From contig NZ_QGNJ01000004.1 of the NCBI RefSeq assembly GCF_003336875.1, positions 124,001 to 188,000 of the forward strand: a stretch of DNA of 64,000 nt, read 5' to 3'. Source of the DNA: Oleisolibacter albus. GTDB taxonomy: Bacteria; Pseudomonadota; Alphaproteobacteria; Azospirillales; Azospirillaceae. Below the pieces are notes generated by a model. It was not told where the DNA came from. It saw only the letters and a list, made by a program, of their open reading frames with translations, and did no database searches. Below are positions 1 through 64,000 of the stretch, piece by piece; within the stretch, counting starts at the first letter, position 1; every line of letters begins with the position of its first letter. The translations under genes and the position numbers were made by a program.

Positions 1-161
1 CGGTTCTTCAGCACGGTCAGCACGGTGCCGTCGGCGGCATGGATGGCGAAGGCCGGTTCGCCCTGCATCTCCACCGCCTTCACATAGGCGATGTCGTTGA
101 CGCCATAGGCGGCGAGATCCTGGCTGGACAGCTGACGGAGGAACTGGCTGGCGGTGGTCAT
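1..161 (-). CDS. DUF1150 family protein, 3' end cut by the window edge
   Basis: Only the first 53 codons are present; the gene runs off the left edge. The ATG at 161 has a GGAG about 8 nt upstream. The product begins MTTASQFLRQLSSQDLAAYG and continues into a VNDIAYVKAV segment, which resembles the short (about 80 residue) alphaproteobacterial DUF1150 family. That family is usually encoded just downstream of a small heat-shock protein, as here, 83 nt after the Hsp20 gene on the same strand. Its function is not known; co-transcription with Hsp20 suggests a stress-linked role. The family call rests on the N-terminal half and the neighbour. Confidence 0.7.
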   Translation of the reverse strand, partial: MTTASQFLRQLSSQDLAAYGVNDIAYVKAVEMQGEPAFAIHAADGTVLTVLKN

Positions 162-244
162 GGCACGGAACTCCGGGCATGCGGGCGGCGGTGCCCCCGC
201 ATGGCTACTGTGACGGGAAAGACCTGAACAGATGGTAAAAGGCC

Positions 245-748
245 TCAGCCAAGGGGATCGGGGCTTGCCTTGCCGGGCAGGGGCCGGTCCGGGGACAGGT
301 CGATGGTCTGGGGACCCGGGGCGTCGGTGCCGCCCTGCGGCGTATCGATCTTGATGGTCCGGACCTTGGGTTCGGGCAGCGGCCGGCGCAGCTCCACATG
401 CAGCAGACCGTTGTCCAGGCTGCATCCCAGCACCTCGATGCCCTCGGCCAGCACGAAGCTGCGCTGGAACTGGCGGGCGGCGATGCCGCGATGCAGATAG
501 ATGCGGGACTTGTCGTCGGTCTGCTTGCCGCGGATGACCAGCTGGTTGTCCTCCATCTGCACCTGCAGATCCTCGGCGGTGAAGCCGGCGACTGCCAGGG
601 TGATGCGCAGCCGATCTTCGGCGACCTGCTCGATATTGTACGGGGGATAGCCTTCGTTGGCGCTCTTGGCGATGCGGTCGAGCGTGCGCTCGAACTGGTC
701 GAAGCCAAGCAGGAACGGGCTGTTGAACAGCGACAGGCGGGTGGTCAC
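245..748 (-). CDS. Hsp20/alpha-crystallin family small heat-shock protein
   Basis: ATP-independent holdase chaperone that keeps unfolding proteins soluble during heat stress. I choose the GTG at 748 (product VTTRLSLFNSPF, 167 residues) because GAGGAG lies 7 nt upstream; the longer in-frame reading to 838 has no such site and crosses the promoter. The alpha-crystallin domain occupies roughly residues 35-130. It includes the IBP-type segment YPPYNIEQVAEDRLRITLAV and a variant LDNGLLHVEL of the A-x-x-x-n-GVL signature. The C-terminal tail carries an I-x-I type anchor (TIKID), followed by a Pro-rich extension. It forms an operon with the DUF1150 gene. A heat-shock sigma factor promoter and a possible RNA thermometer precede it. 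Confidence 0.93.
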   Translation of the reverse strand: MTTRLSLFNSPFLLGFDQFERTLDRIAKSANEGYPPYNIEQVAEDRLRITLAVAGFTAEDLQVQMEDNQLVIRGKQTDDKSRIYLHRGIAARQFQRSFVLAEGIEVLGCSLDNGLLHVELRRPLPEPKVRTIKIDTPQGGTDAPGPQTIDLSPDRPLPGKASPDPLG

Positions 749-804
749 GGCGCATCTCCTCGGCATGAGCGAGCTGGGACCGGCCCGGCACCGGCGCCGT
801 CCCC
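749..804 (-). promoter_or_regulatory. Candidate ROSE-like RNA thermometer in the hsp20 leader
   Basis: The predicted 5' leader is about 55 nt. It begins with a hairpin whose closing stem is GGGAC (803-799) with GTCCC (780-776). Next to the start codon, CTCGCTCATGCCGAGGAG can fold so that CTCG pairs with CGAG and part of the Shine-Dalgarno GAGGAG is masked. Rhizobial ROSE thermometers have a similar TTGCTCC...GGAG terminal hairpin in front of hsp20 genes. The match here is short and unmodelled, so this is a suggestion only. Confidence 0.4.
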
Positions 805-810
805 AGGGTG

Positions 811-839
811 TACATGGGTATTGCCTTGTTCCGATCAAG
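811..839 (-). promoter_or_regulatory. RpoH (sigma-32)-type promoter of hsp20
   Basis: On the minus strand CTTGAT (839-834) is followed after 14 nt by ACCCATGTA (819-811). This closely fits the sigma-32 consensus CTTGAA-N13-15-CCCCATnTA. The predicted start near 804 coincides with the 5' base of the leader hairpin. The position directly upstream of a small heat-shock gene supports it. Confidence 0.6.
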
Positions 840-903
840 GCAAGCGCCGCGCCGTACCGCCCTGCTCCGCGGTCAGCCCTGGTCCGGGACAGGGGGCGGG
901 CGT

Positions 904-1206
904 CTACTCGCCGGGGCCGGGACCCAGCGGCTCCCGCCCGCGGGTGGCCTGGGGCAGCAGTTCGACGATGGTCAGGCCCAGCCGGCCGTCCACCACCACC
1001 AGTTCGCCGCGGGCCACCATGCGGTCGTTGACGAACACGTCCACCGGCTCGCCCACCGCCCGTTCCAGATCGACGATCTCGCCGGGACCCAGGCGCAGCA
1101 GCTGGCTGATGCGCAACCGGCGCCGGCCCAGCCGGACCGAGACCTGCACGGGCACACCGAGCACGCTGCCCTTGTCGAATTCTTCGCCGGAGCTGGGTTC
1201 GGGCAT
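904..1206 (-). CDS. fliN: FliN-family flagellar motor switch protein (SpoA domain)
   Basis: Product of 100 residues from the ATG at 1206 (MPEPSSGEEFDKGS), typical of short FliN proteins. Almost the whole length is a SpoA/surface-presentation domain. It starts VPVQVSVRLGRRRLRISQLL, continues through LGPGEIVDLERAVGEPVDVF, and ends VVVDGRLGLTIVEL; these are the conserved blocks of FliN/YscQ C-termini. FliN forms the lower part of the flagellar C-ring with FliM and FliG and sets rotation direction. No other flagellar gene is in the window, so it is isolated here, and a type III secretion C-ring paralogue cannot be excluded. A longer in-frame start at 1335 would run through the tandem repeats and is rejected. 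Confidence 0.8.
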   Translation of the reverse strand: MPEPSSGEEFDKGSVLGVPVQVSVRLGRRRLRISQLLRLGPGEIVDLERAVGEPVDVFVNDRMVARGELVVVDGRLGLTIVELLPQATRGREPLGPGPGE

Positions 1207-1279
1207 GCTGGATGTCACGCAGAAGGGGACGGGGCGGGCCGGGGTCGCCCCCGGCTGCGGCCCACTATAGGGCAAGGAA

Positions 1280-1307
1280 CCGGGGCGGGAAAGCGCGCCC
1301 GCCCCGG
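1280..1307 (-). terminator. Probable terminator of the macA-macB-nodT operon
   Basis: A perfect 10-bp stem (CCGGGGCGGG at 1280-1289 with CCCGCCCCGG at 1298-1307) closes an 8-nt loop. On the minus strand it is followed by TTCCTTGCCC, a weak U-rich tail. It lies about 95 bp past the end of the NodT-like gene. Confidence 0.45.
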
Positions 1308-1312
1308 ACAAA

Positions 1313-1368
1313 GTTGGGCAATCGATGTTGGGCAATCACTGCTGGGCAGTCACTGCTCGGCAGTCAGA
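1313..1368. repeat. Four imperfect 14-bp tandem repeats
   Basis: Four head-to-tail units are present: GTTGGGCAATCGAT, GTTGGGCAATCACT, GCTGGGCAGTCACT and GCTCGGCAGTCAGA. They decay progressively from left to right. The array lies between the NodT-like gene and FliN, next to the hairpin at 1280-1307, and encodes nothing recognisable. Confidence 0.8.
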
Positions 1369-1402
1369 GACCAACGGACCCCGGCCCCGCGCGCTGCCCG
1401 GA

Positions 1403-2772
1403 TCAGGTCGTGCCGCCGCCCAGGGCCTGGTACAGCGTCACCTGGTTGGTCAGGCGGTTGAGATGCACCTGAGCGAAGGCCAGTTCGGCGCTGCGCCGCC
1501 GTTCCTGCGCGTCCAGCCAGGTGCGCAGCGGCACGGCACCGGCCCGGTAGCGCACGGCATAGAGCCGCTCGGCCGTGCGCGTGGCCTCCAGCGATGTCTG
1601 CTGCTGCTCGGCCTGGATGGCCAGCTGCTGCCGGGCCGACAGGGCGTTGTCCACATCGACCAGGGCCTGCTGCAGCGTCTGGCGGAAGGTCACCACCGCC
1701 CGCTCATAGTCGGCGCGGGAGATCGCGGTGTTCAGCCGCACCTTCTCCCAGTTCAGGAAAGGCAGGGTCAGGCCGGCGCCCAGGGTGCCCACCGGATTGG
1801 ACAGCAGGTCCGACAGGCTGCTGCTGCTGCTGCCATAGCTGCCGGTCAGGCTCAGGGCGGGATAGTAGCTGGTGCGGGTGGCGTCCACATCGGCCAGGCT
1901 GCCGCGCAGGCGCAGTTCCGCTGCCCGCAGGTCGGGGCGGCGGCCCAGCAGGCTGGCCGGCAGGCCCGGCTCCACCGCCGGCAGCGGCGCCAGCGGCAGG
2001 GCCTGCGGCTCCGGCCCGTCGCTCCAGGGCTGGCCGCCCAGCAGCAGGGCGATGGAGGCGCGCGTCTCCACCCGCTGCTGGTCCAGCCGGCTCTGCGCCG
2101 CCAGCTGCGTGGCCAGGCTCTGCTCGGCCTCGTTGACCTCCAGCGCCGAGGCGGCGCCGGTGCGGTACTGGGTGCGCACCAGATCCAGGGTCTGGCGCGC
2201 ATAGGCGATGCTCTGCTGGCCCGAGGCGATCTGCTGGTTGAGATAGGCCAGCTGCCAGTAAAGACCTGCCGTGGTGCCGATCAGCGTCAGTTCCGTTGCG
2301 TCCCGGTCCTGCTGCGTCGCTTCGGCTTCCCACTGGGCCGCATCGCGCAGGCTGCCCAGCCGGTTCCACAGATCGACCTCGTAGGAGACCGAGGCGGAGG
2401 CCGAATAGCTGTCGGTGGTGCGGCCATCGCGGCGCGTGGTGCTGGCATTGCCGCTGGCCCCCAGCTGCGGCACCAGATTCTCCTCGGCCAGACCCGCCTG
2501 CAACTGGGCCCGGCGCACCAGGATGGCGGCGGCGGCCAGATTGTTGTTGCGCTCCAGCACCTGCCCCACCAGCCGCTCCAGCCGCGGGTCGCCGAAGCTG
2601 CGCCACCAGGGACCGGAGGAGACCGGCCGCGCCTGCGACTCGGCGGCGGCGCCGGCCGCGGCGTGGCCGTACTGGTCCGGTATCGAAACGTCTGGCGTGC
2701 TGTAGGGCGTCGTGGTGTTGCACGCCGTCAGCAGCAGGGCGGCGCCCAGCGCCGCCAAAGAGGTAAGGCGCA

Positions 2773-2776
<4 letters not shown>
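1403..2776 (-). CDS. NodT-family outer-membrane efflux lipoprotein (TolC-like)
   Basis: Outer-membrane channel of a tripartite efflux pump, 457 residues. The N-terminus is a lipoprotein signal with lipobox LLTAC and acylation site Cys19. It is followed by the two repeated OEP/TolC coiled-coil halves: the first contains [19 protein letters not shown], the second [20 protein letters not shown]. Both are diagnostic of the NodT/OprM branch. Its ATG overlaps the last 4 nt of macB, so it is translationally coupled to the inner-membrane part of the pump. A lipidated NodT/OprM channel in a MacAB operon is more unusual than TolC, but the operon arrangement leaves little doubt about the partnership. 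Substrate unknown. Confidence 0.92.
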
Positions 2777-4734
<1,958 letters not shown>

Positions 4735-4737
4735 GGC

Positions 4738-5958
4738 TCAGAACCCCAGCGGCGACGGCGGGCGGCGCATGCCGGGGCGCTGCTGGGCCGTGGGCACGGA
4801 CACCATGCCGGCCTGGCCGATCACCACCTCATCGCCCTCCTTCAGCCCCTCGACGATCTCGGCCATGGCATTGTTGTTGACGCCGACCTTGACCTCGCGC
4901 GGGGTCACCTGCCCGTCGGCTCCCAGCACCTGCACCATGTAGGTGCCGCCGCGGCGTCGCGGCCCCAGGGCGGCCGACGGGATGGTCGGCACGCCCGTGG
5001 CCCGGGCCAGCACGATGGAGACCTGGGCGGTCATGGAGATGCGCAGCTTGCCGTCCGGGTTCGGCACGTCGAACCGGCCATTGTAATAGATGGCCGTGGC
5101 GGTGCTGCTGGAGCTGCTGGCCGCGCTGCTGGTGGAGTCGGTCTTGATCGAGTCCGGTGCCGGCTCCACCGTGCGCAGGCTGGCGGTGTAGCGGTTGTCC
5201 GGCTCGCCCAGGATGGTGAAATAGACCTCCTGCCCCGGCTTGACCTTGACCACATCGGCTTCGGAGATCTGGGCCTTGATGGTCATCGAGGACAGATCGG
5301 CCAGCTTGACGATGGTCGGCGTCGTCTGGTTGGCGTTCACCGTCTGGCCTTCCAGCGTGACGATGGCCACCACGGTGCCGTCGATGGGGGCGGTGATCTG
5401 GGTGTAGCCCAGATTGACCCGGGCGGTTTCCACCTGCACCTGGGCCTGGGCGATTTGGGCGTCATAGGCCGCCACCTGTGCCTCGGCCGTCTTCAGGGCC
5501 GCTTCGGCCGCCTCGTAATCGGCGCGGGAGGTGGCGTCCGCCGCCATCATCTCCTTCTGCCGGCGGAAGGTCAGCCGGGCCTGGGCCAGGGAGGCATTGT
5601 GCGCCAGCTTCTGTGCCTTGATGTTGGTCAGGCTGGCCTCGGCATTGCGCAGCGCGTTCTGCTGCGGCACGGAGTCGATCTGGGCGATCAGGTCGCCCTT
5701 CTTCACCGGCTGGCCCAGCACGACCTTCAGCGACTTCACCTGGCCCGACACCTGGGCGCCGACGCTGACCAGGTTGGCGGCTTCCAGCGTGCCGGTGGCC
5801 AGCACGGTGCGTTCGACGTCGCCTGTGGTCACCGGGGCGGTGGCCATCTGCGGGGTGCTGCTGGCGGGGAAGAACATGGCCTTGGCGCCCCAGGCGACAA
5901 CCACGATCGCGAGGAGGATCAGAACCCAGCGGAGGAGGGGGCGGGTGTTGGTCTTCAT
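4738..5958 (-). CDS. macA: MacA-type periplasmic adaptor (membrane fusion protein)
   Basis: Adaptor linking MacB to the outer-membrane channel. From the ATG at 5958 the product is 406 residues (MKTNTRPLLRWVLILLA); an in-frame TTG at 5973 adds five residues but is a poor start. One N-terminal membrane anchor (about residues 9-28) is followed by a lipoyl half (VERTVLATGTLEAANLVSVG), an alpha-hairpin coiled coil (about residues 90-190), the second lipoyl half (GYTQITAPIDGTVVAI) and beta-barrel/MPD domains. A Ser/Ala-rich insertion (SSAASSSSST) lies near residue 290, and the C-terminus is unusually Pro/Arg-rich. First gene of the macA-macB-nodT operon. Confidence 0.93.
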   Translation of the reverse strand: MKTNTRPLLRWVLILLAIVVVAWGAKAMFFPASSTPQMATAPVTTGDVERTVLATGTLEAANLVSVGAQVSGQVKSLKVVLGQPVKKGDLIAQIDSVPQQNALRNAEASLTNIKAQKLAHNASLAQARLTFRRQKEMMAADATSRADYEAAEAALKTAEAQVAAYDAQIAQAQVQVETARVNLGYTQITAPIDGTVVAIVTLEGQTVNANQTTPTIVKLADLSSMTIKAQISEADVVKVKPGQEVYFTILGEPDNRYTASLRTVEPAPDSIKTDSTSSAASSSSSTATAIYYNGRFDVPNPDGKLRISMTAQVSIVLARATGVPTIPSAALGPRRRGGTYMVQVLGADGQVTPREVKVGVNNNAMAEIVEGLKEGDEVVIGQAGMVSVPTAQQRPGMRRPPSPLGF

Positions 5959-6292
5959 GGTTCTCGGCGGCAAGGTCCGCTGCGCCTGTGCAAGGCGTCC
6001 GGACGCGGGGACGGGAGGAAGGATCGTGAGTGTTGGCCGGTTTCAGCGCGGCGTCGTCCGCAGGGCGTGGGAACGGACCGTCGGGTCCAGAGGGTCGGCG
6101 CGGCGCCTCTGCGGCAGCAGACGGGCAGTCGTCATGGTTACGTCCGTTGAGAGGAAGCCCTACGACCTTATACGGGGCGGCGCGGCAAACCCGTCACCCC
6201 CGCCGTGAGGAGACCGGACGAGGTATAGCGTCATTGGCCCCGCCGGGCCATGGCGGGGTTCATGGCGACGGTGGACTGTCCCATGACCGGCC
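5959..6292. other. Intergenic region upstream of macA
   Basis: 334 bp without a credible gene. It must hold the macA promoter and the end of the ABC-importer transcript. A 7-bp stem with a 7-nt loop (CCCCGCC at 6238-6244 with GGCGGGG at 6252-6258) lies 35 bp past the importer ATPase stop, but no U-tract follows it. No confident promoter or operator is seen. Confidence 0.5.
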
Positions 6293-7060
6293 TCACAGCC
6301 GTGGCACAACGGCCACGGTTCCGGCGGCGGCCAGACGCTCGACGGCGACGGGGACCCCATACAGCGCGGCCAGGGCCTGTGCCGTCGCCACCCGGGCCGG
6401 GGGGCCGAGGGCGGCCAGCCCGCCCGGACGCAGCAGGGCCACCCGGTCGGCCAGGGCATGGGCCTGGGCCGGGTCGTGGGTGGACAGCACGATGCTGTGG
6501 CCGGCATCCCGCAGCTGCCGCACCCGTTGCAGCACCCGGACCTGATTGCCGAAATCCAGGCTGGCCGTCGGCTCGTCCATGACCAGGACGGGGGCGCCCT
6601 GAGCCAGGGCGCGGGCGACCAGGGCCAGTTGACGCTCGCCGCCGGACACCTCGGCATAGGAGCGGCCGGCCAGGTGCGCGATCCCCACCGACTCCAGCGC
6701 CGCATCCGCGGCCGCCCGGTCGGCGGCGGCGGGCGTGGCGAACAGGCCGATCTGGGCCGCGCGCCCCATCAGCACCACATCCCGAACCCGGTAGGGGAAA
6801 TGCACCGTGTGACTCTGTGGGAGGAAGGCAATGCGGCGCGCCACCGCCCGTCTTGGCAGGCCGGCCAGATCGGCGCCGCCCAGCCGCACCTGCCCGCCCA
6901 GGGGCGGCAGCAGCCCCAGCAGCGTCTTGAACAGCGTGGTCTTGCCGCTGCCGTTGGGGCCCAGCAGGCACAGCACCTCGCCGGGCTCCAGGCTGAGCGT
7001 GATCCCGCTGCCCAGGGTTCGGCCGGGATAGCCATAGGCCAGGTCCAGCGTTTCCAGCAT
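6293..7060 (-). CDS. ABC importer ATPase, FecE/BtuD type
   Basis: ATP-binding subunit of a metal-chelate importer. The start is the ATG at 7060, which forms an ATGA overlap with the permease stop; a longer reading to 7096 would intrude into the permease. The 255 residues carry Walker A GPNGSGKT (34-41), Q-loop FLPQSH, signature VSGGERQ, Walker B VLVMDEP and the switch His in LSTHDPAQ. The family (FepC/FecE/BtuD/HmuV) powers uptake of iron siderophores, heme, cobalamin or molybdate. Last gene of the SBP-permease-ATPase operon. The substrate cannot be decided from sequence alone. Confidence 0.9.
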   Translation of the reverse strand: MLETLDLAYGYPGRTLGSGITLSLEPGEVLCLLGPNGSGKTTLFKTLLGLLPPLGGQVRLGGADLAGLPRRAVARRIAFLPQSHTVHFPYRVRDVVLMGRAAQIGLFATPAAADRAAADAALESVGIAHLAGRSYAEVSGGERQLALVARALAQGAPVLVMDEPTASLDFGNQVRVLQRVRQLRDAGHSIVLSTHDPAQAHALADRVALLRPGGLAALGPPARVATAQALAALYGVPVAVERLAAAGTVAVVPRL

Positions 7061-8100
7061 CACGCCCAGCCTCGCGGGCGGCTGGCCATCAGCCACAGGA
7101 AGAAGGGCGCGCCGCAGCAGGCCGTGAGGATGCCCAGCGGCACCTCCACCGCGGCCAGGGTGCGGGCGGCCGTGTCCACGGCCAGAAGGAACCCGGCCCC
7201 CAGCAGGGCGGCGGCCGGCAACAGCCGGGCGAAGTCCGGCCCCACCAGCAGCCGGGCCACATGGGGCACCAGCAGACCGACCCAGCCCACCGTGCCGGCC
7301 ACCGACACGGCCGCCGCCGTCACCAGCGTGGCACCGGCGATGAAGACCAGCCGCAGCGGCCCGGTCTCCACGCCCAGGGCGCGGGCCTCCTCCTCCCCCA
7401 GGGTCAGCAGGTTCATGCGCCAGCGCAGCAGCGCCAGCGGCAGCAGGCCCAGCAGCAGCGCCGGCAGCAGGGCGGCGGCGTCCTCCGGCGTCACCGCCGC
7501 CAGACTGCCCAGCAGCCAGTAGGTGATGGCCGGCAGCTGGTCATAGGGATCAGCCAGCACCTTCAGCAGGGAAATGGCGGCGCTCAACAGGGCACCGACG
7601 GCGATCCCGGCCAGGACCAGGAACAGCAGCGGGTCCTGCCCGCGCACGGCCGCCGCCACACCATAGACCAGGGCCACGGCGGCCAGCCCGCCCAGGAAGG
7701 CCAGCCCCTGGATGGCCAGCACCGGCAGCGACAGCACGATGCCCAGAATGGCCCCCAGACTGGCCCCGGCCGACACGCCCAGCAGGTCGGGACTGACCAG
7801 GGGATTGCGGAACATGGCCTGATAGGCCGCCCCGGCCGAGGCGAGGGCTGCGCCCACCAGGACAGCGGCCAGCACCCGGGGCAGACGGATCTGCCAGATC
7901 ACCGTCTCGACGGCCGGGGCCAGGCCGCTGTCGCCGCCGCTGAGGCGGGCCCAGACGGCGCGGGCCAGATCGGCCGGGCTGATGGCGAAGGCGCCGAGGC
8001 CAAAGGCCAGCAGCAGCATCAGCACCAGCAGCAGTGGCGGCAGCAGCGCGGGCAGCCGCCAGCAGGACAGCCGCCAGCGGGACAGAAGGCCCGCCGTCAC
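7060..8100 (-). CDS. FecCD-family ABC importer permease
   Basis: Polytopic inner-membrane subunit of the same importer, 346 residues from a GTG at 8100 that overlaps the preceding SBP gene by 4 nt (GTGA). About ten hydrophobic segments are visible. Conserved FecCD/BtuC blocks include RLPRVLAAVLVGAALASAG, AAYQAMFRNPLVSPDLLGVS and VGWVGLLVPHVARLLVG. The last contains the Gly-rich loop that couples to the ATPase. It pairs with the ATPase at 6293 and the binding protein at 8097. Confidence 0.93.
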   Translation of the reverse strand: MTAGLLSRWRLSCWRLPALLPPLLLVLMLLLAFGLGAFAISPADLARAVWARLSGGDSGLAPAVETVIWQIRLPRVLAAVLVGAALASAGAAYQAMFRNPLVSPDLLGVSAGASLGAILGIVLSLPVLAIQGLAFLGGLAAVALVYGVAAAVRGQDPLLFLVLAGIAVGALLSAAISLLKVLADPYDQLPAITYWLLGSLAAVTPEDAAALLPALLLGLLPLALLRWRMNLLTLGEEEARALGVETGPLRLVFIAGATLVTAAAVSVAGTVGWVGLLVPHVARLLVGPDFARLLPAAALLGAGFLLAVDTAARTLAAVEVPLGILTACCGAPFFLWLMASRPRGWA

Positions 8101-9149
8101 GGATCGACCTCGCCGGCCTCGGCCACGGCCAGCAGCGCCCCGATCCGGGCGTCGCTCAGCGTCACATGGTAGAAACGCTGGTAGAAGTCGCGGACGATGG
8201 GCCGGATATCCTCGGGGAACAGGTCGGGATACAGGACGGACACCAGCCAGCGGGCGCCGATCAGCCGGTTGACCCCCGGCGGGAAGTCGACCCAGCCGAA
8301 GGGGAGCCTCGGCGACAGATAGACCCGGCCTTCCCGGACTGCCCGCAGCACCTGCCAGCGCGGATCGCTGCCCAGGCGGCGGTGGAAATTGGGGTCGATG
8401 GTCAGGATCACGTCCGGGTCCCAGGCCAGCACCTGTTCCAGCGACACCTCGGCCAGCCCGCCCGCCCCGGCGCCGGCGGCGGCGTTCACGGCCCCGACCC
8501 GGTCCAGCACCTCCAGATTGATGGAGCCGGCGAGGCCGGTCTGCAACCCGTCGGTGCCGCGGCCGTAATAGACGCGCGGACGCCTGTCCGGCGGCAGGGT
8601 GGACAGGCGCCGGTCGATATCGGCCAGCATGGCCTCGGCCCAGCCCGCCAGCTCCTCCGCCTTGTCCGCGCGGCCCAGCAGGGCGCCCAGGGTGCGGTAG
8701 GTGCGGGGAATGGCGGCATAGCGCCCGTCCAGCAGGATATAGGGGATGCCGGTCTGCTGCTGGGTGCGGTCGGCGGAATCGACGAAGCTGCCCCGGGTGG
8801 CTCCCACATCGAGGATCAGGTCCGGTTTCAGGGCCAGGACGGTTTCGGGGCCGGCGCTGCTGCCGCGCCCGGCGATGCGGCCGGTGGCCGGCAGGCTGGC
8901 ATAGGGTTCGGCCAGGAAGGCCTTTTCCCGCGCCCGGTTCTCCCGCGGCCAGCCCAGCAGCAGGTCCGGCGCCAGGGTATACAGCAGGATGGCGGCCGGT
9001 GGCCCGGCGGCGAACACCCGCTCCACCTTGTCGGGCACGGTCACCACCCGCCCGCCATCATCGGTCATGCTGCGGGCGAGGGCGGTCTGGACAGGCCCGG
9101 CCAGCACCAGCATCAGGGCGGTGATCAGGATGGCGGCCGCGCGCCTCAT
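8097..9149 (-). CDS. Periplasmic substrate-binding protein of the FecCD importer
   Basis: Cluster-III (BtuF/FecB-type) binding protein that captures the chelate in the periplasm. I choose the ATG at 9149 because GGAGGGG lies 6 nt upstream; an ATG two codons earlier (9155) is too close to it. The first 25 residues are a Sec signal (hydrophobic core AAAILITALMLVLAG, likely cleavage after ALA). The mature part starts with TDDGGRVVTVPDKVERVFAA, typical of this fold. YYGRGTDGLQTGLAGS near residue 200 resembles the HemV-2/molybdate-like subgroup, so heme, siderophore or molybdate are all possible. Founder gene of the three-gene importer operon, 100 bp downstream of a tRNA terminator. Confidence 0.88.
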   Translation of the reverse strand: MRRAAAILITALMLVLAGPVQTALARSMTDDGGRVVTVPDKVERVFAAGPPAAILLYTLAPDLLLGWPRENRAREKAFLAEPYASLPATGRIAGRGSSAGPETVLALKPDLILDVGATRGSFVDSADRTQQQTGIPYILLDGRYAAIPRTYRTLGALLGRADKAEELAGWAEAMLADIDRRLSTLPPDRRPRVYYGRGTDGLQTGLAGSINLEVLDRVGAVNAAAGAGAGGLAEVSLEQVLAWDPDVILTIDPNFHRRLGSDPRWQVLRAVREGRVYLSPRLPFGWVDFPPGVNRLIGARWLVSVLYPDLFPEDIRPIVRDFYQRFYHVTLSDARIGALLAVAEAGEVDP

Positions 9150-9268
9150 TTGCATCCCCTCCGGACCGGGCGGCTCTGGCGGCCGCAGCAGACGGAGCGT
9201 AGCGGGATTTGCAGAAGGCTGCAGCTTTTCCGCAGCGCCGGAAACCACCGGGGGGAGCCCGGAAACGA

Positions 9269-9302
9269 CGAAGGGCCCCGCCGGTGTCGGCGGAGCCCTT
9301 CG
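9269..9302 (-). terminator. Intrinsic terminator of the first tRNA-Ala
   Basis: A 15-position stem with one C-A mismatch closes a GTGT loop (arms 9269-9283 and 9288-9302). On the minus strand it is followed by TCGTCGTTTCC. It begins 5 bp past the tRNA 3' end and separates the tRNA from the importer operon. Confidence 0.8.
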
Positions 9303-9306
9303 GATC

Positions 9307-9382
<76 letters not shown>

Positions 9383-9545
9383 GGAACCCGTCGCTGCCGT
9401 CTGGGAACGGCGCGTGGGCGCGGTATATGCGCGAACTCGGCGCGGGAGGCAAGAGGTTTTTGGCATGGTCCGGCTGCGGCGGCCTCATGCCGGTCAGGGT
9501 TCCGGCGTTACGCGGCCTCCGGCGCCGTGCCGGGGCCGGAAACGA

Positions 9546-9579
9546 CGAAGGGCCCCGCCGGTGTCGGCGGAGCCCTTCG
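9546..9579 (-). terminator. Intrinsic terminator of the second tRNA-Ala
   Basis: Same hairpin as at 9269-9302, with TCGTCGTTTCC following on the minus strand. Its presence between the two tRNAs suggests that each tRNA is its own transcription unit. Confidence 0.8.
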
Positions 9580-9583
9580 GATT

Positions 9584-9659
<76 letters not shown>

Positions 9660-9810
9660 GGAACTCGTGAGCGCCGGCTGGGTCCCCGGCGTTCGTGGGG
9701 GCGGTTTATCGTCGAAGTCGCGCGACGGTGCAAGGGAAAAATGGAGGGGCCAGTTTCTTTTTCGTAAAAGCCGGCCTTCCGTCGTCCCCTGGCCTCAGCG
9801 ATCCTTGGCC

Positions 9811-10215
9811 TCAGCGATCCTCGTCGCCCTCGACGTCCACCACTTCGCCCATGTCGTCGCCGTCGTTCAGCTCGTCGGCGTCCTCCAGCAGGACGTCCTC
9901 GTCCTCGACGGCGTCGTCCACATCCTCCCCATCCTCGATTCCGGGGACCTCGACATCATCGGCGGCCGCGTCCAACTCCTCGTCGGCGGTCTCCTCCTCG
10001 GCATCGATGGTGTGCGTCTCCTCATCCTCCACCTCGACGGGGGGCTTCTTCACATCCTCGACGGGGATCGGGCGGGCACGGCGGGAGCGCAGCAGTGCCT
10101 CCGGATCGAACACCGTGCTGCAGGACGGGCAAACCGGCGGGTCTTTCCGCATGTCGTAATAGCGCGTGCCACAGTTGGGGCAGATGCGCTTCACGCCCCA
10201 TTCGGCTTTGGCCAC
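9811..10215 (-). CDS. TIGR02300 (FYDLN acid) zinc-ribbon protein
   Basis: Small alphaproteobacterial protein of unknown role, 134 residues. The GTG at 10215 is chosen because GGAGG lies 6 nt upstream and because family members begin AKAEWGxKR; upstream in-frame codons do not resemble the family. Two CxxC pairs (CPNC at 12-15 and CPSC at 29-32) frame the signature [13 protein letters not shown], which probably binds zinc. The C-terminal 80 residues are almost entirely Asp/Glu and predicted disordered. It is divergent from aroA, as in many related genomes. Confidence 0.9.
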
Positions 10216-10455
10216 GTTAAACCTCCATTGTTCACGCGCGCCCATTCCATGCGCCGCGGTATGGCGGCGGCACATGCCATGAGTCCCGGCCCCCGTCAAC
10301 CGCTAGAATGGCGGCTGCCCCGTAAAGGCGGCGGAAGGGGGCGATGTGCCCCGCTCATGGCCCGGCGGGTCTGTCGCGATTTCCTCCGGCCCGGTGGATA
10401 TGCTAGGAGCATGGCAGAATATTCTGTCCCTGTGACCGCCGATTCGAGCAAGCCC

Positions 10456-11799
10456 ATGTCCCACGCCATGCCCCCCCGCCCCCTGCTGTCCCGGCGCAGC
10501 GGTGCCCTGTCCGGCACGGTGCGCGTGCCCGGCGACAAGTCCATCTCCCACCGTGCCCTGATGTTCGGGGCCCTGGCCCTGGGAGAGACACGGATCGAGG
10601 GGCTGCTGACAGGGGAGGATGTCCTGCGCACGGCCGATGCCCTGCGCGCGCTGGGCGCCGGGATCGAGCGACAGGCGGACGGAAGCTGGATCGCCCGCGG
10701 ACGCGGCGTCGGCGGACTGGCCGAGCCGGACCGGGTGCTGGACATGGGCAACAGCGGTACGGCGGCGCGCTTGCTGATGGGGCTGGTGGCGACGCATCCC
10801 TTCACCACCATCTTCACCGGCGATGCCTCCCTGACCAAGCGGCCCATGGCCCGGGTGACCACGCCCCTGTCCACCATGGGCGCCAGCTTCGTGCTGCGCT
10901 CGGGCGGGCGGCTGCCGGGCGCGGTCGTCGGCACCTCCATGCCGGTGCCGATCAGCTACCGCCTGCCGGTGGCGTCGGCCCAAGTGAAATCTGCCATCCT
11001 GCTGGCCGGGCTGAACACGCCGGGCAGGACCACCGTGATCGAGCCGGAACCCACCCGCGACCATACCGAGCGCATGCTGCGCCATTTTGGGGCCGAGGTG
11101 GTGGTGGAGCCGACCGAGGACGGCGCCCTGGCCGCCACCGTCACCGGCGAGGCCAGCCTGACCGCCCGTGACCTGCGGGTGCCGTCGGACCCCAGCTCGG
11201 CCGCCTTCCCCACCGTGGCGGCCCTGATCCGGCCGGGCAGTGTCATCACCCTGCCGGGCGTGGGCATCAATCCGCGCCGTACCGGGCTCTACGACACGCT
11301 GATCGAGATGGGGGCCGACATCGCCTTCACCAACCGGCGGGAGGAGGCGGGCGAACCCGTGGCTGATCTGGTGGTGCGGGCCGGGACGCTGACGGGGGTC
11401 GAGGTTCCGCCGGAGCGGGCGCCGAGCATGATCGACGAGTACCCCATCCTGGCCATCGCCGCCGCCTGCGCCCAGGGGCGGACGCTGATGCGCGGCATCG
11501 GCGAGCTGCGGGTCAAGGAGAGCGACCGCCTGGCCATGATCGTGGCCGGGTTGCAGGCCTGCGGTGTCGCCGTGGAGTTCGGCGAGGACTGGCTGGCGGT
11601 GCAGGGCACCGGCGCCCCGCCCCGCGGCGGCGCCACCGTGGCCACCGCCATGGACCACCGCATCGCCATGAGCTTTCTGGTGCTGGGCAGCGCCAGCGAC
11701 GAACCGGTGCGGGTGGATGACGGCGCCTTCATCGACACCAGCTTCCCCGGCTTCGTGACGCTGATGAACGGGCTGGGGACGGCCATCGGCGAGGACTGA
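10456..11799 (+). CDS. aroA: 3-phosphoshikimate 1-carboxyvinyltransferase (EPSP synthase), class II
   Basis: Transfers enolpyruvate from PEP to shikimate-3-phosphate, the sixth step of the shikimate pathway. The ATG at 10456 ([20 protein letters not shown], 447 residues) matches the usual class II start. An upstream ATG at 10411 adds 15 residues but has AGGAG only 1 nt away. Motifs include [13 protein letters not shown] (25-37), [43 protein letters not shown] and RVKESDRL. The RxHxE form (RDHTE) places it in the CP4-like class II. The residue equivalent to CP4 Ala100 is Gly101 here (GNSGTAAR, codon 10756-10758). It heads a run with GST, cmk and rpsA. Confidence 0.97.
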
Positions 11800-11962
11800 T
11801 CCCCGCCGCCGGCGCCGGGACACGGTTGCGGCGGGCGGGACAGTGCGTTGCGGTCCGGCATCTTTTCCGTCCGCCGGGCAACGGACACACTCGGCGTCAC
11901 AAGCGGCACCGGTCCCGGACCGGGGGCGGTGCCGGTGTCGACCGAAGAAGAGATCTGTCCCC

Positions 11963-12574
11963 ATGAAGCTGTATTATTCTCCCGGCGCCTGCTCCCTGGC
12001 CTCCCACATCGCCCTGCGCGAGGCCGGATTGCCGGTCGATCTGGTCAAGGTGGACCTGCGCAACAACCGCGCCTGTGCGGACGGTGCCGATTTCCTCGCC
12101 ATCAATCCCAAGGGCTACATCCCAGCCCTGGTGCTGGACGATGGCGCCGTGCTGACCGAGGGGGTGGCCATCCTGTCCTATGTGGCCGACCGCGCCGCGG
12201 CCGGCCTGCTGGCCCCGGTCCATGGCGGCATGGAGCGCTACCGTCTGCTGGAATGGCTGACCTTCATCGCCACCGAACTGCACAAGGGCTTCGGCCCGCT
12301 GTGGAACCCGGCCACGACCGAGGCCGCCCGCGCCGCGGCGGTGGACAGGCTGCTGGGGCGTCTCGCCTATGTGGATGGGGTGCTGAAGGACCGCCCGTTC
12401 CTGACCGGCGCCGGCTTCACCATCGCCGACGCCTATCTGTTCACCGTGGTGGGCTGGGCCGGCTTCCTGAAGCTGGACATCGGTCATCTGCCGCATCTGG
12501 CCGCCTTCCAGGCCCGCGTCGCCGCCCGCCCGGCGGTGCAGGCGGCCATGAAGGCGGAAGGGCTGCTGGGCTGA
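11963..12574 (+). CDS. Glutathione S-transferase, bacterial beta-like
   Basis: Cytosolic GST of 203 residues from the ATG at 11963 (GAAGAG about 10 nt upstream). The N-terminal thioredoxin-like domain has the beta-class start MKLYYSPGACSLASHIALRE, with Tyr5 and the catalytic-type Cys10. The cis-Pro segment NPKGYIPALVLDDGAVLTEG follows, with the Glu-Gly pair that contacts glutathione. The all-helical C-terminal domain ends with FTIADAYLFTVVGWAGFLKLD, containing the conserved N-capping Asp. It probably conjugates or reduces electrophiles. Placed between aroA and cmk, it has no obvious pathway link to them. Confidence 0.93.
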   Translation: MKLYYSPGACSLASHIALREAGLPVDLVKVDLRNNRACADGADFLAINPKGYIPALVLDDGAVLTEGVAILSYVADRAAAGLLAPVHGGMERYRLLEWLTFIATELHKGFGPLWNPATTEAARAAAVDRLLGRLAYVDGVLKDRPFLTGAGFTIADAYLFTVVGWAGFLKLDIGHLPHLAAFQARVAARPAVQAAMKAEGLLG

Positions 12575-12686
12575 AGCCTGCGGGCCGCGGGCTGGTCACT
12601 CATCCCGCGGCCACAGCGGTCTTGACGGAACCGGCCGGGGGTACCACGGTGGCGCCCGCAATCCCGACCCCGACCGATCCAGGCCC

Positions 12687-13352
12687 ATGTCCCTCGTCAT
12701 CGCCATCGACGGCCCCGCCGCCAGCGGCAAGGGCACGCTCGCCCGCCGCATCGCCGCCACCCTGGGCTTCGCCCATCTGGATACGGGCGGCCTCTACCGC
12801 GCCGTGGGGCTGGTGCGCCTGCGCCAGGGCGGCGATCCGGCCGATGCCGTCGCCGCGGCCGTGGCGGCCCGCAGCCTGACGCCGGACAGCATCGGCACCC
12901 TGACCGCCGACCCCGCCCTGCGGGCCGATGAGACGGCGCGTGCCGCCTCCGTCGTCTCCGCCGTGCCGGCGGTGCGGGCGGCGCTGCTGGACTTCCAGCG
13001 CGACTTCGCCCGCACGCCCCCGGCCGGGGCGGCCGGCGCCGTGCTGGACGGGCGGGACATCGGCACGGTGGTCTGCCCCGATGCCCCGGCCAAGCTGTTC
13101 GTCACCGCCACCACGGAAGTGCGGGCGGAGCGCCGACTCAAAGAGTTGCTCGGCCGCGGCATCGGGGCTATATACGCCGACGTCCTGAAGGACATGTTGG
13201 ACCGTGACGCGCGCGACAGCCAGAGGGCGGTAGCACCCCTCGTGCCGGCTGCCGACGCGTTTTTGCTTGATACGTCCTCGTTGGATGCCGAGCAGGCCTT
13301 CGACGCAGCCATGACCTTCATCCGGTCGCGCCCCGGCTTTTCCGGGCGCTGA
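12687..13352 (+). CDS. cmk: Cytidylate kinase
   Basis: Phosphorylates CMP/dCMP to the diphosphates using ATP. 221 residues with P-loop GPAASGKGT (9-17), the substrate motif LDTGGLYRAVG at 30-40, and LDGRDIGTVVCPDAPAKLFV, which contains the conserved R-D-I-G-T-V block of CMP kinases. The LID-region RDARDSQRAVAPL lies near residue 175. The order cmk-rpsA-ihfB is conserved across proteobacteria and is intact here. An AGG 5 nt before the start ATG is the only ribosome-binding feature. Confidence 0.97.
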   Translation: MSLVIAIDGPAASGKGTLARRIAATLGFAHLDTGGLYRAVGLVRLRQGGDPADAVAAAVAARSLTPDSIGTLTADPALRADETARAASVVSAVPAVRAALLDFQRDFARTPPAGAAGAVLDGRDIGTVVCPDAPAKLFVTATTEVRAERRLKELLGRGIGAIYADVLKDMLDRDARDSQRAVAPLVPAADAFLLDTSSLDAEQAFDAAMTFIRSRPGFSGR

Positions 13353-13581
13353 TCCGGCGGGACCCTGCCGCTCCGGCAGGCCCCGTCCTTCGGGACAGAC
13401 CAGACCGGCCGGCGGCGATGGTGCCGCGGGCGGGTGAAAAGCCGTCCGGCATGGGGCCGGGCGCATCAACCCAAGTCGCCGGGCGTGGTGTCCGGCGCGG
13501 CGGTGCAAGATTCGGCGAACCGGCTCGGGCGTGTCGGCTAGCGGATGGCGTGCCGCTCCTGGATCCACCTTAGGAGTTTTC

Positions 13582-15288
13582 ATGGCCCAGGTTTCCACCA
13601 AGGCTTCTCCCGCCAAGGAGAGCTTCGCCGCCCTGCTCGAGGAATCGTTCGGCGCCGCCGACAGCCTCGAAGGCACCGTCGTGAAGGGCAAGGTCCTTCG
13701 CGTTGAGAACGATCAGGTGCTGATCGACGTTGGCCTGAAGTCCGAAGGCCGTGTCGCGCTGAAGGAATTCGCCGTTCCCGGCCAGCCGGTCGAGCTGAAG
13801 GCGGGCGACACCGTCGAGGTTTATCTCGAGCGCATGGAAGACAAGAACGGCGAAGCCGTCCTGTCCCGTGAGAAGGCCAAGCGCGAAGAAGCCTGGACCC
13901 TGCTGGAGAAGTCGTTCAACGACCAGGCCCGCGTCACCGGCGTGATCTTCGGCCGCGTCAAGGGCGGCTTCACCGTCGACCTGAACGGCGCCGTGGCCTT
14001 CCTGCCGGGCAGCCAGGTGGACATCCGCCCGGTGCGCGACATCTCCCCGCTGATGGGCACCCCGCAGCCCTTCCAGATCCTGAAGATGGACCGCTCGCGC
14101 GGCAACATCGTGGTGTCCCGCCGCGCCGTGCTCGAAGAGAGCCGTGCGGAGGCCCGCTCCGAGCTGGTGGCCAGCCTCAAGGAAGGCCAGGTGCTGCAGG
14201 GCGTGGTCAAGAACATCACCGATTACGGTGCGTTCGTGGATCTGGGCGGCGTTGACGGCCTGCTGCACGTCACCGACATCGCCTGGCGCCGCATCAACCA
14301 CCCGTCGGAAGCCCTGCAGATCGGCCAGACCGTCACGGTCCAGGTCATCCGCTTCAACCCGGAGACCCAGCGCATCAGCCTCGGCATGAAGCAGCTGGAA
14401 GCCGATCCGTGGGAGGGTGTGGAAGCCAAGTACCCGGTCAGCGCCAAGTTCAAGGGCCGCGTCACCAACATCACCGACTACGGCGCCTTCGTGGAGCTGG
14501 AGCCGGGTATCGAGGGTCTGGTGCACGTCTCCGAGATGAGCTGGACCAAGAAGAACGTCCATCCGGGCAAGATCGTCTCCACCTCCCAGGAGGTCGAGGT
14601 GATGGTGCTGGACGTGGATCCGGTGAAGCGCCGCATCTCGCTGGGTCTGAAGCAGACCATGCAGAACCCCTGGGAGGCCTTCGTCGAGAAGTTCCCGGGC
14701 GGCACCGAGCTGGAAGGCGAGGTCAAGAACATCACCGAGTTCGGTCTGTTCGTTGGTCTGCCGGGCGACATCGACGGCATGGTCCACCTGTCCGATCTGG
14801 ACTGGAACCGTCCGGGCGAGCAGGCCATCCAGGACTACAAGAAGGGCGACCAGGTCAAGGTCAAGGTTCTCGACGTGGACGTCGAGAAGGAGCGCATCTC
14901 CCTCGGCATCAAGCAGCTGGCCTCCGATCCGTTCGAGCAGGCTGCCGCTGGCGTCAAGAAGGGCGACGTGGTCACCTGCACCGTGACCCAGGTCACCGAG
15001 GGCGGCATCGAGGTCGAGGTGGGCGAAGGCTTCACCGGCTTCATCCGCAAGTCCGACCTGTCGCGTGAGCGTTCCGAGCAGCGGCCCGACCGCTTCGCCG
15101 TCGGCGAGAAGGTCGATGCCAAGGTCACCCAGGTCGATCGTGCGACCCGCAAGATCAGCCTCTCCATCAAGGCCAAGGAGGTCGAGGAGGAGAAGCAGGC
15201 CATGCAGGAGTTCGGTTCCTCCGACTCCGGCGCCTCGCTGGGCGACATCCTGGGCGCCGCTCTGAAGCGCAAGCAGCAGGGCGAGTAA
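13582..15288 (+). CDS. rpsA: 30S ribosomal protein S1
   Basis: Largest ribosomal protein; binds mRNA leaders at the 30S platform and allows initiation on structured mRNAs. The ATG at 13582 has AGGAG 5 nt upstream, and the product is 568 residues. Six S1 (OB-fold) repeats are visible. They begin near LEGTVVKGKVLRVENDQVLI and recur as VVKNITDYGAFVDLGGVDGL, RVTNITDYGAFVELEPGIEG, EVKNITEFGLFVGLPGDIDG and a final TVTQVTEGGIEVEVGEGFTG. The coding sequence is strongly biased towards C-ending codons, as expected for a highly expressed gene. A strong terminator follows 46 bp downstream. Confidence 0.98.
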   Translation: MAQVSTKASPAKESFAALLEESFGAADSLEGTVVKGKVLRVENDQVLIDVGLKSEGRVALKEFAVPGQPVELKAGDTVEVYLERMEDKNGEAVLSREKAKREEAWTLLEKSFNDQARVTGVIFGRVKGGFTVDLNGAVAFLPGSQVDIRPVRDISPLMGTPQPFQILKMDRSRGNIVVSRRAVLEESRAEARSELVASLKEGQVLQGVVKNITDYGAFVDLGGVDGLLHVTDIAWRRINHPSEALQIGQTVTVQVIRFNPETQRISLGMKQLEADPWEGVEAKYPVSAKFKGRVTNITDYGAFVELEPGIEGLVHVSEMSWTKKNVHPGKIVSTSQEVEVMVLDVDPVKRRISLGLKQTMQNPWEAFVEKFPGGTELEGEVKNITEFGLFVGLPGDIDGMVHLSDLDWNRPGEQAIQDYKKGDQVKVKVLDVDVEKERISLGIKQLASDPFEQAAAGVKKGDVVTCTVTQVTEGGIEVEVGEGFTGFIRKSDLSRERSEQRPDRFAVGEKVDAKVTQVDRATRKISLSIKAKEVEEEKQAMQEFGSSDSGASLGDILGAALKRKQQGE

Positions 15289-15334
15289 GGGACGAAACGA
15301 TCTGCCGGTTCCCGTTCGGGACCGTCGGGATTGG

Positions 15335-15371
15335 GGGCCGCTCCGGGAAACCGGGGCGGCCCTTCGTCTTT
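15335..15371 (+). terminator. Intrinsic terminator of rpsA
   Basis: Twelve paired positions including one G-U (GGGCCGCTCCGG at 15335-15346 with CCGGGGCGGCCC at 15351-15362) close a GAAA tetraloop. TTCGTCTTT follows. This separates rpsA from ihfB. Confidence 0.88.
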
Positions 15372-15574
15372 CCGGTTGCCGCCTTGGGATCAGGTTCCTC
15401 ATCTGTGCCTAAAAAGCGCATGCATATGAACGGGTTACCCTTGCGTGCCCCTATTCACTGCGGCACTCTGTTGTTTGCCGGCCAGGGCGGCGCGGCGGAC
15501 CTCCCCTGGGGAGGTGGGGCCGACCGGCCCCTTGGCCGACAAGCGGCCCGGCGTCACGGGGGGAAGCAGAAGAA

Positions 15575-15862
15575 ATGACCAAATCCGAACTCATCCAGCG
15601 TCTGGCGGAACGCAATCCGCATCTCTATCAGCGGGATGTGGAAAAGATCGTCACCACCGTCTTCGACGAGATCACCGAGGCCCTGGCCCGGGGCGACCGG
15701 GTGGAGCTGCGCGGCTTCGGCGCCTTCTCGGTCAAGCGGCGCGATGCCCGCACCGGCCGCAATCCCCGAACCGGCGAAAGCGTGTCGGTGGAGGAGAAGG
15801 CCATCCCCTTCTTCAAGACCGGCAAGCAGCTGCGCGAGCGGCTGAACACCGACGATGAATGA
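15575..15862 (+). CDS. ihfB: Integration host factor subunit beta
   Basis: DNA-bending nucleoid protein that works as a heterodimer with IhfA in replication, transcription and recombination. 95 residues, the normal length. It has the N-terminal helical body [20 protein letters not shown], the strand-turn [17 protein letters not shown] and the minor-groove arm [20 protein letters not shown] with its intercalating Pro (RNPRTGE). It ends in the saddle helix [24 protein letters not shown] precedes the ATG as a broad ribosome-binding site. It overlaps lapA by 8 nt. Confidence 0.97.
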
Positions 15863-16217
15863 CGCCCCGCGCCGGCGGCGCCTGACGCGCGTGCTGTCTT
15901 GGCTGGTGACGCTGCCGCTGGCCCTGGTGGCCGTGTCTTTCGCCGTCTCCAACCTGACGCCGGTGGAACTGGCGCTGTGGCCGCTGCCGTTCCGGCTGGA
16001 GGCGCCGGTCTATGCGCTGGTGCTGGTGACCCTGGTCGTCGGCTTCATCGCCGGCGGGGCGGTGACCTGGCTGGGGCAGCACCACCACCGCAAGGCGGAA
16101 CGGGCGCACCAGCGCCGGGCCGACCGGCTGGAAGCCGAACTGAAGGCGTTGCAGCAGCAGGACGGCGCCAAGGCGGCAACGGCATTGCCGGCGACCCTGC
16201 TGCCGCCGGCGGGCTGA
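15855..16217 (+). CDS. lapA: LapA-family (DUF1049) inner-membrane protein
   Basis: 120-residue membrane protein with two hydrophobic helices (about residues 14-34 and 48-72). A basic, Arg/His-rich cytoplasmic coiled segment ([20 protein letters not shown]) follows. The segment [20 protein letters not shown] between the helices is typical of DUF1049/LapA, which in enterobacteria works with LapB in control of lipopolysaccharide synthesis. Its start overlaps ihfB by 8 nt, so it is co-translated. In related genomes pyrF/trpF often come next, but here a DTW-domain gene converges on it. Confidence 0.8.
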
Positions 16218-16301
16218 TTCCGGACCGCTCCGGAGCAAGGCGGGTGGGGCGGGGATGTCCCGCCCCCAGGCGGGTCTCAGGGGCGGGTCTCAGGCGGCGG
16301 G

Positions 16302-16991
16302 TCAGGCGGCCGGGGCTGGCGGATGCGGCCGGCGGCGGCGCTTCTTCCAGCGGTCCAGCAACTGGTCGAACGGCTGCAACAGCCGCTCCTGCAGGCCCGG
16401 ATCGCCCTCCAGCTTGCCGAAGGCGAAGGCGCCGGCTTCCAGCGTGCTGACGCTTTCCTTGCGCGGTTCGCGCCGCACCGTGCCGTAGGCCGAGCGGAAA
16501 TCGGGATGGATGACGACGCGGCGCAGCTTCAGCAGCCAGGCGTTGCGCCACCACAGGGTCTTGGCCTGGGACCAGGTGCCGTCGATCAGCACCAGCCCTT
16601 CGAGATCGGCCAGGATGATGTCGCTGTCCGGCAGCGGGCCGTTCTTGCCGACCACGGCGATGCCGCCACGGGGAACCTTGGCCACATCCTCCTTGCTGCC
16701 CATGTGCAGCACGCCCCAGCGCCGCGGGTCGGCCTGGGACCGGCCCAGCGCCTTGGCCAGATTGGCCCAGGACAGGCCCACCTTCACCACCGCGCCCTCG
16801 ATCTGGCCCGACAGCAGCCGGGCCGTGCCCAGCTCCACATCCTGTTCCTGCGGATGCTGCAGGATCAGCAGGCCGAGGCGCGTGCGCACGGGTTCCAGCT
16901 CGGCGCAGAGGCAGAGATCGGGGGGCTTGCCGCAGGTCTTGCAGGGTTCCGGCGGGGCGGGCGGGGGCGGGGACAGCAGTTCATCGCTCAT
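16302..16991 (-). CDS. DTW-domain tRNA-uridine aminocarboxypropyltransferase (TapT/YfiP-like)
   Basis: Members transfer the aminocarboxypropyl group of S-adenosylmethionine to uridine (acp3U) in the tRNA variable or D loop. 229 residues. A zinc-knuckle-like cluster Cys17/Cys20/Cys27/Cys29 (CKTCGKPPDLCLC) is followed by an HP-rich strand (LILQHPQE). The namesake motif appears as IDGTW (136-140), then the conserved PRKESVSTLEA (176-186). The C-terminus is unusually basic (RWKKRRRRP). It is convergent with lapA and upstream of nothing on its own strand, so probably monocistronic. The exact tRNA target cannot be read from sequence. Confidence 0.82.
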   Translation of the reverse strand: MSDELLSPPPPAPPEPCKTCGKPPDLCLCAELEPVRTRLGLLILQHPQEQDVELGTARLLSGQIEGAVVKVGLSWANLAKALGRSQADPRRWGVLHMGSKEDVAKVPRGGIAVVGKNGPLPDSDIILADLEGLVLIDGTWSQAKTLWWRNAWLLKLRRVVIHPDFRSAYGTVRREPRKESVSTLEAGAFAFGKLEGDPGLQERLLQPFDQLLDRWKKRRRRPHPPAPAA

Positions 16992-17115
16992 GATGGCGCA
17001 TCCTAACGCAGGCGCCGCGGCTTTGGCAGGGGGTGCCGACCCGCGTGCCGCGCGCAGAGGGGCTGCGTTCCCGCCTCCTGCACCGCGCCGTCGGCTGCGG
17101 CGGCCTGAAACGCGC

Positions 17116-17143
17116 CGGGCCGGGGGATCGCTCCCCCGGCCCG
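17116..17143 (-). terminator. Probable terminator of pckA
   Basis: A perfect 12-bp stem (17116-17127 with 17132-17143) with a 4-nt loop lies 64 bp past the pckA stop. On the minus strand GCGCGTTTCAGG follows, a short T-rich tail, so its strength is uncertain. Confidence 0.5.
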
Positions 17144-17206
17144 GTTCCTCCCTTCGCGTCGTTCCCCGCGGCCGGTTCTGCGCCGGCCGGCCTGGGGGGC
17201 CGGCCG

Positions 17207-18811
<1,605 letters not shown>

Positions 18812-19120
18812 GTTCGTGATCTCCCTGATGATCCGAACCGTTGCCTGCGTCGGGCCGGTGCCGCGGCCGCCGTCCCGGCCCATCCGCCGCCGCGACACCG
18901 CCTGCGGACATGGATGAACCCGGATGCGGTCCGCACAGGCGACCACCGACCTGGGCGAGGCGGACGAATGGTAGTGCCCTTCGCAACACAACCACCCGTC
19001 TCTTGTAACGGCAGGCGTACACTTACCGTTCTCGCCCGGGGGCTGCAACCCTCCGGGTCGCTAGACCGATCCACCCCTTGGCCTGCCCCGGTCGGAGGGG
19101 GGGCGGCGGTGAGGCACGGT
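18812..19120. other. Intergenic region upstream of pckA
   Basis: 309 bp between pckA and the downstream end of the secreted unknown protein. It should carry the pckA promoter. I see no convincing sigma-70 pair, operator or hairpin, and open frames through it lack codon or start support. Confidence 0.5.
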
Positions 19121-20110
19121 TCACGGGCGCGGCAGGCCCAAAGCCGGGCAGCCGCGATCCAGCGCGCCGCTGGCTGCGGCATTTTGCAGCGCCTGGCGGA
19201 GCTGTGCGGCGGCATGCTGGAAACCGGCCGACCAGCGGCGGCGGTCCGCCTTCTGCGCCGTCAGCCGTCGGTCCAGGGCCGCCAGAACCTCCTTGGCCGG
19301 CTGGCCGGCGTTCAGCTCGTCCAGGACGATGGACAGGGCCAGGCTGAAGGCTTCGGCGCCGCCATCCTCACTCGGTTCGGCCAGCAGCGAATCGAGCATC
19401 TCCGCCTGTTCGAACGCGGACCCCAGATAATCCTCGCGGGCGGCGGTGCAGCGTTCCACCCAGATCCGGTCCTTGAGCTCCAGCCGGATCGTTGAACTTG
19501 GTGCCAAGGCCGTCGGCAGATCGGCGAACCCGGTCCAGCGGGGATCGAAGCCGAGAAGGGTCGGCGGCATCGGCTCCGTCCCGGAACCGGTGTCCAGATT
19601 GTTGACGACGACGTCGCGCGGCGGGGCGATCTCCGTCAGGCTGCGGCCATCCACGGCCAGCACGGCCACATGCTCGCAGCCCGCGCAGTTGCCGCCATTC
19701 CAGACATCGGCCAGGACCAGCGTGTCCTTGCCCTGGTCCAGCACGGGGGGATCGGCGGGGGCGCCGCCCACCTGATCCGGCAGCAGGCCGGTGGCGACCT
19801 CTGTGGCCGGACCGCCGCCCGCGGCGGCGTGGTGCAGCGTCAGCGTCAGCCCGTCCTGGTCGGCGCCGCTCTTGTCCGGGGGGCACCGGCGCCAGAGGGA
19901 CACGAACCAGGTCCCGCCGTCGCGGGCCGGTTGGCTGCGCGTTCCCTGCAAGCTCTGGTCGGGAGCGGGCCTGGTGATATGGACCGCCTTCAGCGCCCCT
20001 TCCTGGGCCGCCATGTCCGGATCGGGGCAGAGATCCTGGGCCCGGGCGGCCTGGGCCGTACCGGCCAGAAGCAGCCCCAGCAGGGCGGGAAGAAGCGGAA
20101 TCGGGCGCAT
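19121..20110 (-). CDS. Secreted protein of unknown function
   Basis: 329 residues from the ATG at 20110, which begins an ideal Sec signal (MRPIPLLPALLGLLLAGTAQ, cleavage near ARAQ, about residue 25). The mature part has two regions. The first, to about residue 200, is rich in short strands with four Cys residues, including a CAGCEH motif that could form a disulfide. The second, after about residue 230, is helical. I recognise no domain. It probably acts in the periplasm. It lies between pckA and a HugZ-like gene on the same strand, with 91 bp to the latter. The ORF continues upstream of this ATG, but that part lies in the HugZ spacer and gene. Confidence 0.65.
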   Translation of the reverse strand: MRPIPLLPALLGLLLAGTAQAARAQDLCPDPDMAAQEGALKAVHITRPAPDQSLQGTRSQPARDGGTWFVSLWRRCPPDKSGADQDGLTLTLHHAAAGGGPATEVATGLLPDQVGGAPADPPVLDQGKDTLVLADVWNGGNCAGCEHVAVLAVDGRSLTEIAPPRDVVVNNLDTGSGTEPMPPTLLGFDPRWTGFADLPTALAPSSTIRLELKDRIWVERCTAAREDYLGSAFEQAEMLDSLLAEPSEDGGAEAFSLALSIVLDELNAGQPAKEVLAALDRRLTAQKADRRRWSAGFQHAAAQLRQALQNAAASGALDRGCPALGLPRP

Positions 20111-20201
20111 GGCCCCCCCATCGACGGCAAGGCGGTGACAGCAATAGCGGACGGGGGCTTGCCGTACAATCCGCCGTCCGCTCCGTCGCCCCCCTGGCCC
20201 G

Positions 20202-20978
20202 TCAGGATTCCGACTGTCCCGTCGTCCGGGCCTGCTTGACCAGGCGGACCAGTTGCGCCCGGGCTTCGTCCGCCGTGGCGACGGGCGTGTGGAAGGACAG
20301 GCGCGCCGACTCGCTGCCGTCATGCAGATCGCACCCCTCCGGATCGATGCCGGTCATGCGCCAGTCGCCGCCCTGCCGGCCCAGCAGGGCGGTGGCATAG
20401 AGCTGCAGCGCGTCGGCATGGTCCTCGTTCATATGCGCGACGATGTCGGCCTCCCGTTCGGCCAGGGCCTGCCACTGCGCCGCCGGCAGCAGCAGATCCC
20501 CGCCGGCGATCCAGCGGATGCGGCCGAAGCCGGCCACCAGATGCGCCCGCTCCGGCAGCAGCCGCCACAGGGCGAAGTCGCGGAATCCGGCATAGCCTTC
20601 GGCTTCGGGATGGCGGGCCAGGAAGCGGGCGCGCAGCCGCGGATCGGCCGACGGCGCCAGCCGGCCGAGGACGGAGACACGCGGACCGGTCAGCCGGTCG
20701 GCATGGCCGCCCGTCCCGTCGAACAGCAGCCCGCCGCGGCTGTCGGCCGCCAGATTGCGGGTATGGTCGGCCAGATCGGAGATCAGCAACAGCGGTGTGG
20801 CATCGAGATCCAGCGCCACCAGCACCAGGGACGGGTAAGGCCAGCCGCCCTGGGCGGGGGCTATCATGTCGCGCTGGGCCGTGGCCAGCGCCGCCTGTCC
20901 GCACGCCCGCATGACGTGGCGGGCGGTGGCGGGAAACCCCTCCATTCCGGCGGTCGGCGAAGCGGTGCTGTCGCTCAT
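20202..20978 (-). CDS. HugZ-like pyridoxamine-5'-phosphate-oxidase-fold protein with DUF2470 domain
   Basis: 258 residues from the ATG at 20978 (AGGA 9 nt upstream). The N-terminal split-barrel domain (about residues 15-160, with [20 protein letters not shown] and [20 protein letters not shown]) is the flavin/heme-binding fold of HugZ, HutZ and related heme oxygenase-like proteins. The C-terminal part (about residues 170-250) is a DUF2470 domain with the typical [17 protein letters not shown], whose His residues may contact heme. A role in heme degradation or iron storage is likely but unproven. It is divergent from chvI, sharing a 192-bp promoter region. Confidence 0.82.
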
Positions 20979-21170
20979 GATGGGCTGTCCTGGTGCAAAG
21001 GGAGGCGCAAAGGCGACGCAGAAGGGGTAGGCTCTCATCGGGCACGCCCCACTCGTGCCATATTGAAAGTGCTGTGTGACCCTGGCAAAGGGGAACAGGC
21101 GGGGGCGGCTGTGGCATGGTCCAGCGGCATCCCGGCAGCATCACCCCGATGGCCGTTGGAGAACAAGACG

Positions 21171-21866
21171 GTGGCCCAGACGATCGCCCTGGTCGATGAC
21201 GACCGCAACATTTTGACTTCAGTTTCCATCGCCCTGGAGGCGGAGGGATACGATGTCCGTACCTATACCGACGGCGACGAGGCCCTGCGCGGTCTGAGCG
21301 GGCGTCCCGTGGATCTGGCCGTGCTGGACATCAAGATGCCGCGCATGGACGGGCTGGAGCTGCTGCAGCGCCTGCGCCAGACTTCGCAGATGCCGGTGAT
21401 CTTCCTCACCAGCAAGGACGACGAGACCGATGAGCTGACCGGTCTGCGCATGGGGGCGGACGACTACATCAAGAAGCCGTTCAGCCAGCGCCTGCTGATC
21501 GAGCGTATCAAGGCCCTGCTGCGGCGCGGCGAACTGGCCCAGGGCAAGGGCACGGTCGATCCCGGCCAGACCCTGATCCGCGGCGAGCTGATGCTGGACG
21601 GGTCGCGCCATCTCTGCACCTGGAAGGGCAGGGAGGTGGACCTGACGGTCACCGAATTCCTGCTGGTCAAGGCCCTGGCCCAGCGGCCGGGTCATGTGAA
21701 GAACCGCGACCAGCTGATGGATGCCGCCTATGGCGAGCACATCTATGTGGATGACCGCACCATCGACAGCCACATCAAGCGCCTGCGCAAGAAGTTCAAG
21801 GCCGTCGATACGGACTTCGCCCAGATCGAAACCCTGTACGGTGTCGGTTACAAGTACCGTGAATAA
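21171..21866 (+). CDS. chvI: ChvI response regulator (OmpR family)
   Basis: DNA-binding output protein of the ChvG-ChvI acid/envelope-stress system. The GTG at 21171 gives 231 residues and has GGAG 8 nt upstream; the ATG at 21149 is out of frame. The receiver domain has the acidic pair DDD at 9-11, the phosphoacceptor Asp53 in [11 protein letters not shown] and the conserved Lys in FLTSKDDE. The winged-helix domain (about residues 130-231) contains [20 protein letters not shown] and ends with the family signature [13 protein letters not shown]. It is followed after 61 bp by chvG. Confidence 0.95.
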
Positions 21867-21927
21867 GCGGCGGTGCGTCCGAGGTAGCGCCAATTCCGGC
21901 GTTACATACAAAAGAATGTAATGCCGC

Positions 21928-23802
21928 ATGACCGTTACAGGACAAGACGGTGCCGCGCCCGATGCGGTCCTGCGACCCAATAGGGACCTGCGGGCGGGGC
22001 CGCGTGTCCCGGCGCAGCCGGCACCCGACCCGCCGGCCAAGGCCGATGGGACGCGGGGCAAGCCGGGAACATCCGGACAAAAGGCGCCGGCCAAGCGGGA
22101 AAAGGCTGCTGCCAAAACCAGACCGCCGCGCCGCCGCCGCCGGCTGCGCCCGATCTCGCCGCTGACCCTGCGCATCCTGGCCGTCAACGTGCTGGCGCTG
22201 GGCACGCTGATGGGCGGCCTGCTCTATCTCGGCACCTATCAGCAATGGCTGATCGGCAAGGAGCTGGAGAGCCTGACCACCGAGGCGCGGATCTTCGCCG
22301 GCGCCCTGGGGGAAGGCGCCATCGAGCCCAGCTTCGACGAGTTCAACGAACCGTCCAGCGATCTGTCCTACGAACTGGCCCGGCAGATGGTGCGCCGGCT
22401 GGTGGAGACCACGGACACCCGCACCCGCCTGTTCGCCCCGTCGGGCGAGCTGGTGGCCGACAGCCGCGTGCTGGGCGGGCCGAAGAGCATGGTGCAGATC
22501 GAGGAGCTGCCGCCCCTGCGCGACGGCAACCCCCTGAGCGAACTGGGTATCCGGCTCTACGACTATGCCGTCAATGCCGTGCCCGAGCGGGAGCACCTGC
22601 CGGCCTACCCCATGGAATCCGACATGCGGGCCGATGCCTTCCCCGATGTGCAGAAGGCCCTGAACGGCGAGATCGGCAACAATGTCTGGCGTGTGGCCCG
22701 TGTCGATGGCCGCACCGATATGCTGCTGACGGTGGCGGTGCCGATCCAGCGCTACAAGAAGGTGCTGGGCGCCGTCTATATCTCGCGCACCGGGAGCGAG
22801 ATCGACCGGGCCGTGCGCGAGTTCCGCATGGACATCCTGCGTCTGTTCGGCGGCACGCTGGGTGTCACCGTGCTGCTGTCGCTCTATCTGGCCGGCACCA
22901 TCGCCCGCCCCATCCGTCGGCTGGCCGAAGCGGCGGACGCCGTCCGCACCGGCCATGGCCGTCAGGCCACCATCCCCGACTTCTCGCGCCGGCGCGACGA
23001 GGTGGGCGACCTGTCCGTCAGCCTGCGGGAGATGACGGCGGCCATCTGGAACCGCATGGATGCCATCGAGCGCTTCGCCGCCGATGTGGCGCACGAGATC
23101 AAGAACCCGCTGACCAGCATGCGCAGCGCCGTGGAGACGGTGCAGCTGGTCAAGACCGACGAGCAGCGCCAGCGCCTTCTGGCCATCATCCACCACGATG
23201 TGCAGCGGCTGGACCGGCTGATCAGCGACATCTCCAACGCCAGCCGCCTGGATGCCGAACTGTCCCGCGCCAATACCGAGCCGGTGGATGTGGGCCAGGT
23301 CCTGACCATGCTGGCCGATATCCACAATGTCCCGTTGGAGCATAACGCTGCCCTGGGGGCCTCCACGGGCCAGGAGGGAGAGGCGGCGGATGCCGCCCCC
23401 GTGCGGGTGCAGGTGGATCTGCCGGCCGGGGCCAATCTGGTGGTGCCGGGGCTGGAGGGGCGGCTGACCCAGGTGTTCCAGAACCTGCTGTCCAATGCCC
23501 TGTCCTTCTCCCCGCCGGGCGGGACCGTCACCCTGCGCGCCCGCGCCTTCGCCGACCGGGTGGAGGCCACGGTGGAGGATCAGGGGCCGGGCATCCCCGA
23601 GGGCAAGCTGGCCGCCATCTTCGACCGCTTCTACAGCGAGCGGCCGAAATCCGAAGCCTTCGGCAAGCATTCCGGTCTGGGCCTGTCGATCTCGAAACAG
23701 ATCATCGACGCGTTGCAGGGCCGCATCTTCGCCGACAACCGCAAGGGACCGGACGGCGGCATCCAGGGCGCCGTCTTCACCGTGGTGCTGCCGCGGGGCT
23801 AA
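21928..23802 (+). CDS. chvG: ChvG membrane sensor histidine kinase
   Basis: Sensor of the ChvGI pathway, controlling exopolysaccharide, envelope and acid-response genes in related bacteria. 624 residues. The N-terminal cytoplasmic tail (about 75 residues) is very basic and Pro/Lys-rich. It is followed by TM1 (about 82-102), a periplasmic sensor loop of about 200 residues, TM2 (near 310) and a HAMP domain (ARPIRRLAEAADAVRTGHGR). The H-box is FAADVAHEIKNPLTSM with phosphoacceptor His389. The ATPase domain shows NLLSNALSFSPPGG (N-box), EDQGPGIPEG (G1) and GLGLSIS (G2). In rhizobia hprK and a PTS gene often follow; here trpB follows after 239 bp. Confidence 0.95.
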   Translation: MTVTGQDGAAPDAVLRPNRDLRAGPRVPAQPAPDPPAKADGTRGKPGTSGQKAPAKREKAAAKTRPPRRRRRLRPISPLTLRILAVNVLALGTLMGGLLYLGTYQQWLIGKELESLTTEARIFAGALGEGAIEPSFDEFNEPSSDLSYELARQMVRRLVETTDTRTRLFAPSGELVADSRVLGGPKSMVQIEELPPLRDGNPLSELGIRLYDYAVNAVPEREHLPAYPMESDMRADAFPDVQKALNGEIGNNVWRVARVDGRTDMLLTVAVPIQRYKKVLGAVYISRTGSEIDRAVREFRMDILRLFGGTLGVTVLLSLYLAGTIARPIRRLAEAADAVRTGHGRQATIPDFSRRRDEVGDLSVSLREMTAAIWNRMDAIERFAADVAHEIKNPLTSMRSAVETVQLVKTDEQRQRLLAIIHHDVQRLDRLISDISNASRLDAELSRANTEPVDVGQVLTMLADIHNVPLEHNAALGASTGQEGEAADAAPVRVQVDLPAGANLVVPGLEGRLTQVFQNLLSNALSFSPPGGTVTLRARAFADRVEATVEDQGPGIPEGKLAAIFDRFYSERPKSEAFGKHSGLGLSISKQIIDALQGRIFADNRKGPDGGIQGAVFTVVLPRG

Positions 23803-24041
23803 GGCCGGCGACCGCCGGCCCGCGGGCCTATGCCCGCGCAAGCCAAGGCGGCGGATGCCGCCGCCCTGCGCCTGAGGGAACCTGAACCAGAACCGGCGGC
23901 CGCTGATATTTCTGTCCCGGCAAATACCTGACTATACAAGTGGCTGTTTGATTTTCGTGGAATCGCCCCCCTTGGAATCAGGGGTGTCCCGCTCTACTGT
24001 CCCTGTCCCTTGACCAGTGACTGCAGCACGGGCGCGTTTTC

Positions 24042-25259
24042 ATGACCCAGCCTCTCAATACCTTCCGTTCCGGCCCGGATGAGCGCGGCCATTTCGGCAT
24101 CTATGGCGGCCGCTATGTGGCGGAGACGCTGATGCCGCTGCTGCTGGAGCTGGAGAAGGCCTATGCCGCGGCCAAGGCCGATCCCGCCTTCCATGCCGAG
24201 CTGCAGGGCTATCTGACCCAGTATGTGGGCCGGCCCAGCCCGCTCTACTTCGCCGAGCGGCTGACCCGGGAGCTGGGCGGCGCCAAGATCTATCTGAAGC
24301 GCGAGGAGCTGAACCACACCGGCGCGCACAAGATCAACAACTGCATGGGCCAGATCCTGCTGGCCCGGCGCATGGGCAAGACCCGGATCATCGCCGAGAC
24401 CGGGGCCGGCCAGCACGGTGTCGCCACCGCCACCGTGGCCGCACTGTTCGGCCTGCCCTGCACCATCTACATGGGCGAGGTCGATATCGAGCGTCAGGCG
24501 CCCAACGTCTTCCGCATGAAGCTGCTGGGGGCCGAGGTCAAGCCGGCCACCTCGGGCAGCCGCACGCTGAAGGACGCCATGAACGAGGCGCTGCGCGACT
24601 GGGTGACCAATGTGGAGGACACCTTCTACATCATCGGCACCGTGGCCGGCCCGCACCCCTATCCCGCCCTGGTGCGCGACTTCCAGTGCGTCATCGGTGA
24701 CGAGACCCGCAAGCAGATTCTGGAGGCGGAGGGGCGCCTGCCCGACATCCTCATGGCCTGCGTCGGCGGCGGGTCCAACGCCATGGGCATGTTCCATCCT
24801 TTCCTGGACGATCCCGACGTGCGCATGGTCGGCGTGGAGGCGGCGGGCCACGGTCTGGACGTGCCCAACGGCCATGCCGCCAGCCTGACCGGCGGCCGAC
24901 CGGGGGTGCTGCACGGCAACCGCACCTATCTGCTGCAGGACCAGGACGGCCAGATCCTGGAGGGGCATTCCATCTCGGCCGGGCTGGACTATCCCGGCAT
25001 CGGTCCTGAGCATTCCTGGCTGCGCGATGTGGGCCGGGTCGAATATGTCAGCGCCACCGACCGCGAGGCGCTGGATGCCTTCCAGCTCTGCGCCCGGACC
25101 GAGGGCATCATCCCGGCCCTGGAGTCCAGCCACGCCATCGCCGTGGCCGCCCGCATGGCGCCGACCCTGTCCAAGGACACGCTGCTGGTGCTGAACCTGT
25201 CGGGCCGTGGCGACAAGGACATCTTCACGGTCGCCAAGCATCTGGGTGTCACCATGTGA
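24042..25259 (+). CDS. trpB: Tryptophan synthase beta subunit
   Basis: Condenses indole with L-serine to L-tryptophan using PLP, in a tunnel complex with TrpA. 405 residues, the normal length. The N-terminus [20 protein letters not shown] is characteristic. The PLP lysine is Lys97 in [13 protein letters not shown]. The phosphate-binding loop is GGGSNAMG, and [20 protein letters not shown] is the COMM-domain signature. It heads trpB-trpA-accD-folC. trpF, normally just upstream in this lineage, is absent from the adjacent sequence. Confidence 0.98.
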
Positions 25260-25439
25260 TCCGCGCCCGGCCTGTCACCTGGCTGTCCGCAAGGGCGTCC
25301 CGGGCCGCCCCGTCCGGCGCCGCCCCTATCCGGCGTCGCCCCCCTCCGGCGTCGCCCGTGTCCGGCGCCATCATTGTCCGTCGCCGGGGCAGCCGATATG
25401 GTCAGCCCCCGTTCCCCCAGCCCAACCAGCGTGCCGCCC

Positions 25440-26291
25440 ATGTCCGTGTCGTCCACCGCTTCCGCTTCCGGCCGCATCGACCGCCGCTTCGCCGCCCTGA
25501 AGGCGGAGGGCCGGGCCGGTCTCGTCACCTTCGTCATGGCCGGCGATCCCGACCATGACACGGCCCTGGCCATCCTCAAGGGCCTGCCGGCGGCCGGGGC
25601 CGACCTGATCGAGCTGGGCATGCCCTTCACCGATCCCATGGCCGACGGTCCGGCCATCCAGGCCGCCGGCCTGCGCGCCCTGGGCCAGGGGGCCGGCATG
25701 GTCTCCACGCTGGATCTGGTGCGCGGATTCCGCCGCGGCGACGCCGAGACGCCGATGGTGCTGATGGGCTATTACAACCCCATCTACAGCTATGGCGTGG
25801 ACCGTTTCCTGGCCGATGCGCGCGCGGCCGGGGTGGACGGGCTGATCATCGTCGATCTGCCGCCGGAGGAGGATGCGGAGCTGTGCCTGCCGGCCCTGGC
25901 GGCCGGCGTCAACTTCGTCCGCCTGACCACACCCACCACCGACGATGCCCGCCTGCCGGCGGTGCTGACCAACACGTCGGGCTTCGTCTATTATGTTTCC
26001 ATCACCGGCATCACCGGTGCCGCCAGCGCCAGCGCGGCCACGATCCAGGCGGCGGTGGACCGGCTGCGCCGCCATACCAGCCTGCCGGTGGCTGTGGGCT
26101 TCGGCATCAATACGCCGGAACAGGCGGCGTCCGTGGCCCGCATCGGCGATGCCGCCGTGGTCGGCAGCGCCATCGTCCGCCAGATCGAGCGCAACCTGGA
26201 CGCCGACGGCCGTCCGGGCCCCGGTCTGGTCGACGCAGTGCTGGGTTTCGTCCGCTCCCTCGCAGCAGGCGTGCGAAACGCGCGGAAATAG
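25440..26291 (+). CDS. trpA: Tryptophan synthase alpha subunit
   Basis: Cleaves indole-3-glycerol phosphate to indole and G3P. From the ATG at 25440 ([20 protein letters not shown]) it is 283 residues; the open frame to 25374 adds nothing family-like. The catalytic Glu and Asp lie in [19 protein letters not shown] (about residues 59-77), a variant of the usual PFSDP. Downstream motifs are [16 protein letters not shown] and GFGINTPEQ, the last for phosphate binding. The linking spacer after trpB is 180 bp and holds no other gene; no terminator is visible in it. Confidence 0.97.
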
Positions 26292-26369
26292 GCTAAACCA
26301 CGGCCCATCATCGACGGACGGCCGCCGGCTCCGCCTGCGGGCGGCCGCGGCCTTTGAGCGAAGACGCCC

Positions 26370-27302
26370 ATGAACTGGCTTACCAATTTCGTCCGGCCCA
26401 AGATCCAGGCCCTGGTCTCCAAGAAGGAGGTCCCGGACAATCTGTGGCTGAAGTGCCCGAACTGCGGGGCCATGATCTTCCACCGCGACCTGGAAGAGAA
26501 CCTGCATGTCTGCCAGCATTGCGGCCACCATATGCGGCTGGACCCGGTCAAGCGCCTGAAGATGCTGCTGGACCCGGGTTATCAGACCATCGAGCTGCCC
26601 AAGGTGCTGGTCGATCCGCTGAAGTTCCGCGACCAGAAGCGCTATACCGACCGGCTGAAGGAAGCCCAGAGCAAGACCGGCCGCCAGGACGCGCTCTGCG
26701 TCGCCCACGGCAAGATCAACGGCCAGGCCGCCGTGGTCGCCTGCTTCGACTTCAGCTTCATGGGCGGCTCCATGGGCATGGCCGTGGGCGAGGGGCTGCT
26801 GGCCGCCGCCCGGCTGGCCGTGCTGCAGCAGGCGCCGCTGGTCGTCATCCCGGCCTCGGGCGGGGCGCGCATGCAGGAGGCGATCCTGTCGCTGATGCAG
26901 ATGCCGCGCACCACCATCGCCGTGGAGATGGTGAAGGAGGCCGGCCTGCCCTATGTGGTGGTGCTGACCGATCCCACCACCGGCGGCGTTACCGCCAGCT
27001 TTGCCATGCTGGGCGATATCCACATCGCCGAGCCCGGCGCCGTCATCGGCTTCGCCGGTGCCCGCGTGATCGAGAACACCATCCGCGAAACCCTGCCCGA
27101 GGGCTTCCAGCGCGCCGAGTATCTGCTGGAACACGGCATGGTCGACATGGTCGTTCACCGCAAGGCGCTGAAGGACACGCTGGGCCGCCTCATCGACCTG
27201 CTGCGCCGTCCCGGACCGGGGGCGGAGATCGTGCGGCTGATGCCCGCCGAGGACCGCGGCGGGCTGCGGACCGGACCGGTGCCTGTTCCGGGCGCCGAGT
27301 AA
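26370..27302 (+). CDS. accD: Acetyl-CoA carboxylase carboxyltransferase subunit beta
   Basis: Forms the carboxyltransferase with AccA, moving CO2 from carboxybiotin to acetyl-CoA in fatty acid synthesis. 310 residues. The N-terminal Cys4 zinc ribbon is clear: [15 protein letters not shown] and VCQHCGHH (Cys residues about 27, 30, 46, 49). The crotonase-fold core has [12 protein letters not shown] and the oxyanion loop [27 protein letters not shown] and [10 protein letters not shown] follow. trpA-accD-folC is a conserved run in alphaproteobacteria, apparently for growth coordination rather than shared pathway. Confidence 0.98.
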
Positions 27303-27476
27303 GCCGGGGGAATCAAGAGCACCTCATGTCGCCGGCCGAAGGCCATCCGCCCGGGCAACCGGGCCTCGCCGTGCGGGGGCGCGTATCCCGCGCATGAGCC
27401 GGCGCATGAGGGGGGCGGGTGTCGATCGGTCACGGGTCGGCAGCCGGTGGTGAGGACGGGCAACGGGCAGGGGATC

Positions 27477-28796
27477 ATGATCAAGGCGGTGGTGGCGACG
27501 GAGACGGCGCGGCTGGAGGCTGTGCTGGAGCGGATGCGGCAGTTGCATCCCGTGACCATCGACCTGTCGCTGGGCCGTATCGAACGGCTGCTGGCCAAGC
27601 TGGGCAATCCCGAGCGGCGCCTGCCGCCGGTGGCCCATGTGGCCGGCACCAACGGCAAGGGGTCCACCGTCGCCTTCCTGCGTGCCATGGCCGAGGCGGC
27701 CGGGCTGAAGGTGCATGTCTATACCAGCCCGCATCTGGTGCAGTTCCGCGAGCGCATCCGTCTGGCCGGCAAGCTGATCGGGGATGAGGTGCTGGCCGAC
27801 CTGCTGGAGGAGGTGGAGCGTGTCAACGGGACCGACCCCATCACCTTCTTCGAGGTGACCACGGCCGCCGCCTTCCTGGCCTTCGCCCGCACCCCGGCCG
27901 ATCTGGTGCTGCTGGAGGTGGGGCTGGGCGGGCGGCTCGATGCCACCAACGTCATCGCCCGCCCGGCGGTCAGTGTGCTGACCCGCATCTCCTACGATCA
28001 TATGCAGTTCCTGGGCGGCACCCTGGCCGAGATCGCCTGGGAGAAGGCAGGCATTCTCAAAGCCGGCTGCCCCGCCGTGGCCGGTCCCCAGGCCGATCCC
28101 GCCGTGATCCGGGTGTTCCGGGAACGGGCCGGTGAGCTGGGCCTGCCGCTCTACCTCCATGGCGAGGACTGGACGGCCCGCGACAGCGGCAGCGGCCTGC
28201 GCTACTGCGCCGACGGTCAGGTGCTGGACCTGCCCTATCCCGCGCTGCTGGGCGCGCACCAGCTGGACAATGCCGGGCTGGCCATCAGCGCCGCCCGCCA
28301 TCTGCCCTATGATCTGGACAGGGACGCCATCTCCGCCGGCCTGCGCCGGGTGGAATGGCCGGCCCGGCTGCAACGCCTGACCCGCGGGCCGCTGGCGGCG
28401 ACGCTGCCGCCGGGCTGGGCGCTGTGGCTGGATGGCGGCCACAATGACAGTGCCGGCGAGGTGCTGGCCAAGCAGCTGGCCGCCTGGACCGCCGACGGCC
28501 AGCCGGTGGATGTGATCTTCGGCATGCTGGGCAGCAAGCAGCCCCAGGATTTCCTGCGCCCGCTGGTGCCGCATGTGCGCCGGTTGCTGGCCGTGGGCAT
28601 CCCCGGCGAGGCCAATGCCCTGCCCCCGGACGATGCCGCCGCCCAGGCCCGGGCTGCTGGCATTGCCGCCGCAGAATCCGCCGACAGCGTCCAGGCTGCG
28701 CTCGACCGGCTGGTGCAGGCCGACGGCCCCTCGGCGCGGGTGTTGATCTGCGGCTCGCTCTACCTGGCCGGCAGGGTGCTGCGCGACAACGGCTGA
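27477..28796 (+). CDS. folC: Folylpolyglutamate synthase / dihydrofolate synthase
   Basis: Mur-ligase-fold enzyme that adds glutamate to dihydropteroate and then to folates. The ATG at 27477 (MIKAVVATETARLEAVLERM, 439 residues) is preceded by AGGGGATC; a GTG at 27447 is possible but adds non-family sequence. The P-loop is GTNGKGST (near residue 57). SPHLVQFRERIRLAG is the folate-proximal omega loop, and VGLGGRLDATNV contains the metal-binding region. YDHMQFLGGTLAEIAWEKAG is the hallmark of FolC. It is the last gene before the convergent trxA. Confidence 0.96.
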   Translation: MIKAVVATETARLEAVLERMRQLHPVTIDLSLGRIERLLAKLGNPERRLPPVAHVAGTNGKGSTVAFLRAMAEAAGLKVHVYTSPHLVQFRERIRLAGKLIGDEVLADLLEEVERVNGTDPITFFEVTTAAAFLAFARTPADLVLLEVGLGGRLDATNVIARPAVSVLTRISYDHMQFLGGTLAEIAWEKAGILKAGCPAVAGPQADPAVIRVFRERAGELGLPLYLHGEDWTARDSGSGLRYCADGQVLDLPYPALLGAHQLDNAGLAISAARHLPYDLDRDAISAGLRRVEWPARLQRLTRGPLAATLPPGWALWLDGGHNDSAGEVLAKQLAAWTADGQPVDVIFGMLGSKQPQDFLRPLVPHVRRLLAVGIPGEANALPPDDAAAQARAAGIAAAESADSVQAALDRLVQADGPSARVLICGSLYLAGRVLRDNG

Positions 28797-28868
28797 GCCG
28801 GCAGCGACGGCGGGTGCGTGGCTCACTCCGCCTTTCCCCCTCGCCGTCATCCCCAGCCTCTCCGCATC

Positions 28869-28888
28869 GTCCCCGCGATGGCGGGGAC
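28869..28888. repeat. REP-like GC palindrome
   Basis: GTCCCCGC-GATG-GCGGGGAC is an 8-bp perfect inverted repeat with a 4-nt loop. It is of the short intergenic type that is scattered in many alphaproteobacterial genomes. Between folC and trxA it may act as a bidirectional mRNA-end structure. I see no second copy in the window. Confidence 0.55.
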
Positions 28889-28911
28889 CAAGGGGCGGCA
28901 GACCGCGCGCG

Positions 28912-28945
28912 CCAACGAAAACGGCGGGCCGCAGGGCCCGCCGTT
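28912..28945 (-). terminator. Intrinsic terminator of trxA (perhaps also folC)
   Basis: A perfect 11-bp stem (AACGGCGGGCC at 28920-28930 with GGCCCGCCGTT at 28935-28945) closes a 4-nt loop. On the minus strand it is followed by TTTCGTTGG. It lies 28 bp past the trxA stop and faces the folC end. Confidence 0.8.
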
Positions 28946-28972
28946 CGTATGTCTGCTGGCTGACGCCAGGGG

Positions 28973-29299
28973 TCAGAGCACGCTCTTCACCCAGTCCTTC
29001 AGAGCCTGCTTCGGCATGGCGCCGATCTTGGTGGCGGCGACCTGGCCGTCCTTGAACAGCATCAGGGTCGGGATGCCGCGCACGCCGTACTTGGTCGGGA
29101 TGTTGGGATTGTCGTCGATATTGACCTTGGCCACGGTGACGGCGCCGGCCAGCTCGGTCGCGATCTCGTCCAGGGCGGGGGCGATCATCTTGCAGGGGCC
29201 GCACCACTCGGCCCAGAAGTCCACGAGAACCGGGCCTTCGGCCTTCAGCACGTTGGAGTCGAAGGTGGCATCGGTCACATGGGAAATGGCGTCGGCCAT
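28973..29299 (-). CDS. trxA: Thioredoxin
   Basis: Cytosolic disulfide reductase, 108 residues. The active site is [19 protein letters not shown], with the canonical WCGPC at 31-35. The cis-Pro loop [19 protein letters not shown] is near residue 75. Folding landmarks ([20 protein letters not shown] at the N-terminus) are typical of class I TrxA. An upstream GGGGGTTCCCC segment makes the ribosome-binding site weak (GGG about 8 nt before the ATG). It is usually encoded after addA or folC in this lineage, as here. Confidence 0.98.
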
Positions 29300-29487
29300 G
29301 GGGAACCCCCAATATCTTGTGTGTCTCGCTGCCGGTCACATACCGTTCCCGGCGTCGCTGGAATGTGGCACCCGTGCCGGGGCCGGTCAAGGCGGCGTCG
29401 GCCGCACGTCTGTCCTGCGTCGGCCGCGACGGGGGCGCCCGACATGCGCCGCCCCCGTCAGTCCCGCCCCTTCCGGTTCTTCCGCCG

Positions 29488-32400
29488 TCAGCCCGCCGTC
29501 AGGCCACGCAGCTGGCGTCCGGCCACGGCCAGCATGGCCAGATCGACGCTGGCGGCACTGCGCAGTTCGCCCAGCAGGCCCTGGATGCGGTCCATGGGGC
29601 CCTGGCGCTGGGCGGTGAAGGCGGCGATGGGGTCGCCACTGCCGCCGGCGCCGGCCAGAACGCGGGCCGACAGCCGGGCCTGCAGGCCCCACAGGTCCTC
29701 GATGATGGCGCCGACCGCCTGCCGCTGCCAGTGCGTCTCCGTGCGGATGGCGCCGGCCCGCTCGCGCAGCGTGTCGAAGCCCAGCCGGTCGCCCAGGCCG
29801 AAATAGGCGCGGGCCACGGCTTCCACCGGCTGGCTGCACTCCTGGGCGATGGCGGCGATGTCGGCCGCCCCGGCCAGAGCCGGCAGGGCGGCGATGCGCC
29901 CGGCCAGCCCGGCCGGAACGCCGGCCTCCACCAGCTCCGCCGTGACGGCGGCCAGATGGGTGCGGGCCCCCTCGCTCAGCAGCGTCGGCAGGGCGGCCAG
30001 CACGGCTTCCGCCGCCGGGGCCAGCCGTCCGGCCTCGGCCCGCACATCCAGGGGATAGCGGCCATTGGTCAGCACCCAGGGGATGACATGGCGCATCAGC
30101 TGGTTGGTGGCCAGGATCATGCGCGTCTGCAGGGCGGCCGGCACCCGCGTGTCCAGCGCCTCGATCCCGCTCCACAGGGCGCGCAGGCCGAAGGCCTCGC
30201 GGGTGATGAGATAGGCGCGGGCCACGTCCTCCTCGCCCCGACCGGTCTGCTCCACCATCTCCCACACCAGGGTCGGGCCGACGCGGTTGACCATGCCGTT
30301 GGTGACGACGGTGCTGATGATCTCCCGCCGCAGCTGGTGCCCTTCGATGAAGCTGGCGAAGCGCTGCTTCAGGGCGGTGGGGAAATACCGGACCAGGTCG
30401 TGGACCATATCGGCATCGTCCGGCAGACCGCTGTGCAGCAGCTTGTCGTAGAGGTCGATCTTGGCATAGGCCAGCAGCACCGCCGTCTCCGGCCGGGTCA
30501 GGCCGCGGCGGGCCTGTGCCCGGGCGGCCACCTCCTCGTCATCGGGCAGGAACTCGATGGCACGGTTCAGCTTGCCGGCCTTCTCCATCCAGCGCATGAA
30601 GCGGGCCTGATCCTCCAGCAGGTCCGGCGCCTGGGCCTGCGCCACGCTCAGGGCCTGGGTCTGCTTGTAATTGTCGGCCAGCACCAGCTCGGCCACCTCG
30701 TCGGTCATCTCGGCCAGCAGGGTGTCGCGCTGCTCCAGGCCCATCTGGCCGCGGTCCATCACGTCCCGCAGCAGGATCTTGATGTTGACCTCATGGTCGG
30801 AGGTATCGACGCCGGCCGAGTTGTCGATGGCGTCGGTGTTCAGGCGGATGCCCGCCTGGGCCGCCTCGATGCGGCCCCGCTGGGTGAAGCCCAGATTGGC
30901 GCCCTCGCCCACCACCTTGGCCCGCAGCTCGCCGGCACTGATGCGGATGGAGTCGTTGGCCTTGTCGCCGACCTCGGCGTTGCTCTCGTCCGCGGCCTTG
31001 ACATAGGTGCCGATGCCGCCCAGCCACAGCAGCTCCACCTCGGCCCGCAGGATGGCCTGCATCAGCTCGGCCGGGGTGACGCGGTCGTGCGTCAGGCCCA
31101 GGGCGGCCTTGATCTCCGGCGTCAGCACCAGCGACTTGGCGCTGCGCTCGAAGATGGCGCCGCCGGCGGACAGCTTGGTCTTGTCATAGTCGGCCCAGCT
31201 GGACCGGGGCAGGTCGAACAGGCGCTTGCGTTCGGCCCAGCTGGCGGCGGCGTCCGGGGTGGGGTCGATGAAGATGTGGCGGTGGTCGAAGGCGGCGATC
31301 AGGCGGATATGCGGCGACAGCAGCATGCCGTTGCCGAACACGTCGCCCGACATGTCGCCGACGCCGACGACGGTGAAGTCCTGGGCCTGGGTGTTCTTGC
31401 CCAGCTCGCGGAAGTGGCGCTTCACCGCCTCCCAGGCGCCGCGGGCGGTGATGCCCATCTTCTTGTGGTCGTAACCGGCCGAGCCGCCGGAGGCGAAGGC
31501 ATCATCGAGCCAGAAGCCATAGTCGCGGCTGACGCTGTTGGCGATGTCGGAGAAGGTGGCCGTGCCCTTGTCGGCCGCCACCACCAGATAGGGGTCGTCC
31601 CCGTCCAGCCGCACCACGTCCGTCGGCGGGATCACCGCACCCTTCTTCAGGTTGTCGGTGATGTCCAGCAGGCCGCGCATCATGGTCTTGTAGCACTCGA
31701 CCACCTCGGCCATCAGGGCTTCGCGTCCGGCACTGGCCGGCGGCGGGTTCTTGACCACGAAGCCGCCCTTGCTGCCCACCGGCACGATGACGGCGTTCTT
31801 CACCATCTGCGCCTTGATCAGGCCCAGGATCTCGGTGCGGAAATCCTCCTTGCGGTCGGACCAGCGGATGCCGCCACGGGCCACCTTGCCGCCGCGCAGA
31901 TGGATGGCCTCCACCCGCGGGGAATAGACCCAGATCTCGCGCCAGGGCCGCGGCAGCGGCAGTTCATCGATGGAGCCGCTGTCCAGCTTGAAGGAAATGT
32001 AGCTCTTGGGCTGGCCGTCGGCGCCGGCCTGGAAGAAGTTCGTGCGCAGCGTCGCCCGGATGACGTTCAGCAGCCGGCGGAGGATGCGGTCCTCATCGAT
32101 GTTGGTGACGGCGTCCAGCGCGTGGTCGATCTCGACGATCAGGCCCTTACGCTGGGTGTCAACCTCCTGCTGGCCCAGACGGGCCAGCAGGGCCGGGTCA
32201 TGGCTGGTGCGGAACAGCGACAGCAGCAGCCGGGCGATGCCGGCATGGGCGGCCAGCGTGTCCTCGATATATTCCTGGCTGAAGTCGAACCGGGCCTGCT
32301 TCAGGTATTTGGCATAGGCGCGGAAGACGCTGACCTCGCGCCCGGTCATGCCGGCCAGCAGCACCAGCTTGTTGAAGCCGTCGGTCTGGGTCTCGCCGGT

Positions 32401-34326
32401 CCAGACGGTGCGGAAGGCCTCCTCGAAATTGGTCTTCACCGTGTCCAGCGCCACGGCGCGGCCGTCGGCCGTGACCATCTCGAAATCCTGGACATAGACG
32501 GTACCCGCGGGCAGGGCGATCTCGAAGGGGCCGCCCTCGGCCCGGATGGTCACGCCCAGATCCTCCAGCATGGGCAGCACCCGCGACAGCAGCACGGGCT
32601 GGTCCTTCTGGTAGACCTTGAAGTACAGCTCCGCGGCACCGGCCCCCTCCGGGCGGTGGAGATTCAGCCCGACCTGGCCGGTAAGGGCCTGCTCGATGCG
32701 GCCGATATCCACCACCGCCTGGTCGGCGGAATAGGCTTCCTGATAGCTGGCCGGCAGCACCGGGGTGTAGCGGCGGGCCAGGGTCAGCCCCTCGGCCTCG
32801 CCATGGGTTTCCACCAGGGCCTGGACCAGCCGGTCGCGCCAGCCGCGGGCGGCCTCGATCAGCTGCCGCTCCAGCTCGGTCCCGTCGACCTCCGGCACCT
32901 TGCCGGGGCTGGTGGCGATGATGAGATGCACGCGGGCCAGCATGCTCTCGGTCATCTGCACATTGGCCTGGGTGGTGGTGCCCTGGAAGGCCCGCTCGAT
33001 CAGGGTCTGCATGCGCCGGCGCAGATCGGTGTCGTAGCGGTCGCGGGGCACATAGACCAGGGCGCTGACGAAGCGCTCGAACGGGTCGCGGCGCAGGAAC
33101 AGGGCCACGCGCTGGCGCTCCTGCAGATGCAGCACGCCCAGCGCCGTCTCCAGCAGCTCGTCCTCGCCGACCTGGAACAGCTCGTCGCGGGGATAGGTCT
33201 CCAGGATGTGCAGCAGGGCCTTGCCGTCATGGCCGCGCGGGTCGAAGCCGGCACGGGCCAGGGTGTGGGAGACCTTCTGGCGCAGATAGGGGATTTCGCG
33301 GGTCGAGCGGTTGTAGGCGGTGCTGGTGAACAGGCCGACGAACAGCCGTTCGCCGATCTCCACGCCCTTCGCGTCGAAGACCTTGACCATGACCGCGTCC
33401 AGCGGCACCCGGCGGTGCACGGTGCTCTCGCGCCGGGACTTGGTCACCATCATGAAGCGGGACTGGCGCACGAAGGCCTTGACCTCCGGCGGCAGGGCGG
33501 AGAAGTGGCGCAGACCCTCGAAGATGTTGATCTCGTCGTCGCGCAGGAGGCCCAGGCCGGCGCCGGCCTGGATGTCCAGCGTCAGCTCGCCCGCCTCTTC
33601 GCCGAAGCGGTATTCGCGCACGCCCAGGAAGATGAAATGGTCCTCGTCCATCCAGCGCAGGAAGGCCAGGCTTTCCTGCACCTCCTCCTGGGCCAGCGGC
33701 ACGGTGGCGGACTTGGTGGCGGAGACGGTCTCGGTGACCCGCGCCCGCATGGAGCGCCAGTCCTCCACCGCCAGCCGCACATCGGCCAGCACGGTGGCGA
33801 TGCCGTCACGCACGCTGTCCAGCACGGCCGGGTCGATCTGCTGGTCGACCTCGATATGCATGACCGACTCGGCGATGACCCCTTCGGCGCCCGCGTCGGC
33901 CAGGGCGGTCAGACGGCCCTCGCCATCGCGGCGGACATGCATCACCGGATGGATGACCAGATGCACGCTGAGGCCGTGGCGGTTCAGCTCGGCGGAGACG
34001 CTGTCCACCAGGAACGGCATGTCGTCATTGACGATCTCGACCACGGTGTGCGGCGCATGCCAGCCATCCACGTCGATGCGCGGATTGAAAACCCGCACCT
34101 GGGCCGTGCCGGGGCGGCGGCGGGCGGCGAACTGCCAGGCGGCGATGGCGCCGCCGTACAGCTCGTTCTGACCGAGGCGCAGCATGTCCTCGGGCGCCAC
34201 ATTGGCATAGAAGCGGCGGACGAAGGCCTCGGCCGGTCCGGCATCCTCCCGGGGCAGGCGGACATGGACATTGCCCACGACCTGTTCAATCAGCTCGACC
34301 TTCCGCTGCGCCAGCTTGAGCGCCAT
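29488..34326 (-). CDS. NAD-specific glutamate dehydrogenase, large (GDH-180/L-GDH) type
   Basis: Oxidatively deaminates glutamate to 2-oxoglutarate, mainly for catabolism of amino acids. 1612 residues, the expected size for the large NAD-GDH class. The N-terminal half holds ACT-like regulatory segments. The catalytic core, about residues 800-1200, has [20 protein letters not shown] and [15 protein letters not shown] with the reactive Lys. [20 protein letters not shown] is the Rossmann nucleotide loop, and [12 protein letters not shown] follows. The C-terminus is helical. GGGAG lies 7 nt before the ATG. It is divergent from an NrtR-like regulator, with a 239-bp shared promoter region. Long antisense open frames here are GC-codon artefacts. 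Confidence 0.97.
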   Translation of the reverse strand: [1612 protein letters not shown]

Positions 34327-34440
34327 GACGTTTCTCCCAATCGGAACAGGCCCGCATTAGCACCGGGGCCTTTCTTAGTCGACCGCCTTGATGGCAGCAA
34401 ATGGGCTGGTCGGCAAACCCCGCCGGGGCAGGGGCGGATT

Positions 34441-34500
34441 GCGCAAGGCTTTTGCGCGGCGACGTTTGCGCACGGCGGTTCTTTGCCGTAAAAAACCGCC
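34441..34500. promoter_or_regulatory. Two inverted repeats in the gdh/nrtR divergent spacer
   Basis: GCGCAA-GGCTT-TTGCGC (34441-34457) and GGCGGTT-N13-AACCGCC (34474-34500) lie between the two divergent starts. They could be operator half-sites for the adjacent wHTH regulator or leader hairpins. No promoter elements are clear. Confidence 0.4.
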
Positions 34501-34565
34501 TATTCGAAGGACTTGCACCTGGGGCGCGTGCCTGCGCCCGCTGATACGGAGGGACCTGACAGCCG

Positions 34566-35591
34566 ATGGCCGACTCGACCGTCCTGGGTCTGACTGCCGT
34601 GACCGTTGCCGTGACGGACGAAGTGCCGCGCGTGCTGGTGGTCCGTCGCATGACCCATGATCTGGCCACGCCGGCCCAGCGCGACGCCAGCGATGGCCTG
34701 GATGCGCTGCCCTTCGGCCCTTTCGATGCCGACCGCGACCGCACCCTGGAACAGGGCCTGCGCCGCTGGGTGGAGGAACAGACCGGCCTGCCGCTGCGCT
34801 ATGTGGAGCAGCTCTATACCTTCGGCGACCGCTTCCGCGACCCGCGGGAACTGGCCGGCGGTGCCCGCGTGGTGACTGTGGGCTACATGGCCCTGGTGCA
34901 GGAGGCGCCACTGTCCGGCAGCGGCGAGGCCGAATGGCATGATTGGTACGATTATTTCCCCTGGGAGGATTGGCGCGAGGGCAAGCCCGACCTGCTGACC
35001 AGCGTCATCGAGCCGGCGTTGCGCCGCTGGGTGGCCGCCGCCCCCGACAGTGCCGCCGCCGCCAAGCGGGCCGAGCGAGTCTCCACCAGCTTCGCCGCCG
35101 ACGATCTGTGGGATACGGAACGGGTGCTGGAGCGGTACGAGCTGCTCTACAGTGCCGGGCTGGTGCAGGAGGCGCGGCGTGACCGCGCCATCCGTCTGGC
35201 CCATGGCCTGGCCGATCCCGGCTGGACCGACCAGCCGGACGCCGCCGCCAGCCTGGGCACCCCCATGGCCCACGACAACCGGCGCATCCTGGCCGTCACC
35301 CTGGGCCGGCTGCGCGGCAAGCTGAAATACCGTCCCGTGGTCTTCGATCTGCTGCCGCAGCAATTCACCCTGTTCCGCCTGCAGCGCACGGTGGAGGCTT
35401 TGTCCGGCGTGCGGCTGCACAAGCAGAATTTCCGCCGGCTGTTGCTGGCCGGCGGGCTGGTGGAGGCGACCGGTGCCCTGGAGGCCAACACGGGTGGCCG
35501 TCCGGCCGAACTGTACCGCTTCCGCCGCGACGTGCTGCGCGAGCGGATGGTGGCCGGGGTGGGGCTGCCGACTGTGCGTGTTCAGGATTAG
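34566..35591 (+). CDS. NrtR-like regulator: degenerate Nudix domain plus winged helix
   Basis: Nudix-related transcriptional regulator, 341 residues. The N-terminal half resembles the Nudix fold: TAVTVAVTDEVPRVLVVRR, PFGPFDADRDRTLEQGLRRW, then VEEQTGLPLRYVEQLYTFGD. The canonical REUXEE of the Nudix box reads RWVEEQ here, so catalysis is doubtful. That agrees with NrtR proteins, which bind ADP-ribose-type ligands. The C-terminal domain carries the NrtR wHTH signature: KLKYRPVVFDLLPQQFTLFR, then VRLHKQNFRRLLLAGGLVEA and GGRPAELYRF. NrtR represses NAD biosynthesis genes; none are adjacent, but NAD-GDH is divergent from it, suggesting a possible target. Confidence 0.8.
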   Translation: MADSTVLGLTAVTVAVTDEVPRVLVVRRMTHDLATPAQRDASDGLDALPFGPFDADRDRTLEQGLRRWVEEQTGLPLRYVEQLYTFGDRFRDPRELAGGARVVTVGYMALVQEAPLSGSGEAEWHDWYDYFPWEDWREGKPDLLTSVIEPALRRWVAAAPDSAAAAKRAERVSTSFAADDLWDTERVLERYELLYSAGLVQEARRDRAIRLAHGLADPGWTDQPDAAASLGTPMAHDNRRILAVTLGRLRGKLKYRPVVFDLLPQQFTLFRLQRTVEALSGVRLHKQNFRRLLLAGGLVEATGALEANTGGRPAELYRFRRDVLRERMVAGVGLPTVRVQD

Positions 35592-35666
35592 CGGTCGCCG
35601 GCACGACACCCTTGCCGGCGCCCGCCGACACTCGACGACGACAACCGATCTAGAGGAGCCGTTCCG

Positions 35667-36518
<852 letters not shown>

Positions 36519-36663
36519 TCGGAACCGGCCGGGCCTCGGCGCCGCCGGGGGCGGGGTTTGCTCCGCCCCTGCCGCATGGCGGCAATAGTCCGGCGTCGGT
36601 TGACCGTTTCGCGCCGCGATCCGCATAAATCGCATCCAGTTTCCCGCACCAGTGAGCCGGCCG

Positions 36664-37806
36664 ATGACGGATGCGACAGTCGAAACTCTGGGCAGTGCCC
36701 GCCGCCTGATCGTGAAGATCGGCTCGGCCCTGCTGGTCGACCCGGATACGCACCGGGTCCGCCGTGACTGGCTGGACAGCGTGGCCGACGATGTGGCGGC
36801 GCTGAAGGCGCGCGGGGTGGAGGTGGTGATCGTCACCTCCGGTGCCGTGGCCTGCGGGCGCGAGCATCTGGGGCTGGTGGGCCGCCCGCTGAAGCTGGAG
36901 GAGAAGCAGGCCGCCGCCGCCACCGGCCAGATCCGTCTGGCCCACGCCTATCAGGAAACGCTGGCCCGCCACGGCATCACCGTGGCCCAGGTGCTGCTGA
37001 CCCTGGACGACACCGAGATGCGCAAACGCCATCTCAACGGCCGCGCCACCATCGAGACGCTGCTGAAGCTGGGGGCCGTCCCGGTCATCAATGAGAACGA
37101 CACCGTGGCCACGGCGGAGATCCGCTTCGGCGACAATGACCGGCTGTCGGCGCGCGTGGCGCAGATGATCAGCGCCGACACGCTGGTGCTGCTGTCCGAC
37201 ATCGACGGGCTCTACACCGCCGATCCGCGCAAGGACCCGGATGCCCGCCATATCCCCGTGGTCGGCGAAATCACGCCGGAGATCGTCGCCATGGCCGGGG
37301 AGCCGCCGCCCGGCTACAGTTCCGGCGGCATGGTCACCAAGATCGCCGCCGCCCGCATCGCCCTGGCCGCCGGCTGCCGCATGGCCATTGCCAAGGGCAA
37401 GCGGAGCAATCCGCTGGCGGCCCTGCTGACCCCGCCGGATCGGGGCGGCGCCCTTGCCACCTGGTTCCTGCCGCCGGCCGAGCCGCGCACGGCGCGCAAG
37501 CGCTGGATCGCCGGTTCGCTGAAGCCGATGGGGACCCTGGTGGTGGATGCCGGTGCCGCCGCGGCGCTGGCCCGGGGCGGCAGCCTGCTGCCGGCCGGGG
37601 TCCGCGCCATCGAAGGGGCGTTTGACCGCGGCGATCTGGTGCTGGTCCAGGGGCCGGACGGACGGGTGCTGGCCCGCGGCCTGTCCGCCTATGCCGACGA
37701 GGATGCGCGGCGCATCCTGGGCCGGCGCAGCAGCGAGACGGAGGCCATCCTCGGCTATCACGGCCGGGACGAGATCATCCACCGCGACGATCTGGTGATG
37801 GAATAG
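36664..37806 (+). CDS. proB: Glutamate 5-kinase
   Basis: First step of proline synthesis: ATP phosphorylation of glutamate, giving the substrate for ProA. 380 residues from the ATG at 36664; an in-frame GTG at 36652 is possible. The amino-acid kinase domain starts [16 protein letters not shown] and includes [37 protein letters not shown] and [15 protein letters not shown]. The C-terminal PUA domain (about residues 280-365) carries [20 protein letters not shown]. In many related genomes obgE precedes it; here an exported methyltransferase gene does. Confidence 0.97.
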
Positions 37807-37816
37807 CGGGCGGGGC

Positions 37817-37957
37817 TTACCCGGCGATCACGGCCCAGGCCAGCACACCCAGGCTGAGGCCGAGACCGGCCGTCGCCAGATAGTCCAGCCGCTCCAGCCG
37901 ACGCCGCAGGCCGCGCAGGGACTCCGCCATCTCGCCATAAGGTTCCGTGGTCCGCAT
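37817..37957 (-). CDS. Small single-pass membrane protein
   Basis: 46 residues from the ATG at 37957, which has GGAGG with 8 nt spacing; an ATG at 37999 adds 14 residues but with a weaker site. The N-terminal 25 residues are charged (ESLRGLRRRLERLD) and the last 18 form a hydrophobic helix (LATAGLGLSLGVLAWAVIAG). The layout resembles small membrane proteins found elsewhere, but I recognise no family. It is convergent with proB, 10 bp apart. Support is the good ribosome-binding site and the coherent topology only. Confidence 0.45.
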   Translation of the reverse strand: MRTTEPYGEMAESLRGLRRRLERLDYLATAGLGLSLGVLAWAVIAG

Positions 37958-38070
37958 CTGGCTGTCCTCCACCGGACGGTCGCTTCCGCCCTTATTCATA
38001 CGCCTTATGTCATAAGACCAGAAATCAGCGGTCCTGGCGACCTCTTCGCCCGGATAGGGTGTGCAGATAT

Positions 38071-38724
38071 TTACCTTTGCGCACCCGACAGGGTGCCGAG
38101 CCCGTCGCCATAGCGGAAATCCGGCTGCGCGCCGATCTCGGCCGCCGTCATGGCGGCGTGGAGGGTGGGCGCTTCCCCGGCGCGCTGGGCCTCCTGCAGG
38201 TGCAGCCGCTCCAGCGGCAGCAGCACCAGCTGGGTGCCGCGGTCCAGCACCGCAGCGGTCAGGCCGTTCGGTCCGGTGACGAAGTCGCGCACCGTGCCGG
38301 CATCCTTGCCGTCGCTGCCCAGCACCGGCCGGCCGATCAGTGCGCGGGCGCGGTCGGGGGTCAAGGCGGTGGCCGGGCTACGGCTCTGCGGCACGCCGCG
38401 CATGGTGGTGGCCCCCGGCGGGGGGGCCATGCTGCCGGTGCGGCTGTCCTCCCTGTCCGGCCCCCCGGTGGCAGGCACACCGGCGCCGGACGCCGCGGGG
38501 CCGGGCCGGTCATCCGCCGGGGCATCGCCGTCCAGGCCGGGATTGACGGTCTGCGGGCTGGTGGTCGGCACGTCCTCCGGCCGGGTGCCGGTGGTCAGCG
38601 GGGCATCGGTGGCCGCTGGATCGGAGGGGACGGGCACCGGTGTCGGCGGCTGCTGCGCCGAGGCGGCGGAAACCGCCAGGACCAAGCACAGGCCGGCCAG
38701 CGGCAGGGAACGGCGACGATGCAT
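38071..38724 (-). CDS. Secreted PRC-barrel-like protein
   Basis: 217 residues from the ATG at 38724 (GGAGG 5 nt upstream). Signal peptide RRRSLPLAGLCLVLAVSAAS, cleaved near ASAQ. A long Pro/Thr/Gly-rich, probably disordered linker (about residues 25-120) follows. The C-terminal part, LIGRPVLGSDGKDAGTVRDF through VLDRGTQLVLLPLERLHL, has the pattern of a PRC-barrel domain. Such periplasmic or membrane-anchored PRC proteins are common in alphaproteobacteria. The function is not known. Monocistronic by position: 107 bp separate it from metW. Confidence 0.75.
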   Translation of the reverse strand: MHRRRSLPLAGLCLVLAVSAASAQQPPTPVPVPSDPAATDAPLTTGTRPEDVPTTSPQTVNPGLDGDAPADDRPGPAASGAGVPATGGPDREDSRTGSMAPPPGATTMRGVPQSRSPATALTPDRARALIGRPVLGSDGKDAGTVRDFVTGPNGLTAAVLDRGTQLVLLPLERLHLQEAQRAGEAPTLHAAMTAAEIGAQPDFRYGDGLGTLSGAQR

Positions 38725-38831
38725 GGCGGCCTCCGGTCTTGACGGGTTCAGACCGGGAAACACGCGGCGGGTCACGGCCGTTCCGGGCGGCAGGCGGGCG
38801 GTTGCGGAAGAGCAGGGGCAGCAGCGCCCCG

Positions 38832-39518
38832 TTAGCCGCGGCGCAGCAGGAACAGCCCCTGTTCGCCGAACCAGTTCGACGGGCCGCTGTCGGCGGCGGC
38901 CGGGATCTCGCGGCCCTGGGCACCCAGGATGGCGCTGCGCTCGATACGGATCGACAGGTCGCGGCACAGGGTGGTGAAGTCCGCCAGGGTGCAGAAATGG
39001 ATGTTGGGCGTATCCCACCATTGATAGCCCAGCCGGTCGGTCACCGGCATCCGCCCGCGCAGCAGCAGGGCCAGGCGCAGGCGCCAATAGCCGAAATTCG
39101 GCACCGAGACGATGGCGTGGGTGCCGATGCGCACCAGCTGTTCCAGCACCTCGCGCGGACGGCGGGTGGCCTGCAGGGTCTGGGACAGGATGACATAGTC
39201 GAAGGCGGCGGTGGGATAGTCCTTCAGATCGGTGTCGGCGTCGCCCTGGATCACCGACAATCCGTGCCCCACCGAGCGGCGCACCCCGTCCATCGACAGT
39301 TCCAGCCCGCGCCCGTCCACGCCCTTGGCACGCACCAGATGATGCAGCAGTTCGCCCTCGCCGCAGCCCACATCCAGCACCCGGGCGCCGGGGGCGACCC
39401 AGTCGGCGATGCGGCGCAGGTCGCTGCGGATGGCGGGGGCCGTCCCCGGCAGGTCTGGACCCGGTGTGCCCCCCGGGGTGGTGGTCACGGGGGCGGTCGT
39501 CTTGGGAGCGGTCGTCAT
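38832..39518 (-). CDS. metW: Methionine biosynthesis protein MetW
   Basis: Partner of MetX, needed with it in homoserine acylation in several proteobacteria. 228 residues, class I methyltransferase fold. After a Pro/Thr-rich N-terminal tail of about 35 residues come the motifs VAPGARVLDVGCGEGELLHH and VIQGDADTDLKDYP. The MetW signature FDYVILSQTLQATRRPREVL and VSVPNFGYWRLRLALLL follow. It starts 3 nt after metX ends, so the two are clearly co-expressed. Confidence 0.95.
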   Translation of the reverse strand: MTTAPKTTAPVTTTPGGTPGPDLPGTAPAIRSDLRRIADWVAPGARVLDVGCGEGELLHHLVRAKGVDGRGLELSMDGVRRSVGHGLSVIQGDADTDLKDYPTAAFDYVILSQTLQATRRPREVLEQLVRIGTHAIVSVPNFGYWRLRLALLLRGRMPVTDRLGYQWWDTPNIHFCTLADFTTLCRDLSIRIERSAILGAQGREIPAAADSGPSNWFGEQGLFLLRRG

Positions 39519-39521
39519 GGC

Positions 39522-40727
39522 TCAGGACCCCCGCCGCGTCAGGCCGCGATGCTCGGCCTGCCCGTCCAGGAAGCCGCGTACCACCTGATAGAATTCCGGC
39601 ACCTCCAGCAGGAAGGCGTCATGCCCCTTGTCGGTCCCGATCTCCACGAAGCTGACATTGGCGGCCACGGCGTTCAGCGCATGGACCACGGCCCGGCTCT
39701 CGCTGGTGGGGAACAGCCAGTCGCTGCTGAAGCTGACCAGGCAGAAGCGTACCGGGGTGCCCCGCGCCGTCCCGTCCGGCCCGGCCACGCGGAAGGCGTT
39801 GGCCAGCACGCCGCCATGCTCCGCCGCCAGATCGAAATAATCCATGGCACGGGTGATGTAGAGATAGGAGTTGGCGTCGAAGCGCTCGACGAAGCTGATG
39901 CCCTGGTGGCGCAGATAGCTTTCGACCTGGAAATCGGCGTCGAAGCCGAAGGTGATGCGGCTGCGGTCCTGCAGGTTGCGGCCGAACTTGGTGTGCAGCG
40001 CCGTCTCGGACAGGTAGGTGACATGCGCCGCCATGCGCGCCACCGCCAGCCCGGCCGTGGGCCGGGTGTTGCGGGTCAGATAGCTGCCGCCCTGCCAGTT
40101 GGGGTCGGCCATGATGGCCTGCCGCCCCACCTCGTGGAATGCGATGTTCTGGGCGCTGTGGCGCGCCGCCGTGGCGATGGGCACGGCGCAGAAGACCCGT
40201 TCCGGATACGAAACGGCCCATTGCAGCACCTGCATCCCGCCCATGGAGCCGCCGATGACGCAGAACAGCTGCTCGATGCCCAGATGGTCGATCAGCAGCG
40301 TCTGCGCCCGCACCATGTCGCCGATGGTGATGACGGGGAAGGACAGGCCCCAGGGCTGGCCGGTGGCCGGGTCGATCTCCTTCGGCCCCTCGCTGCCCAT
40401 GCAGCCGCCGATGACATTGGCGCAGATGATGAAATAGCGGTCCGGATCCAGCGGCCGGCCCGGCCCGACCATCAGCCCCCACCAGCCCGGCTTGCCGGTG
40501 ACGGGGTGGGTGTCGGCCACATACTGGTCGCCGGTCAGGGCGTGGCAGACCAGAACGGCGTTGGATTTGTCGGCGTTCAGCCGGCCATAGGTGCGGTAGG
40601 CCAGACGGAAAGGCCCCAATTCCACCCCGCTGTCCAGCCGCATGGGCCGGTCGCGGCCCAGCACCACCTGCTCGCCGGGCAGGCGGGCATGGGCATGGGC
40701 GGACGGGGACGGGCTGGGCGTGGTCAT
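39522..40727 (-). CDS. metX: Homoserine O-acyltransferase MetX
   Basis: Activates homoserine by O-acetyl (or succinyl) transfer for methionine synthesis. From the ATG at 40727 it has 401 residues; a GTG one codon earlier is also possible. Alpha/beta hydrolase fold with the nucleophile elbow [12 protein letters not shown] (Ser161), [12 protein letters not shown], and the C-terminal catalytic Asp/His. The latter lie in [12 protein letters not shown] and GHDAFLLE. The acyl specificity cannot be assigned. A TTGACA promoter lies about 140 bp upstream. Confidence 0.96.
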
Positions 40728-40865
40728 CACGGGTCTTTGCTGGTGTGTCCCGCGGTGCAGAGGCTGCGCCGGACGGGTCGGAAATGGGGTGGCGCGGCCG
40801 GGGCCGGACCCGATCCGGCCCCAGGGCGCCGCCAGGGCGGCGGCCCCGTTGCAAGCGGGTGAGTA

Positions 40866-40894
40866 GAGCTAGGAAGGGCCGTCCGGGGTGTCAA
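40866..40894 (-). promoter_or_regulatory. Candidate sigma-70 promoter for metX-metW
   Basis: TTGACA (40894-40889) is followed by a 17-nt spacer and TAGCTC (40871-40866) on the minus strand. The -35 is perfect, the -10 poor. Start would be near 40859, giving a 5' leader of about 130 nt that is very GC-rich. Confidence 0.4.
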
Positions 40895-40968
40895 TGTTTT
40901 CTTTGCTTTTGCACGGCCCGCCCCTTACTACTAATCGGCCCTGCACGGCTCATTCTCCGGCCCAAACC

Positions 40969-41817
40969 ATGTCTGCCTCTCTCGACGAGTTGCGCCGCGA
41001 AATCGACGCGATCGACGTCGCCCTCCACGACCTTCTGCTGCGGCGCACGCAGATCGTGACGCAGATCGCCGGCCAGAAGCCGTCGGGACGCCCCGCCATC
41101 CGCCCTGGCCGCGAGGCCGAGATCGCCCGCCGGCTGGTGGCCCGGCATGAGGGACCGTTTCCCGTCCAGGCCCTGGTGCGGATCTGGCGCGAGATGATCA
41201 GCGCCCTGACCCGGATGCAAAGCCCGCTGGCCATCGCCGTGGTGGCGCGCGACGACCAGCGCAGCCCGCTGTGGGATCTGGCCCGCGACCATTTCGGCAG
41301 CGCCACGCCGATGCTGGCCGTCAATACCCCCATGGCCGCGCTGCGCGCCGTGTCGGAAGGCAATGCCACCATCGCCGTGGTGCCCTGGCCCGACGAGGGG
41401 GATGCGGAGCCCTGGTGGCGCACCCTGTTCAACGAGGATGCGAAGACGCCGCGCATCATCGCCCGTCTGCCCTTCCTGCGCGCCGTCGGGCGCGAGGGAC
41501 CGGACGCCCTGGCCGTGGCCGCCGTGCCGCTGGAGGCCACGGGGGACGACCAGACGCTGCTGGGCATCGAGTTGGGACAGGATGTCAGCCGCGGCCGCTT
41601 GAAGGACTGCCTGGAGGCGGCCGGGCTGGTGACCGGCCAGTTCCGTACCGTGCATCTGCCGGGTGGCGGTGGTTCCGCCCATCTGGTGGAGGTGGGGGAT
41701 TACGTGGCCGCCGACGATCCGCGTCTGGCGCTTCTGGCCGACCGGCTGGGCGAGGCGCTGATCCGTGCCCTGCCCATCGGGGCCTATGCCACCCCGATGA
41801 CCATTCCCAAGGCATGA
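40969..41817 (+). CDS. Chorismate mutase (AroQ type) with C-terminal dehydratase-like domain
   Basis: Converts chorismate to prephenate, the branch point to Phe and Tyr. Residues 1-90 are an AroQ helical domain: SASLDELRREIDAIDVALHD, LLRRTQIVTQIAGQK and RIWREMISALTRMQSPL. The catalytic Arg in the first helix and the Lys and Arg downstream are present. The remaining 190 residues (from about residue 95) resemble the prephenate dehydratase fold only loosely. AALRAVSEGNATIAVVPWPD matches the AVExGxADYAVVPIENS strand, but the T-R-F catalytic motif is not seen. So the second domain is perhaps a ligand-binding relic. It precedes hisC and tyrA. Confidence 0.85.
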   Translation: MSASLDELRREIDAIDVALHDLLLRRTQIVTQIAGQKPSGRPAIRPGREAEIARRLVARHEGPFPVQALVRIWREMISALTRMQSPLAIAVVARDDQRSPLWDLARDHFGSATPMLAVNTPMAALRAVSEGNATIAVVPWPDEGDAEPWWRTLFNEDAKTPRIIARLPFLRAVGREGPDALAVAAVPLEATGDDQTLLGIELGQDVSRGRLKDCLEAAGLVTGQFRTVHLPGGGGSAHLVEVGDYVAADDPRLALLADRLGEALIRALPIGAYATPMTIPKA

Positions 41818-41883
41818 GGAGGGCCGTCCCGGCTCATCCCGTCACCGTTCCATCCCGTCAACGCTGAAGCAAGGTCCTGACCC

Positions 41884-42981
41884 ATGGCCGGTCCGATCCC
41901 CAATCCGGGTATTCTCGACATCGCCGCCTATGTGGGGGGCGAGGCCCATGCGCCGGGCGCCGACCGTCTGATCCGTCTGGCCAGCAACGAAGGCGCCTAT
42001 GGCCCCAGCCCCAAGGCCATGGAGGCCTACAAGGCCCTGGCCGGTGAGATCCACCGCTATCCCGACGGGCATGCCACGGCCCTGCGTGAGGCCATCGGCC
42101 GCCGCTTCGGCTACGACCCCGCCCGCATCGTCTGCGGCGCCGGGTCCGACGAGCTGCTGCAGCTGCTGACCAAATGCTATGCCGGGCCGGGCAGCGAGGT
42201 GCTGTACAGCCGTCACGGCTTCCTGATCTATCCCATCGCCGCCAAGGCGGCCGGGGCGACGCCGGTGGCGGCGCCGGAAACGGGCCTGAAGGCCGATGTG
42301 GATGCGCTGCTGGCCCGGGTCAACGACCGCACCCGCATCGTCTTCGTCGCCAACCCCAACAATCCCACCGGCAGCTATCTGACCAGCCGCGAGCTGGCCC
42401 GGCTGCATGCCGGCCTGCCGCGGCATGTGCTGCTGGTCATCGACGCGGCCTATGCCGAGTTCGTGCGGCTGAACGATTACAGCTCCGGTGCCGAGTTCGT
42501 GGAGAGTTTCCCCAACGTCGTGATGACGCGGACCTTCTCCAAGCTCTATGCCCTGGGCGGGCTGCGTCTGGGCTGGGCCTATTGCTCCCAGCCGGTGGCC
42601 GATGTGCTGAACCGGGTGCGCGGACCGTTCAACGTCTCCTCCGCCGCCATCGCCGCCGGTGTGGCCGCGCTGGAGGATGTGGCCTTCGCCGAGAAGAGCC
42701 GGCAGCTGAACGAGGAGAACCGCGCCGCCTTCACCCGGGCGGTGACGGCGGCCGGTCTGACCGTCCACCCCAGCATCGCCAATTTCGTGCTGGTGGATTT
42801 CTCCGGCCAGCTGGGCCAGAAGGCCGATGCCGAGCAGGCCCGCCAGTTCCTCAAGGCCCGCGGCATCCTGGTGCGCCAGATGGGCGCCTATGGTCTGGGC
42901 AACTGCCTGCGCATCTCCATCGGCACGGCCGAGGAGATGCAGACCGTGGCCCAGGGGCTGGCCGACTGGGTCCATGGGTGA
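41884..42981 (+). CDS. hisC: Histidinol-phosphate / aromatic aminotransferase
   Basis: PLP enzyme of the aspartate aminotransferase fold I, 365 residues. Motifs: IRLASNEGAYGPSPKAMEA at the N-terminus, ANPNNPTGSYLT, VIDAAYAEFV, the Schiff-base Lys in TRTFSKLYALGGLRLGW, and RISIGTAEEM at the C-terminus. In this CM-hisC-tyrA context the enzyme probably acts on prephenate or phenylpyruvate-type substrates for aromatic synthesis as well as, or instead of, histidinol phosphate. It sits 66 bp after the chorismate mutase and 18 bp before tyrA. Confidence 0.93.
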   Translation: MAGPIPNPGILDIAAYVGGEAHAPGADRLIRLASNEGAYGPSPKAMEAYKALAGEIHRYPDGHATALREAIGRRFGYDPARIVCGAGSDELLQLLTKCYAGPGSEVLYSRHGFLIYPIAAKAAGATPVAAPETGLKADVDALLARVNDRTRIVFVANPNNPTGSYLTSRELARLHAGLPRHVLLVIDAAYAEFVRLNDYSSGAEFVESFPNVVMTRTFSKLYALGGLRLGWAYCSQPVADVLNRVRGPFNVSSAAIAAGVAALEDVAFAEKSRQLNEENRAAFTRAVTAAGLTVHPSIANFVLVDFSGQLGQKADAEQARQFLKARGILVRQMGAYGLGNCLRISIGTAEEMQTVAQGLADWVHG

Positions 42982-42999
42982 CGCACAGGTGATGCAACC

Positions 43000-43887
43000 A
43001 TGACCGCGCCCCTGTTCCCCCGTGTCGCCATCATCGGGCTTGGCCTGATCGGCTCGTCGCTGGCCCGCTGTTTCCAGGCCGACCCGACGCTGGCCGGCAC
43101 GGTGGTGGCGGCCGACCGCAGCGACGCCGTCTGCGCCCGCGTCCTCGACCTGGGGCTGGCGGCCGAAGCCGGCACCGATGCCGCCGCCGCGGTGACGGGG
43201 GCGGATCTGGTCATCCTGGCCGTCCCCATCGGCGCCTGCGCGGCCCTGGCGGCGGAGATCGGCCCGCGGCTGAAGCCGGGGGCCATCCTCACCGATGTGG
43301 GCTCGGTCAAGGAGTCGGTGGTGCGGGACATGCTGCCCCATCTGGCCGCGGGCGTGCATTTCGTGCCCGGTCACCCCATCGCCGGCACCGAGCATTCCGG
43401 CCCCGACGCCGGCTTCGCCAGCCTGTTCCAGGGGCGCTGGTGCATCCTGACCCCGCCCGCCGGCACCGACCCGGATGCGGTGGAGCGGGTGGCCACGCTG
43501 TGGCGGCGCTGCGGCTCCATGGTCGAGGTGATGGAACCCGGCCATCACGACCGGGTCCTGGCCATCACCAGCCACCTGCCCCACCTCATCGCCTATACCA
43601 TCGTCGGCACGGCCACGGACCTGGAGGAGCATCTGCAGTCCGCGGTGATCCGCTTCTCCGCCTCGGGCTTCCGCGACTTCACCCGCATCGCCGCCAGCGA
43701 TCCGGTGATGTGGCGCGACATCTTCCTCAACAACCGCGAGGCCGTGCTGGAGATCATCCAGCGCTTCACCGAGGATCTGACGGCCCTGCAGCGCGCCATC
43801 CGCTGGGGCGAGGGGGAGACGCTGGAGGCGCTGTTCACCCGCACCCGCGCCATCCGCCGCGGCATCATCGACGCCAAGCAGGCCTGA
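43000..43887 (+). CDS. tyrA: Prephenate/arogenate dehydrogenase
   Basis: Oxidative decarboxylation of prephenate or arogenate toward tyrosine. 295 residues. N-terminal Rossmann loop GLGLIGSS (13-20) with Arg22 and a basic/acidic pair AADRSD. LVILAVPIGACAALAAEIG and VPGHPIAGTEHSGPDAG (the HPIAGxE motif that binds prephenate) follow. The C-terminal helices contain ITSHLPHLIAY and RIAASDPVMWRDIFLNNREA. NAD or NADP preference is undetermined. Last of the CM-hisC-tyrA run. Confidence 0.96.
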   Translation: MTAPLFPRVAIIGLGLIGSSLARCFQADPTLAGTVVAADRSDAVCARVLDLGLAAEAGTDAAAAVTGADLVILAVPIGACAALAAEIGPRLKPGAILTDVGSVKESVVRDMLPHLAAGVHFVPGHPIAGTEHSGPDAGFASLFQGRWCILTPPAGTDPDAVERVATLWRRCGSMVEVMEPGHHDRVLAITSHLPHLIAYTIVGTATDLEEHLQSAVIRFSASGFRDFTRIAASDPVMWRDIFLNNREAVLEIIQRFTEDLTALQRAIRWGEGETLEALFTRTRAIRRGIIDAKQA

Positions 43888-43909
43888 CCGCCCACCGGGC
43901 CGGAGGCGG

Positions 43910-44380
43910 CTACTCCCCGGTTCCCGGCTCGCGCGCCTCCTGCTCGATCTTCTCCTTCAGATCCGCGGTCGGCTGGTCGGAGGGGCGGGCCTCCACCACC
44001 ACGGGGGCGACACCGTCATCCTTGGTCAGGCCGACCTTCTTGGCCGCCCCCTCCGACAGGTCGATGATGCGCCCGTCCACATGCGGGCCGCGGTCATTGA
44101 TCTTCACCTCCACCGATTTGCCGGTTTCAAGGTTGGTGACCTCGGCCTTGGCCCCCAGCGGCAGGTCCTTGGAGGCGGCGGTGGGCTTGTTCTTGTCGAA
44201 GATCTCGCCGCTGGCGGTCTTCTTGCCGTGGAAGCGGTTGCCATAGAAGGACGCCTCGCCCTTGTCCACCGCCACCGGCTCATCGGCGCGGGCGGCGAAG
44301 GGTGGGGCCAGGCTCAGGGCAAAGCACAGCGTCTGGGCGAGCAGGAAAGGGCGGGCCAGGGCGGGGCGCTTGGGCGGCAT
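43910..44380 (-). CDS. rlpA: RlpA-like septal ring / double-psi beta-barrel protein
   Basis: 156 residues. Signal peptide (ALARPFLLAQTLCFALSLA, cut near ARA-D), so periplasmic and not a lipoprotein. The DPBB domain has GEASFYGNRFHGKKTASGE at its start, LPLGAKAEVTNLETGKSVEV in the middle and INDRGPHVDGRIIDLSEGAA, the RlpA signature with the catalytic-type Asp. No SPOR domain follows; instead the tail is Glu/Lys-rich. It is therefore shorter than classical RlpA lytic transglycosylases. Convergent with tyrA, 22 bp apart. Confidence 0.88.
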   Translation of the reverse strand: MPPKRPALARPFLLAQTLCFALSLAPPFAARADEPVAVDKGEASFYGNRFHGKKTASGEIFDKNKPTAASKDLPLGAKAEVTNLETGKSVEVKINDRGPHVDGRIIDLSEGAAKKVGLTKDDGVAPVVVEARPSDQPTADLKEKIEQEAREPGTGE

Positions 44381-44428
44381 GGGGGCGGCTCCGGCAGGGG
44401 ACGGGTGTGGAGGCGGTAACAGCCGGCC

Positions 44429-45022
44429 TCAGCCCTCGGTGCCGTCACGGCGCATGCGCTCCCCCAATTCGCGGGCCAGGTCGGTGACGGCGGTGGTGCG
44501 GCCCAGTTCCCGCGTCTCGCTGTCGGTGACGCCGTGCGCATCCAGCCGTTGGCTCAGCCGCTCCAGCATCTCGATCACCTTGGTCACCTCCTTTTCCGTC
44601 AGCAGATTGATCTGCAGGTCGAGATGCGCCCGCTCGTCGGCGCGCTGGCTCATGCGGTTCTGCTTGATCAGCACGAAGGTGGACATCAGCACCCCCTCCA
44701 GCGACACCAGCAGGCAGAGGAAGATGAAGGGGAAGGGATCAAAGGGGGCCAGGCCGGGGATCAGGCCGGTGTTGATCGCGGCCCAGCCGATGAACAGGGC
44801 CAGATGGCAGGCCACGAAGACCACCGTGCCGACGAAATTGGCGATGCCGTCGGCGATGCGGTCGCTGAGGCTGCGCCGCTCGGAGAATTCCCGCTCCAGC
44901 GCGATGACCTGCTGGATATTGGCCCGGGCCGTGCGTGGCACGACTGGTGCCTGGGCCGGCTCCCGGGCCGGCTCCTGGGACACATGCGGGTCCGCCGGGC
45001 GGGGGTCCTGGCTGTCGGGCAT
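44429..45022 (-). CDS. DUF1003 inner-membrane protein
   Basis: 197 residues from the ATG at 45022 (an ATG six codons earlier at 45040 is equally possible). Two membrane helices (VGTVVFVACHLALFIGWAAI and PFIFLCLLVSLEGVLMSTFV) are separated by a short loop. An acidic/basic tail with the conserved KQNRMSQRADERAHLDLQIN follows, diagnostic of DUF1003. The rest is a predicted coiled coil. Role unknown. 49 bp upstream of rlpA on the same strand. Confidence 0.88.
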   Translation of the reverse strand: MPDSQDPRPADPHVSQEPAREPAQAPVVPRTARANIQQVIALEREFSERRSLSDRIADGIANFVGTVVFVACHLALFIGWAAINTGLIPGLAPFDPFPFIFLCLLVSLEGVLMSTFVLIKQNRMSQRADERAHLDLQINLLTEKEVTKVIEMLERLSQRLDAHGVTDSETRELGRTTAVTDLARELGERMRRDGTEG

Positions 45023-45200
45023 GAGGGGGCCTGCTTCCATGCGACGGGGCAAGGGAAACAGGCCAGTCCGGTGGATGCTGCATGCGGGCATCCCCCTGCC
45101 CACATGACCACCTATCTTGTTCCTTACGATGTGCTGGGGGGCATGGACGAGGCTGTCGCCCGCCGACAGCGCGGGACCGCCTCGGTCCGCCGATCCGAAC

Positions 45201-46256
45201 TCAGGGCCAGCGGATCTCCGGGATTTCGCCCAGCTTGGCCGGGCCGATGGCCAGCTGCCGGGCCTGGATGGTCACCGGCACCTGCACGGCGCGGCTGCCG
45301 TCCGGCTGCGGCTGCGCCAGCAGGCCCAGCGCCGCCTTCACCCCCACGGCCTGGTTCGGGCGCAGCAGCCCGGCCCCGGCCAGGGCGTCCACCAGCACGT
45401 CGGTGCCGCCGAGACGGGCGCTGCCGGCCAGCAGCGGTTGCAGATCGCGGTCCAGGGCCAGGGTGGCATCGCCCTGCAGGGTCAGCCCCGACCAGGACAG
45501 CGACAGGCTGGTGAGATCGACCACGCCGCCGGCCTGCGACCAGTTCCGCAGGGACACGGCGGCAAGGTCGGGCGGCAGCGGCCCGCGCAGCGTGGCCTCC
45601 AGCCCCAGCCGGTCGATGCGGCTGGCCAGCGGCGCCGGCATCGGGTTGGGCAGGACCAGCCCCGACAGCCCCAGGCGGACGGACAGGGACGGATCGGTGC
45701 TGCCGGGCGCTGGCGGGGCCGGCTGCCGCCAGCCCAGGGTGATGCCGTCGGCCGCCAGCGTGCCGGGGGTCGGGCTGCGCACGGCCAGGGCCGCCGTGGA
45801 CAGGGCCAGGGTGCCGGCCCGCACCCGCCCGTCGCTGCCCAGGTCCAGCGTGCCCTCGCCGCTGCCGGCCGTCAGGGTCGGTCCTGTCGGCGTGCCGGCG
45901 GCGTCCCAGGCCGGACCGTCGGGACCGGGAAGGACGGCGCGCAGACCCTGGGGGGCGCGGATGCGCAGGGCCAGCGGGTTCCAGGGATCGGCGGCCACGC
46001 GCAGGGCGGCCAGATCCAGCCGCAGCCCGTCCGGCATCTGCAGATGGATGCGGTCGGCGCTGGCCGCCAGCTCCAGTGGCCAGCCGGCGACGTTCAGGTT
46101 GCCATATTCCACGCTGGTGCCGGCGGCACGCTGCTGCGCCGCCCAGTCCTCGACCCCGTGGCGGAGCTGCCAGGCGGCCGACACCCACCAGGCGGTGTAG
46201 GCCAGCACCAGCAGCAGCAGGACGACGACGGCCACGGAGACGGTACGCAGGCGCAT
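45201..46256 (-). CDS. DUF2125 membrane-anchored protein
   Basis: 351 residues from the ATG at 46256 (MRLRTVSVAVVVLLLLVLAY). An N-terminal signal/anchor is followed by WWVSAAWQLRHGVEDWAAQQ and YGNLNVAGWPLELAASADRI, the typical start of DUF2125 proteins. The remainder is repetitive in beta-type strands. Such proteins are predicted periplasmic with no assigned function. It is divergent from chaC (112 bp between starts). Confidence 0.83.
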   Translation of the reverse strand: MRLRTVSVAVVVLLLLVLAYTAWWVSAAWQLRHGVEDWAAQQRAAGTSVEYGNLNVAGWPLELAASADRIHLQMPDGLRLDLAALRVAADPWNPLALRIRAPQGLRAVLPGPDGPAWDAAGTPTGPTLTAGSGEGTLDLGSDGRVRAGTLALSTAALAVRSPTPGTLAADGITLGWRQPAPPAPGSTDPSLSVRLGLSGLVLPNPMPAPLASRIDRLGLEATLRGPLPPDLAAVSLRNWSQAGGVVDLTSLSLSWSGLTLQGDATLALDRDLQPLLAGSARLGGTDVLVDALAGAGLLRPNQAVGVKAALGLLAQPQPDGSRAVQVPVTIQARQLAIGPAKLGEIPEIRWP

Positions 46257-46368
46257 GGGATCTCGATGCGGGTGGCGGGCGGTGCCGCGGCGGAACCGCG
46301 GGGGCCGTGGTATCGGCGCTTGGGCCGGCGGCGGGATGATGCTACCTGATAGGGCCAGGATGCGCGAC

Positions 46369-47019
46369 ATGCCCCCCACGCACAGCTCCCCCCCGTCCCC
46401 GGCGGCGGTCTCCGCGACCGCGCCGTCCCCCCGCGACGAGATCGGCCACAGCCCCGGTGCCGAGCTGTGGGTCTTCGCCTACGGCTCGCTGATGTGGAAT
46501 CCCGGCTTTCCCGCCCTGGAGCGGCAGGCCGCTCTGGTGCGCGGCTGGCACCGCAGCTTCTGCATCTACAGCCACCATCACCGCGGCACACCCGCCGCGC
46601 CCGGTGCCGTGCTGGGGCTGGACCGCGGCGGCAGCTGCCGCGGCGTCGCCTTCCGCGTGGCCGACGGGGACGTGGATCGGGTGCTGGACTATCTCTGGGC
46701 ACGGGAGATGGTCAACCGGGTCTATGTGCCCCGGTATGTGCCGGTGCGGCTGGCCGGCGGCGGGCGCGTGGCGGCGTTGACCTTCACCGCCGACCGCGGG
46801 CATGGCCAGTATTGCGGCCGCCTCGGTGCCGATGGCACGGCCCGGCTGATCCGCCAGGGCGTTGGCATCAGCGGCCGTGCTGTGGACTATCTGGCCAGCC
46901 TGCTGGCGCATCTGCAGGCGCTGGGCATCCGCGACCACGGCCTGCTCGATCTGGCCCGCCGGGTGGCCGAGCCGGACAGGCGCGAACCGGGCCGCGAACC
47001 GGGCCGCGAACCCGGCTGA
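46369..47019 (+). CDS. ChaC-family gamma-glutamylcyclotransferase
   Basis: Cleaves gamma-glutamyl groups, glutathione-specific in ChaC proteins. I choose the ATG at 46369 (AGGA 8 nt upstream) rather than 46360; 216 residues. ELWVFAYGSLMWNPGFPALE has the substrate-binding YGSL, and LVRGWHRSFCIYSHHHRGT is the ChaC block. The likely general acid/base Glu is in YLWAREMVNRVYVPR. The last 12 residues are a three-fold REPG-like repeat (codons 46981-47016) outside the conserved fold. Confidence 0.93.
   Translation: MPPTHSSPPSPAAVSATAPSPRDEIGHSPGAELWVFAYGSLMWNPGFPALERQAALVRGWHRSFCIYSHHHRGTPAAPGAVLGLDRGGSCRGVAFRVADGDVDRVLDYLWAREMVNRVYVPRYVPVRLAGGGRVAALTFTADRGHGQYCGRLGADGTARLIRQGVGISGRAVDYLASLLAHLQALGIRDHGLLDLARRVAEPDRREPGREPGREPG
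46981..47016 (+). repeat. Three 12-bp tandem repeats in the chaC 3' end
   Basis: Units CGCGAACCGGGC, CGCGAACCGGGC and CGCGAACCCGGC encode the tail REPGREPGREPG. In-frame, so copy-number change would only alter the tail. Confidence 0.85.
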
Positions 47020-47037
47020 CCGTGGCCGGGAACGCCG

Positions 47038-48702
47038 TCAGCCCGACGGATCAACGGGGGGAGGGCCCGGTGGGCCGGCGGGGGGAAGGATGGCGCCGGC
47101 CCGGGCTGCCAGGATGAACCGGTCGAACCGGGCCGCCGTCCGGTCCAAGGCGGACCGGACAACCCGGTCATAGTGTCCGCTGGCCGCGGCCCTGGACTGC
47201 CGCAGGCGTTCCACGTCGTCGATGAGTGCCAGCGCGGCCGCCACATAGCCGTCCGGTGTCGCAGTCACCAGCTCGTCCCGCTGCAACAGGGCCAGGATCG
47301 ACGCGGTCGTCCGTGCCGAGGGGAGCGCCCCGCACAGCGTCAGCACCGGCACACCCTGGGACAGCGCATCCAGGCTGACCAGCCCGCCGCTGTAGGGATA
47401 GGTGTCCAGGGCCAGATCGATATCCCGATGGCGCGCCAGATAGGGGGCAAGGGCTTCGCGGCCCTCGAAGCGGAGTCGATGCGGCGCGATCCCGAAATCC
47501 GCCATCCGCCGCAACACCCGGCGTTCGACGCCCGGGTCGGCATAGAGATCGTCCTTCAGGATCAGCTCCGTCGCCGGTCTGGCCGCCATGATCCGGCCCC
47601 ACATCGCCAGCAGCGGGTCGGACAGCTTCTCCGCCCGGGCGAAGCAGCCGAGCCTGACCGGACCGGGGGGATCGCGCGGGGGCTCATCCCCCTCGGGGGC
47701 CGGCTGGAGGTCGCACAGGGTCGGGCAGGGGACATCCACCAGGGCTTCCGGGAACAGGTGCCGCTCCGACCGGGGGGCCAGCACCGGGTCGGTGACCAGC
47801 GCGTCGATCCCCGGCGTCCCCGGTCCGGGAAGGTACCCCCAGGCCGAAACCTGCACCGGGGCCGGCCGCAGGGCGAACAGGCCCAGCCGGTTGCCGGAGG
47901 TATGCCCGTCCAGGTCGACCAGGATATCGACGGCATCGGCGCGGATCAGGCGGGCCGCTTCCTCGTCGCTCAGGCCCACCAGGGACCGCCACCCGTCCAC
48001 CGCCAGCCGCAGCCGGACGGTCATCCCGTCCCGGCGCGGGCTGCCCGAATAGCAGGTGATCCTGACCCGGCCGCGGTCGTGACGCTCGATCAGCGGCACG
48101 AAGACCCTGGCGGCGGCATGGGAGCGGAAGCAGGCCGAGACATAGCCCACATGCACACGGCCCTGCGGGTCCGCCGGCGGCGGGACCGCCCTGGCCGCTC
48201 CCGGAAAGATCCCGCGCTGCAACGCCTTCAGCCCGGCCGTCGTCGCCCCCGGGTCGAGGGAGGCGGCATAGATGATGTTCGAGGCCGTCAGGCGGTCCGT
48301 CGGGTCGATCCGGCACGCTTCCCGCCAGGTCTCGACGGCCCCGGCAAGGTCACCAAGCTGCATCAGGGCGTTCCCCCGCTCCCTCAGCAGCCGGCTGGTC
48401 CTCGTGCCCGTGGCAAGGGCCCGGTCCGTCCGCGCCAGCGCCAGCGTGGGGCGGGACAGCCGCACCGCTATCCGCGCGGCGTCCGTCATCAGGTCCGGGT
48501 CGTCCGGGTGGTCGGCGAGGGCGGCCGCCAGCGTCCCCTCGGCCACGGCGTAGTCGCCGGCAAGGGCCTGTGCCCGCGCCAGCGCAAGCCTGGCCCCGGG
48601 GCCGGCACGGCGCAGCAGGTCGAACGCTTCCGTGAAGGCCCCGGCCTGCGCCAGCCGCCAGCCTTCCGCCAGGATCCTGTCCCGGCCCGCCTGATCGGAC
48701 AT
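47038..48702 (-). CDS. TPR + SPINDLY-type (GT41) O-linked glycosyltransferase
   Basis: 554 residues from the ATG at 48702, which overlaps the kinase stop by 1 nt (TGATG). Residues about 1-150 hold helical TPR-like repeats (ILAEGWRLAQAGAFTEAFDL, NALMQLGDLAGAVETWREAC). From about residue 165 is the GT41 catalytic region: VHVGYVSACFRSHAAARVFV, VDILVDLDGHTSGNRLGLFA, RPAPVQVSAWGYLPGPGTPG and LDTYPYSGGLVSLDALSQGV. These match OGT/SPINDLY, which transfer GlcNAc or fucose to Ser/Thr hydroxyls. It is the last gene of the peptide-linked operon, so the peptide core is an attractive acceptor. Sugar donor unknown. Convergent with chaC. Confidence 0.9.
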   Translation of the reverse strand: MSDQAGRDRILAEGWRLAQAGAFTEAFDLLRRAGPGARLALARAQALAGDYAVAEGTLAAALADHPDDPDLMTDAARIAVRLSRPTLALARTDRALATGTRTSRLLRERGNALMQLGDLAGAVETWREACRIDPTDRLTASNIIYAASLDPGATTAGLKALQRGIFPGAARAVPPPADPQGRVHVGYVSACFRSHAAARVFVPLIERHDRGRVRITCYSGSPRRDGMTVRLRLAVDGWRSLVGLSDEEAARLIRADAVDILVDLDGHTSGNRLGLFALRPAPVQVSAWGYLPGPGTPGIDALVTDPVLAPRSERHLFPEALVDVPCPTLCDLQPAPEGDEPPRDPPGPVRLGCFARAEKLSDPLLAMWGRIMAARPATELILKDDLYADPGVERRVLRRMADFGIAPHRLRFEGREALAPYLARHRDIDLALDTYPYSGGLVSLDALSQGVPVLTLCGALPSARTTASILALLQRDELVTATPDGYVAAALALIDDVERLRQSRAAASGHYDRVVRSALDRTAARFDRFILAARAGAILPPAGPPGPPPVDPSG

Positions 48703-49643
48703 CAGGGGCATGGGGCTGCGCCGCCGGCCATGGCGGCGAGATGGGCCGCAAAGCCTGGCAGCCGGTCGAGCCCGTCGGGGGCCGAAACCGAGAATACCGG
48801 GACGGCCGCGCAAAGGTCCGCCACAGACGCCAGCAGATCCCTCCGGCTTCCCAGCAGGGGGGCGACCGAAAGCCCGGTCACATGGGACAGGAGCATCGGC
48901 ACGGCCAGGGCCGGCGGCAGCCGCTTGATGGACCCGCTGCCGGGCTGGCGCCCGGTGAGAAGCACGACGGCGCCGATCCGGACCGGTTCCGGGGACAGCC
49001 CCGCGGGGATGGGCAGGCGCACCTTGCCGTCGGCCGTCGGCGCGCCCCGCAGCGCCAGGGCGTCGGCGGCATCGGGCAGCAGGCGGAGCGCGGGGAAGAC
49101 CGGCCGCAGAACCGGGCCGTCCGGCCCCGGCTCCGGTGCGCACAGGTCGTCGGCCACAACCACGCCGCCGGCCTTCATCAGGGCCGCCAGCAGGGTGGAC
49201 TTGCCCCTGCCGCTGGCGCCGTGGACAAGGATGGCCCGTTCCCCGACCGACACCGCGCCGGCATGCAGCGGCAGCCGGTCCCTGTACAGCAGGGCCGCGG
49301 ACAGGGCAGCGCCGGGGATGAAGTCCAGGGCCTCGTCGATCTGGGCGGCTGTCCGCCCCCAGACCGTCAGCGCCCGGCCGGCGCGGAGATGCAGCCGCCC
49401 GCCCAGGGGGGGCTGGACAAGCCACGCATCGCCGCCGACGGCCCAGTTCGGCCCCCGGGTCGCTTCCCCCTGGATGTCGGGCGGGGCGCCGGTCCTGACG
49501 ATCCGGATGGTCAGGTCGGCCGGTCCGTCCCCGGCCGGCAGGGCCGGAAGCCGAAGCGGCGACAGGATATTCAGTCCGCCGACCGCATGGGAAAACCATT
49601 GCGTCCCCTGCGCGCCGGCCGGCAGGCGGGGCCCGTCAGGCAT
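48702..49643 (-). CDS. HprK-related P-loop kinase (peptide kinase-like)
   Basis: 313 residues from the ATG at 49643, which overlaps the PqqD-like gene by 8 nt. The C-terminal half shows the HPr kinase-like signature LPLHAGAVSVGERAILVHG, then Walker A GASGRGKST and an Asp pair in VVVADDLCAP, as in lasso-peptide kinases (ThcoK/PadeK) and HprK-like proteins. The N-terminal region (about residues 1-115) is unrelated to the HprK regulatory domain. Such kinases phosphorylate Ser side chains; in lasso systems the target is the C-terminal Ser of the precursor. Both peptides encoded upstream end in Ser. HPr itself is not encoded here. Kinase activity is inferred, not shown. Confidence 0.75.
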   Translation of the reverse strand: MPDGPRLPAGAQGTQWFSHAVGGLNILSPLRLPALPAGDGPADLTIRIVRTGAPPDIQGEATRGPNWAVGGDAWLVQPPLGGRLHLRAGRALTVWGRTAAQIDEALDFIPGAALSAALLYRDRLPLHAGAVSVGERAILVHGASGRGKSTLLAALMKAGGVVVADDLCAPEPGPDGPVLRPVFPALRLLPDAADALALRGAPTADGKVRLPIPAGLSPEPVRIGAVVLLTGRQPGSGSIKRLPPALAVPMLLSHVTGLSVAPLLGSRRDLLASVADLCAAVPVFSVSAPDGLDRLPGFAAHLAAMAGGAAPCP

Positions 49644-49935
49644 CCGCCACCGGGGGGGCGGCCAGCAGCCCGGCCTCTTCAAGGCTGTTGAGGAAGGTCA
49701 GCACGTCGGCAAGGCAGGTGGCCGCGTCCACGTCGTACATCTTGCCCAGGCGGGCGCAGATATCACGGACCGCCATGGGCGACGTGATCAGGGCGCCGAT
49801 CCGGCTGCCCGTGGCCCCCAACGCGGCATAGGTGCCGGTCTCCGCGTTCAGGAGCACGGTTTCCCCGTCGATTTCGGTTTGCAGCAGCCCGCTGGCCAGG
49901 GCCACGATGCTGTCCGCTGTCATTGTCCGTCCCAT
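49636..49935 (-). CDS. PqqD-family peptide-binding protein (RRE-like)
   Basis: 99 residues from the ATG at 49935, with AGGGGGAGC just upstream; an ATG four codons later (49923) is possible. LLQTEIDGETVLLNAETGTY, followed by AALGATGSRIGALI, is the PqqD winged-helix pattern. The C-terminal helices are rich in Asp/Leu (VDAATCLADVLTFLNSLEEA). PqqD proteins bind RiPP leader peptides and present them to modifying enzymes. Here it would recognise the conserved 40-residue leader. It precedes the HprK-like gene with an 8-nt overlap. Confidence 0.8.
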   Translation of the reverse strand: MGRTMTADSIVALASGLLQTEIDGETVLLNAETGTYAALGATGSRIGALITSPMAVRDICARLGKMYDVDAATCLADVLTFLNSLEEAGLLAAPPVADA

Positions 49936-49969
49936 GCTCCCCCTCTTTCCTTCGAATGCAATCGCAGCA

Positions 49970-50830
49970 TCAGGCCGCCAGGGGCTTGCGCCAGGCGACA
50001 CAGGTCCAGTCCACCGTCTCCAGCGGGGCCTGGATGCCCTTCGTCAGCCGGAAGGCCTCGATGGCGAACCGGCAGCCGGGCAGCGCACCATAATCGTCCA
50101 CGATGACATATCCCCCGGGGGTGACCTTGCCATAGAGCGCGGAAAGCGTATCCAGGGTCGAGGTGAACAGGTCCCCGTCCAGGCGCAGGACCGCCAGGGA
50201 CTCGACCGGCAGGGTCGGAAGCGTGTCCGCGAACAGGCCTTCGACCAGGACGACATCGTCCCCCCACAGGCCGAAGCGGCGGAACGCCTCCTCGACCAGG
50301 GGCCGCTGTATGGCCAGTTCGGGCCGGTCCGACAGCGCGACGCCGGCATCGGCGGGATGGCTCGGCGGCGGCACCCCGGCAAAGCTGTCGGCCAGCCAGA
50401 CACGGCGGCCAGCCGCCCCATGGGCCTTGAAGAAGCCGCTGGCGAACAGGCCGCAGCCGCCGCGCCAGACCCCGGCCTCCAGGAAATCGCCGGCGATCCC
50501 GTCCTCGAGTATCTGCGCCAGGCACCGTTCCAGGTGGTCCAGGCGGAGGCGTCCGCTCATCGTGAAGGCGCAGTCAAGGCCGATATCATCGCGGGAGGTC
50601 CGCCCTTCCTGCCGCCGCCGGGCCAGGGCCGCGAAGCGGTCCGCCTGAAGCAGCCGGATATCCCGCAGGACGATGCGATCCGGTGTCGTCCCCGACCGGG
50701 CGCACTCATGCAGGTAGGCGATACGCAGCTCGGCTTCCAGCCCTGTCTCGTTCAACAGGACCTTCTTCAGCAGGTCGAGATAGAGGCTGGCCGGATCGCA
50801 GGCCCGGGCGGGTTCCGGAACCGGGCTCAC
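49970..50830 (-). CDS. TylF/MycF-family O-methyltransferase
   Basis: 286 residues from a GTG at 50830 that overlaps the CmcI-like stop by 4 nt (GTGA). TylF family features: MSGRLRLDHLERCLAQILED and GIAGDFLEAGVWRGGCGLFA (SAM motif I, with the acidic ExGVWRGG), then VWLADSFAGVPPPSHPADAG, LRLDGDLFTSTLDTLSALYG and GGYVIVDDYGALPGCRFAIE, whose Asp residues ligate Mg2+. Characterised TylF/MycF enzymes methylate sugar hydroxyls of macrolides. With a glycosyltransferase in the same operon, a methylated sugar on the peptide is plausible. Confidence 0.88.
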   Translation of the reverse strand: MSPVPEPARACDPASLYLDLLKKVLLNETGLEAELRIAYLHECARSGTTPDRIVLRDIRLLQADRFAALARRRQEGRTSRDDIGLDCAFTMSGRLRLDHLERCLAQILEDGIAGDFLEAGVWRGGCGLFASGFFKAHGAAGRRVWLADSFAGVPPPSHPADAGVALSDRPELAIQRPLVEEAFRRFGLWGDDVVLVEGLFADTLPTLPVESLAVLRLDGDLFTSTLDTLSALYGKVTPGGYVIVDDYGALPGCRFAIEAFRLTKGIQAPLETVDWTCVAWRKPLAA

Positions 50831-51555
50831 AGCGCCGTTCCGCCGTCCGCAGCGGTTTCGCGGCGGCGCAGGTACCCGCCTGCGTTCAGCGAGAGCAGGA
50901 ACCGCTCACAGCTCCGGTCCACCTCGAATTCGGGATGGCGCGCCAGGAAGAAGGCGGCCGCTTCCGCCGGCCCCGGCCCGTGTTCCGGCTGGTTCGGCCG
51001 GCCATTGACATGGGTGTCCTCGGCGATCAGGTATCCGCCCGGCCGCACCAGGGGGGCATAGGCCTCCAATTCGTCCAGCACATGCAGCAGACGGTGGTCG
51101 CTGTCCAGGATCACCAGGACCTCCGGCGCGGCAGCGTCGGGACCCGCGTCGTTCCGACTCGCGGCGGCGCGTGCGCGCACGGCGTCGAGGATTTCCGGGC
51201 TGGTCGTGCTGCCGGCGAGGAACTCCAGCCGGGGATGGGCCGGCAGGTCGGCGCCCGGGCCATTGCGGAGGTCGATGCTGACGACCCGGCCATGGCCGAC
51301 AAGGTCGCAGACAGAGGCCAGGAACAGGGCGCTGCCGCCCTTGTGCGTCCCGCATTCCACGATCAGGTCCGGGCGGCGGCGGACGATGATCTCCTGGTAT
51401 ATCCACAGGTCGGTCGGATATTTGATCGCCGTGCGGCCCAGCCAGTCGCAATGCAGCGACCGGCGGCCATCGATGAACCGCTGGTGGACAAGGCGCATAT
51501 AGGCCTGGACCACATCCTGCTCGTGCGCGGACAGATCGTCGCCAAGGGGAGACAC
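50827..51555 (-). CDS. CmcI-family methyltransferase/hydroxylase-like protein
   Basis: 242 residues from the GTG at 51555 (GGAAGG 5 nt upstream). An ATG at 51609 would start inside the duplicated spacer with no ribosome-binding site. The sequence matches the cephalosporin hydroxylase (CmcI) family: WLGRTAIKYPTDLWIYQEII, PDLIVECGTHKGGSALFLAS (motif I), VVSIDLRN, LVILDSDHRLLHVLDELEAY and GGYLIAEDTHVNGRPNQPEH. CmcI acts in cephamycin 7-methoxylation, and homologues occur in sugar and polysaccharide loci. It is the first tailoring gene after the peptide genes. Confidence 0.85.
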   Translation of the reverse strand: MSPLGDDLSAHEQDVVQAYMRLVHQRFIDGRRSLHCDWLGRTAIKYPTDLWIYQEIIVRRRPDLIVECGTHKGGSALFLASVCDLVGHGRVVSIDLRNGPGADLPAHPRLEFLAGSTTSPEILDAVRARAAASRNDAGPDAAAPEVLVILDSDHRLLHVLDELEAYAPLVRPGGYLIAEDTHVNGRPNQPEHGPGPAEAAAFFLARHPEFEVDRSCERFLLSLNAGGYLRRRETAADGGTAL

Positions 51556-51642
51556 GTCAACCTTCCCGACTGGAGGCCCGCAACGGACGGCCCTGGTGCC
51601 GGCAACCATGCGCCGGTGTGGAGAATGACAGGTGGATGCCGA

Positions 51643-51804
51643 TTATGAGCCCATGCACGCGTCCGATGATAGGCTGGGGCCCATCTGCGTTTCACGCAGG
51701 TTCATCACCGTGGCGACCGGTGCCGTCCACGGCAGCCGCTCCGCGTGGAGATCCGTTCCAGAAACGCCGATCGGGGCCTCTTCGTTCTTGCCAGCGATGC
51801 GCAT
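51643..51804 (-). CDS. Candidate RiPP precursor peptide A
   Basis: 53-residue peptide from the ATG at 51804, with a strong GGAGG and 8-nt spacing, ending in TAA. It is too short for a usual gene caller. The leader begins MRIAGKNEEAPIG; it ends PWTAPVATVMNLRETQ and has an aromatic-x-x-Pro (WTAP) resembling the RRE-contact motif YxxP of lasso leaders. The last 13 residues, MGPSLSSDACMGS, are the putative core. Relative to peptide B, only Ile3/Val3 differs in the first 40 residues, while 8 of the last 13 differ. It lies 87 bp before the CmcI-like gene on the same strand and is probably the first gene of the tailoring operon. Non-canonical: no Lan/YcaO/lasso cyclase nearby. Confidence 0.75.
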   Translation of the reverse strand: MRIAGKNEEAPIGVSGTDLHAERLPWTAPVATVMNLRETQMGPSLSSDACMGS

Positions 51805-51839
51805 AGAAAATACCTCCAAAGTAAAAATTGTCTCGAAAG

Positions 51840-51868
51840 ATGTAATTCCTCGGCGGAGTGCGGGTCAA
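51840..51868 (-). promoter_or_regulatory. Candidate promoter of peptide A and the tailoring operon
   Basis: TTGACC (51868-51863), a 17-nt spacer and TTACAT (51845-51840), in the duplicated spacer between the nrdJ tail and the peptide ATG. The same hexamers and spacing occur in unit B. Confidence 0.45.
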
Positions 51869-51901
51869 GCAATCCTTATCGGTCTGCGTATATTGATCTG
51901 C

Positions 51902-51969
51902 TCACCCGCTGCATCTGCTGTAGCCACAGCTGGGGCAGAGGTCGCCGCCTTCCTGGCGGACCGCCCCGG
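51902..51969 (-). pseudogene. Duplicated 3' end of nrdJ
   Basis: 68 bp copied from the nrdJ C-terminus. Read in frame it gives VRQEGGDLCPSCGYSRCSG and the stop at 51902. The intact gene has Cys where this copy has the second Gly (EGCDLC versus EGGDLC), so a zinc-type Cys is lost. It has no start and is a by-product of the duplication that created the second peptide gene. Confidence 0.9.
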
Positions 51970-51970
51970 T

Positions 51971-52008
51971 GCCGGCAACCATTCGCCGGTGTGAGAATGG
52001 TTGCCGGC
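51971..52008 (-). other. Perfect 13-bp hairpin between the two peptide genes
   Basis: GCCGGCAACCATT (51971-51983) pairs fully with AATGGTTGCCGGC (51996-52008), 12-nt loop. It begins 6 bp past the peptide B stop. No U-tract follows on the minus strand, so it is not a textbook terminator. It may slow decay of the peptide B message or partly insulate it from the operon. In unit A the right arm is changed and the stem is lost. Confidence 0.7.
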
Positions 52009-52013
52009 GTCAC

Positions 52014-52175
52014 TCACGACGTAGCGCAAGCCTCCGCTGATGGGGTGGAGCCCAACTGCGTTTCACGCAGGTTCATCACCGTGGCGACCGGTGCCGTCCA
52101 CGGCAGCCGCTCCGCGTGGAGGTCCGTTCCAGAAACGCCGATCGGGGCTTCTTCGTTCTTGCCAGCGACGCGCAT
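52014..52175 (-). CDS. Candidate RiPP precursor peptide B
   Basis: 53 residues from the ATG at 52175, GGAGG with 8-nt spacing, TGA stop at 52014. The leader is that of peptide A with Val3 instead of Ile3; only three of its 120 nt differ. The last 13 residues are LGSTPSAEACATS. Aligned with MGPSLSSDACMGS of peptide A the shared positions are Gly2, Ser6, Ala9, Cys10 and Ser13, with Asp/Glu at 8. It sits between intact nrdJ (97 bp) and the copied nrdJ tail, on the same strand as the tailoring genes. Precursor identity is inferred from arrangement and divergence pattern; the product is unknown. Confidence 0.75.
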   Translation of the reverse strand: MRVAGKNEEAPIGVSGTDLHAERLPWTAPVATVMNLRETQLGSTPSAEACATS

Positions 52176-52210
52176 AGAAAATACCTCCAAAGTAACGATA
52201 GTCTCGAAAG

Positions 52211-52239
52211 ATGTAATTCCCCGGCGGGGTGCGGGTCAA
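52211..52239 (-). promoter_or_regulatory. Candidate promoter of peptide B
   Basis: TTGACC (52239-52234), 17-nt spacer and TTACAT (52216-52211), identical to the unit A elements and preserved in spite of spacer substitutions. Confidence 0.45.
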
Positions 52240-52272
52240 GCAATCCTTATCGGTCTGCGTATATTGATCTGC

Positions 52273-54546
52273 TCACCCGCTGCATCTGCTGTAGCCACAG
52301 CTGGGGCAGAGGTCGCAGCCTTCCTGGCGGACCAGCCCGGGCTGGCCGCAGCGGGGGCAGGGGGCGGGGCGGGCCGCCGTGCCGCCCGTGCCACCCGTGC
52401 CGCCGGTACCGGCCAGGGGGACCGGCTGCGCCAGGAAGCCGATATCCAGCAGATGGCGCTCGATGACGGTGCCGATGGCGGCCAGCAGTGACGGGACGTA
52501 GCGGCCCTGCATCCATTGGCCGCCGCGCGGGTCGAACACGGCCTTCAGCTCCTCCACCACGAAGGCGACGTCACCGCCGCGGCGGAACACGGCCGAGATC
52601 ATGCGCGTCAGCGCCACGGTCCAGGCGTAATGCTCCATGTTCTTGGAATTGATGAACAGCTCGAACGGCCGCCGCCGGCCATCCTCGACCACATCGTTGA
52701 CCGTGATGTAGAGGGCATGGTCGCTTTCGGGCCAGCGCAGCTTGTAGGTCTGGCCCGGCAGCACCTCCGGCCGGTCCAGGGGCGCTCCGGCGGCATCCAG
52801 GGACGGCACCGGCGGTGCCCTGTCGGCCGGGCTTCCGGCCGTGTCCCCCTCTGCCGGCAGCGACAGCACGGCCCCGGTCACCGGGTTGGGCCGATAGGTG
52901 GTGCAGCCCTTGCAGCCCAGGGCGTAGGCCTGGAGATAGATGTCCTGGAAGGCGCTGAAGGGCACGTCGGCGGGGCAGTTGATGGTCTTGCTGATGGCGC
53001 TGTCGACATACTTCTGTGCCGCTGCCTGCATCACCAGATGGGCGGCCGGACTCAGCGTCTGCGCATCGACGAAGGCGTCGGTCAGCGGGGCCGCCTCCCC
53101 GTGCAGCCGCCGGTACAGGCGGTAGGCGTGGTCCTCCACCGTTTCGCTCTGCCGGCTGCCGTCGGGCATCAGCACGGCGCGGTCGTAGCGGAAGGCGAAG
53201 ACCGGCTCGATGCCGCTGGAGACATTGTCGGCCAACAGCGAGATGGTGCCGGTGGGCGCGATCGAGGTCAGCAGAGCATTGCGGATGCCGTGGGCGGCGA
53301 TCTGGCCGCGCAGATCGTCCGGCAGGCCGCGCAGCATGGGCCGGTCCAGATAAAGTGCGCGGTCGAACAGGGGAAAGGAGCCCTTCTCCGCCGCCAGCGC
53401 GGCCGAGCTGCGATAGGCCTGGTCGCGGATGGTCCGCAGCCAGCCTTCGGTCAGCTGCACTGCCCGCTCGCTGCCATAGCGCACGCCGCACAGGATCAGG
53501 GCGTCGGCCAGCCCGGTGACACCCAGCCCGATGCGCCGCTTGGCCCGCGCCTCCGCCGCCTGCGCCTCCAGCGGGAAGCGGGACACATCGATGGCATTGT
53601 CCAGCATGCGCACGGCCAGCGCCACCACCCGCGCCAGCGCAGCCCTGTCCAGATCGGCCTGCGGTGTGAAGGGCTGGCGCACCAGCGCCGCCAGATTGAC
53701 CGACCCCAAAAGGCAGGCGCCATAGGGCGGCAGCGGCTGCTCGCCGCACGGGTTGGTCGCGGCGATATCCTCGCAATAGGACAGGTTGTTCTGCTGGTTG
53801 ATGCGGTCGATGAAGATGACGCCGGGTTCGGCATAGTCGTAGGTGGCGCGCATGATGCGCTCCCACAGGGCCCGCGCCGGCAGCCGGCGGTGGACGCGGC
53901 CGGCGAAGACCAGGTCCCACGGCCCATCGGCCCGCACCGCCTCCATGAAGGCGTCGGTCACCAGCACCGACAGGTTGAAGTTGCGCAGCCGGCCGGGGTC
54001 GCGCTTGGCGTCGATGAACAGTTCGATGTCCGGATGGTCGCAGCGCAGCGTCGCCATCATGGCGCCGCGGCGGCTGCCGGCGCTCATGATGGTGCGGCAC
54101 ATGGCATCCCAGACGTCCATGAAGCTGACGGGGCCGGAGGCGTCGGCCCCGACTCCGGCCACGGCGGCGCCCTTGGGCCGCAGGGTGGAGAAGTCATAGC
54201 CGATGCCGCCGCCCTGCTGCAGGGTCAGCGCCGCCTCGCGCAGATGGGCGAAGATCGACCCCATGTCATCGGGGATGGTGCCCATGACGAAGCAGTTGAA
54301 CAGGGTCACCGACCGGCTGGTGCCGGCACCGGCCAGGATGCGGCCGGCGGGGATGAAGGTGAAGCCGGCCAGGGCATCGTGGAAGCGCGCCGCCCACAGG
54401 GCGGGGTCGGCCTCCGCGGCCGCCAGCGCCGTGGCGACCCGGCGCCAGCTGTCCTCCACCGTCTCGTCCAGCACGCGCCCGTCCGGCTGCTTCAGCCGGT
54501 ATTTCATGTCCCAGATGCGGCGGGAGATGGGGGCGATGTCGGGCAT
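52273..54546 (-). CDS. nrdJ: Adenosylcobalamin-dependent (class II) ribonucleotide reductase
   Basis: Makes deoxyribonucleotides with coenzyme B12 and needs no oxygen. The ATG at 54546 (MPDIAPISRRIWDMKYRLKQ, 757 residues) has GGAG about 8 nt upstream. Key blocks: FVMGTIPDDMGSIFAHLREA, GGGIGYDFSTLRP, the radical-cysteine motif in ATNPCGEQPLPPYGACLLGS, and APTGTISLLADNVSSGIEPV. A C-terminal Cys-rich tail CPRCGQPGLVRQEGCDLC, then CPSCGYSRC, serves as the redox shuttle. Its 3' end is the source of the duplicated fragment at 51902-51969. Confidence 0.95.
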   Translation of the reverse strand: MPDIAPISRRIWDMKYRLKQPDGRVLDETVEDSWRRVATALAAAEADPALWAARFHDALAGFTFIPAGRILAGAGTSRSVTLFNCFVMGTIPDDMGSIFAHLREAALTLQQGGGIGYDFSTLRPKGAAVAGVGADASGPVSFMDVWDAMCRTIMSAGSRRGAMMATLRCDHPDIELFIDAKRDPGRLRNFNLSVLVTDAFMEAVRADGPWDLVFAGRVHRRLPARALWERIMRATYDYAEPGVIFIDRINQQNNLSYCEDIAATNPCGEQPLPPYGACLLGSVNLAALVRQPFTPQADLDRAALARVVALAVRMLDNAIDVSRFPLEAQAAEARAKRRIGLGVTGLADALILCGVRYGSERAVQLTEGWLRTIRDQAYRSSAALAAEKGSFPLFDRALYLDRPMLRGLPDDLRGQIAAHGIRNALLTSIAPTGTISLLADNVSSGIEPVFAFRYDRAVLMPDGSRQSETVEDHAYRLYRRLHGEAAPLTDAFVDAQTLSPAAHLVMQAAAQKYVDSAISKTINCPADVPFSAFQDIYLQAYALGCKGCTTYRPNPVTGAVLSLPAEGDTAGSPADRAPPVPSLDAAGAPLDRPEVLPGQTYKLRWPESDHALYITVNDVVEDGRRRPFELFINSKNMEHYAWTVALTRMISAVFRRGGDVAFVVEELKAVFDPRGGQWMQGRYVPSLLAAIGTVIERHLLDIGFLAQPVPLAGTGGTGGTGGTAARPAPCPRCGQPGLVRQEGCDLCPSCGYSRCSG

Positions 54547-54748
54547 GAACGGCTCCGCTGGCGGACGTCCCTCTCCCAACAGTAGGGACAGGGGGGCGGT
54601 CCCGCAAGCCGCAGCCGGTGACGGTTCCGTTGCAGGTCCGGTGCCGGGCGGACAAGGACGCGGACAGGGACATGGTCTCCTGCCGGGCCAAGATCTGCGC
54701 TCCCCGGCCTCCGGCGGCCGGGGCCAGTCCTTATGAAGACGCCCGGCT

Positions 54749-55543
54749 TCAGACCGCCGACGGTTCGGGCCGGTGGCGGGCGGCGGCGGTGCCCGGCATG
54801 GCGGCCAGCGGATTCAGGGTCATCGGCCCGCCCACCGCCATCACCAGCCGGTCGCTGGCGTCCTCCAGCCGCGCCTCCAGCTCGAACAGGGCCGTCTCCT
54901 TGGGCAGGCCGGGGGGGATCGGCGGCAGGAACTCGATGGTGATGGTGCCGGGCTTGCGGATGAAGGTCCGGCGGCCCCAGAACATGCCGGAATTCAGCGC
55001 CATCGGCACCAGCGGCAGCCCCAGATCCTCGTACAGTACGGCGATGCCGACCTTGTAGGGCCGATAGCTGCCGGGCGCGGTGCGGGTGCCCTGGGGGAAG
55101 ATGACGATGGGCCGGCCTTGCGCCTTCATGCGCCGGGCGCCGGCGATCAGGCTGTTGATGGCGCTGCCGCGCTTGCCGCGATGGATGGGGATCAGGTCGG
55201 CCTTCCAGGCGTACCAGCCCCAGAGCGGCAGCCACAGCAGTTCCCGTTTCAGCACGATGGCCGGATCCGCCAGCATCAGGTGCAGCTTCATCGTCTCCCA
55301 CATGGACTGGTGCTTGGCGCCGATCAGCACCGCCCCGTCCTTGGGCAGATGTTCCAGCCCCTTCACCTCCCAGCGCAGGCCGATGATGTGGCGCTCCAGC
55401 CAGTCCAGCGTGCCCAGATACCAGCGCACCACCTCGATCATGGCCCGGCGCGGGATGAACAGCATCCAGAACAGGCCGAAGCAGCAGAGGATGGTCCAGA
55501 CATAGAAGGCCAGATTGAACAGCAGGGAACGGAACAGAAGCAT
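54749..55543 (-). CDS. plsC: 1-acyl-sn-glycerol-3-phosphate acyltransferase
   Basis: Second acylation in phosphatidic acid synthesis. From the ATG at 55543 it has 264 residues, with an N-terminal membrane helix (FNLAFYVWTILCCFGLFWML). The acceptor motif is HX4E rather than the textbook HX4D (KHQSMWE, His78 and Glu83). The glycerophosphate site is IFPQGTRTAPGS, and PLVPMALNSGMFWGRR follows. The C-terminal 20 residues are low-complexity. In alphaproteobacteria it often follows ftsE-ftsX-ydcF, as it does here without ftsE. Confidence 0.93.
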   Translation of the reverse strand: MLLFRSLLFNLAFYVWTILCCFGLFWMLFIPRRAMIEVVRWYLGTLDWLERHIIGLRWEVKGLEHLPKDGAVLIGAKHQSMWETMKLHLMLADPAIVLKRELLWLPLWGWYAWKADLIPIHRGKRGSAINSLIAGARRMKAQGRPIVIFPQGTRTAPGSYRPYKVGIAVLYEDLGLPLVPMALNSGMFWGRRTFIRKPGTITIEFLPPIPPGLPKETALFELEARLEDASDRLVMAVGGPMTLNPLAAMPGTAAARHRPEPSAV

Positions 55544-55706
55544 GGGCTGGATACCTGCGACGGAAGCCCGGCCATCCTTAACCAGGGTCCCGCCGCCTGT
55601 CCAGACAGGGGCGCCACCCCTTATTCCGGCCCTGCATCCGGGAACTGCCGGGGGGCGGGGCGGGTTGGGATGCGGTGCGCACATCCCCCGCACGAAGGAG
55701 ACGATG

Positions 55707-55949
55707 ATGACCCGACAGGCCCCCCAGGCTCCCGGTCCGGGCGCCATACCCGACGATCCCAAGGACCCGACCCAGCGACCGCCGCCGCCGGCCGGCGATG
55801 CCGAAAGCCGGTCCATCCGCGGCCAGCAGCACACCGGCAACCATCAGAAGCCCGCCGGCGAAAGCGCCGACGCCCATGGCGGCACCCGTGCCGGGGCGGA
55901 GAATGTGGAACCGGCCGCGGGCCGCGGCGAGGACCGGCAAAGCGGCTGA
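55707..55949 (+). CDS. Small hydrophilic, probably disordered protein
   Basis: 80 residues from the ATG at 55707 (AAGGAG 6 nt upstream; a tandem ATG at 55704 is possible). MTRQAPQAPGPGAIPDDPKD, then PTQRPPPPAGDAES: rich in Pro, Gly, Arg, Gln and Asp, no predicted helix and no recognisable domain. Supported by an excellent ribosome-binding site and its place between divergent plsC and convergent ydcF. Confidence 0.5.
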   Translation: MTRQAPQAPGPGAIPDDPKDPTQRPPPPAGDAESRSIRGQQHTGNHQKPAGESADAHGGTRAGAENVEPAAGRGEDRQSG

Positions 55950-55975
55950 CAGGCAGAGCGGCTGACCGGCAGGGA

Positions 55976-56605
55976 TCAGGGGATGGGCGCCGACTCAACG
56001 GCGCGCGGGGTCGACAGGGCGGCGCGCAGATGGGCCAGCAGGAACTTGCTGTATTCCCCGACCACCAGCTCGGCTGTGCCCGGCCATTCCCACCAGCGCT
56101 CCAGCCGCACGGCCGCCGGTGCCACCGGATGGGGCACGATCTCCACATCGGGCAGGGCGCGGTGGAACTCCACCAGACTGCGGGGCATATGGTAGTTCGC
56201 GGTCACCAGGCGCAGGCTGTGGAAACCCTGGTCGCGCATCCAGTGGGCCGTTTCCACCGCGTTTCCCTCGGTGTCGTCGGCCTCGTAGCCCAGGGCGATG
56301 CAGCATTCCAGCTCGCCGCCCTTGCCGGCCCGCTCCAGCAGCTCCCGCACCTCGACGCCGCGATAGACGCCGCTGATGAACAGCTTGCGCGCGCGGCCGG
56401 CGCGCAGCAGCTCGAAGCCCACGGTCAGCCGGCCGCTGCCGCCGGTCAGCACCACGATGGCATCGGTCTGCCGCCCGTCGTCGGGCATGGCGCGGGGCAG
56501 GGCGGCCACGAACAGGAACAGCCCCACAGCCCAGGCCCCGGCCAGAATGCCGACCGCCAGCAGGCTGCGCCGGGCCGCCTGCCCGAAGCGGGCCAGCAGA
56601 CTCAC
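55976..56605 (-). CDS. YdcF-family (DUF218) protein
   Basis: 209 residues from the GTG at 56605, which overlaps the ftsX stop by 4 nt (GTGA). One N-terminal membrane helix is followed by a DUF218 domain: DAIVVLTGGSGRLTVGFELL, GRARKLFISGVYRGVEVREL and LVTANYHMPRSLVEFHRALP. Members such as YdcF and ElyC bind nucleotide-like ligands and affect envelope biogenesis. It is in an ftsX-ydcF operon. Confidence 0.9.
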   Translation of the reverse strand: MSLLARFGQAARRSLLAVGILAGAWAVGLFLFVAALPRAMPDDGRQTDAIVVLTGGSGRLTVGFELLRAGRARKLFISGVYRGVEVRELLERAGKGGELECCIALGYEADDTEGNAVETAHWMRDQGFHSLRLVTANYHMPRSLVEFHRALPDVEIVPHPVAPAAVRLERWWEWPGTAELVVGEYSKFLLAHLRAALSTPRAVESAPIP

Positions 56606-57480
56606 GGCAGCCGCTCCAGGGCGCGGGTCACGGTGATGCGTGCCGTCAGCGCCGCCAGCAGGGCGGCGGCGGCCGGGACCGCCAGCAGCAGCGCCCATTG
56701 CACCGGGGTCAGGGCCAGTTCCGGCAGCAGCGCCGCCTCCAGCCCGCGCCCGGCCTGTTGCAGCCCGACCAGGGTCAGGGCCGCCAGGGCGAAACCGATG
56801 CCGCCGCCCAGCAGGGTCAGGCGCAGCACATGGCGCTGGAACTGGGCGGCCACATAGCGGTCGGAGGCGCCCATGACATGCAGCAGCTCCACCTCGGCCC
56901 GGTGCACGGCGAAGCCGGCGCTGGCGGCGAAGATCACCGCGGCCACGGCCACGCCGCCGATCAGGGCGATGATGACCACCGACACCCCCTGCACCGCGCC
57001 GGCCAGCCGCCGCAGATCGGCCAGCCAGCGGCCGGGGTCCTCCACCACCACGCCGGGGGCGGTCAGCTGCTGGCGCAGCGACCCGGCGTCGGCGCCGGGT
57101 GCCAGCGTCACGTCGATCAGCACCGGCAGGGGCAGGTCGTCCAGCAGCGCGCCCTCGCCCAGCCAGGGGCGGACCAGGGCACGCGACTCGTCGCGCGGCA
57201 GGGGCTTGGCATCGGCCACGGCGGCCAGATCGGCCAGGCTGGCCATGACCGACTGCACCCGCCGGTCCAGGGCATCGGCCGATTCCCCGCCCTGGGGGCT
57301 GACCTGCACCGTCAGGCTGCCGCTCAGGCCGCTGTCCCAGCGCCGGGCCAGATCGGACAGCGACAGCGACGCGGCCAGCGCCAGGGCCGCCAGATAGACC
57401 ATCAGGGCGATGATCCAGGGCAGGAAGCGCCCGCTGGCGTCGCGCTTCAGGGGAATGTCGTAATGGCCGCGGCGGCTCAT
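56602..57480 (-). CDS. ftsX: Cell division protein FtsX (ABC transporter-like permease)
   Basis: Inner-membrane partner of the ATPase FtsE, activating peptidoglycan hydrolases at the septum. 292 residues from the ATG at 57480; a GTG at 57486 has AGGAG 10 nt upstream and may be the true start. N-terminal cytoplasmic tail, TM1 (LPWIIALMVYLAALALAASL), a large periplasmic loop (about residues 50-160), three further helices and VIFAASAGFAVHRAEVELLH, typical of FtsX. No ftsE is found upstream: the 221 bp up to the next gene hold no ATPase sequence. Confidence 0.93.
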   Translation of the reverse strand: MSRRGHYDIPLKRDASGRFLPWIIALMVYLAALALAASLSLSDLARRWDSGLSGSLTVQVSPQGGESADALDRRVQSVMASLADLAAVADAKPLPRDESRALVRPWLGEGALLDDLPLPVLIDVTLAPGADAGSLRQQLTAPGVVVEDPGRWLADLRRLAGAVQGVSVVIIALIGGVAVAAVIFAASAGFAVHRAEVELLHVMGASDRYVAAQFQRHVLRLTLLGGGIGFALAALTLVGLQQAGRGLEAALLPELALTPVQWALLLAVPAAAALLAALTARITVTRALERLP

Positions 57481-57707
57481 CTGCACGGGACTGCGGCTCC
57501 TGCCGTTCTGCCGGGTCGGGCCGGCGCGCGGTGGCGGCCGGCGGGCCTAGAGATGGCATGCCGGACCCGCCGCCGTAAAGGGCGCCGGGCATTTGTCCCA
57601 TCCCGACCGGGGGTACGTGCCTTGCGTTCACGCCTGCCACTTTCTATAAGTTTCTTGACGTGGTCTGCGCTCCGCCAGACCTGAAGCCTCCGGTACACCT
57701 CGCTGCG

Positions 57708-58490
57708 ATGATCCTGACCTGCCCGTCGTGCACCAAACGCTTCCTGCTCGACGCGGCGCTGCTGGGCACGGGACGCCGCGTCAAATGCGGGGCCTGCGGC
57801 CATGTCTGGTTCCAGGAACCGCCGGTCGGCGCCGCTGCGCCCGCACCCTCCCTATCGCCGCGCCGCGCCCCCCGGTCCGAGCTGGACGCCCTGTCCGAGC
57901 TGATGGCGGAGCGCGATCCCGATCTGCCACCGCCGGAGACCACCCCCGCCGGCACGGACTCCCTGTCGCGCCTGCGCCAGGGGCGGCCGGTGACGCGCAA
58001 TCTGCCGGCCCTGCCGGACCAGGGCGGATCACGCCGGGGTGCCTGGCTGCGCTGGGGCGGGCTGGTCGTCGTCGTCGCGGGTCTGGCCGCCAGCGTGCTG
58101 CTGCTGCAGGAACCGGTCATGCGGCTGTGGCCGCCCGCGGCCCGCCTGTACGAGACGCTGGGGCTGTGGCACGAGCTGGGGGCCGGCCTCGCCATCCCCG
58201 GTGACCGGCTGAAGAGCGAGTTCCGCGACGTGGAGGGCAATCCCATGCTCTTCGTCAGCGGAGAGGTGGTGAACATCTCCGATGCCGCCCAGCCGGTGCC
58301 GGATGTGGAGGTCACGGCCGTGGGCGAGGATGGCAAGGCGCTGTTCAGCTGGCGTGTGGTGCCCTCGGCCCGCCGGGCCTTCCCCAAGCAGGCCATCCCC
58401 TTCCAGTCCACCACGCCCGAGCGTGGCGGGCCGGCCAAGTCCATCTCCGTCCGCTTCGTCGCCCCGGAGGCGCCGGCCCCCGCGCACTGA
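57708..58490 (+). CDS. MJ0042-type zinc-ribbon / DUF3426 membrane protein
   Basis: 260 residues. The N-terminal MJ0042 zinc finger is MILTCPSCTKRFLLDAALLG and KCGACGHVW, with four Cys in CxxC-CxxC arrangement (Cys5, 8, 26, 29). A Pro-rich linker is followed by one membrane helix (WGGLVVVVAGLAASVLLLQE). A DUF3426-like C-terminal domain contains RDVEGNPMLFVSGEVVNISD. Function unknown; it is commonly divergent from ftsE/ftsX in alphaproteobacteria, as it is from ftsX here. Confidence 0.88.
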   Translation: MILTCPSCTKRFLLDAALLGTGRRVKCGACGHVWFQEPPVGAAAPAPSLSPRRAPRSELDALSELMAERDPDLPPPETTPAGTDSLSRLRQGRPVTRNLPALPDQGGSRRGAWLRWGGLVVVVAGLAASVLLLQEPVMRLWPPAARLYETLGLWHELGAGLAIPGDRLKSEFRDVEGNPMLFVSGEVVNISDAAQPVPDVEVTAVGEDGKALFSWRVVPSARRAFPKQAIPFQSTTPERGGPAKSISVRFVAPEAPAPAH

Positions 58491-58523
58491 CGGGGCCGGC
58501 CGGGATCGGACAGGACGGCTCCG

Positions 58524-61139
58524 TCAGGGCCGGCCGAAACGTTCCAGCAGCCGCTCGATATAGTCCCGTTCCAGCTTCGGGCGGTTCTGCTCGCCGGAGC
58601 GGCGGCGCAGCTCGTCCAGGATCTCCCGCGCCCGCTGCAGATCGCTTTCCGTGGGGATCTTGACCTGGTCGGTGTTGTACTGGCCGTTGCCCGGCTGCAT
58701 GGAGCGGCCCAGCGGGTCACGGCCGGGCTGGCGGCCGGCCTGGCGCCGCATCATCGGCTGGCTGCCGCTCCCCTGGGCCTGCTGCATCTGCTGCTGCATG
58801 GATTGCAGGCCCTGCTGCAACTGGTCCAGCGCCTGGTTCTGCGACGGCACCGCCTCGCCCGGCATGCCCTGGCCCAGCGCCTGTTCGGCCTCGCGCATGG
58901 CCCGCTCGGCCCGGCCCAGCGGCCGGGGGATCTCGGCCCCCAGCTCCCCGAACTGGCGCATCAGGTCGCCCAGACGGCGGCGCAGCTCCTCCTGCTGCTG
59001 GGCCATGCCCGCCTGCGCACCGCCCTCCTGGCCCTGGCTTTCCTGCTGCCCGCCCCGGGATGGCTGCCCGCCGGGCTGCTGGCCCTGCGGCCGGGTGCCC
59101 TGGCGGTTGGGGCGGGCGCCCTGGGGGCCTTGCTGCATGCCGCCCTGCTGCTGCTCGTCACCCTGGCGCTGCGCCTCCTGGAAGGTCTGGTCCATCAGCT
59201 GCTGCTGCTGCTGCGACAGCGATTGCAGCTGCTCCATCATCTCCATCATCTGCTGGGCACCCTGGGCCTGCTGCTGGTCGGGCGTCTGGCCGTTCTGCAG
59301 GTTCTCCATCATCTGCCGCAGCTGCGACAGCATCTGGCGGGCGGCGTCGCGGTTGCCCGATTCCGCCATGCGCCGCATCTGCTCGATCATCTGCTGCAGG
59401 TCCTGCCGGTCCATGGCCTGGGCATCGGGCGGCAGCTCGGGCGGCATCTGCCCGTTCTCCATGGCCTGGCGCATCTGCTGCTCCATGGCGTCCATGAACT
59501 GGTCCATGGCCTGCTGCAGCTCCTGCATCAGCTGGGCCAGCTCCTGGTCGGAGGCATTGCGGTCCAGCGCCTCCATCAGGTTCTGCTGGGCGTCGCGCAG
59601 GGCGCGCTCGGCCATGGACAGGTTGCCGTCCTCAAGGCGCAGGGCCGTATCCCATAGTTGTTGCAGCAGCGAGGGGATGGCCGTCTTCTCCTTGTCCAGC
59701 ATCAGCCGGTTGACGGCGCTGCGCAGCGACAGGAACACCGACAGGTCGCCGCTGTAGGCATCGGGCCGCAGCGACAGCTCGTTCAGGGCGCGGGCCACCG
59801 GCTCGCGCATGGTGTCGCCGCCCAGGATCAGCCCCTTGCGCTGCTGGACGATGGCGCGGGCCACGGGGTGGGTGAAGCGCCGCTCGGGCAGGGTCATGGT
59901 CGTGCTGTCGCTGCGCCCGGTCTGGCCGGCGGCGTCGGTGGCCTCCAGCTGCACCGTCACCGGCAGCCCGGCCCAGGGATGGCCCGTCAGGTCCTGATAA
60001 CCGCTGGCATTGGCCTCCTTCGGGCTGCGGCCGGGCAGCGACAGGGGCAGGCTGATCGGCGTCGGGTCCAGCGTGTCCGGCGCCTCCACGGCCAGCCGCA
60101 CCGTGGCCGTGACCTTGGTCAGCCCGTAATCGTCGGCGGCGGTATAGTCCAGGCGCACCGACTGGCGTTCGGTGACGGCGGGCGGGTTGCGGAAGGCGAT
60201 GGCGGGGGCGTCATCGGGCACGATGCGCACCGGCCAGTCCTGCACGGTGCGGCCGCCCTGGCGGATGGTGATGCGGTCGCCCCGGGTCAGCGGCTGGCTG
60301 ATCTGCCAGGACTCGGATCCGGCCTCGGCGAAGGGGGTCTCGCCGCCATTGGCCTGCAGCAGCGGGTCGCCGCGCCCGCCGGTGATGCGGGCCAGCACGG
60401 TGCTGCCGGTGGGAATGCTGACCGGCGCGGGCCTGCCATCGGCCGCGGCCGCGTCCCCGGCGTGCCGGGTCAGGAAGATCGGGGGCAGGCCGGTATAGTC
60501 GGGCGGGGTGACCCACACATCCAGCTGCGCCGGCGTGGCCATGCCGCCCAGGCGCAGCGACGGCGTCAGGGCGCCGGCCAGACGTCCGCCCAGATCGCCC
60601 CAGGAGAGGGTGGCGCCCACCACCAGCAGCAGGCCCAGCGCCGCGCGCAGGGCCCAGGGGTCGCGGGCGGCCAGGTTGGGGTGGGGGGCGGCCACGTGCA
60701 GGGCCGAGACCTGCCGCCGGGCCTGGTCCTGTGCGATGCGCCACAGCGCATGGGCCAGGGGATCGCCGGCACCGCCGGCCAGCGCATCGTCGATCCGGGT
60801 CAGGGGCCGGTGCGCCAGGGCGCTGTCGCGCTCCAGCCGGCGCCGCGCCTCCTCCGGTGTCGGCAGCCGCCAGCCGCGCAGATGCCGCCAGCCCAGGATG
60901 CCCAGGGCGGCGCCGAAGCCCAGCAACAGCAGCAGGTGCAGCCAGCCCGGCACCAGGGTGAACAGGCCGAGCCAGGCCAGAACCAGGAACAGGCCGGCCA
61001 CCCCGGCGGCGGGCCACAGGGCGGGCCACAGCCGCTCCCAGCCCAGGGCCAGCCGGGCCAGCATCAGCGCCCGCGCGCCGCGCGGAGGCACGGCGGGCCG
61101 GCGGAAGGGTCGGCGGATCGGTCTGGGCCGGCTCTGCAT
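58524..61139 (-). CDS. TIGR02302/DUF4175 family membrane protein
   Basis: 871 residues from the ATG at 61139. The N-terminus has two strong membrane helices (residues about 30-80: WPALWPAAGVAGLFLVLAWL and WLHLLLLLGFGAALGILGWR). The middle contains PPDYTGLPPIFLTRHAG and LRLDYTAADDYGLTKVTA-like segments. Regions beyond residue 560 are very rich in Gln and Met with Gly/Pro (MQQAMDQFMDAMEQQMRQAM), predicted coiled coil then low complexity. This is the conserved alphaproteobacterial TIGR02302 family of unknown role. It is 58 bp after lysA, completing argH-lptM-lysA-TIGR02302. Confidence 0.88.
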   Translation of the reverse strand: MQSRPRPIRRPFRRPAVPPRGARALMLARLALGWERLWPALWPAAGVAGLFLVLAWLGLFTLVPGWLHLLLLLGFGAALGILGWRHLRGWRLPTPEEARRRLERDSALAHRPLTRIDDALAGGAGDPLAHALWRIAQDQARRQVSALHVAAPHPNLAARDPWALRAALGLLLVVGATLSWGDLGGRLAGALTPSLRLGGMATPAQLDVWVTPPDYTGLPPIFLTRHAGDAAAADGRPAPVSIPTGSTVLARITGGRGDPLLQANGGETPFAEAGSESWQISQPLTRGDRITIRQGGRTVQDWPVRIVPDDAPAIAFRNPPAVTERQSVRLDYTAADDYGLTKVTATVRLAVEAPDTLDPTPISLPLSLPGRSPKEANASGYQDLTGHPWAGLPVTVQLEATDAAGQTGRSDSTTMTLPERRFTHPVARAIVQQRKGLILGGDTMREPVARALNELSLRPDAYSGDLSVFLSLRSAVNRLMLDKEKTAIPSLLQQLWDTALRLEDGNLSMAERALRDAQQNLMEALDRNASDQELAQLMQELQQAMDQFMDAMEQQMRQAMENGQMPPELPPDAQAMDRQDLQQMIEQMRRMAESGNRDAARQMLSQLRQMMENLQNGQTPDQQQAQGAQQMMEMMEQLQSLSQQQQQLMDQTFQEAQRQGDEQQQGGMQQGPQGARPNRQGTRPQGQQPGGQPSRGGQQESQGQEGGAQAGMAQQQEELRRRLGDLMRQFGELGAEIPRPLGRAERAMREAEQALGQGMPGEAVPSQNQALDQLQQGLQSMQQQMQQAQGSGSQPMMRRQAGRQPGRDPLGRSMQPGNGQYNTDQVKIPTESDLQRAREILDELRRRSGEQNRPKLERDYIERLLERFGRP

Positions 61140-61197
61140 GCTCACGCCTCGTTCCTGCGCCTCGCTCCGCGGCGGTCCCGGACCATCCAGGGAACCG

Positions 61198-62520
61198 TCA
61201 CGCGCCGACGGGTGGGGAAAGCCAGCCGGGCGTCTGCTCCAGCGCCAGCGACTCCTCGAAGCTGGGCCGCCGCCGCACCACGCTCCATTCTCCGCCGCGC
61301 ACCAGCACCTCCGGCACCAGCGGCCGGCTGTTGTAGGTGCCGGCCATGACGGCGCCATAGGCCCCGGCTGTCAGCAGCGCCACCAGGGCGCCGGGCGCCA
61401 CCGGCGGCATCGGGCGCATCTTGGCGAAGGTGTCGCCGCTTTCGCATACGGGTCCCACCACGTCCACCGGGGAAAGGGGGGACCCCGCCGCCGGCTCCTC
61501 CACGGGAAGTATGGTGTGCCAGGCGTCGTAAAGCGAGGGGCGGATCAGATCGTTCATGGCCGCATCCAGCACCAGGAAGCGGCGATCCAGCCCGTCCTTG
61601 ACGAAATTCACCCGCGTCAGCAGCAGGCCGGCACTGGCCACCAGCGAGCGGCCGGGCTCCAGCGTCACACGGCAGCCCAGATGACCCACGGTCTCGTGGA
61701 TGGCGGCGGCATAGGCGGCATAGTCGGGGGCGGCGTCATCCGGCCGGTAGGGCACGCCCAGCCCGCCGCCCAGGTCGATATGGTCGATGGCGATACCGTC
61801 GGCCCGCAACTGTTCCACCAGCCCGGCCAGCTTGCCGAAGGCGTTGCGGAAGGGCGTGGCCTTCAGCAACTGCGAGCCGATATGCACCGCCACCCCCACC
61901 GGCGCCAGGCCGGGCAGGGCCTTGGCCCGGGCGAAGGCCTGCCGCGCCAGCGACAGATCAATGCCGAACTTGTCCTCCTTGCGGCCGGTGGCGATCTTGC
62001 CGTGGGTCTGCGCATCGACGTCGGGATTGACGCGGATGGCGATGGGCATGGTCCGGCCCAGGCCGGCGGCGACCTCCGACAGCGTCTCCAGTTCCGGCAG
62101 GCTCTCCACATTGATCTGGTGGATGCCGGCGGCCAGCGCCGCCGCCATCTCCTCGCGGGTCTTGCCGACGCCGGAGAAGACGATGCGGTCGGCCGGAATG
62201 CCGGCGGCCAGGGCCCGGCGCATCTCGCCCGCCGACACCACGTCGGCCCCGGCGCCCAGGCCGGCCAGGGTACGGATCACCGCCAGGTTGGAGTTGGCCT
62301 TCAGCGCGTAGCAGAGATCGACCTGGAACCCCGCCCGCCCGTCGGCGGCGCGATAGGGGGCGAAGGCGTCGGCATAGGCGCGCCAGTTCGCCTCCAGTCC
62401 GGCGCTGGAATAGACATAGACCGGGGTGCCGACGGCGGCGGCGATGGCGGCCAGCGGCACATCCTCGGCCCGCATCCGGCCGTCCACATAGCGGAAGCCC
62501 GGCGTGGGGAAGCAGCTCAT
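61198..62520 (-). CDS. lysA: Diaminopimelate decarboxylase
   Basis: PLP-dependent last step of lysine synthesis from meso-diaminopimelate. 440 residues, alanine-racemase-like barrel. PLP-binding Lys in DLCYALKANSNLAVIRTL. HIGSQLL, a GGGLGVPY phosphate loop, EPGRSLVASAGLLLTRVNFV and GPVCESGDTFAK complete the active site. The ATG overlaps the lipoprotein stop by 4 nt (ATGA). Confidence 0.97.
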   Translation of the reverse strand: MSCFPTPGFRYVDGRMRAEDVPLAAIAAAVGTPVYVYSSAGLEANWRAYADAFAPYRAADGRAGFQVDLCYALKANSNLAVIRTLAGLGAGADVVSAGEMRRALAAGIPADRIVFSGVGKTREEMAAALAAGIHQINVESLPELETLSEVAAGLGRTMPIAIRVNPDVDAQTHGKIATGRKEDKFGIDLSLARQAFARAKALPGLAPVGVAVHIGSQLLKATPFRNAFGKLAGLVEQLRADGIAIDHIDLGGGLGVPYRPDDAAPDYAAYAAAIHETVGHLGCRVTLEPGRSLVASAGLLLTRVNFVKDGLDRRFLVLDAAMNDLIRPSLYDAWHTILPVEEPAAGSPLSPVDVVGPVCESGDTFAKMRPMPPVAPGALVALLTAGAYGAVMAGTYNSRPLVPEVLVRGGEWSVVRRRPSFEESLALEQTPGWLSPPVGA

Positions 62521-62843
62521 CGTGTCCCCGTATTGGTGGTGGCGGTGCCGGCGGGCAGGCCCGCCTTGGTCTCCGGTCCCCCCACCGGCTTGGGGATGTC
62601 GCTGCCGCTGGGGACGGTGGCCGTCGGTCTGGCCGCGGCCGTGGCGGCGGCCGACGGGGCCGGCCCGGTGGTTCCGGCCGTGGAAGTGCCCGCGGCGGTG
62701 CCGGCGGCGGGCTGGGGGTCCAGGGCCGGGTCCGGATAGGTGCGCAGCTGTGTGCTGCCCTCCGGTGCCATGGGGAAGGACGGCCGCACGCCGCAGCCGG
62801 CCAGCAGCAGCGGCAGCAGGATCAGGGCAGGGGACAGACGCAT
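62517..62843 (-). CDS. Small LptM-like lipoprotein
   Basis: 108 residues. Signal with lipobox LLLAGC (Cys17), then CGVRPSFPMAPEGS. A Cys-Gly followed by a short Pro-containing segment resembles LptM/YifL, which in other proteobacteria is encoded beside dapF or lysA and helps LptD mature. The rest is Ala/Thr/Gly/Pro low complexity, longer than in LptM, so the assignment is tentative. It is linked to argH by a TGATG overlap and to lysA by ATGA. Confidence 0.75.
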   Translation of the reverse strand: MRLSPALILLPLLLAGCGVRPSFPMAPEGSTQLRTYPDPALDPQPAAGTAAGTSTAGTTGPAPSAAATAAARPTATVPSGSDIPKPVGGPETKAGLPAGTATTNTGTR

Positions 62844-64000
62844 CACAGGAACCGCTCCCGGGCGGCCTTCACCGCCGCTTTCACGATGTCGGGGGAGGTG
62901 CCGCCGAAGCTGGTCCGGCTGGCGACCGAGGCCTCCAGCGTCAGCACGCGGTAGACATCCTCGGTGATGCCGGCATGGACCGTCCGCATGGCGGCCAGCG
63001 GCAGGTCGGACAGGCCGACGCCCTGCTGTTCCGCCAGCTTGACGATGCTGCCGGTGACATGGTGCGCCTCGCGGAAGGGCAGGCCCAGGCTGCGCACCAG
63101 CCAGTCCGCCAGATCGGTGGCGGTGGGGAAGCCGGCCTCCACCGCCCGGCGCATGGCAGCCGGGTCGGCGGTCAGGTCGCGGATCATGCCGGTGGTGGCG
63201 GCCAGACACAGGGCCAGCGTCTCGTCGGCCTGGAACACCGGCTCCTTGTCCTCCTGCATGTCCTTGGAATAGGCCAGCGGCAGGCCCTTCATGACCACCA
63301 GCAGCCCGTTCAGCGCGCCGATGACGCGGCCGGTCTTGGCCCGTACCAGCTCGGCGGCGTCGGGGTTGCGTTTCTGCGGCATGATCGAGCTGCCGGTGGT
63401 GAAGGCGTCCGTCAGCCGCACAAACCGGAACTGGGTCGTGCACCACAGCACGATCTCCTCCGCCAGCCGCGACAGGTGGGTCGCGCAGATGGCGGCGGCC
63501 GACAGATATTCCAGCGCGAAGTCGCGGTCGGACACGGCATCCAGCGAATTGGCCGTGGGCCGGTCGAAGCCCAGGGCCGCCGCGGTCATGGCCCGGTCGA
63601 TGGGATAGGGCGTGCCGGCCAGGGCGGCACTGCCCAGCGGGCATTCGTTCAGCCGGGCGCGGGCGTCGCGCAGCCGGCCGCGGTCGCGCCCCAGCATCTC
63701 CACATAGGCCAGCAGATGGTGGCCGAAGGTCACGGGCTGGGCCGTCTGCAGATGGGTGAAGCCCGGCATGATGGTGCCGGCATGCTCCTCCGCCCGGTCG
63801 ATCAGCGCCGCCTGCAGTTCGCGGATGTCGCCATCCAGCCGGTCCAGCGCGTCCCGCACCCACAGCTTGAAATCGGTGGCCACCTGGTCGTTGCGGGACC
63901 GGGCCGTGTGCAGCCGTCCGGCGGCGGGGCCGATCAGCTCGCGCAGGCGGGACTCGACGTTCATGTGGATGTCTTCCAGCGCCACCGAGAACTGGAAGCG
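62843..64000 (-). CDS. argH: Argininosuccinate lyase, N-terminus cut by the window edge
   Basis: Cleaves argininosuccinate to arginine and fumarate. 385 codons are present; the start lies beyond 64000. Visible blocks are [20 protein letters not shown], then [35 protein letters not shown] and the superfamily signature [12 protein letters not shown]. The stop shares one nucleotide with the lipoprotein start (TGATG). Confidence 0.97.

Follow-up and report, generated by a model that had tools for sequence, protein, structure and literature searches.

What is made from two short peptide genes followed, on the same strand of the Oleisolibacter albus genome, by genes for two methyltransferases, a PqqD-like protein, a predicted HprK-like kinase and a glycosyltransferase? 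An earlier note on this DNA had read the group as a RiPP-like pathway. We examined this reading using the window, that is the whole stretch of 64,000 nucleotides analysed (positions 124,001 to 188,000 of contig NZ_QGNJ01000004.1), and related genomes. Features are listed in Table 1. All seven genes were present on the minus strand as the note had described them, in the order peptide B, peptide A, CmcI, TylF, PqqD, HprK, GT41. The overlaps said to link them were found as well: 4 nt for CmcI-TylF, 8 nt for PqqD-HprK, and 10 or 1 nt for HprK-GT41, depending on whether GT41 starts at ATG 48711 or 48702. An 853-aa ORF covering GT41 (47038-49599) was discarded as an artefact, its start codon lying far upstream. 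The genes of the locus and of its flanks were identified, the upstream neighbour of the peptides being the ribonucleotide reductase gene nrdJ. We considered whether the cassette had been inserted between ChaC and nrdJ at a conserved junction, but the comparison did not bear this out: genus-mates retain DUF2125-ChaC with no nrdJ beside it.

Table 1. Features of the cassette (positions in the window).
Feature	Position	Strand	Remarks
Precursor peptide B, 53 aa	52014..52175	-	ATG 52175, stop 52014; homologues in Tistrella
Precursor peptide A, 53 aa	51643..51804	-	ATG 51804, stop 51643; homologues in Tistrella
Tandem duplication, unit about 371 bp	51584..52325		3' end of nrdJ, peptide gene and CmcI upstream region
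CmcI/rhamnosyl-type O-methyltransferase	50827..51609	-	PF04989 1.8e-51; start uncertain (51498 and 51555 are possible alternatives)
TylF/MycF-type O-methyltransferase	49970..50830	-	PF05711 3e-86; GTG start
PqqD-like RiPP recognition element (RRE), lasso type	about 49636..49935	-	PF05402 1.9e-15
HprK-like peptide kinase (predicted)	48702..49643	-	PF07475 weak (6e-4), motif, predicted fold
TPR + GT41 (OGT/SPINDLY-like) glycosyltransferase	47038..48711	-	PF13844 1.3e-33

The leader of peptide B ends in LPWTAPVATVMNLRETQ and is followed by a core of about LGSTPSAEACATS; peptide A has the same leader and a core of about MGPSLSSDACMGS. For both, the TTG starts given by the ORF-finder are 15 nt too long, and the ATG codons were preferred, with an identical ribosome-binding site, TTTGGAGG, ahead of each. 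Only 1 of 40 leader residues differs between A and B, against 8 of 13 core residues (Fisher p 1e-5, with a boundary set post hoc), and a nearly identical leader joined to a diverged core is the pattern expected of RiPP precursors. A WxxP motif followed by a Ser-terminated tail of suitable length was found in 2 of the 220 window ORFs of 40-100 aa, namely peptides A and B. This uniqueness, together with homologous ORFs at the cassette in three other genomes, rules out that the peptides are chance ORFs. The earlier note did not mention the tandem duplication, each copy of which holds one of the peptide genes; the copies are about 95% identical, the core/3' block excepted. Orphan precursors of similar type are present elsewhere in the O. 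albus genome, and the peptide, sought in ten genus-mates, was not found there.

The five enzyme genes were found in identical order (CmcI-TylF-PqqD-HprK-GT41) in three species of Tistrella, accompanied in each by one or two short ORFs having a WxxPVA leader motif and a Ser/Thr-rich core ending in Ser. The earlier note had asked whether a leader/core ORF always accompanies these genes, and had named two findings that would speak against its reading, peptides missing from homologous loci and tailoring genes residing mainly in polysaccharide loci. Peptides accompanied all three further instances, and the T. mobilis locus is not a polysaccharide locus, its cassette being flanked by a beta-lactamase-family gene on one side and MaoC/lyase genes on the other. 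Conserved leaders and variable cores next to modifying enzymes, as in a RiPP cluster, were thus found in 4 of 4 cassettes. In these peptides WxxPVA is followed by (N/M)L, cores are 13-15 aa long, and all 7 end in Ser and carry 4-6 Ser/Thr within the core. Identity to the T. mobilis proteins was 65% for CmcI, 61% for TylF, 47% for GT41 and 38% for the HprK-like protein.

Every Tistrella match came from a GT41 search of a class sample of 385 genomes, which gave no other cassette candidate, and a CmcI search of a phylum sample of 398 added none, inspection in both searches covering the stronger matches and part of the weaker ones. Scanning genome contigs, a method that requires exact short patterns and so undercounts, gave no match with the window PqqD alone, and the T. 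mobilis cassette only with a four-member PqqD alignment. In the samples searched the cassette is therefore known from two genera only, the second one distant, which counts somewhat against the main reading given below.

The PqqD-like protein matched lasso PqqD models and structures, with a score below the NCBIfam lasso PqqD cut-offs, and its nearest solved relatives are the lasso RREs 9x90, TbiB1 and TfuB1. RREs of the four cassettes form a single clade (support 99/98), and WxxPVA conforms to the lasso leader motif [Y/W]xxPx[L/V/I/A/F/Y]. The kinase retains the active-site motif H...GxxGxGKS...DD, of which H, GKS and DD are invariant across 12 sequences. Its predicted fold is of PEPCK/HprK type (Z 15.9, 270 aligned, rmsd 5.0); Foldseek ranked PEPCK entries, not HprK, at the top, the likeness to HprK deriving from sequence. 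By its motif and modelled fold, this protein qualifies as a predicted lasso-type kinase. Of 18 related kinase loci retrieved from the order, 17 contained a lasso-type AsnB, compared to none of the four cassettes. Seventeen other WxxP precursors were read, mostly from such loci, and 16 of them ended in Ser (the exception, L061/L065, ends in SG). A kinase with a terminal-Ser precursor is thus the usual pairing. Two hallmarks of a lasso cluster, an AsnB-like macrolactam synthetase (C) and a B2 transglutaminase-like leader peptidase, were found neither in the window, nor in the three Tistrella stretches, nor elsewhere on the contig (C33). Judging from sequence, the cassette is a derivative of a lasso-type RRE/kinase platform and not free-standing.

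Pfam and PDB relatives place the last protein in the GT41 family, with TPRs, a GT41 domain and an active-site His and Lys. SHAAAR/NHAAAR and EKL are conserved in 4 of 4 cassette GT41 proteins, and we take their His and Lys to be the OGT active-site residues. Solved relatives of the TylF-like protein include MycF and NovP, which are sugar O-methyltransferases, and the presence of two methyltransferases adjoining a glycosyltransferase favours methylation of a sugar.

We consider it reasonably probable (about 0.6) that the locus is a RiPP cluster which uses a recognition/kinase platform of lasso type but lacks the ring-forming enzymes, its product being a likely linear glycopeptide with a phosphate and a methylated sugar. 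The recurrent leader/core ORFs in Tistrella support the RiPP-like reading proposed earlier, which is here refined to a lasso-type RRE/kinase derivative. We infer the following steps. The PqqD-like RRE would bind the WxxP motif of the leader and present the core; the HprK-like kinase would phosphorylate a core Ser, most likely the invariant C-terminal one; GT41 may O-glycosylate Ser/Thr of the core or else the phospho-Ser, the sugar being the likely substrate of O-methylation by the TylF- and CmcI-type enzymes. After removal of the leader, the product would be a probably linear peptide of about 13-15 aa. With one leader and two cores, a single enzyme set could yield two products.

Alternatively, a true lasso peptide could be partly matured in trans, the cassette providing precursor, RRE, kinase and tailoring, and other lasso-type loci of the genome providing B2 and AsnB. 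Elsewhere in the O. albus genome there are indeed 4 B2 genes, 5 AsnB genes of lasso type and one further, more distant AsnB-like match, and each Tistrella genome has one B2 and several AsnB. These genes count against the main reading, as do the Asp/Glu conserved at about core position 7-8, such as a lasso ring would need, and the absence of a leader peptidase or exporter gene from the cassette. The window peptides moreover would have T(-2) with D8/E8 if cleavage occurs after ETQ, and the orphan precursors fit as well. However, kinase loci of the order normally own their AsnB, the leader Thr is mostly missing from the Tistrella peptides, the cores are at the short end for lasso peptides, and residue 1 is often not Gly. 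We therefore hold maturation in trans to be unlikely, if worth keeping in mind.

That the enzymes modify another acceptor (glycolipid, polysaccharide or protein), the short ORFs being orphan lasso-like precursors or regulatory peptides, appears improbable. Some members of the TylF, CmcI and GT41 families do act on non-peptide sugars or on proteins, and orphan precursors do exist in this genome, but the constant company of peptides and cassette, and the surroundings in T. mobilis, argue otherwise, and PqqD and the kinase would have no evident role if no peptide were involved. Least probable of all, in our opinion, is a RiPP with a degenerate or scaffold-only kinase, or with methylation of the C-terminal carboxylate or side chains instead of the sugar. 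Among the cassette proteins conservation is lowest for the kinase, yet its catalytic residues are all retained. C-terminal O-methylation by StspM is known in lasso peptides (PMC9266682), whereas TylF and CmcI families act mainly on sugars or small molecules, and the adjoining glycosyltransferase points to the sugar.

Compared to known systems, the nearest described class is that of the Linear Polyphosphorylated Peptides (LPP; Popov et al. 2026, PMC13381572), which are reported from Bacillota only. Both combine a discrete RRE and an HprK-like kinase without a macrolactam cyclase, have short precursors (one to three per cluster) in which a leader with [Y/W]xxP precedes a variable core, and are related to lasso pathways. 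LPP clusters also have a SpI-type leader peptidase, an NTP transferase and an MsbA-like exporter (PMC13381572), none of which was found in the cassette or the annotated T. mobilis neighbourhood. Their leaders have YxxP, within YxxPxVLxHQxIxFETxxS, instead of WxxPVA and (N/M)L, and the kinase target in the characterised case is Ser3 of a 45-residue core (PMC13381572), unlike the short Ser-ended cores here. GT41, TylF and CmcI, and the alphaproteobacterial host, are particular to the cassette. The earlier suggestion of an undescribed RiPP-like system is supported with a refinement: open-licence literature on GT41 RiPPs, PqqD/HprK RiPPs and Tistrella lasso peptides does not describe the cassette, but an RRE and HprK-like kinase without cyclase were described in 2026 (PMC13381572). 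Tentatively, and at somewhat less than even odds, the cassette may define a distinct, non-Bacillota family whose lasso-derived RRE and kinase work together with a glycosyltransferase of OGT type and two O-methyltransferases acting on sugar. Its products would be linear phosphopeptides with a methylated sugar as cap, and this would be a first use of GT41 in RiPP maturation. These data suggest that the lasso-type recognition-plus-kinase platform has been re-used without ring enzymes more than once, in the LPPs of Bacillota and in alphaproteobacteria.

With glycocins and OGT-type protein O-glycosylation the cassette would share, as predicted, O-glycosylation at Ser/Thr of a ribosomally made peptide or protein. 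The cores of glycocins are disulfide-bonded, and neither a lasso-type RRE nor a kinase is known to take part in their maturation. Should the core be the substrate of GT41, this enzyme would be an O-GlcNAc-transferase relative with its own recognition element and a dedicated substrate of about 13 residues, a useful tool for enzymology, and the precursors are small enough for testing phosphate-plus-methylated-sugar modification.

Phosphorylated lasso peptides (paeninodin, syanodin, pseudomycoidin, Bsf) share the WxxP/YxxP leader, the PqqD-type B1 RRE and the HprK-like kinase, and paeninodin-like precursors have a C-terminal Ser, as here. PadeK phosphorylates this C-terminal Ser (PMC9266682), and the near-universal terminal Ser at kinase loci offers a simple prediction of phosphorylation sites. 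Pseudomycoidin is also glycosylated, by the nucleotidyltransferase-like PsmN, which hexosylates phospho-Ser (PMC9266682), where the cassette has GT41. These clusters contain a B2 peptidase and an AsnB-like cyclase, and neither GT41 nor sugar O-methyltransferases have been described there. Closer to hand, lasso-type loci with a kinase in Azospirillaceae (e.g. L047, L048, L051, L065, L066), from the same genome or family, share homologous RREs and kinases and Ser-ended WxxP precursors. They differ in having AsnB and often B2, hydroxylases or sulfotransferases, with TylF or CmcI in none of those fetched; one of them, L052, has a GT41 homologue alongside AsnB and B2.

Gene calls and ORF reading of the window recovered, at the positions claimed in the earlier note, seven genes that all lie on the minus strand (see table). 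The short overlaps it had reported were also found, of 4 nt for CmcI/TylF, 8 nt for PqqD/HprK and 1 nt for HprK/GT41. Its upstream neighbour, in the same orientation, is a class II ribonucleotide reductase gene; downstream it is followed by a ChaC gene on the opposite strand. Elsewhere in the window, at about 18071-18301 on the minus strand, another short stretch resembles HprK-like kinases (33% over 78 aa); it is perhaps a housekeeping HPr kinase.

Genes of the cluster, with window coordinates and Pfam E-values
Gene	Position	Strand	Pfam
Peptide B	52175-52014	-	
Peptide A	51804-51643	-	
CmcI-like	51609-50827	-	1.8e-51
TylF-like	50830-49970	-	3e-86
PqqD-like	about 49935-49636	-	1.9e-15
HprK-like kinase	49643-48702	-	6e-4 (weak by sequence)
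GT41	48702 (or 48711)-47038	-	1.3e-33

Peptides A and B, preceded by a strong and identical ribosome-binding site, are copies inside a 371-bp tandem duplication that extends from the 3′ part of the reductase gene to near the CmcI start. Between them, one residue change and two silent changes were counted in the first 40 codons (leader), against 8 residue changes in the last 13 (core; Fisher p 1e-5, with a boundary picked after seeing the data). Such a sharp contrast is predicted for RiPP precursors and, judging from their sequences, the peptides are real and would behave as precursors. Divergence extends from the core to beyond the stop codon, so a core segment may as well have been replaced as point-mutated. 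Immediately downstream of the stop codon of peptide B, a perfect 14-bp inverted repeat with a 10-nt loop (51971-52008), not retained in the second copy, is a possible transcript-end or processing hairpin between both peptide genes.

A search of plasmid records located the same cassette in Tistrella mobilis, on plasmid pTM1 and in the order peptide, CmcI, TylF, peptide, PqqD, kinase, GT41; genome searches located it in two further Tistrella genomes. Identities between the window and T. mobilis (CmcI 65%, TylF 61%, PqqD 51%, GT41 47%, kinase 38%) point to an old association, not a recent copy. The earlier note had asked whether a short ORF always accompanies such neighbourhoods: one or two short leader/core ORFs with W-x-x-P-V-A are present in every instance. 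The annotated T. mobilis context is not a polysaccharide locus. R, W, P, V, A and the C-terminal Ser are invariant in the seven aligned cassette peptides. The peptide was not found in ten genus-mates of O. albus, nor was any orthologue-grade GT41 or CmcI outside Tistrella in samples of 385 genomes of the class and 398 of the phylum; the cassette appears rare, its recurrence being known from two genera. Elsewhere, each of the three Tistrella genomes has an orphan B2-like gene (PF13471; at 9688-10212 of L128 in T. mobilis, and in L129 and L131), near which neither cyclase nor RRE was found; in T. mobilis it adjoins an isopropylmalate-synthase-like gene.

The best matches of the PqqD protein are lasso RRE models, with scores under their cut-offs; the cassette PqqD profile matches the lasso RRE structures 9x90, TbiB1 and TfuB1, and the RREs of the four cassettes group in a single clade (support 99/98) among lasso-type RREs. 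The kinase, modelled (pLDDT 84) with a PEPCK/HprK-type fold (Z 15.9), carries the motif H...G..G.GKS...DD, whose conservation among lasso kinases has been reported (PMC10368454). Its relatives occur in 28 of 82 genomes of the order, and 17 of the 18 loci examined encode an AsnB-type cyclase, at least 12 a B2 peptidase. Another 17 WxxP precursors were read, 15 from these loci and two that are orphans of the window's genome; a terminal Ser is present in 16. In that genome, two precursors at the C40 locus, with endings ETQNGSSGAFDGTGFS and ETRAGGPGTIDGGIFS, have a form close to ETQMGPSLSSDACMGS. Cyclase and B2 are missing from the window system, which has GT41, TylF and CmcI. Given the lasso-like RRE and kinase, the AsnB-bearing related loci and the Ser-ended precursors, the most plausible reading is that the system derives from a lasso-type platform with a kinase, and lacks these two genes.

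The nearest described class is that of the Linear Polyphosphorylated Peptides (LPP), reported as Bacillota-restricted and comprising an RRE, an HprK-like kinase, an NTP transferase, an SpI peptidase and an exporter, without cyclase (Popov et al. 2026, PMC13381572). The core logic is common to both, but the window system has neither the LPP peptidase, NTP transferase and exporter nor the YxxP motif. Since both lasso-defining genes are absent as well, it belongs to neither class, and is therefore filed as a lasso-related phosphorylated RiPP, new within that kind. No description of the cassette was found among the open-licence papers searched.

The GT41 relatives OGT and SPINDLY transfer GlcNAc or fucose onto Ser/Thr of proteins, and all four cassette copies retain the active-site His and Lys. 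Among TylF relatives with solved structures are the sugar-hydroxyl methyltransferases MycF and NovP, and family matches of CmcI include rhamnosyl O-methyltransferases. By analogy with PadeK and PsmK, which act on a C-terminal Ser (PMC9266682), the kinase would most likely phosphorylate the invariant terminal Ser; this site is not certain, because BsfK and LppK act on Ser3 instead (PMC10368454, PMC13381572). The economical reading is a peptide that would bear a phosphate and an O-methylated sugar; the identity and position of this sugar, and the sequence of reactions, are inferred. The product would be linear, because cyclase genes are absent from the locus. Other cyclases are encoded elsewhere in cassette-bearing genomes, and the core has an acidic residue at a position suited to lasso ring closure. 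A lasso peptide cyclised in trans is therefore possible, though less likely than the linear product.

Outside the window, this genome is rich in lasso-type systems: PqqD/kinase/AsnB sets with differing precursors occur at five loci (C1, C23 twice, C40, C41). Two precursor-like orphan ORFs of the WxxP, Ser-ended type, with neither PqqD nor kinase found beside them, lie on C1 (L170, 566000-580000, at about 6907-7014; ...DWRAPVLRTVDISETAIGPDPALDALVTS) and at C17:26709 (L012; ...AWTAPAVTTVDLAQLTLGDGYTGADDTILGS). The former, like the window pair, is just downstream of a ribonucleotide-reductase-like gene on the same strand.

Sulfotransferase-like ORFs, called by eye from the motif YPKSGNTW, are present in two kinase-bearing lasso-type loci (L052 6262-7143 and 8634-9437, L046 11102-12094). 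L052 also has a GT41 homologue together with AsnB and B2, which suggests that tailoring sets are exchangeable. In three Azospirillaceae loci of this type (L047, L065, L066), 'tail fiber' (tail-collar type) ORFs lie near the precursor or cyclase, three being annotated in L065 and three in L066.

Follow-up and report, generated by a model that had tools for sequence, protein, structure and literature searches.

Tandem lasso-type precursor peptides beside a cyclase-less kinase, glycosyltransferase and methyltransferase operon in Oleisolibacter albus

The DNA analyzed here, referred to as the window, is a stretch of 64,000 nucleotides of Oleisolibacter albus. Two small peptide genes lie in tandem on its minus strand, each with 53 codons and a stop. 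Peptide B (53 aa) is encoded at 52014..52175 (-), with its leader at 52056-52175 and its core, LGSTPSAEACATS, at 52017-52055. Peptide A (53 aa) is encoded at 51643..51804 (-), with its leader at 51685-51804 and its core, MGPSLSSDACMGS, at 51646-51684. The initial annotation had described a tandem pair of 53-residue peptides with GGAGG ribosome-binding sites at identical spacing, and both points hold: the same TTTGGAGGTATTTTCT stands immediately 5' of the ATG in A and B, and in B the GGAGG lies 8 nt before the ATG. Both genes belong to a tandem duplication with a period of 371-373 bp (51584..52325, unstranded), whose unit contains the 3' end of nrdJ, which lies upstream, followed by intergenic DNA, leader, core, and the 5' end of the methyltransferase gene lying downstream. 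The two copies are 95% identical over 300 nt at a spacing of 371 and 92% identical over a further 37-nt piece. Because the unit reaches into nrdJ and the methyltransferase gene, conserved DNA lies on either side of a diverged block, which consists of the core and about 50 nt beyond the stop. A perfect 14-bp inverted repeat (51971..52008, unstranded) occurs between the B stop codon and the start of the methyltransferase gene in its duplicated form, with a fold of -30.6 kcal/mol for 57 nt. It is a possible attenuator, and it resembles a copy of the methyltransferase start region that was inverted locally. This repeat is missing after peptide A.

The leaders of A and B differ at 1 of 40 residues (I/V) and the cores at 8 of 13, as the initial annotation had claimed. 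The claimed nucleotide contrast is also found, with 3 differences in the 120 nt of the leader and 14 in the 39 nt of the core (Fisher p = 1.4e-7). When leader and core substitutions between A and B were compared, pN was 0.011 in the leader and 0.366 in the core (Fisher p = 1.4e-6). Synonymous sites are also elevated in the core (pS 0.34 vs 0.065, Fisher p = 0.03). Because these sites are raised too, the core block probably changed in one piece, by replacement or conversion, and not through point substitutions under selection alone.

The interpretation of the pair as leader/core precursors is supported, and the 40/13 boundary coincides exactly with the cleavage site predicted for a lasso-type precursor (Thr -2, Gln -1). 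The initial annotation had named neither a RiPP kind nor the adjoining enzymes. The leaders of A and B end in WTAPVATVMNLRETQ and carry a WxxP motif (WTAP) and Thr at -2, while each 13-residue core ends in Ser and has its sole acidic residue at position 8, which is D in one peptide and E in the other. A lasso-precursor profile was made from 33 precursors of cyclase-bearing lasso loci (Azospirillaceae, Tistrella, and relatives), with the window peptides left out. Out of the 360 ORFs of 25-130 aa in the window, the profile picks B (E 1.3e-7) and A (7.3e-7) alone, and the next ORF has an E-value of 0.15. The 33 precursors were chosen by eye and include the near-copies L136/L141 and L137/L140, which makes them a biased sample for counting acid and Ser: Ser is the last residue in 31/33, and in the script's register the acid lies at 8 in 23/33 and at 7-9 in 30/33. 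W is present in the motif of 31 of these 33. The acid falls outside 7-9 in 3/33; for two of these (L134, L175a), reading by eye from a later Thr places it at D8. Another O. albus cluster, L005, in which a lasso-type cyclase is present, has a tandem precursor pair of the same geometry, with 13-aa cores, D8, and Ser at the end (leader/core WQAPALSELAMSETR/AGGPGTIDGGIFS and WQAPALSELAMIETQ/NGSSGAFDGTGFS); one of the two weakly matches the NCBI paeninodin family (5.6e-4). Judged from their sequences, A and B are almost certainly RiPP precursors of the lasso lineage.

Five genes, overlapping or nearly so, follow A on the minus strand. The first encodes a CmcI/rhamnosyl O-methyltransferase family protein (50827..51609 (-); PF04989, 175 bits) with 65% identity in Tistrella mobilis. 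The second overlaps it and encodes a TylF/MycF family sugar O-methyltransferase (49970..50830 (-); PF05711, 289 bits), whose PDB matches include the sugar O-methyltransferases MycF and NovP. The third encodes a stand-alone RRE (PqqD fold) of the lasso B1 type (49636..49935 (-)). Its best model is the lasso B1 model NF033536 (lasso PqqD), at 64 bits and below the 80-bit cut-off, and the genome's genuine PqqD is assigned to the PQQ type. In a tree whose deeper branches have no clear order, the RREs of the four CmcI-type clusters form one clade (100/99) among lasso-locus RREs. The fourth gene encodes an HprK-like kinase (48702..49643 (-)) that matches TIGR04352 (30 bits) and PF07475 (20 bits), both below cut-off. 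It has all eight BsfK motif residues given in the accessible text of PMC10368454, at identical spacing and with an offset of 8 from the BsfK numbering at every position (H140, G155, G158, G160, K161, S162, D178, and D179, numbered from the TTG at 49682). An AlphaFold model of the kinase (two rows) was set aside for its mean pLDDT of 50. The fifth gene encodes a TPR + GT41 (OGT/SPINDLY-like) glycosyltransferase (47038..48711 (-); PF13844, 117 bits) with PDB matches to 5djs (OGT-like, the closest, 1e-57), SPINDLY (4e-46), and XcOGT (1e-27). GT41 genes are also found at or near other cyclase-bearing lasso clusters (L125:10415-12334, L131:1809-3866, L012:12835-15585). The operon consists of these five genes only, and neither a lasso protease (B2) nor a lasso cyclase was found in it.

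This set of five genes, in unchanged order and with one or two precursors, is present on the Tistrella mobilis plasmid pTM1 (L052) and in two more Tistrella genomes (L197, L198). In all three genomes the precursors occupy the corresponding position, ahead of the same gene. Genome G340 has the coordinates of T. mobilis genome G106, and the two were counted once. A CmcI scan of the genome collections returned 73 loci, of which the gene content of the best one, T. mobilis, was examined. At E<=1e-22, the HprK profile had matches in 12 of the 385 genomes from the class. Four of these have the CmcI-type cluster, and in the other eight the match lies in loci with a lasso-type cyclase and without CmcI/TylF. 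In the phylum sample, 0 of 397 other genomes were matched at E<=1e-30. From the plasmid collection, pTM1 of Tistrella alone was recovered. A peptide search of 59 relatives and 82 family genomes (O. albus in both) found no homologue apart from a weak match in G030, which was rejected as chance (E 0.012, 35% identity, an internal stop, and nothing lasso-like around it by eye).

The reading frame is intact in 3/3 Tistrella orthologues, so the frameshifts that would have spoken against coding were not seen there. In the three P1-gene orthologues, pN is 0.09-0.17 in the leader and 0.40-0.72 in the core (first 8 codons), with p = 3e-7, 0.007, and 0.0007. The initial annotation had expected a high dN/dS ratio in the core only. 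Its first half stands in Tistrella, where core pN exceeds leader pN, but the core synonymous sites diverge too and give no clean dN/dS signature. Core A almost matches the core SGPSLSGDGPCMGS of the Tistrella genome G243, with the shared pattern GPSLSxD...CMGS, and 0 of 2000 shuffles were as good. Most codons of these two cores are synonymous yet different. Near-equal core peptides with mostly different codons point to translation and constraint of core A, and its near identity to the core of one Tistrella species indicates that some cores are conserved.

These data bear on two alternative explanations. The first is that the peptides are chance ORFs in duplicated intergenic DNA that diverged neutrally. 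Non-coding DNA is indeed also inside the duplication, but frame-retaining precursors occupy the same position in three Tistrella genomes, and the profile E-values and the leader/core contrast also argue against chance. This explanation is already contradicted by the homologues and is scarcely credible. The second is that a lasso cluster is decaying, with cyclase and protease deleted and peptides that are no longer matured. The missing core enzymes agree with decay, but all five enzymes are intact, their genes overlap or almost overlap, their arrangement is kept in another family at a protein identity of 39-65%, and the amino acids of core A are conserved over mostly different codons. Decay is therefore quite improbable.

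Cyclase and B2 are absent from 4/4 CmcI-type loci fetched (O. albus and three Tistrella), and unlinked B2 and lasso-type cyclases are found away from the cluster in 4/4 genomes. O. albus has seven PqqD-family proteins (one of the PQQ type and six non-PQQ RREs), five lasso-type cyclases, and four B2 genes, one of them unlinked. Its cyclase clusters L006 and L007 (C23) and L145 (C41) contain B2, and L005 (G000:C40:8000-24000) and L146 (C1) do not. An HprK-like kinase is present in all five of these further lasso-type clusters. The fourth B2 gene (L170, G000:C41) stands alone and adjoins a TonB-receptor-like gene, a name given by eye from its sequence. The C14 asparagine-synthase-like gene of O. 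albus was dropped as a lasso cyclase because it scores as an XrtA amidotransferase. In Tistrella, PF13471 finds one B2 per genome in 3/3 genomes (L171, L213, L214), with no lasso marker nearby, although in T. mobilis at least six loci with a lasso-type cyclase contain no B2. A precursor-less cyclase is common to the three Tistrella genomes, 94-95% identical and in the same surroundings, and no precursor, RRE, kinase, or other marker lies within approximately 7.8 kb of it; in G243 (L212), a further kinase-RRE pair begins at a distance of 7.9 kb. This cyclase scores best against the lasso cyclase model (281 bits, cut-off 525), and in O. albus it matches the L005 cyclase best (40%). Enzymes able to act in trans are thus available in these genomes, and we infer that they act on the A and B peptides; the choice of cyclase is a guess.

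By its parts, the cluster works like a paeninodin-type phosphorylated lasso system joined to a sugar/methyl tailoring set. Since cyclase and B2 were looked for and are not in the cluster, it is not a lasso cluster in the strict sense. With the paeninodin type (PadeA/PadeK; pseudomycoidin Psm) it shares the C-terminal Ser, the HprK-like kinase, the RRE, and the WxxP leader, a motif described for this type in the accessible text of PMC13381572. It differs in that B2 and cyclase are absent, GT41 replaces the PsmN-type nucleotidyltransferase, and two sugar O-methyltransferases are added. Pseudomycoidin is glycosylated as well as phosphorylated, according to the accessible text of PMC9266682. The Bsf lasso peptide of Bradymonas shares the kinase motif spacing and an Asp8 ring (predicted here), but as far as the accessible text of PMC10368454 describes it, it is phosphorylated at Ser3, has Ile at -2, and has its own B2 in the cluster. 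Lasso clusters of Azospirillaceae in which HprK, sulfotransferase, and tail-collar genes occur share the kinase, the RRE, and the precursor geometry, but they have their own cyclase, and sulfotransferase and collar proteins stand where CmcI/TylF stand here. Next to lasso clusters that bear a kinase, there is a recurrent run of three phage tail-collar domain genes, often accompanied by a sulfotransferase (L011, L013, L127, L131, L133, L137-L140, L143, L144, L150, L153, L157, L158, L202, L205, L206).

The main rival is a linear phospho-glycopeptide, made by a cyclase-less offshoot of the lasso lineage in which the RRE, the kinase, GT41, and the methyltransferases are active, the leader is cut in trans, and no ring is formed. 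It agrees with the missing cyclase and B2 in all four loci. The LPP clusters of Bacillota likewise have an RRE and an HprK-like kinase without a cyclase, and their products are read as linear in the accessible text of PMC13381572. Thr(-2) is not kept in Tistrella either, where Ala occupies the aligned position in 5/5 precursors. In two of these precursors Thr lies one place before the aligned site, and if it is taken as -2 the acid falls at 9. Two further points count against the lasso reading: the lasso-precursor profile attains E 0.01 for just one of the five Tistrella precursors, and the HprK and RRE matches fall short of their curated cut-offs. Ile(-2) in the Bsf lasso peptide is a precedent for another residue at this position (accessible text of PMC10368454). 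Against the linear product, all seven precursors of the CmcI-type cluster (four genomes) have one acidic core residue each, at 8 in 6/7 and at 9 in 1/7, and this single acid is kept through the D/E exchange between A and B, which is what a macrolactam would require. The C-terminal Ser of the paeninodin type is present in 7/7. The leaders are WxxP (WVKP, WVRP, or WVAP in the five Tistrella precursors), not the YxxP of LPP, and neither a signal-peptidase-like protease nor an NTP transferase was found in the operon. As far as the accessible text of PMC13381572 goes, LPP clusters have both, the former being LppS, whereas the cluster here has GT41, methyltransferases, and a single acid at core position 8. 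A linear product is accordingly considered unlikely, though less so than decay.

The lasso reading is therefore retained, and the product is somewhat favored to be a lasso peptide of predicted topology that is tied in trans and phosphorylated, with probable glycosylation and methylation. Its phosphorylation is likely, cyclization in trans is reasonably probable, and glycosylation with methylation of the sugar is slightly favored. In the proposed mechanism, the RRE would bind WxxP and present the precursor. The HprK-like kinase would phosphorylate a Ser, with the C-terminal Ser as the likeliest site, by analogy with paeninodin. Cleavage after Gln40 would fall to an unlinked B2 protease, and a lasso cyclase from another locus would join residue 1 to Asp/Glu 8, giving an 8-residue ring and a 5-residue tail. 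The sugar that GT41 would put on Ser/Thr (or Cys) would be the methylation substrate of the CmcI- and TylF-type enzymes. With the precursor gene duplicated in tandem and its core block replaced, one machinery would yield two products.

From these data, it can be tentatively hypothesized that lasso biosynthesis in these bacteria is distributed, so that clusters with nothing but precursor, RRE, and tailoring genes (kinase, OGT-like GT41, two sugar O-methyltransferases) would pass their precursors to an unlinked protease and to a precursor-less cyclase that the whole genome shares. On this hypothesis, and as tentatively, one Tistrella B2 may serve every lasso cluster, and the product here may be a 13-residue phosphorylated lasso with an O-methylated sugar. 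In the open literature searched, outside which most subscription papers fall, no precedent was found for an OGT-like glycosyltransferase with two sugar methyltransferases on a lasso-type peptide, and the combination would be a new tailoring set for such peptides. Lasso mining commonly begins at a cyclase or B2 gene adjoining the precursor, and a cluster like that of A and B would be overlooked. If the action in trans is true, the lasso enzymes of one genome must take several leaders, which would make RRE specificity and enzyme sharing directly testable.
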